Shown: positions 1 through 23,006 of the stretch, one piece after another
Layout of the letters: each line of letters opens with the position of its first letter
Position numbering within the stretch: position 1 is the first letter of the stretch
IMG/VR virus record: IMGVR_UViG_3300032073_000270
Coordinates: 1-23,006 of that record
From: a virus
Length of the DNA stretch: 23,006 bases
Strand: one strand, 5' to 3'
Made by a program: the position numbers and the translations under genes
The notes under the pieces: model-generated
Told to the model about the DNA's origin: nothing
Seen by the model: the letters and a program-made list of their open reading frames with translations, nothing else
Databases searched by the model: none

Positions 1-276
1 GAGGTTAGCATTCAGCGCTGCGATAGACACTGCTCCTCCTGTAACAGCAAAATCGGTAGCATCAAAAGACGCTAATCCTTTAACTGTTGCTGTCGCATCG
101 GGATTTAACTGATACCTAGTTATTACAACAGGGCCAGTGCCTGTTTGACGTCCTATCCAAAGTTTTTTACCTTCGTTATTCCAAGCCAACTCACCATAAG
201 CTAAACTTCCTGTTTCAGCAGGGTCAGCGTTAGTACCGTAGTTGGTATGCCGTTTAATTTGTATGGTGTTTGCCAT
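1..276 (-). CDS. Tail fibre / receptor-binding protein, N-terminal part (runs off the window)
   Basis: An open frame starts at ATG 276-274 and stays open to base 1, giving the first 92 residues of a longer protein. It begins MANTIQIKRHTNYG and contains GSLAYGELAWNNEGKKLWIG at about residues 27-46. This 'short strand, gap, G-L-A-x-GELA, then KLWIG' pattern is seen at the N-termini of many phage tail fibres, including domains resembling the N-terminus of the Bordetella phage Mtd protein. The family match is from memory of that pattern. The gene sits just downstream of a short T7-gp17-like anchor protein, so I infer that it forms the distal, receptor-binding part of a two-protein fibre. No clear Shine-Dalgarno sequence precedes the ATG; the leader is the AT-rich repeat TAATATAATG. 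The C-terminal part, which would decide receptor specificity, is not visible. Confidence 0.72.
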   Translation of the reverse strand, partial: MANTIQIKRHTNYGTNADPAETGSLAYGELAWNNEGKKLWIGRQTGTGPVVITRYQLNPDATATVKGLASFDATDFAVTGGAVSIAALNANL

Positions 277-300
277 TATATTAGAGGGTTATTATATTAG
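275..300. repeat. Direct repeat ATTATATTAG x2 around the fibre gene junction
   Basis: The plus strand carries ATTATATTAG at 275-284 and again at 291-300, separated by six bases. The first copy overlaps the start codon of the fibre gene and the second overlaps the stop codon of the anchor gene. A near-identical version (ATTATATTAT) overlaps the start of the gp16-like gene at 5915-5924. On the coding strand the motif reads TAATATAAT, which looks like a -10 box, but no convincing -35 element was found. Confidence 0.5.
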
Positions 301-857
301 CTTCCTGTAAAAGTACCTCCGTCGAAATTCGAGGCTATCCCCGATCCTGCGACAAAAGTTTTATTTTTAAGTGTTTGAACACTATCTGTATCTACAAAGT
401 CTCCTACTATTCCTGCTTTAGTTTTCATCACATTTAGTGAGATAAGGTTTTCACCGATATCATCATCCAACTCCTGCGCCCTGAATAGAGTATACTTATT
501 AGAATTGTCAAGGTCTAGTTCAGTGATTGGAGCGCCTGCTTGGAAATCAACTACATGATTTAACTTAGGAGTCTCTCGTTTTATTAGAATCTGATATCCA
601 GAAGAAGCAGTTAACCCTGAAAAAGTCAGAGTTGTGCCACTTAAAGTGTAGCCATCAGAAGGAGTAAATACACTTACGGTTCCCGCCGAGATTGCTGCTT
701 TAAAGGCTGACAAGGTATGTCCTGCACCACTTAGATAAATTTTGATATGGTCATCACTTAGCCAACTAAAGTTGCCATTATCAGGGTTCGATATGTTATG
801 AGATAATCCCCCACTTCCCGTGGAGCTTGCTGATACGTAATATCTAGAGTAAGCCAT
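297..857 (-). CDS. T7 gp17-like tail fibre anchor protein (short, N-terminal domain only)
   Basis: This 186-residue protein matches the N-terminal attachment domain of T7 gp17 (PF03906 type), which ties the tail fibre to the tail tube. The clearest stretch is IKRETPKLNHVVDF at about residues 92-105 followed by ITELDLDNSNKYTLFRAQEL at 111-130; T7 gp17 has a matching 'RR-T-x5-VDF ... DLN' segment. The C-terminal end (about 158-186) has TLKNKTF and SNFDGGTFTGS, a 'LxNKT' type segment common in fibre shafts. T7 gp17 is 553 residues, so here only the anchor and a short shaft remain, and the rest of the fibre is probably supplied by the next gene. The Shine-Dalgarno AAGGAA lies about nine bases before the ATG. 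It begins a few bases after the gp16-like gene ends. Confidence 0.85.
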   Translation of the reverse strand: MAYSRYYVSASSTGSGGLSHNISNPDNGNFSWLSDDHIKIYLSGAGHTLSAFKAAISAGTVSVFTPSDGYTLSGTTLTFSGLTASSGYQILIKRETPKLNHVVDFQAGAPITELDLDNSNKYTLFRAQELDDDIGENLISLNVMKTKAGIVGDFVDTDSVQTLKNKTFVAGSGIASNFDGGTFTGS

Positions 858-861
858 TAGT

Positions 862-3800
862 TTAATTCCTTGTATATTTATCTAGTACATTCTGAATGCT
901 GCGATAATTCCCATAAGCCAGTGATGCCATAACTCGCTGTATATCAGGAAACCGTCGCTTTGTCTCGTCCCGTGCCATCGAACGAAACTCTTGGAATACT
1001 GATTTAGTTAAAGTAACTCGCATATCATTCGCATCGGGGCCAGTTCCGCGATATTCCTGTTCGTTATATTGCTTCGTTAATCCTAAGAAAAAGGGACTAG
1101 AAAATAGACTGTCTAAACGATCTTCTAGTGTATTCCCGCTTTTATCTCTTATTGTTCCTACTCTTTCTTGGAACCAATCCCATGCAGAACGGCCATCATC
1201 ATCTTTAAAGTTTCGCATATCAAGTTCCGGTTGTCCTCCTATCTGAGGCTGAGGAAGAGAGAATCCATATTCCATTCCAGCTAACGTCTCTAACACATTA
1301 TTGTTAGATATAGTTTTAACTAAAAATGGATTCATCACAGCTAGTCCTCTCCAGAAAATAGAGTCATCAGTGTATTTAATAGGCTGTCCTAAAAGATTTC
1401 TCATAGGATCAATACTGTTGGCAAGAATAGGTATTTTAGACTGAAGGGCTTGCAGGAAAGTCCGAGGTTTTCTCATAGCGCCGTCACCAAAAAGATGGGC
1501 AAACTGACTTAATGCTTTAGGAATGTATGATGAAGAATGTCTAGTGAGCATTCTTTCAGCGGCTCCTCCTTTACTAGGGTCAGTCATCACAGATAGAAAA
1601 TCTGAAAACCCTTGTAAGTAAGTTTTACTTGTTAAGTTATCTGCAAGAGAAAAGATCATAGACATCGCTACAACATTGACAGCGTTTTCATTAAAGTCCC
1701 CTGTGCGTATAGCTTCTTTTACCATGTAAGTATAATCCGCTGCTAATCCGATTGGAGTTGCGAAAGGATCAAGACGAGAATAACTAATAAATTTATCTCC
1801 AATCTTTATTGAATAAGGCCGTTGACCTGCAGCTAACCATGCGTTTCTTTTATCAGGGTCTTTCGGCCCCGCTCCTGTGACTGTTCCTGTAGACGCTAAA
1901 GCAATCATAGAAGAGTACATCAGACCGCCACTTCTAAGACGTCCTACAGCCATTGCAGCCCGTCGCGGGTCTCCGCTAAGCATGTCTGCTTTGTACTTCA
2001 TGTGCATCTTTGAGAACCATCCATCCTTCTTATTAACTAAAGCTCTCATGACCGGATCAGGAAGCCAGATACGTCTCATAGGAAACGACATGAGGTTCAT
2101 TGGTGTTCTAACAAAAGGAGCTATAACGCGAGCCATTGAGTGCTGAGATACAAAATCTTGTACCGTTGACCCAACTGTCTGAGGCGAGCCACTTTTAGAG
2201 GCGTCCACAGCCGACCGTAAATAGCCGAGTTTAACTAGCTCGTCCATGTCGGTATTTAAACCTCTAGTGAACGTACTGTCTTCGGCCCAATCCATAGAAT
2301 AATCCGCTAAGGCACTTCGGTTAGCATCATAGTTTTTAGCGAAATAATTTGTGATGTAATCATCTCTATCTTTAAATTCATCTGGTAATGGTTTCCCTGA
2401 CTTTTCGGATTCTCGTATAGCCCTAAAGAAATTAGTCATGGCTTCATCCTTAATATTGTCAGGAGTGTACCTTGCTCCGTTACCTCGAATCATGCCCTGA
2501 AATCTTGCTGAGATGTAGTCAGTCATTCCATCTACAGTATGACTTTCTTTAGGTAAGACCTTCATGGCCTCTTCGGTTAAACTAGCTAGAGCCTGTGACC
2601 TATACTGAATCTGTTTAAATACTTCATCAGTTGTAATCATTAAACGAGATGGAACTCGAATCATATTACCTAACCAATCTAATGTAGCCTTAGCTGCCGC
2701 TGAGGAATCATCCGGTAAAAGATCACCCGTAATTGCCTTGTGCGGTGTTACGTCAAATAGTTCACTTCTGGATTCAATAACTGATTTTCCTGAAGACCAT
2801 GCTTTTTTAGCAGCCGCTACAATACCTGCTTCTTGTCCAGTCTTTCTCCTTAGTCCTGTATACTGTAGGTCTGGAGTAAACGCTTCAGGAGCCGTATCAT
2901 CAGAACTTAATATACCGCGACGATACATTCCATCTTGCGGCTGTAAGTCACGTTTAGGTTGTAGTAGGTCGCCTCTTTGAAGCATGTAACTACGTTCATC
3001 GATTTTTCCGAATGCTTTTTTAGCTCTAAGCCTTCCCATCACTCCCATGAACTTTATTGTATCGAAGATCATGTTAGCTGAGAAAACACCTTGGCTTACA
3101 AATTCTCGTCTTAAAGAGGCGTCACCACCTTTATGTAATGTACCAAGGACACCTTCAACAGGCTTCAATGCGATATGTAATGTAGTACCTATGCCGTTAA
3201 CTACCTGAGTAGTGAGTCCACTTAGAATAGAGTTAAGCCAGTATTCATTATGGACATCAACCCCAGTTACAGTGCGATGTAGATTACTCTTAGTTAAAGT
3301 AGTAGCAGCTTCAGTCCCGTCCCCGTGGGCTGCACGAATAGCTTTTAAACGTTCAGCTAATTGTTTCAGACCATCTTTTCCTCCTGCTCTCTGCACGATG
3401 GCGTCGAGTAACTTACCTTCATCAGAAGTTTTCATTCCGGTAGCTTCGTTCAGGCTTCTCATTGCCTGTAGGTTTCTACCGTGAGAAGTGCCTAGATTTC
3501 TAAACGCATGAAGATGTTGTTCTAGACGTTCTATCTGAACTGCCATCTCTGCATAAGCTCTGTCAGGAATTTCATCACCATGTTTAACGACATTATCAAT
3601 TACATCGTCAAACTGCTTCATCATAGCTGCTTGGTTCAGACGATAAGCCCAAGTTCTTATGTATAACTCAGACGTTACCTTTGCGTCCATTTTTAATGAT
3701 TCAAAGATGTCATCACCCTTTGTCTTAACTTCAGGGAACAAGTGTTTGAAGTCTCCTCGACCGCTTCTTAATCTTTCCATAACCCCTTGTGGAGTTAGCT

Positions 3801-5916
3801 TATTAGCAGTAGCAAGATTATCTATATGATTAAGAAGATCATCCATTAGGAAGTCTTTCGCAGTCCGTCTAGATTCACCTTCACCTAACCATTGAATAGC
3901 TGAAGCTAGTTGTTCGTGACGAGGATGTTGGACACTACCTTGAAACCCTGCTTTGAGTTGCTGTGTAAAGAAGTGTATTAAACGTGATGTGGCGTACTTC
4001 AGATGGTTATCCGTCATAGCTGCATCAACATTTATTATCTTAGAGGCTTTAAGAAAAATAGCGTTTAGATCGACAGCTTTTCCTTTTTTCAACCCTGCAA
4101 GGTCTTTAACGATTGCTTTAGCTTCATCAACATTATTGAATACTGATTTTAGAAAAGCCTCTTCATCTACAGCCCAAGGAGTTTGACCTAGTTTAGGATT
4201 TGGATTCCACTCATACTTCCAAAAGTTTCCTAGACCGTGTCGTTTTAATTTATTTGCTGCAGCCTTATCTAACCTAGCTTCATAGTGAGCTACACTTTCG
4301 GTCTTACCTTTAAACTTAGGAAAGCGTATTTGGGCTTCACCTCTAGCTAAAGCAAACCACTGAAATTCATCAAAGTTGTTGAACAGATCACGGTTGTATT
4401 TCCTTACGGAACTTGAAGTAGAATATAAACCTTTTTTAGACGTGACAAATTTCCCGTCCATAAATTTCATAGGGATTTCTTTGGTGCGTGGGTTCCCTAT
4501 GGTTCGTCCTACAGAATTAGATGATAAGAGTATATGGTCACTTTCTCTAAAATAATCCCATAGTTGTTTTAACCTATCGGTATCGACAGAAACTTGCACT
4601 TGGCCGTCGGAATTTTTAAAGATAGCAATTGGGGAGACTTTCTGAACGTCAGGTTTACCATATGATGCGTCTAGGTTTTTTATAGTCTTATGGGATTCAT
4701 TTGCATACCTGTGTGTAGAGTTCGCAATAATAGCTTCATCAGGTAATCTACCATGAACGACTGAACCATGTTTATGTACGCCTTCCACTAGGTCAAACAT
4801 GTCATCTGACAACCCATCTTTGTTTTTCAGTAGAGGAGCCGCTACGTTTAATTCTGCAGACTTATCTAGAGCCTTGGGCGCTAACCCATCGACTTCAAGC
4901 TCAGGAGCAGTAGGCTTTGCCGCTGCGCGACTGGCGTCTTCATTTAGATTGGCTTTTAGTTTCTCTAGTTCAGCTTCTTCTTTAGCAACTCTAGCCTCTT
5001 GTTCGGCTGTAGCTTCTCCTGCCCTCTTTTGTTCGCCGTGCGCCCATGCAGCTTTTTCCTGCCGTTGTTTAAAAGTTAACCCTTCATCAGGATCAATGAA
5101 ATGTGCTGTAGACTTAGAGGTAGTTCTCTCGGTATGATCTACTCCTTTTTTTATTGATTCAGAGTAGCCAGAACCTGCCGCTTCTGTAGCTTCATCACTA
5201 ACAAATTTAAGTTTAGCTGCCTGCCAAAACACACTTAATAACGATTGAATCGCCGCGCCCTCTGCAGCATTAAACATACGACCTCCCCAGTTAGCTGCCA
5301 TTCTATCGGCATCCCATCCTGCAGCAAATGTCTTACGAGTAAGCTCCTCAGTAGTCATGTCCTGCCAGCCTTTAATTGAAGTAATCTCTTCATAAGGCTC
5401 ATGGAAATCAGGGTGAGCATCTAACATGTGCATGACTAAACTTTCACTACCGTCGAATGCTATGAAGTCAGCTACTGCTCCACGTGCCAGACCGTGTTTA
5501 GCAGCTTGTTTATATAGCTGTCCTCTAGTAAGTCTAGGGCCACCTGCAGTAGCTGGTTTGATTGCCTTGTTTAACCACTTAACTTTACCTGCTCCGACAA
5601 AAGCTCCAGCGTAGTCAATCACGTTTTCAAACATCTGATAACCCCAACCTTCTCTAGGCTGTATCAGTTTAGTAGGTTCGATCAGCTTGGGAAATCCAGC
5701 TAAATCTGTAGGTAGATTGACAGTGTTCTCAACTAATTTTAAACCACCTCTTAACCCTGAGTGGAGTGTCTTTGAGAACACTCCCTCTTGATTCATTTTA
5801 TGTTGTTGAGCAAAGTCATCCCCCTGCATTGAACCCATAAGCATCTTATATTTAGATGCAAGAGAGGAAGCTGTATTTCTATCCTCAGTGCTGAATCTTT
5901 GGTTTCCTATTGGCAT
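862..5916 (-). CDS. gp16-like internal virion / DNA ejection protein (1684 aa)
   Basis: Very large protein in the position of T7 gp16, directly after the gp15-like gene and before the fibre gene. In T7, gp16 forms the inner part of the ejectosome that crosses the cell envelope and leads DNA into the cell; T7 gp16 is 1318 residues with an N-terminal lytic transglycosylase domain. Here the N-terminal 250 residues show no recognisable transglycosylase motif. Instead there is ARGAVADFIAFDGSES at about 144-159, a segment I associate with large ejection proteins of marine T7-like phages. A charged, probably coiled-coil stretch (E/K/A-rich) covers about 282-330. The remainder has long helical-looking stretches and no enzyme motif I can name. 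The function therefore rests mainly on gene order and size. The start ATG 5916-5914 has only a weak purine-rich leader (TAAAGATAATATA). Confidence 0.75.
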   Translation of the reverse strand: MPIGNQRFSTEDRNTASSLASKYKMLMGSMQGDDFAQQHKMNQEGVFSKTLHSGLRGGLKLVENTVNLPTDLAGFPKLIEPTKLIQPREGWGYQMFENVIDYAGAFVGAGKVKWLNKAIKPATAGGPRLTRGQLYKQAAKHGLARGAVADFIAFDGSESLVMHMLDAHPDFHEPYEEITSIKGWQDMTTEELTRKTFAAGWDADRMAANWGGRMFNAAEGAAIQSLLSVFWQAAKLKFVSDEATEAAGSGYSESIKKGVDHTERTTSKSTAHFIDPDEGLTFKQRQEKAAWAHGEQKRAGEATAEQEARVAKEEAELEKLKANLNEDASRAAAKPTAPELEVDGLAPKALDKSAELNVAAPLLKNKDGLSDDMFDLVEGVHKHGSVVHGRLPDEAIIANSTHRYANESHKTIKNLDASYGKPDVQKVSPIAIFKNSDGQVQVSVDTDRLKQLWDYFRESDHILLSSNSVGRTIGNPRTKEIPMKFMDGKFVTSKKGLYSTSSSVRKYNRDLFNNFDEFQWFALARGEAQIRFPKFKGKTESVAHYEARLDKAAANKLKRHGLGNFWKYEWNPNPKLGQTPWAVDEEAFLKSVFNNVDEAKAIVKDLAGLKKGKAVDLNAIFLKASKIINVDAAMTDNHLKYATSRLIHFFTQQLKAGFQGSVQHPRHEQLASAIQWLGEGESRRTAKDFLMDDLLNHIDNLATANKLTPQGVMERLRSGRGDFKHLFPEVKTKGDDIFESLKMDAKVTSELYIRTWAYRLNQAAMMKQFDDVIDNVVKHGDEIPDRAYAEMAVQIERLEQHLHAFRNLGTSHGRNLQAMRSLNEATGMKTSDEGKLLDAIVQRAGGKDGLKQLAERLKAIRAAHGDGTEAATTLTKSNLHRTVTGVDVHNEYWLNSILSGLTTQVVNGIGTTLHIALKPVEGVLGTLHKGGDASLRREFVSQGVFSANMIFDTIKFMGVMGRLRAKKAFGKIDERSYMLQRGDLLQPKRDLQPQDGMYRRGILSSDDTAPEAFTPDLQYTGLRRKTGQEAGIVAAAKKAWSSGKSVIESRSELFDVTPHKAITGDLLPDDSSAAAKATLDWLGNMIRVPSRLMITTDEVFKQIQYRSQALASLTEEAMKVLPKESHTVDGMTDYISARFQGMIRGNGARYTPDNIKDEAMTNFFRAIRESEKSGKPLPDEFKDRDDYITNYFAKNYDANRSALADYSMDWAEDSTFTRGLNTDMDELVKLGYLRSAVDASKSGSPQTVGSTVQDFVSQHSMARVIAPFVRTPMNLMSFPMRRIWLPDPVMRALVNKKDGWFSKMHMKYKADMLSGDPRRAAMAVGRLRSGGLMYSSMIALASTGTVTGAGPKDPDKRNAWLAAGQRPYSIKIGDKFISYSRLDPFATPIGLAADYTYMVKEAIRTGDFNENAVNVVAMSMIFSLADNLTSKTYLQGFSDFLSVMTDPSKGGAAERMLTRHSSSYIPKALSQFAHLFGDGAMRKPRTFLQALQSKIPILANSIDPMRNLLGQPIKYTDDSIFWRGLAVMNPFLVKTISNNNVLETLAGMEYGFSLPQPQIGGQPELDMRNFKDDDGRSAWDWFQERVGTIRDKSGNTLEDRLDSLFSSPFFLGLTKQYNEQEYRGTGPDANDMRVTLTKSVFQEFRSMARDETKRRFPDIQRVMASLAYGNYRSIQNVLDKYTRN

Positions 5917-5926
5917 TATATTATCT

Positions 5927-8900
5927 TTAGTTTGTTAGTCGGGCTGGCAGCGGCATAGGCCATATTTCAAAATCAAGTAACTCATTAGAGTCTCCAAAAA
6001 ATACATTATCTGTAATGTAGCTACGTTCAATGTCTGTAGCATCATACAATCTTCTATAGGCTTGGCCAAGTTCAGGACTCTTAGCATCATATACAAAGAG
6101 GTCTAAGTACTTCTGAACTAACATTGGGTCTGGGCCTATGAAGTCTTTAGGGAGTAATTCACTTCCTGATCCTAATCCACCTGCTTCTAGTATTTCTAAA
6201 TCTTGGTATGTTATATTTAAGTTAGTTGGGTTTCTTAAACCTTGTTCGGCTAAGGCTAGTTCCTCTGCCATCACATACCAATCTTCAGGAGTTACATTCT
6301 CTACATCTAAAGTTTTTTTAGACCGAACGGTTTTATACCAAGAGCCTGAATCCATTCGTAAATCGAGCTTACCTTTAAGTAACCCTTTAACGAGGTTAGG
6401 CCTGCTAAAGTCATATCTATTGGCTGCAATACGACCTCCATTTAGTCCTGCCGCTAATGTAAGAAATTCAGTAGGTGTTATCCCTTCTGCTGCCGATAAA
6501 GGATTCACACCTTCGTTTTCTTTTTGAAGAAGAAAGTCATTATAGTTAGAAATAGCCTTAACTTTTTCCCATATATCTCGGTTATATCTCTTACCGCGAT
6601 ATACGTAAGAGTCCTCTTTTATTGCATTAATGGGATTGATGTTATAGCCCCCTACCTCAACCCTTTGTCCTTGAGTAATACCTCCTGATTTTTCTCTTTC
6701 CTTTAATCGATCTCCTGAGTCAATAAAGTTTTGTATGCCTCGTCTTTTAATAGCTATGTTTATATCTTCAGGTAACTTATCAGGGTCAGACGAAATCATT
6801 CTAGACTGTTGATTGAGTAGCCATTTATCAAAATTTTTCTGGATAAGTTCTGTCCTGTGTTTTTTATCAGGGTGCATGATATCCAGCTTTAAATGATTCT
6901 TAGCAAAGTTAGCAATAGCGGCTCCTCGTAGTAACTTAACTTTTTGATGCTCTTTAAAGTCTGCTGCAACTTCAGAGTTTATAACACCATCTGCTACTTC
7001 CTCATAGAAGTTGAAGTCTTCCATAAACGTTATGGTTTCATCGAACTGTTTAAATACTAGAGTGTCCCGAAGGCTGAGTTCTTTATCGTTGTAACTAACA
7101 GGAATTGTTAAAGAGACTCCAGTTTCAGGAGGTAATGAAATTTCTGCTTTACCTTCGTTTAAATCTTCCCAAGGAATCCCATCATACATAGCAGTATGCG
7201 CTACTAACTGACTCTTTAAATTAGCTATGTTAGCCTCAGCGGAAGCTATCTGTTCTCCCTGATTAGCTGCATCTGTGTAAGTGTTAAGTTCATTTATTTG
7301 AGTTACTAGTGATGCAGTAATCCTAGATTTAACTGAATCCTTTTTAGCAGATATTCGTTTTAGACGGTCATACCTGTCATCAGCATTTTCGTAAAACTGA
7401 ACGGCTGCAGTTGCACGATTACCTGATGCTGGTGTGAAAGAATCAAACGATGCTCCGTCCCCTCCGTGTAACTCTTGAGCAAGTTGTTGAAACTGATTGT
7501 TAGCCATCTCAGTATCAGCACGTAGGTTGAGTGCTACATTTCTAAGATCAGTCATCTGACGGCTACCGGCTGCAGATTCAGCGGCGGCGCTATCCGAGGA
7601 CAAGGCTGGAGTTGTTGTAGGTAACTCAGGGTTAGCTTCTCTATTCAGTGCGTCTGTAGTTTCCTTAAATTGTTTTTCATAAGCAGGTACATTATGCTTC
7701 AGCTTATCTATAATTTTTTGCTGTAGGTCAGTCTTAGCGCCTTCAAATTCATCATCTAATTGTTCAGGAGCTACTCCTCGATTGATGGCAGTATCTTTCC
7801 ATTTCTGTACCTCTGTTCTAAAAAGGTTTCCATAGTCTTTTAGAATTAGATCATAAACCCCACCGGCAGCTTCTACTTTTCTTTGTAACTCCTCATTAAA
7901 AGCATCGGCCATATACTGTTCGAGATTCTGTTGGTCAGGTCTCAGATTTGATGCAGCCTTATCGCGAGTGGCATGTCTGTAGACAGATACGTTTCCCCAT
8001 AGATCAGGAGAGTCAGTTAAAGTTCTTAATATTAACTCGTCACTTTCTTCGTTGAAATGCTTGTAGTACGTCACATTGTCCATCTGTGACTTAACCCTAG
8101 TAATTACTCTTTCGATGTCAGCATCTATTTGCTCATCACCTACAAAGGATTCTTGAGCTACATTGATTATCTGTTGTAAATCATCATTAGTAAATTGATG
8201 GTTATTATCCAGTTGATTCTGAACATCCTGAAGGTACTGACGAGCTTCTATGGCTGCAGGGCTATCGTCGGCTCCTTTAACTCCTCGTCCAGTTATAGAC
8301 ATCTCAATCATCTGAGCGGCTAAAGCAGCTATACCTTCTTCGGTTACGCCGAAATCCTTTAGGCCTTCAGTTTTAATCATTGCAGCATCGACCTTAGCTG
8401 CCATGTCTTCCACTAGATTATCTAAAGTTTTTGCACCAGTAAGATATTCCCGAATGCTAAAATCTTTATCATTAAAAACGGCTTTGTATTGAGGAGAAGT
8501 TTCAAGAATATTTCTTACAGTCTGAGCTTCAGCTTCTGCCAGACTAGCTTCATTACTAATGTCTGTACTCCTAGCTGCTTCAATAGCATCTTTAGTTTGA
8601 TTAAAGAGACTTACCCGCGCCCCTTGGGAAACTCGACTTAGTAGGTCTTGATCTATTTCAAGCCAGCCAGTAGCTGATACAATACCTACGACTTCCATGA
8701 AATTATCAGGAGTTAAATCAGACCATTTCTTTATACCTTTTGCAGAAAGACTTTCATGCTCTTTAGCCATCTGAGGAAATGATCTAAAAATATTAGACAT
8801 TATCCCTGCTAACTCTTTTTGATCTGCATCGTCTCTGCTCTTGCGTCGAGTTCGTAAATTACTTTCAGCATCAAATAGTTTAGTCAGGAATATTTTACCT

Positions 8901-9865
8901 TCCTGTCGCTGTAGATCATCAAAGATATATCCTCCCCGTTTGTTTGTTCTTGGGTCAGTAAATCTTAAATTTAATATGGAGTTAAACTTTCTAGCTAAGT
9001 CATCTACATCTACATCCACTTCAGTAGCTGCAGCTTGAAATGTAGTTTGAAGTGACTTGTTGAAGATGTCATCTCGCATTGGTCTTCCAATTGTAGATGG
9101 CCAGCCCACCTTCATAGCTGAAAGTTTTTTACCCCAATCCGAAAGAGTATAATCATCGGTTGAGCTTATAGCTTGCTGTAAGAACCTAGTTGCTTCATTG
9201 ACGTTAGCGTCTACTGCATCAGATTCTAACTTCTGTTTAAACTTCCCCATGAAGGGAGCGAGTAATTTATCCTCTGATGCTAGAAGTTCTACAGCAGGGT
9301 CGTAACCTCGCCTCCAGTGTGGCCCCGCTGTTTTTCCTACGTACTTCCTGTTAGGAAGATTACCATAAATCTCATCTTTAAGTTTTGTAAGATAATCTCT
9401 TGGGTCTTCTTTTCCATCTTCATCTAAGCCTGAATCATTATTCAGTTGTGTCCAAGCGTACTGTAGGAATTCTTTACTGTTAACAATACTTCTAACATCG
9501 GTGTCAGCTTGATGAGCGCCTGTATACTGAACAACTTTTACAGGGACAGCAGGGTGAAATATATTAGGCTTCTTATTTTTTTGCAGCCAATCTTCAATCT
9601 GTATCTCTTCATCAGTCACAGCGTCTGACTTCATAGCTTCGATAAGTAAATCCTTATGTTCTTCAGAAGCAGCTTCAGCTTGACCGCTAAAGAATCCGCT
9701 CAAACCTTTGTTAAATCTAGTAAGAGATGCAGCCCAATTTGGAGGTGCAGTGACTGGCTGAGAACTAGAAGGGACTAGAGGAAAGCTAGGTGCTGCGCTC
9801 GTATCAATACGGGCTAAGCCTCCTAATGCTTCTAAATTTGGTGTGACTCTTCGTTTCGCTGCCAT
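5927..9865 (-). CDS. gp15-like internal virion / DNA ejection protein (1312 aa)
   Basis: A 1312-residue protein placed between the gp14-like and gp16-like genes, as T7 gp15 is. T7 gp15 (747 residues) forms the middle tube of the ejectosome across the periplasm. The N-terminus (residues 1-75) is Pro/Ala/Ser-rich and then enters a helix near LTRFNKGLSGFFSGQAEAAS, similar in character to other gp15-like starts. The rest is mostly charged, alpha-helical-looking sequence, without catalytic motifs or membrane segments that I can identify. It is nearly twice the T7 length, like its gp16 partner. The start is supported by AAAGG nine bases upstream of ATG, and the gene begins three bases after the gp14-like stop. 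The assignment is mainly from synteny. Confidence 0.75.
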   Translation of the reverse strand: MAAKRRVTPNLEALGGLARIDTSAAPSFPLVPSSSQPVTAPPNWAASLTRFNKGLSGFFSGQAEAASEEHKDLLIEAMKSDAVTDEEIQIEDWLQKNKKPNIFHPAVPVKVVQYTGAHQADTDVRSIVNSKEFLQYAWTQLNNDSGLDEDGKEDPRDYLTKLKDEIYGNLPNRKYVGKTAGPHWRRGYDPAVELLASEDKLLAPFMGKFKQKLESDAVDANVNEATRFLQQAISSTDDYTLSDWGKKLSAMKVGWPSTIGRPMRDDIFNKSLQTTFQAAATEVDVDVDDLARKFNSILNLRFTDPRTNKRGGYIFDDLQRQEGKIFLTKLFDAESNLRTRRKSRDDADQKELAGIMSNIFRSFPQMAKEHESLSAKGIKKWSDLTPDNFMEVVGIVSATGWLEIDQDLLSRVSQGARVSLFNQTKDAIEAARSTDISNEASLAEAEAQTVRNILETSPQYKAVFNDKDFSIREYLTGAKTLDNLVEDMAAKVDAAMIKTEGLKDFGVTEEGIAALAAQMIEMSITGRGVKGADDSPAAIEARQYLQDVQNQLDNNHQFTNDDLQQIINVAQESFVGDEQIDADIERVITRVKSQMDNVTYYKHFNEESDELILRTLTDSPDLWGNVSVYRHATRDKAASNLRPDQQNLEQYMADAFNEELQRKVEAAGGVYDLILKDYGNLFRTEVQKWKDTAINRGVAPEQLDDEFEGAKTDLQQKIIDKLKHNVPAYEKQFKETTDALNREANPELPTTTPALSSDSAAAESAAGSRQMTDLRNVALNLRADTEMANNQFQQLAQELHGGDGASFDSFTPASGNRATAAVQFYENADDRYDRLKRISAKKDSVKSRITASLVTQINELNTYTDAANQGEQIASAEANIANLKSQLVAHTAMYDGIPWEDLNEGKAEISLPPETGVSLTIPVSYNDKELSLRDTLVFKQFDETITFMEDFNFYEEVADGVINSEVAADFKEHQKVKLLRGAAIANFAKNHLKLDIMHPDKKHRTELIQKNFDKWLLNQQSRMISSDPDKLPEDINIAIKRRGIQNFIDSGDRLKEREKSGGITQGQRVEVGGYNINPINAIKEDSYVYRGKRYNRDIWEKVKAISNYNDFLLQKENEGVNPLSAAEGITPTEFLTLAAGLNGGRIAANRYDFSRPNLVKGLLKGKLDLRMDSGSWYKTVRSKKTLDVENVTPEDWYVMAEELALAEQGLRNPTNLNITYQDLEILEAGGLGSGSELLPKDFIGPDPMLVQKYLDLFVYDAKSPELGQAYRRLYDATDIERSYITDNVFFGDSNELLDFEIWPMPLPARLTN

Positions 9866-9868
9866 AAA

Positions 9869-10471
9869 TTATACCTTTGGATCGTAAAATGCCCCTCGCT
9901 TACCTTTATAATCTCCACCTATATCTGCAGCATCACTAGCAAAATCTAGCATAGCTTTAGCGCCTGAAGCCTGATTAATAGGACGGAAGATACTAGACAA
10001 TCTTGTGCCTCCAGAAAGTGTGATACGATCCATGCTTTGATCAATACGTGCTGACGCTAGATCAGCTTGAGTTTGTGAAGCGTGAGATACTTGAGCTTGT
10101 CTAGAGATATAGTTACGAACCCCAGCATCATAAGACTGTCCTTGTACTCCTGCTTCACCTGCAGAAGTTCGGAACTCACCTTGCATAACTAGACTTCTCC
10201 TCTGAAGCTCACTTTCCTCTTGATGTAATTGTTTTAACAAAGCCTGCTTACGCTCCTGAGCATCCCCATGCTCCATATGAGTCATCTGTTGTTGAAGGGC
10301 TGCGTTTTGATCCTGCTTCTTAGCGGCAGCTTCAGCATCATACTTCTGTTGCTGGTAGTTAGTTATGTGGGATGCCGCTGATATAGCAAGCATCGTTCCT
10401 AAAACCAACATGTCACAAGCTAACGTCACACCTTCAGGTGCTTTAAATAGTAAGTCGTAAAGTTCAGTCAT
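9869..10471 (-). CDS. gp14-like internal virion protein
   Basis: A 200-residue protein, nearly the same length as T7 gp14 (196). T7 gp14 is ejected first and forms a pore in the outer membrane for the gp15/gp16 channel. The N-terminus has a hydrophobic segment (about residues 15-34, VTLACDMLVLGTMLAISAAS), followed by a long Gln/Ala/Glu-rich helical region (about 38-95) and then small-residue segments including RTSAGEAGVQGQSYDAGVRN (about 101-120). This layout of hydrophobic start, coiled helix and a Gly/Ser-rich middle fits the family. The start overlaps the gp13-like stop by eight bases, with AGGA upstream. Its near-normal size contrasts with the enlarged gp15- and gp16-like proteins next to it. 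Confidence 0.8.
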   Translation of the reverse strand: MTELYDLLFKAPEGVTLACDMLVLGTMLAISAASHITNYQQQKYDAEAAAKKQDQNAALQQQMTHMEHGDAQERKQALLKQLHQEESELQRRSLVMQGEFRTSAGEAGVQGQSYDAGVRNYISRQAQVSHASQTQADLASARIDQSMDRITLSGGTRLSSIFRPINQASGAKAMLDFASDAADIGGDYKGKRGAFYDPKV

Positions 10472-10988
10472 CTTTGTATTTCCTAAATAGTATAAATGTT
10501 CTTTTTTCTGTTCCGTAGTTTGGTATCTCTCTTACAAAATCAAATCCCAACCAACGTAGCCAGTTAAGATGTACTTTGTTTCTTGCGTCAATGACATTCC
10601 ATAATAGATTATATTTTTCATGTAGTTTATCTAACCAGATTCTGGAGTGTCTGACGAAAAGAGTTCCGTGGGTAGTGAGATTTTCAGTTCCGAGCAGCCA
10701 GACAATGCCGCTTTGGGTATGCTCAGAGTGACGTGTACCAAAGATTCCGCAAGGTTGTCCTGTGGCTCTAACTCTAATTGTGTAACAGGGGTCTGATTCT
10801 GCGGCTCCATCGACAATGACTTGTACAGGAGGTGTCCTTGTGGATGCCGAGATTTCAGCCAAGTCAGCGGGACGTAAGTTGGCTGCGATGTATCTGGCAT
10901 CATGTTCTGATGAGGGTTCAACATCTAATTTTCCAAAGCTCCATTTAACTGCTCCATCTACTTCCTCTTGAAAAGACTCTAGCTTCAT
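10464..10988 (-). CDS. gp13-like internal virion protein with acetyltransferase-like fold
   Basis: A 174-residue protein between tail tubular protein B and the gp14-like gene, where T7 has gene 13 (138 residues). Phage gp13 proteins resemble GNAT acetyltransferases and are needed for assembly of infective particles, though acetyltransferase activity is not established for them. Visible family features are ARYIAANLRPADLAEISAS (about 31-49), typical of these proteins, and the C-terminal NKVHLNWLRWLGFDF (137-151), which resembles the closing 'N...h...lGF' motif of GNAT folds. There are about 28 extra residues at the N-terminus. Residue 1 is the only Met, and the start lies 44 bases inside the end of the tail tubular B gene with no evident Shine-Dalgarno sequence, so translational coupling is likely and the exact start is not secure. 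Confidence 0.78.
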   Translation of the reverse strand: MKLESFQEEVDGAVKWSFGKLDVEPSSEHDARYIAANLRPADLAEISASTRTPPVQVIVDGAAESDPCYTIRVRATGQPCGIFGTRHSEHTQSGIVWLLGTENLTTHGTLFVRHSRIWLDKLHEKYNLLWNVIDARNKVHLNWLRWLGFDFVREIPNYGTEKRTFILFRKYKDD

Positions 10989-13900
10989 AGTCGATACTTA
11001 AAAAATCTGCAGGGTAAGGTGAAGAGTTTGTCAGCTTCATTCCCAACCTGTCGTTACGTTCCTGTATAGGAAACTTAAATTTACCTGCCTGTAATTCTGC
11101 CGTTCCTTCCAAAAGATTCTGAACAGCATCTGTAGAAAATGTATTCTGTAATGTATTGTGAAAGTTAGTTGCTAGATGAGCATTATGAGTTACAGCCACT
11201 GAGAAACTACGAGCATTAGCATACTCTAGTAATCCACGGTGTAACTGATACCTACCTGTTTCTGTAACTTTCTGCGATTTAAGGAATGGCTGAGAGAATG
11301 TATACTCGAATGTGTATGGCAACCCTACAAAAAACTTCTTACCTGTTAAGTTTACATCTACGGTAAATGTTGTAGAGGTAATGTTGGCAGGAGTTTTAAT
11401 TACAGAGTCTTCAGTAACTAACCTATGGGCTGTAGTCATAGGATAATTGGTAGGTAGCGATACTGTAGTCACTCCAGTAGTGGAGTTGTAGCTTATGTTT
11501 AAGTTCTCAACTCTGCTATCCAAAAGGACTTCATAGTCCATGCCATCATCTTTTAATTCATCTTCAAAAGTTAAAGATTCTAAGCACATGACATGAGTAT
11601 CCGTGGCTATCTTCCTACGGATTAACATGTACAAAGTATTATCGATAAAGGAAATATCCGTAATGTAATCTTCGGTTCCTCCAAAGGTATACTTAAACCA
11701 AGCTGCTTGAATCTTTTGGTTCTGATTATCTAGATGATACTTATGTACATACAAAGTGGCACTAGTGGTATCCGACGTGATTCCACATACTACATCTTCA
11801 TTAGGTGCGGCAACCAACTTACGTAGTGTCTTACTGATATACTTAGGAACATGAGCAGTAGCATCTCCAGCCTCTATTAGTTCTGCATCACTTCGGGACA
11901 CTCCTAGTTGACCCACTCCGCTAAACCCTGTCCGTTGAAATCCATAGAATACTGAATCACCACTAACAGTAGGCTTAACAGTATCGAGGTTAACAATTTC
12001 ATTCGATGGTGAGAGCGTTACTGTTTTGGCAGATAGATAAGGATCAGCATCCAAAGTAAATTGTGTCTGGTCACTGAAGATAATAAGACGCTCATTCCAA
12101 GGTATTGCACTATGTAGCTTACTGACTTTATTGGTACTAGCAGTTAAATCGATTGGGGCTGAATCTACTAGAGCCGCTACTGTAGTTCGGAAGAAGTTAA
12201 AGTATTCACCGGCTTCACTAAAAATTATATTCTCTCCAGAAAGGAACCCTAGACGATTCCTGAATAAGAAGATGTCGCTAATAGTGTTATCAACAAAAGA
12301 TGGGAAAGGATTAGATTCATCATCACCTGCATCCTTATGTGACCAGTCTAGAGGTCGGACAGTAAACGAACCATCTGCTTCACTAACAATCCCTAATGGC
12401 ATTGTTTCTTTGTCTAATTTATAAGGCTGATCATAGCCTAAACATTCGACCCACCTTCCATGTCTTAACTGTGTAGCGTCTTCAACGTCTGCTTCAAAAC
12501 GAAGATAATAATCATCTGCTTCTTCTCTAGCTTTTCCAACGACTTTAACTACATGGCCATGCCTACAAATATTAGGTAAGTCAGATGTTTCATCTACTTC
12601 AAAGTAAGTTAAGGCCATTGCTTTACCTCCTGCATCATCAGACACTTGAATAGAAAAGGGATCGTTGGTTGGATGCTTAATGGCTAACGTGTAACCATCT
12701 TGTACTACTCTCCAGTTTGATGGGGCGTTACCGATACGACTAGAGTCTGTTACTGTAGCTGACGAGTGGCTTAGTTTATTTATGAAGTTACCGTTTGTTG
12801 TATATTTAAGACCTAACCCTTCTTCTTTGCAGTTGTTGGCTGTGCTAGTTGTATATATTTTACTTAACTTTAAACCATTAGCTCGTCGGGCGTATCCATT
12901 AGTAGTATTAGCGACACCTGATTGAGTGGTATACGTAGTAGTTCCAGAACTAGTAGTTATCTTACAGTTAGAGCCTAATATCTCCGCAATACGTTCTGTA
13001 CCTATTGCTTCTTGATCTTTATTCCCTGTCCATTTAGGAGTCTTATAGAAAAATTCTCCATCTTCTATTTGAGTGCCGCTAAAAGATGCCGCTGTAGTGT
13101 CAACGAATTTACCTCCATCTGTTCTTTCACCACGTATGAAGTTCGCTCCTGCAGATGGGGATTTGTAACCAGCGTAGGCTATATGTCGGTGTTCGCCATA
13201 GATTATAGTTAACTCTTGGTAGGTGTTTCCACCAGTTAGACTTACACTTCCGATTGTTTCGTCTGGCCCCATTGTCCATTCATGTATCGGGCTGGGCGCA
13301 CCCAGACCAAAAAACCTTGTAAGTTTTATGTCTTTACCTTTTGGGCCTAAGTGTAGTTTATCAAACCATAGAGTAGATGCCCGTGGAGTTCCTGTATTTA
13401 CATTACCGTTTTCAAGAAGTTCAACTAACTCCCACTCACGTCCCATTTCAGTTCCTTCAATAAAAGACTTTAGATGTTCAACAGATGTCCTATAGGTTGG
13501 GACAATATTACTCAGGTCATCGTTACGATCTGCCCAATCAAAGTTGACCCATATGTTTATTATTTTTTGTACCTTGTCGTACTCAACAGCGGCATATTGA
13601 TTTGAGTCACTTCCCTTACCTGTAGGTAAAGCATCTGCATACAGATTTTTCCTATTGTCCTCATCACCTGCCATTGGATAAGCATAGGCTTTGCCTGTGT
13701 AGTCCCAATTTTGGAGAAGTCTTACTTGGTATCCATTAAGATCACTAGTTGATTTCTTTGCCCTGAGTCTTGCAACTGGAATATTTTTCCCATCAAATTT
13801 CCCTTCAAAATCGAAAGAAGATGTATCACCTGCAGCGCCATATTCTTTACTAACTCCTGCTCCTATCTTTATGGTATATCGTTTGTCATAGTTGGCAGTA

Positions 13901-15471
13901 CGACAGGAGATAAAGGCTTCGTTAGATCGGTGGTACTTTATGTCGCCCTTTCTTTTTACTGTTACCTTCTTATTTACGAGGAAGGTATAGTCAGCTACAG
14001 TTACTGCTTCTAAATCTTCTGCAGGATTAGTAGCTTGGGCAAGGTAATCTAATCCTCCTTCAATATTAACTGGCTTCTCAGTCTTTGCGTTTACATCGAA
14101 GACTTTAATTCCACCAGTTACTAAAGAAAAATTTCCGTAACTAGTTGTGCTAATACTTTTTGCACCTATCTTTGCTGGAGTAACATCAGTCGATAGAAGT
14201 TGTCTTGGATTATAACTGAGAGGTTGATTGGTAGTTGTGTCTCCCCAATAAGCTATAAATACCCACGGTGGATTGGTTCCACTAAACGAAGTACCTTCAT
14301 CGGTATCCCATAAATCTGTGAGTTTAATGTAATCAAAGTGTATGTCATACGAAGCGGTTCCAGTAGGTGTAAGATGGTCATTGTGAGGCCCACTAATGCT
14401 AGTGACTTTGACTCGCATAGCCTTATCTAGATTACGTATTGTACCTAACCGTATTAAATCTCCTGCTTGAATTTGCGTCAGATTTGCATTCCATCCGTCT
14501 AGCGCAGCACCGCTACCAAATTCAGTGTTATCGGCTGTATTATATCTAATACGGTTACATATGTTATCTCCACTTCCCCCAGTCATTAAGACAGGCGTTC
14601 CACTACTGTCGTTATAGAATGACCAGTGCAGAGCGCCAAACGCATTCCATCCATCATCATCTCCGTCAAACTCCCACTGATCGTCGGTGTGGTATCCTAA
14701 GTTTCTAGACAACTCACCTTCCCCACCTGTACCGACTTTCCCTAGAATGAATGTATTAGCAGCTACGGCAATGGCATTACCAGAACCGTCTACTCGGCCC
14801 ATATGGTCAGCACTTAAAGCCCGTAGGGCATACGATGTCCCATTCTTCATTACAGTAGCAGCCTCGCCAAGTAAGCCATCTATTTTTATCTCATCTCCTG
14901 CAACAAATCCATGACCTGCAGCAAATCCAATAACAATAACCCCATCAACCCAACGTCCATCTGTATGACGGAAGCTCTCAATAGATAAAGAAGTTACATT
15001 AACTTGACCTAACCCAAGCACTGCACCGCCTGAAGTTTTAGATAAAGTAACTGTAGTGCCTGTAGTTTTAGTATAGTAAGTCTTACCAGATTCAATACCT
15101 TGAGGAAGCTGACCTCCAGAATCCTCCGTCATAAATCTGACAGGAGTATTAGCATCAATAGAACTTCCTACTGTTATGGTATTTGCGCTTTCATCCACGG
15201 CTGTGACTGATCGCTTTGTAAGTTTATCTACCGATAACAGGTATTGTTCCGAAGAGTCTCGGTTAATTGTGTGGGCAAATGTAGTATTAATATTCGCTAC
15301 ATCTACATCTATCTTGGAAATATATTTTGTAGGGGGACGCTTGACCAATCCTTTGATTGGAGAAGAGTATCCATTGATCTGTTCGGTAGCCTGAGAAGGA
15401 AACCTTTGAGATTCAGCTTGCTGACTGACTCCTTGGGTCAGCGTAGTTACGGCGTTTTTTATTAAAGGCAT
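10945..15471 (-). CDS. Tail tubular protein B (gp12-like), enlarged to 1508 aa
   Basis: Forms the nozzle at the lower end of the short tail, which closes the DNA channel and contacts the fibres. The N-terminus is diagnostic: GVSQQAESQRFPSQATEQIN (about 14-33) followed by SPIKGLVKRPPTKYI (about 37-51) and later DSSEQYLLS. The central SDQTQFTL followed by LSPSNEIVNLDTVKP and GFQRTGFSGVGQL is also typical of tail tubular B proteins. T7 gp12 has 794 residues, so this protein carries several hundred extra. One insertion at about residues 80-160 contains TPVRFMTEDSGGQLPQGIES followed by GKTYYTKTTGTTVTLSKTSG, a beta-rich repeat often found in phage virion proteins (similar to 'FCCH-like' segments). 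A related LVTEDS segment occurs near the C-terminus. The ATG overlaps the stop of tail tubular A by one base (TGATG). Confidence 0.9.
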   Translation of the reverse strand: MPLIKNAVTTLTQGVSQQAESQRFPSQATEQINGYSSPIKGLVKRPPTKYISKIDVDVANINTTFAHTINRDSSEQYLLSVDKLTKRSVTAVDESANTITVGSSIDANTPVRFMTEDSGGQLPQGIESGKTYYTKTTGTTVTLSKTSGGAVLGLGQVNVTSLSIESFRHTDGRWVDGVIVIGFAAGHGFVAGDEIKIDGLLGEAATVMKNGTSYALRALSADHMGRVDGSGNAIAVAANTFILGKVGTGGEGELSRNLGYHTDDQWEFDGDDDGWNAFGALHWSFYNDSSGTPVLMTGGSGDNICNRIRYNTADNTEFGSGAALDGWNANLTQIQAGDLIRLGTIRNLDKAMRVKVTSISGPHNDHLTPTGTASYDIHFDYIKLTDLWDTDEGTSFSGTNPPWVFIAYWGDTTTNQPLSYNPRQLLSTDVTPAKIGAKSISTTSYGNFSLVTGGIKVFDVNAKTEKPVNIEGGLDYLAQATNPAEDLEAVTVADYTFLVNKKVTVKRKGDIKYHRSNEAFISCRTANYDKRYTIKIGAGVSKEYGAAGDTSSFDFEGKFDGKNIPVARLRAKKSTSDLNGYQVRLLQNWDYTGKAYAYPMAGDEDNRKNLYADALPTGKGSDSNQYAAVEYDKVQKIINIWVNFDWADRNDDLSNIVPTYRTSVEHLKSFIEGTEMGREWELVELLENGNVNTGTPRASTLWFDKLHLGPKGKDIKLTRFFGLGAPSPIHEWTMGPDETIGSVSLTGGNTYQELTIIYGEHRHIAYAGYKSPSAGANFIRGERTDGGKFVDTTAASFSGTQIEDGEFFYKTPKWTGNKDQEAIGTERIAEILGSNCKITTSSGTTTYTTQSGVANTTNGYARRANGLKLSKIYTTSTANNCKEEGLGLKYTTNGNFINKLSHSSATVTDSSRIGNAPSNWRVVQDGYTLAIKHPTNDPFSIQVSDDAGGKAMALTYFEVDETSDLPNICRHGHVVKVVGKAREEADDYYLRFEADVEDATQLRHGRWVECLGYDQPYKLDKETMPLGIVSEADGSFTVRPLDWSHKDAGDDESNPFPSFVDNTISDIFLFRNRLGFLSGENIIFSEAGEYFNFFRTTVAALVDSAPIDLTASTNKVSKLHSAIPWNERLIIFSDQTQFTLDADPYLSAKTVTLSPSNEIVNLDTVKPTVSGDSVFYGFQRTGFSGVGQLGVSRSDAELIEAGDATAHVPKYISKTLRKLVAAPNEDVVCGITSDTTSATLYVHKYHLDNQNQKIQAAWFKYTFGGTEDYITDISFIDNTLYMLIRRKIATDTHVMCLESLTFEDELKDDGMDYEVLLDSRVENLNISYNSTTGVTTVSLPTNYPMTTAHRLVTEDSVIKTPANITSTTFTVDVNLTGKKFFVGLPYTFEYTFSQPFLKSQKVTETGRYQLHRGLLEYANARSFSVAVTHNAHLATNFHNTLQNTFSTDAVQNLLEGTAELQAGKFKFPIQERNDRLGMKLTNSSPYPADFLSIDYEARVFSRGSRWSS

Positions 15472-16277
15472 CAGTTTTCACGGGTAAACGAAACAGATAT
15501 TCCTGCAGACCTCGATACAGTGTAGTTTGCTAGAGGACTATTAAAGATATTGCAGTCAGCATTCTCAGCTTCATTCTGTATTAAATTCATGCGAGCTTCT
15601 TGTTCTTCTAAAGCTGCCATTTGAACTAACTCTTTATCTCCGACATATCTCTGGGCAAAGATTCGTGCTGCCTTCATAGTAATATATCTTCGAGCGTATT
15701 CTGGGAGAGTAGGTTCTCCTGTAGTAGTAGAAGTATCATCAAAATTAAACAGGAGTTGATACGTAATGACTGCTTTTAAGCTGTCTGTAAATTTATATGT
15801 AACATTCCTTCGGTCATAAAGGAACTTCCCACGAACTACAGGGTCAATACCGACATACCTATAAACAGACACATCTATGTTTAACACATTAGTAGGAACT
15901 GCTATTCGATCTAAATAAGTTAAAGACGTACCACTAGGAGAGCCGTCTAACGTGGCTAAAGTATCTGAGTTAACTACAGTTACAGTGAAATTGACTGAAC
16001 CAACACTAACATTTTCCCCTTTAACTAGATAATGTTTTTGACTTCCTGAGTTGATCTGTTGACCGGAGGTAGTGACGGCTACAGTACCTGTCCCTTTAGC
16101 TAACTCAATACCGTCAAGTCTGTTGAAGTGCCAACCTTCAGATTGTACAGCGGTGTCTACTTCTTCTAAAACTTTCTGTGCGTCGTTAGCTTCACCGGCA
16201 GTAGACAACTGATTGACACGGGCTTGTCCTATAGTGGACAGCATCTGATTGACTGCTTCTAATTTTGTAGTTGCCAT
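15471..16277 (-). CDS. Tail tubular protein A (gp11-like)
   Basis: Forms the upper tail ring (adaptor) under the portal, to which the nozzle and the fibres attach. The N-terminus LEAVNQMLSTIGQARVNQLS (about 6-25), the segment AVQSEGWHFNRL (about 43-54) and the later YDRRNVTYKFTDSLKAVITY are characteristic of the family. At 268 residues it is longer than T7 gp11 (196); the extra length is a Gly/Thr/Val-rich, beta-looking insert between WHFNRL and RIAVPTNVL (about residues 58-125). It is directly followed by tail tubular B and preceded by the lysozyme gene, whose stop lies six bases upstream. The leader is AT-rich with a weak ribosome binding site. Confidence 0.9.
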   Translation of the reverse strand: MATTKLEAVNQMLSTIGQARVNQLSTAGEANDAQKVLEEVDTAVQSEGWHFNRLDGIELAKGTGTVAVTTSGQQINSGSQKHYLVKGENVSVGSVNFTVTVVNSDTLATLDGSPSGTSLTYLDRIAVPTNVLNIDVSVYRYVGIDPVVRGKFLYDRRNVTYKFTDSLKAVITYQLLFNFDDTSTTTGEPTLPEYARRYITMKAARIFAQRYVGDKELVQMAALEEQEARMNLIQNEAENADCNIFNSPLANYTVSRSAGISVSFTREN

Positions 16278-16282
16278 CTTAT

Positions 16283-16900
16283 TTATTTTTTATTTGCTTC
16301 GTCAGCTAGAGCCTTGGCGTTTCTATCCATACGTTTATAAATCCCTCTGCCTATCTTTTCACCTTTTTTATTGTAGCCTCTTTTAGAAGATCGATAACCC
16401 TCATGCCTGATGTATTCTTTTGAGGCTTCTTTATACTTACCTTGGTTAATTAGCTTAATTGTATTAGGACTACCTGATAAGTCTCCTCTATATACACCAT
16501 CTAAAACTGCACCTTGTAAGTTAGCAGACATTGATTCCATTTTAGGAAATAATCTTTTGGCTGTTTTTAGTTTCCTATCGATATCATACTCTACCAGTTT
16601 GTCCATTTGCTTATCAGTCAGGGGTATCTTCCCTGCCATTACAGCATCGAACTTGAAATTTTTTCCAAATAAATTACTGAACAGTTTCCGATCAGTTTTT
16701 TCTATCTTATGTCCAATACCTATTGTAGGTATCTTATAAGGATCGAGATACCAGTAACCATCTCGGTTAGGTTTTCCCTTACCTTCTTCAATCAACAGCC
16801 TAGCTTTGTAGTCAGCCTTTGGATTAGCAGGTTTTACTACAGGTTTCCTGTAGTTCAAGGCTCCGTGTACTTGTCTAAGTTCTGTTGGTGTTAGTTCCAT
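16283..16900 (-). CDS. T4-type (GH24-like) lysozyme, probable endolysin or virion lysozyme
   Basis: A 205-residue protein whose middle part matches phage T4 lysozyme. E39 in LLIEEGKG corresponds to T4 catalytic E11, and D53 and T59 in DPYKIPTIGIGH keep the T4 D20-to-T26 spacing of six residues, including the TIGIGH signature. The family cleaves the N-acetylmuramic acid to N-acetylglucosamine bond of peptidoglycan. There is no signal peptide or membrane anchor, so export to the cell wall would need a holin, and a holin-like gene lies upstream at 18574-18850. The first 30 residues and the basic C-terminal tail (about 170-205) are extra relative to the core. Because the gp16-like protein seems to lack its lytic domain, a role in the virion is also possible. 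The start codon follows the capsid terminator U-run by three bases, with no Shine-Dalgarno sequence. Confidence 0.82.
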   Translation of the reverse strand: MELTPTELRQVHGALNYRKPVVKPANPKADYKARLLIEEGKGKPNRDGYWYLDPYKIPTIGIGHKIEKTDRKLFSNLFGKNFKFDAVMAGKIPLTDKQMDKLVEYDIDRKLKTAKRLFPKMESMSANLQGAVLDGVYRGDLSGSPNTIKLINQGKYKEASKEYIRHEGYRSSKRGYNKKGEKIGRGIYKRMDRNAKALADEANKK

Positions 16901-16903
16901 TAT

Positions 16904-16946
16904 AAAAAAAAAGAGAACCCCCCAATATTTCAGGGGGATTCTCTTT
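16904..16946 (-). terminator. Strong intrinsic terminator after the capsid gene (T-phi-like)
   Basis: On the coding strand AAAGAGAATCCCCC pairs with GGGGGGTTCTCTTT, 14 base pairs with one G-U wobble and a nine-base loop (TGAAATATT), followed by an uninterrupted run of U. The capsid stop lies about ten bases upstream. T7 has its major late terminator at the same place, between genes 10 and 11, where partial read-through sets a lower level of tail and internal proteins than of capsid. I infer the same role here. Confidence 0.92.
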
Positions 16947-16956
16947 GAATAAGTTA

Positions 16957-18204
16957 TTACGCTGAATCCCCCGGCTGTAAGCCGTCAGACCATACAACAA
17001 CAGACTCAGGGCGTAGAGGCCCGTGACCCATGCTGTACTTAGCAACAAAGATGTTACCTTGACGTTGAATCAAGTACTCAGACTCCATTGTTAAGTCCTG
17101 TAATTTAAGCGTACCGAAACCACCTTTTTGGAAAACTATTCCAGCTACATCAGAATAATCCATGTTGTAGTCGTTTCCAGTTTGACCAATCCAGTTGTTT
17201 TTATGACCGGTTTCTGCACTATTAGGTAGATGATTGCTAACAAGTAGTGTTATACCAGCGACACGGGTAATAGTACCTGCAGCTAACGAACCTTCACCTC
17301 CAACATCCTTGTTGATCATGGACGAGCCAATTACATCTGTACCAGAAGTATTGTTAACTAACTCGTAGTACATAGCAGGAGTGATGATTGCAAAACGATC
17401 ACTTGAAGGTACATCCTTCTCATCTAGCAAACGTGCAGACTCAAAGAGAGCCTTACGAATGACAGACGCAGTAGGAGTGTGCCGTAACTTGTTTAGTAGA
17501 GTGCCAGCACTAGCTGTGTTTACAGAATCGTAGCCAAGACTAGCGATTTGATCTGCAGACTCTTGAGCAGGAGCATATGTAGGATCACCTGCTTTCGCAT
17601 AGACAACAGAACCACGTTTGGTTTGTCCTTGTATCCAAGATGCCGACGGAATTAACCCTGTTGCATCAGCGGCAGTCCGATCAGCAGCTTCTTTCACACT
17701 CTGTGCTACACCTGTTTTGATGGCAACCTTGAGTACGTTTTTGTCAAACTGATTAGCCAGAGCTTCACCAAGTTGATGAGTATACGGAGCGCGAACATCA
17801 AAATGAGATACTAACTCATCAATAGAAGAGATGAATGTCGAAGACATCAAAATCTTATCGATGTGAATCAGTACTTCACTCTGCTTCATATTATTTATCC
17901 CGCCGCCATCAGTTTTGCCGTCACCAACAGCATTACCTAGTATGTCAGAGCCGGGGGTATAATATCCAGCGTTGGCTGTACCAATTACTGGGAACTGTGC
18001 AGATTTTCCTTTGCTGATCGTTCGGATCGTATGCAAAGGTTTCATTATATTCTTCTCATCGAAGACCGTCATGACCTCTCCTGCAAATTTCTTGAGGAAG
18101 AGACCTGTTGTATCATCAGCGTAGAGTTTAGAACCTACGCGACCGCTTACCGGTTGAACCGGTGATGATGTATTATTAGCGAATAAGTTTGGGGTATAAG
18201 CCAT
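16957..18204 (-). CDS. Major capsid protein (gp10-like, HK97 fold)
   Basis: Builds the icosahedral head shell on the scaffold. Recognisable gp10-family segments are LFLKKFAGEVMTVFDEKNIM (about 35-54), HTIRTISKGKSAQFPVIGTA (58-77) with GYYTPGSDI (80-88), and DVPSSDRFAIITPAMYYEL (264-282); the C-terminal part has NYNMDYSDVAGIVFQKGGFG. The length of 415 residues exceeds T7 gp10A (about 345); the extra residues probably lie at about 165-235, an Ala/Ser-rich stretch in the middle of the protein. It is flanked upstream by the promoter-like palindrome and downstream by a strong terminator, so it forms a high-expression unit as in T7. The leader before ATG 18204 contains a purine-rich AAAGAAAGA, a modest ribosome binding site. 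Confidence 0.96.
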   Translation of the reverse strand: MAYTPNLFANNTSSPVQPVSGRVGSKLYADDTTGLFLKKFAGEVMTVFDEKNIMKPLHTIRTISKGKSAQFPVIGTANAGYYTPGSDILGNAVGDGKTDGGGINNMKQSEVLIHIDKILMSSTFISSIDELVSHFDVRAPYTHQLGEALANQFDKNVLKVAIKTGVAQSVKEAADRTAADATGLIPSASWIQGQTKRGSVVYAKAGDPTYAPAQESADQIASLGYDSVNTASAGTLLNKLRHTPTASVIRKALFESARLLDEKDVPSSDRFAIITPAMYYELVNNTSGTDVIGSSMINKDVGGEGSLAAGTITRVAGITLLVSNHLPNSAETGHKNNWIGQTGNDYNMDYSDVAGIVFQKGGFGTLKLQDLTMESEYLIQRQGNIFVAKYSMGHGPLRPESVVVWSDGLQPGDSA

Positions 18205-18241
18205 ATCTATTTATCTTTCTTTTATATTAAACAACTAAAAC

Positions 18242-18271
18242 AACTATAGCACTCACTATAGTTTCACACAC
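18242..18271 (-). promoter_or_regulatory. Putative phage promoter for the capsid gene, inside an inverted repeat
   Basis: In the 110-base gap before the capsid gene, the coding strand reads GTGTGTGAAACTATAG, ending at base 18256. Eleven of twelve bases of GTGAAACTATAG agree with the SP6 promoter core GTGACACTATAG, and the putative +1 lies about 52 bases before the capsid ATG, the place of the T7 phi10 promoter. The site is part of an 8-bp perfect inverted repeat (AACTATAG at 18242-18249 and CTATAGTT at 18256-18263, six-base spacer). The opposite strand contains ACTCACTATAG (18251-18261), identical to bases -10 to +1 of the T7 promoter. Which strand is used is not known; orientation toward the capsid gene is an inference. 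Confidence 0.6.
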
Positions 18272-18300
18272 ACAACCCTTCGATTGCGCTCCCTAGTTGT

Positions 18301-18313
18301 CTGACCTAGTCAG
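18301..18313. repeat. Small hairpin CTGAC-CTA-GTCAG
   Basis: A five-base inverted repeat with a three-base loop directly after the lipoprotein stop codon and before the capsid promoter region. It has no U-run, so it is not an intrinsic terminator. It could be an RNA-processing or stability hairpin, or chance. Confidence 0.3.
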
Positions 18314-18314
18314 G

Positions 18315-18578
18315 CTATTCAGCGTCCCCTTCGGGTAAATCTAGCGGCCCCATTAACCATCCTTCAGGCAGAGTGACTTTGTTTTTAGAAAGTTCCCACT
18401 CAGTACCAGTCCAGTAGTAAACACGACCTGTGACATCTGGCCCTGTACGAACCAAGATATCACTCGGCTGAATGAAGACGACTTTTTTCCCACTTGTCAA
18501 GCATCCGGTTAGCCCAAGCGTCCCGCAACTTACGAGGAACAACAGGAGCCACCGAAGCGGTGACAGGTTTAGCAGCAT
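18315..18578 (-). CDS. Small outer-membrane lipoprotein, possible lysis-related protein
   Basis: An 87-residue protein with a typical lipoprotein signal: a hydrophobic core (RWLLLFLVSCGTLGL) followed by LTGC, giving a lipidated Cys at residue 26. The mature part (about 62 residues) contains VVFIQPSDILVRTGPDVTG and YYWTGTEWELSKNKVTLPEGW and ends acidic. I do not recognise a named family. Its place after a holin-like gene makes a spanin-like or other lysis role plausible, but it lacks the proline-rich look of Rz1 proteins and has no C-terminal membrane segment as in single-chain spanins, and no Rz partner is visible. A frame can also start three bases upstream at GTG, but I prefer the ATG at 18578-18576, which overlaps the holin stop by one base (TGATG). 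Confidence 0.7.
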   Translation of the reverse strand: MLLNLSPLRWLLLFLVSCGTLGLTGCLTSGKKVVFIQPSDILVRTGPDVTGRVYYWTGTEWELSKNKVTLPEGWLMGPLDLPEGDAE

Positions 18579-18850
18579 CACTCAGTAGAAGTTTCAGTAT
18601 TTCCTTCAGGATTACTATTAGTATCTCCATTTAGTTTTACTTGTGCGTCTATCGCATGTTTTTTAAGTGTCAGTCTAGAGCCTGTATAGCCTAAAGCCAC
18701 TAGCGTAGCGGTGATTAACCCTACAACTCTGGCCCCTAATTCACTCTCGTCGATCAGTCCTGATGCAGTCAAAGCACCTACAGCTACCGCTGCAATGCTC
18801 ATCCAGAACTCTGTACTTTTGTATCCTGCTTTTTTCTCTATCGTGTTCAT
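18578..18850 (-). CDS. Holin-like small membrane protein
   Basis: A 90-residue protein with two likely membrane helices, about residues 15-33 (FWMSIAAVAVGALTASGLI) and 38-58 (VVGLITATLVALGYTGSRL), and a polar, acidic C-terminal tail. The order 'KSTEFW, helix, short loop, helix, ALGYxxSRxxxK' resembles small phage membrane proteins often annotated as holins. A holin would open the inner membrane at the end of infection and release the lysozyme encoded on the other side of the capsid gene. The holin role is inferred from topology and company. It has a good Shine-Dalgarno (AGGAAA) about six bases upstream, and its start overlaps the scaffold stop by four bases (ATGA). Confidence 0.68.
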   Translation of the reverse strand: MNTIEKKAGYKSTEFWMSIAAVAVGALTASGLIDESELGARVVGLITATLVALGYTGSRLTLKKHAIDAQVKLNGDTNSNPEGNTETSTE

Positions 18851-19569
18851 GAAAGGTTTCCTGATTTTGCTAGTTTTCTCTCAACCATAGCGTGGAACTT
18901 AGTATCTCCAGCTTTATATAAAGGATTCTTCATGTCTTGCATCAATTCATAGTTAGAGCCATACCCACCTTCGACTGCTCTTGATGTACCTTGAACTAAA
19001 TCAGGCGACGTAGAGCCTCCAGATTGAGCGTACTGTGCATACAGCCCTTTGATTGCTAACTTAGCTACTCCTAAATCTCCATTAACTGCTTGATTATAAG
19101 CATCTAGATCGGCTTGGTCTAAGTTTTCAGAGGCCCAACCTACCATGTTCTTGTAGGTTTCTTCACCTCCAGCTAAGGAATACATGTCATTTAACTGTTG
19201 ATTCCTAGCTAACTCTCTACCTTCGATGAAACTGTCTACTAAATCTTTAGAGATTCCTTTCTTTTCTAGAGCTTTATAAGTCTCTTCACCCAGACCACCT
19301 TCGGTATCATACTCAGTTTGGTACTGATCGAAATCTTCTTCTGTAAGTAGCCCTTTTTCTTCTGCATTCCTTGTTGAGAATTTTTTTTCAAGTTCTCCGT
19401 AGGCTTTTGCGAGGTCTTGAGGGTCAGAGAATTTTGGAGGAAGCCAATCAGGTCGCTCCGCTCCTTGTTCCTCTTGATTGTTTTCAGGCTCCGTGGCTTC
19501 TTCTGCCGTAGTTTCCAATTGTGGGTCATCGGCAGGTGTTTCGTCTGCTCCTATAGTTACTCTCTCCAT
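18847..19569 (-). CDS. Capsid assembly scaffolding protein (gp9-like)
   Basis: Internal scaffold that directs the capsid protein into the prohead and leaves before DNA packaging. At 240 residues it is shorter than T7 gp9 (307). The N-terminal 38 residues are strongly acidic, followed by the typical RPDWLPPKFSDPQDLAKAYG (about 39-58), then ELEKKF. The C-terminal MQDMKNPLYKAGDTKFHAMV (about 213-232) followed by a basic RKLAKS is the usual capsid-contact end. It sits between portal and capsid gene as in T7, but two small membrane-associated genes intervene before the capsid. The sequence before its ATG is a poly-A-like tract (AAAAAGAAAAAATAAT) without a good Shine-Dalgarno, and the stop of the microprotein gene is two bases upstream, so coupled translation is likely. 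Confidence 0.92.
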   Translation of the reverse strand: MERVTIGADETPADDPQLETTAEEATEPENNQEEQGAERPDWLPPKFSDPQDLAKAYGELEKKFSTRNAEEKGLLTEEDFDQYQTEYDTEGGLGEETYKALEKKGISKDLVDSFIEGRELARNQQLNDMYSLAGGEETYKNMVGWASENLDQADLDAYNQAVNGDLGVAKLAIKGLYAQYAQSGGSTSPDLVQGTSRAVEGGYGSNYELMQDMKNPLYKAGDTKFHAMVERKLAKSGNLS

Positions 19570-19571
19570 TA

Positions 19572-19643
19572 TTATTTTTTCTTTTTATTTTTTTTACAAT
19601 CACCTTTACAGCAATCTTCAAAACAATCTTTATTAGTACACAT
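19572..19643 (-). CDS. Cysteine-rich 23-residue microprotein between portal and scaffold
   Basis: The 73-base space between the portal stop and the scaffold start holds a complete reading frame of 23 codons. It begins MCTNKDCFEDCCKGDCKK and ends in a run of Lys with one Asn. Five of the first 16 residues are Cys, in the pattern C-x4-C-x3-CC-x3-C, followed by a highly basic tail. The start codon overlaps the portal stop by one base (TAATG) and has the clearest Shine-Dalgarno I see in the window: AGGAG, four bases before the ATG. The stop is two bases before the scaffold ATG. The overlap at both ends and the strong ribosome binding site argue for a real gene. I know no family for it. The Cys cluster could bind a metal or iron-sulphur group, or form disulphides; this is inference. 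Confidence 0.66.
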   Translation of the reverse strand: MCTNKDCFEDCCKGDCKKNKKKK

Positions 19644-21232
19644 TATTCTCCTGCTTGTTGTGCGGCTGCAGCCATCTGTTGTAACTGCTCTGGATTTTCT
19701 TGAGCCATTTGCCCTGCTATGTTTGCTACATTAGGGGCGACTTGCTGAGCCATTGCTTGTTGAGCCATCTGTTGTTGTTGTTCTTGTATTTCTTCTTCAG
19801 TTCTGACTAGACCCTCAACATCAATACCCAGCGAAGTAGCTCGGCGCTTCAGGTAATCACTCATGTTTACATATGTAGCAAACTCTTCACCTAGAAGTTG
19901 GCTGGCTCCTGATACAAAGCTATCTAATTTATTTAGATCATGTCCTCTACCAAGGGCTTCCAAGCCGGTAACGATGGTTGGCTTGACGATCTTTTTAGGT
20001 AACTTAGGGAGTCGGCCTGCCTTTTCCATTCTGTCCATCAGTCTATTGACTAAAGGCATCTGGAATTCCTGAGACAAGATAGAGTAGACGCCACCTAAGA
20101 CATCCTCTAATTCTTGTGCCATAAATCTAATCTCTTCTGCAGTAACACGTTCACCTTGTCTTTGAATAGATGTATTCATTAAGAAGGCGAAGCCTAGACG
20201 CTCCTTGATTTGTGCTATAGTTTCTTGAGCCACCCTGAAGTCGGCAAATTTTTCCATCTGCAGACAAGTGACATCTTGTGCATTGCCCTGAACGATAGCA
20301 CCGTTAGGAGAATTAGCCAGAATGCGTGGGCGTGTGGTTCCATTTGGATTTACTAAAAATAATACTTTAGCTGCAGCGGCTGACCCTTGGACAATAGCCT
20401 GAGTCAATCCTTCGAGAGACTGAAGATCACCTATGTACTCTTCAATAAACCCTCGTCCATAATCTTCATTCTCGATACGAGTATAACGCAGAGGCATCCA
20501 AGGGTTACGATCCATTGGATAAGTACCCTCAGCTTCTGGTATGTTTAAGTCTGCAACCTCTTGTCTTACGTGCCACTTATCGTTTGATCTATAAATCCCT
20601 GTGTAAACATCTACGGATTTCTGACCATGCTCATGACTAACCTGAGTGTCGCCCTCCTGCTCCAACATTTCTCTTATTGAAATAGGCAGAACATTAGGGT
20701 CAACAGATTCTTTTACTATAATAGATTGAACGTTACCCATAGGGTCACGCTTACATGTATACCTATCTAAGTTAAAGACACGAAGACCGCCTTTGTCTGG
20801 TACATATAGTAGTACATTTCCTGCTACCACTAGTTGCTTCAAGGCTTCAAAGACTCCAACTCGAATAGCTGAGGTCTCTACCTCACTCTGGACAGCCCTC
20901 TCCATTTCTGCGAGAGCTTTCTCTAATTCAGTTTGTAATCCTTCTTCAGCTTCGCCTCCACTCTCCTTCTCAAATTCATACTTGTCTATAATCAGACGGA
21001 AGAATGGAGAGTTAGGTGGAAGTAAGGCTAATAAAAGTTTAGATGAGAGATTGTTTACCCCTCTGGCTCCTATACCTTGATGCGGTGTCGAGTACTCAGT
21101 ACTTGAGGTATTGCTATCTGGAGGTACAAGATAAGGAATAGTAAGAGCAGCAGCATCCCTAGCCCTACGGAGAAAAGGATCACGACGCTGTTCGCAAGCG
21201 GCGTAGTACGACTTGAGTGTGCCAATGTCCAT
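19643..21232 (-). CDS. Portal / head-tail connector protein (gp8-like)
   Basis: Dodecameric ring at the head vertex through which DNA is packaged and ejected, and the platform for the tail. The 529 residues match T7 gp8 (536). Diagnostic segments are ARDAAALTIPYLVPPDS (about 24-40), STEYSTPHQGIGARGVNNLS (44-63) with SKLLLALLPPNSPFFRL (64-80), and EEYIGDLQSLEGLTQAIVQG in the middle. The last 50 residues are very rich in Gln, Ala and Met (about 479-529), as in many marine T7-like portals. It follows the gp7.3-like gene by two bases, and its stop overlaps the start of the microprotein gene. Confidence 0.96.
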   Translation of the reverse strand: MDIGTLKSYYAACEQRRDPFLRRARDAAALTIPYLVPPDSNTSSTEYSTPHQGIGARGVNNLSSKLLLALLPPNSPFFRLIIDKYEFEKESGGEAEEGLQTELEKALAEMERAVQSEVETSAIRVGVFEALKQLVVAGNVLLYVPDKGGLRVFNLDRYTCKRDPMGNVQSIIVKESVDPNVLPISIREMLEQEGDTQVSHEHGQKSVDVYTGIYRSNDKWHVRQEVADLNIPEAEGTYPMDRNPWMPLRYTRIENEDYGRGFIEEYIGDLQSLEGLTQAIVQGSAAAAKVLFLVNPNGTTRPRILANSPNGAIVQGNAQDVTCLQMEKFADFRVAQETIAQIKERLGFAFLMNTSIQRQGERVTAEEIRFMAQELEDVLGGVYSILSQEFQMPLVNRLMDRMEKAGRLPKLPKKIVKPTIVTGLEALGRGHDLNKLDSFVSGASQLLGEEFATYVNMSDYLKRRATSLGIDVEGLVRTEEEIQEQQQQMAQQAMAQQVAPNVANIAGQMAQENPEQLQQMAAAAQQAGE

Positions 21233-21234
21233 GT

Positions 21235-21453
21235 CTAATTGTATATACCGCCTCGTCCACCACCAGAGTTGACTCCAGTTGGGGCTGCGGCACGATTGAT
21301 TACTAAGTCTTTACGACCAGACCCTCTTTTTCTGTTCTTCTTCTTAGGGTCTGCACCTTTCTCTACCTTGGGAGCTACGTCCATTAGTTTAGGTTGAATA
21401 GGAGCAGCCGGTGGAGCCATCTGTTTTATTTTAGGTTTTCTAGCTAGACACAT
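21235..21453 (-). CDS. gp7.3-like tail / adsorption protein
   Basis: A 72-residue, Lys/Pro/Ala-rich basic protein immediately upstream of the portal gene, where T7 has gene 7.3 (99 residues, a virion protein needed for adsorption and tail assembly). The C-terminal part GSGRKDLVINR followed by NSGGGRGGIYN closely resembles the T7 gp7.3 end, which has a 'GRK...GKKSL.V.R.SGGGINI' pattern. The N-terminus MCLARKPKIKQMAPPAAP is of the MC-x-x-Pro-rich kind seen in many small phage virion proteins. The start is supported by GAGGAA about nine bases upstream. It overlaps the end of the preceding 68-residue gene by 14 bases. Confidence 0.7.
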   Translation of the reverse strand: MCLARKPKIKQMAPPAAPIQPKLMDVAPKVEKGADPKKKNRKRGSGRKDLVINRAAAPTGVNSGGGRGGIYN

Positions 21454-21646
21454 TTTTTAGTTCCTCGTTCACACTTTCAAGTGCTTTGACTACAGATACT
21501 TGGCCCTGTCTAAACCTTATTTCATCTAAGGTTGAATCCTTATCTGGCATTTTATCAGGGAACACGTTCCGTAACCAGATGATAAGGTCTTCAGTCACCG
21601 TAGGCAACTTCTCGTTAGCATAATTTAAAGGAAGGTCAAGCGGCAT
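21440..21646 (-). CDS. Hypothetical 68-residue protein
   Basis: A small acidic, soluble protein between the dNMP kinase and the gp7.3-like gene. It has the look LPTVTEDLIIWLRNVFPDK (about 14-32), then LDEIRFRQGQVSVVKAL (about 40-56) and a polar end. Similar short proteins with the 'L-P-x-h-x-x-x-hhxxLxxxFP' and 'R-x-GQxxVVxxL' pattern occur just before the portal region in many marine podoviruses, as I recall, without known function. The start overlaps the kinase stop by 11 bases, which supports co-translation. No membrane segment or catalytic motif is visible. Confidence 0.72.
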   Translation of the reverse strand: MPLDLPLNYANEKLPTVTEDLIIWLRNVFPDKMPDKDSTLDEIRFRQGQVSVVKALESVNEELKNVSS

Positions 21647-22193
21647 TTTCTGTCATTTTTAAAGTGGATAGCATATTTGCTACAGATTTGTGCAATTCTT
21701 TCTCAGTTCCATCATTATTTAATACGTAATCAACTGAATGATAATCCTCCATTTCAGTCTCGGTAGGATGTCGGTCATGGTCTACAGCTTCTTGTATATT
21801 CTGGTACGTCATGTTGCGCCTCTCGATTTTAATCAACCTTCCTCCTTTATTCTTGATGAAGTCAGCTTCATTAGGGAAACGAACATCTGTTATGAAGATA
21901 TTCTTATAGTTCCCTGCAGCTTTATCTAAGGCTGAATCCATCTGTTCGATCCAGTAGTCGGAGCCGCAAAATTTTCTGCGAAAATCTGTACCCCATACTT
22001 GAAGAAGCGTACGAAAATCTTGTTTGTGTTCTTCTATGAAGTCTACTCGGAAGCCTGTAATCTCACTGACTTCTAACTTCAGAGGGTCAGCAAATGCTAT
22101 GCGCCCTACTGGAGCTTCTAATAGTTCTGAAGCTATTTGATATACGGTATCTTTCCCTGATTGTTTCTTTCCTGCTAGGCCTATTATGTTCAT
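21636..22193 (-). CDS. Deoxynucleoside monophosphate kinase
   Basis: Phosphorylates dNMPs to dNDPs with ATP, feeding dNTP synthesis for phage DNA; relatives are T4 gp1 and the T5 dNMP kinase. Numbered from the chosen start, the Walker A loop GKKQSGKD is at 8-15, and DVRFPNE at about 103-109 is the other conserved segment of the family, followed by the positive KNKGGRLIKIERR. A start 12 bases further upstream (22205) is possible, adding MDSD, but the ATG at 22193 overlaps the exonuclease stop as ATGA and gives the usual family N-terminus MNIIGLAGKKQSGKDT, so I prefer it. At 185 residues it is shorter than the T4 enzyme (241). Beside the exonuclease, it fits a host-DNA salvage route. T7 itself has no such gene. 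Confidence 0.88.
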   Translation of the reverse strand: MNIIGLAGKKQSGKDTVYQIASELLEAPVGRIAFADPLKLEVSEITGFRVDFIEEHKQDFRTLLQVWGTDFRRKFCGSDYWIEQMDSALDKAAGNYKNIFITDVRFPNEADFIKNKGGRLIKIERRNMTYQNIQEAVDHDRHPTETEMEDYHSVDYVLNNDGTEKELHKSVANMLSTLKMTENAA

Positions 22194-22933
22194 GTCGGAG
22201 TCCATTGTTTTATTTTTCTGGTTCTTAAACTGTAGTTCTCTACTCTTAGTATCCTAGCAAGTCGCGCTTGTTGAAGTGCATCTGCTTCAGATAAATTATT
22301 TGCTTCATAGCATTTTACTACAGCTTCCCATGTAGGTGTCTTCTGTAGTATTCGGTCTGCTCTAGTGGGGCCAACTGTTGGACAGCCTGCATAGCCGTCG
22401 GTGGAATCTCCTACTAGTGTTTGTGTTAGATGATTATAGTCAGCGGCTTCCTTAGAAATCTTTTGAACTCCTAACTCTACAGTATTCCAGTTCCATAGAT
22501 AGCAGGGGATGGTCTTCATGTCTTTATCAATAGACACAATGATCTTCTTGTCGCCTGCATAATACATAGGGTCAGTAGCCCACACCCCTAATAAGTCATC
22601 GGCTTCTAAGTCATCATGAACCTGAGCATTCCACTTGTGGTACAGTTCTTCACGTAGACAAGGAAGTCCTATAGGTTTCCTCGTTTTCTTACGGCTGTTC
22701 TTGTAGGTGTTATCTACTTGATGACGGAAGTTAGTTTTAGATGAGAGAGCAACCTCAATTTTATCTGCCTTCAATGCTGCAGCGATTCGCTCAATCTCTA
22801 AGTTCATTATATGTTTAGCTTTACGGGTATCAGTGTGGAGTGTCCACATATCATCACCCCAGTCAGTAGCTACTTCGGAGCCGCTTGCATGTTTGTATGC
22901 AATGATGTCCCCATCTATAAGTAAGACGTTCAT
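22190..22933 (-). CDS. 5'-3' exonuclease (T7 gp6-like, FLAP/H3TH family)
   Basis: Degrades DNA from 5' ends; in T7 gp6 destroys host DNA and removes RNA primers. The 247-residue protein shows the family's metal ligands in order: LIDGDI (D7, D9), YKNSRKK (77-83), DDLEADDLLG (107-116), SIDKDMKT (134-141) and the helix-three-turn-helix motif with its last Asp pair in GDSTDGYAGCPTVGPTRA (175-192). It is a little shorter than T7 gp6 (300). The start overlaps the stop of an upstream gene by four bases (ATGA), without a clear Shine-Dalgarno, so it is probably translated by coupling. Confidence 0.93.
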   Translation of the reverse strand: MNVLLIDGDIIAYKHASGSEVATDWGDDMWTLHTDTRKAKHIMNLEIERIAAALKADKIEVALSSKTNFRHQVDNTYKNSRKKTRKPIGLPCLREELYHKWNAQVHDDLEADDLLGVWATDPMYYAGDKKIIVSIDKDMKTIPCYLWNWNTVELGVQKISKEAADYNHLTQTLVGDSTDGYAGCPTVGPTRADRILQKTPTWEAVVKCYEANNLSEADALQQARLARILRVENYSLRTRKIKQWTPT

Positions 22934-23006
22934 TTAGTAAAATGTTTATGGAACCATTCAAAGACTTGAGGGTTATCACCCCAAACTGTAGACAGTCCTG
23001 TTTCTA
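22930..23006 (-). CDS. C-terminal end of an unidentified gene (partial)
   Basis: The last 25 codons of a gene that enters from beyond the right edge. The visible end reads GLSTVWGDNPQVFEWFHKHF then TK and stop TGA at 22932-22930, overlapping the exonuclease ATG by four bases. It is the only frame with no stop in this edge segment that also ends in a coupled ATGA junction, which is why I chose it. In T7-like genomes the gene before the exonuclease belongs to the DNA replication block, but too little is visible to name this one. Confidence 0.6.
   Translation of the reverse strand, partial: ETGLSTVWGDNPQVFEWFHKHFTK

Follow-up and report, generated by a model that had tools for sequence, protein, structure and literature searches.

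Between the portal and scaffold genes of this viral genome lies an open reading frame (ORF) of 23 codons, which raises the question of whether so short a frame encodes a selected peptide and, if so, what such a peptide might do. The window analysed here corresponds to the entire virus record (23,006 bases), and the features on which the argument turns are listed below.

19572..19643, minus strand: microprotein gene, 23 codons plus stop, MCTNKDCFEDCCKGDCKKNKKKK (from sequence, family conservation and a codon test)
19596..19640, minus strand: conserved 15-residue core CTNKDCFEDCCKGDC (from two family alignments and 61 distinct DNA cores)
19575..19595, minus strand: Lys-rich tail of the microprotein, KKNKKKK (from sequence)
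19648..19652, minus strand: Shine-Dalgarno-like AGGAG, within the portal gene and four bases 5' of the microprotein ATG (from sequence)
19643..21232, minus strand: portal (head-tail connector) gene, directly upstream of the microprotein gene (phrog_449, E 1.4e-181)
18847..19569, minus strand: scaffold (head-assembly) gene, directly downstream of the microprotein gene (phrog_1052, E 3.9e-46)

The translation places Cys residues at positions 2, 7, 11, 12 and 16. The microprotein ATG shares base 19643 with the portal stop, an overlap of one base, and two bases separate the microprotein stop from the scaffold ATG at 19569, before which no Shine-Dalgarno (SD) sequence was found in the window. The 23-codon frame, its five Cys, the AGGAG, the one-base overlap and the two-base gap had all been reported by a first-pass annotation of this DNA and are correct in every case. 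Two other short ORFs lie on the minus strand between the scaffold and major head protein genes, one (18578-18850) encoding a weakly holin-like membrane protein (phrog_297, E 0.008) and the other (18315-18581) a product with a lipoprotein-like signal.

A survey that is independent of the microprotein sequence was obtained by searching IMG/VR with the portal protein and inspecting the DNA that follows the portal gene in 67 loci. Many of these portal relatives carry a small post-portal ORF bearing the same motif as the window, the remainder having either the scaffold immediately after the portal or different small genes. Among 15 distinct cores of this portal-anchored set, the codon test gave pS 0.81 and pN 0.11. 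The corresponding values for all 61 distinct core DNA sequences were pS 0.99 and pN 0.17, a set in which invariance is partly due to search patterns that fixed some residues, a bias from which the portal-anchored set is free. The strongest conservation of reading frame in any set (pS 0.557, pN 0.020) was found for eight loci with a GTG start, which are described below. Shifted frames of the same DNA gave ratios of about 1.5, one of them with stops in every sequence. Because change is unrestrained at third codon positions and the protein stays constant, the ORF is, as judged from its pattern of codon change, a translated peptide under purifying selection. There is practically no chance that the frame is open by accident and yields no product, as might be supposed from its mere 23 codons and the A-rich DNA in which it lies, given that the protein is conserved with free third positions in some 60 distinct sequences from unrelated backgrounds; the codon test refutes it. 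Random or interrupted sequence at this position in homologous phages, which had been named as an outcome that would count against a gene, was not seen where the gene is present, both frame and protein being kept.

Alignment of 29 diverse members identified C2, N4, C7, D10, C12, G14 and C16 as invariant and F8 as near-invariant, giving a family core of C-x-N-x2-C-F-x-D-x-C-x-G-x-C, to which the window core CTNKDCFEDCCKGDC conforms, and a conserved Cys pattern of C-x4-C-x4-C-x3-C. At core position 4, Lys or Pro predominates. The core residues C1 and N3 are kept in members found with a pattern that left both free, and the F and D are likewise kept in members found with a second pattern that left those two free. 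Four of the five Cys in the window are thus invariant throughout the family and the fifth, Cys11, is variable. The motif C-x4-C-x3-CC-x3-C that had been proposed from the window is therefore present there but does not describe the family, and the suggested check, that Cys spacing be kept while third codon positions vary, holds for the third positions but not for the five-Cys spacing.

The distribution of the gene is patchy. On a tree of 41 portal proteins, 37 phages could be scored, and 18 of these, among them the window, carry it. At least seven gains or losses are needed to explain this pattern, five of which are forced by well-supported branches; the microprotein gene is on these grounds accessory. 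The portal-scaffold junction of the T7-like group is variable, DUF5754-like genes and further small genes occurring in it (L014, L015, L016, L018, L031 and L035), and this slot takes up cargo genes. The junction bears directly on the idea that the ORF is a mere leader that positions ribosomes for a scaffold start lacking a good SD of its own. The very tight packing, the two-base gap to the scaffold ATG and the missing SD would all suit such a leader; however, selection acts on the amino acids, which a pure leader would not need, and in three close relatives (L003, L004 and L008) the same scaffold gene starts directly after the portal stop, with the microprotein absent. Moreover, other genes intervene between microprotein and scaffold in nine loci (L011-L015, L019, L020, L022 and L026), and in other phages there is no scaffold near the microprotein gene. 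The conservation of the amino-acid sequence, together with the three relatives that manage without the ORF, excludes a main role as scaffold leader, so that this account is very improbable and the setting of scaffold translation by reinitiation, as first suggested, is not the selected function.

The reach of the family was assessed by scanning degenerate DNA patterns against the 2.9 million viral contigs of IMG/VR, in which about 70 contigs from several unrelated phage backgrounds carry the family core. A relaxed final pattern matched 73 viral contigs, nearly all of them family members and just three (L185-L187) outside the set already found; these three were set aside as members, no start codon adjoining the core. 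The records searched hold one copy of the microprotein per phage. Among 84,980 cellular species genomes a stricter pattern matched 16 times, and one of these matches (L109, in genome G011) is a clear family member, the others (L103-L108 and L110-L118) being mostly unlike the family. L109 itself looks phage-derived, since its neighbouring genes also adjoin the microprotein in the viral contig L089. Among the 297 genomes of the phylum of G011 the relaxed pattern matched G011 alone, and it was not found in 299 genomes of the phylum of the alphaproteobacterial G012. The family is thus seen in essentially only phages. Several of the phages (L173, L121, L076, L139 and others) encode products that begin like a type IV pseudopilin, one of which matches a PHROGs pilin (E 5e-4), and such ORFs may hint at the host group; hosts of the PVC group, which these neighbours had suggested, gain no support, the motif being missing from the 388 genomes that represent G010's phylum (Verrucomicrobiia). 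When family members served as tblastn queries on 50,697 phage records, there was either no match or a single weak one, to an unrelated sequence (Vibrio phage VPp1, E 0.6), a null result that with such short queries is weak evidence of absence.

Across the family the upstream gene may encode a portal, a DUF5872 protein, an acidic late protein, an MscS-like membrane protein or, in one lineage, an exported protein with a heavy-metal-associated (HMA) domain. The same module thus follows unrelated genes in other phages, and the tie to a head-assembly block that the window had suggested does not extend to the family. Small membrane ORFs recur near the microprotein (L079:2552-2971 and similar ORFs in L143, L155, L162 and L166) and, at a score slightly short of the cut-off, resemble the MscS beta-domain (PF00924, E 9e-4). 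In most members the microprotein start abuts or overlaps the upstream stop, offsets of -1, -4, -11 and -14 being common, and the window shares this trait through its one-base overlap with the portal. An SD-like site lies ahead of 37 of the 63 family starts, as against 12.7% of random ATGs. Eight loci (L077, L079, L083, L087, L093, L096, L098 and L101) have no ATG and instead a conserved GTG four codons upstream. These eight had also been considered as C-terminal fusions to K/R/S/P repeats and are better read as stand-alone genes starting from the GTG. The start lies here inside the upstream acidic gene, whose GA-rich repeats contain no stops in the overlapping frame and so look like a fusion of that kind. 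Several members are fused ahead of a lipoprotein signal sequence, which fits an autonomous domain.

The tail is far less constant than the core. Lys-rich tails occur in the T7-like group and W-P-W-Y-R in many members, the tail being acidic or nearly absent in others; in L002, the nearest relative, it runs on to a DWPWYR motif, short of which the window form ends. The form in L012 is 39 residues long. The poly-Lys tail noted at the outset is accordingly real in the window and not conserved across the family.

As to function, we lean modestly towards a reading in which the family comprises an accessory, phage-specific microprotein that would act as a cytoplasmic four-Cys metal-binding module and would usually be translated by coupling to the upstream gene. 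The presence of four invariant Cys within 15 residues of a peptide without signal sequence suggests a metal site, and a metal-binding role is plausible and is the one favoured here. The four Cys would most likely bind one soft metal ion, for which zinc is the first guess and copper or an iron-sulfur cluster possible instead. The bound metal would give this very short peptide its fixed fold, to whose shape the fixed residues of the core (N, F, D and G) would contribute, while the partner would probably be set by the variable tail, which may be Lys-rich, acidic, absent or of the W-P-W-Y-R type, the differing tails suggesting differing partners. In the window the microprotein would be made late, along with portal and scaffold, its translation being coupled to the portal stop, a detail of expression that is likely. 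Since the stand-alone forms carry no signal sequence, the peptide would be expected to act in the cytoplasm, where it might engage a host or phage target or else influence the metal pool. An AlphaFold2 model of the microprotein, with a mean pLDDT of 60, is too poor to inform on the fold, and the lack of any match to the microprotein among metal-binding family models and PDB chains speaks against the reading.

Zinc sites usually present a CxxC knuckle, and this is absent from the C-x4-C-x4-C-x3-C spacing, which leaves iron-sulfur binding or two disulfides possible. Four conserved Cys would indeed suffice for two disulfides, and their fixed spacing suits either use. Nevertheless, a disulfide-linked or redox-active mini-peptide appears distinctly improbable, because the stand-alone forms would stay in the reducing cytoplasm, the CxxC redox motif is missing, and in the lipoprotein fusions the core precedes the signal sequence and so lies on the cytoplasmic side. 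Alternatively, the peptide might sequester copper, zinc or iron, or pass it on, during infection in the manner of a metallothionein or chaperone, with the metal being more than a structural pin. Besides the four Cys within 15 residues, this is suggested by one phage lineage (L095, L136, L146 and L170) in which the microprotein gene is coupled directly to that of an exported HMA-domain protein, overlapping the stop of the HMA (PF00403) gene by 1-4 bases; in L089 and L109 it follows such a gene, also encoding an exported protein, by about 120 bases. The favoured reading, too, draws on these HMA neighbours, which fit a link to metals; they are confined to one phage lineage, however, and the HMA gene is not adjacent in most phages carrying the microprotein. 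Since, in addition, CxC clusters are lacking and the invariant N, F, D and G with a single four-Cys site suggest a defined fold and not a metal sponge, we consider such a role unlikely. Returning to the favoured metal-binding module, a broader proposal can be put forward tentatively, namely that this may be a family of metal-pinned microproteins exclusive to phages, the first of its kind to be described, with an accessory gene exchanged among unrelated marine phages and a product that would act on a host target or the host metal pool in infection. If it does bind metal, few known metal-binding phage modules would be as small as the microprotein.

Searches of PHROGs, Pfam, NCBIfam and PADLOC with the window protein and 28 aligned members gave no meaningful match (one chance Pfam hit, E 0.093), nor did a PDB sequence search with the microprotein, and no description of such a microprotein was found in a search of open-licence papers. 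Gene callers and profile libraries usually overlook peptides of this length. The family can still be traced through unrelated phages by four Cys and a few fixed residues, and is thus clearly under selection. Together, family conservation, the codon test and the empty library searches bear out the original view of a genuine, undescribed Cys-rich microprotein, and we rate it as a new family of a generally known kind, that of short Cys-based modules.

Eight cultured or reference relatives have no such gene between portal and scaffold. Two of them, the cultured T7-like phages LUZ100 and CRP-125, do present small basic ORFs of similar size in the same slot (gp35, 52 aa, and gp29, 40 aa, respectively), but these contain no Cys and do not resemble the microprotein in sequence. 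The HMA (PF00403) proteins of L089, L095, L109, L136, L146 and L170 are its genetic neighbours, encoded by a separate gene and having their own fold and a CxxC motif; the microprotein is not an HMA domain. With bacterial metallothioneins it shares small size, a high density of Cys and a presumed soft-metal ligand, although it differs in its four conserved Cys, the lack of CxC clusters, the fixed N/F/D/G motif and the lack of a Pfam or NCBIfam match. The CCHC zinc knuckle of the retroviral nucleocapsid type (C-x2-C-x4-H-x4-C) differs in spacing from the C-x4-C-x4-C-x3-C of the microprotein, which has no conserved His ligand and no Pfam match, yet in both a very short Cys module places an aromatic residue behind a Cys, includes a conserved Gly and is often flanked by basic residues.
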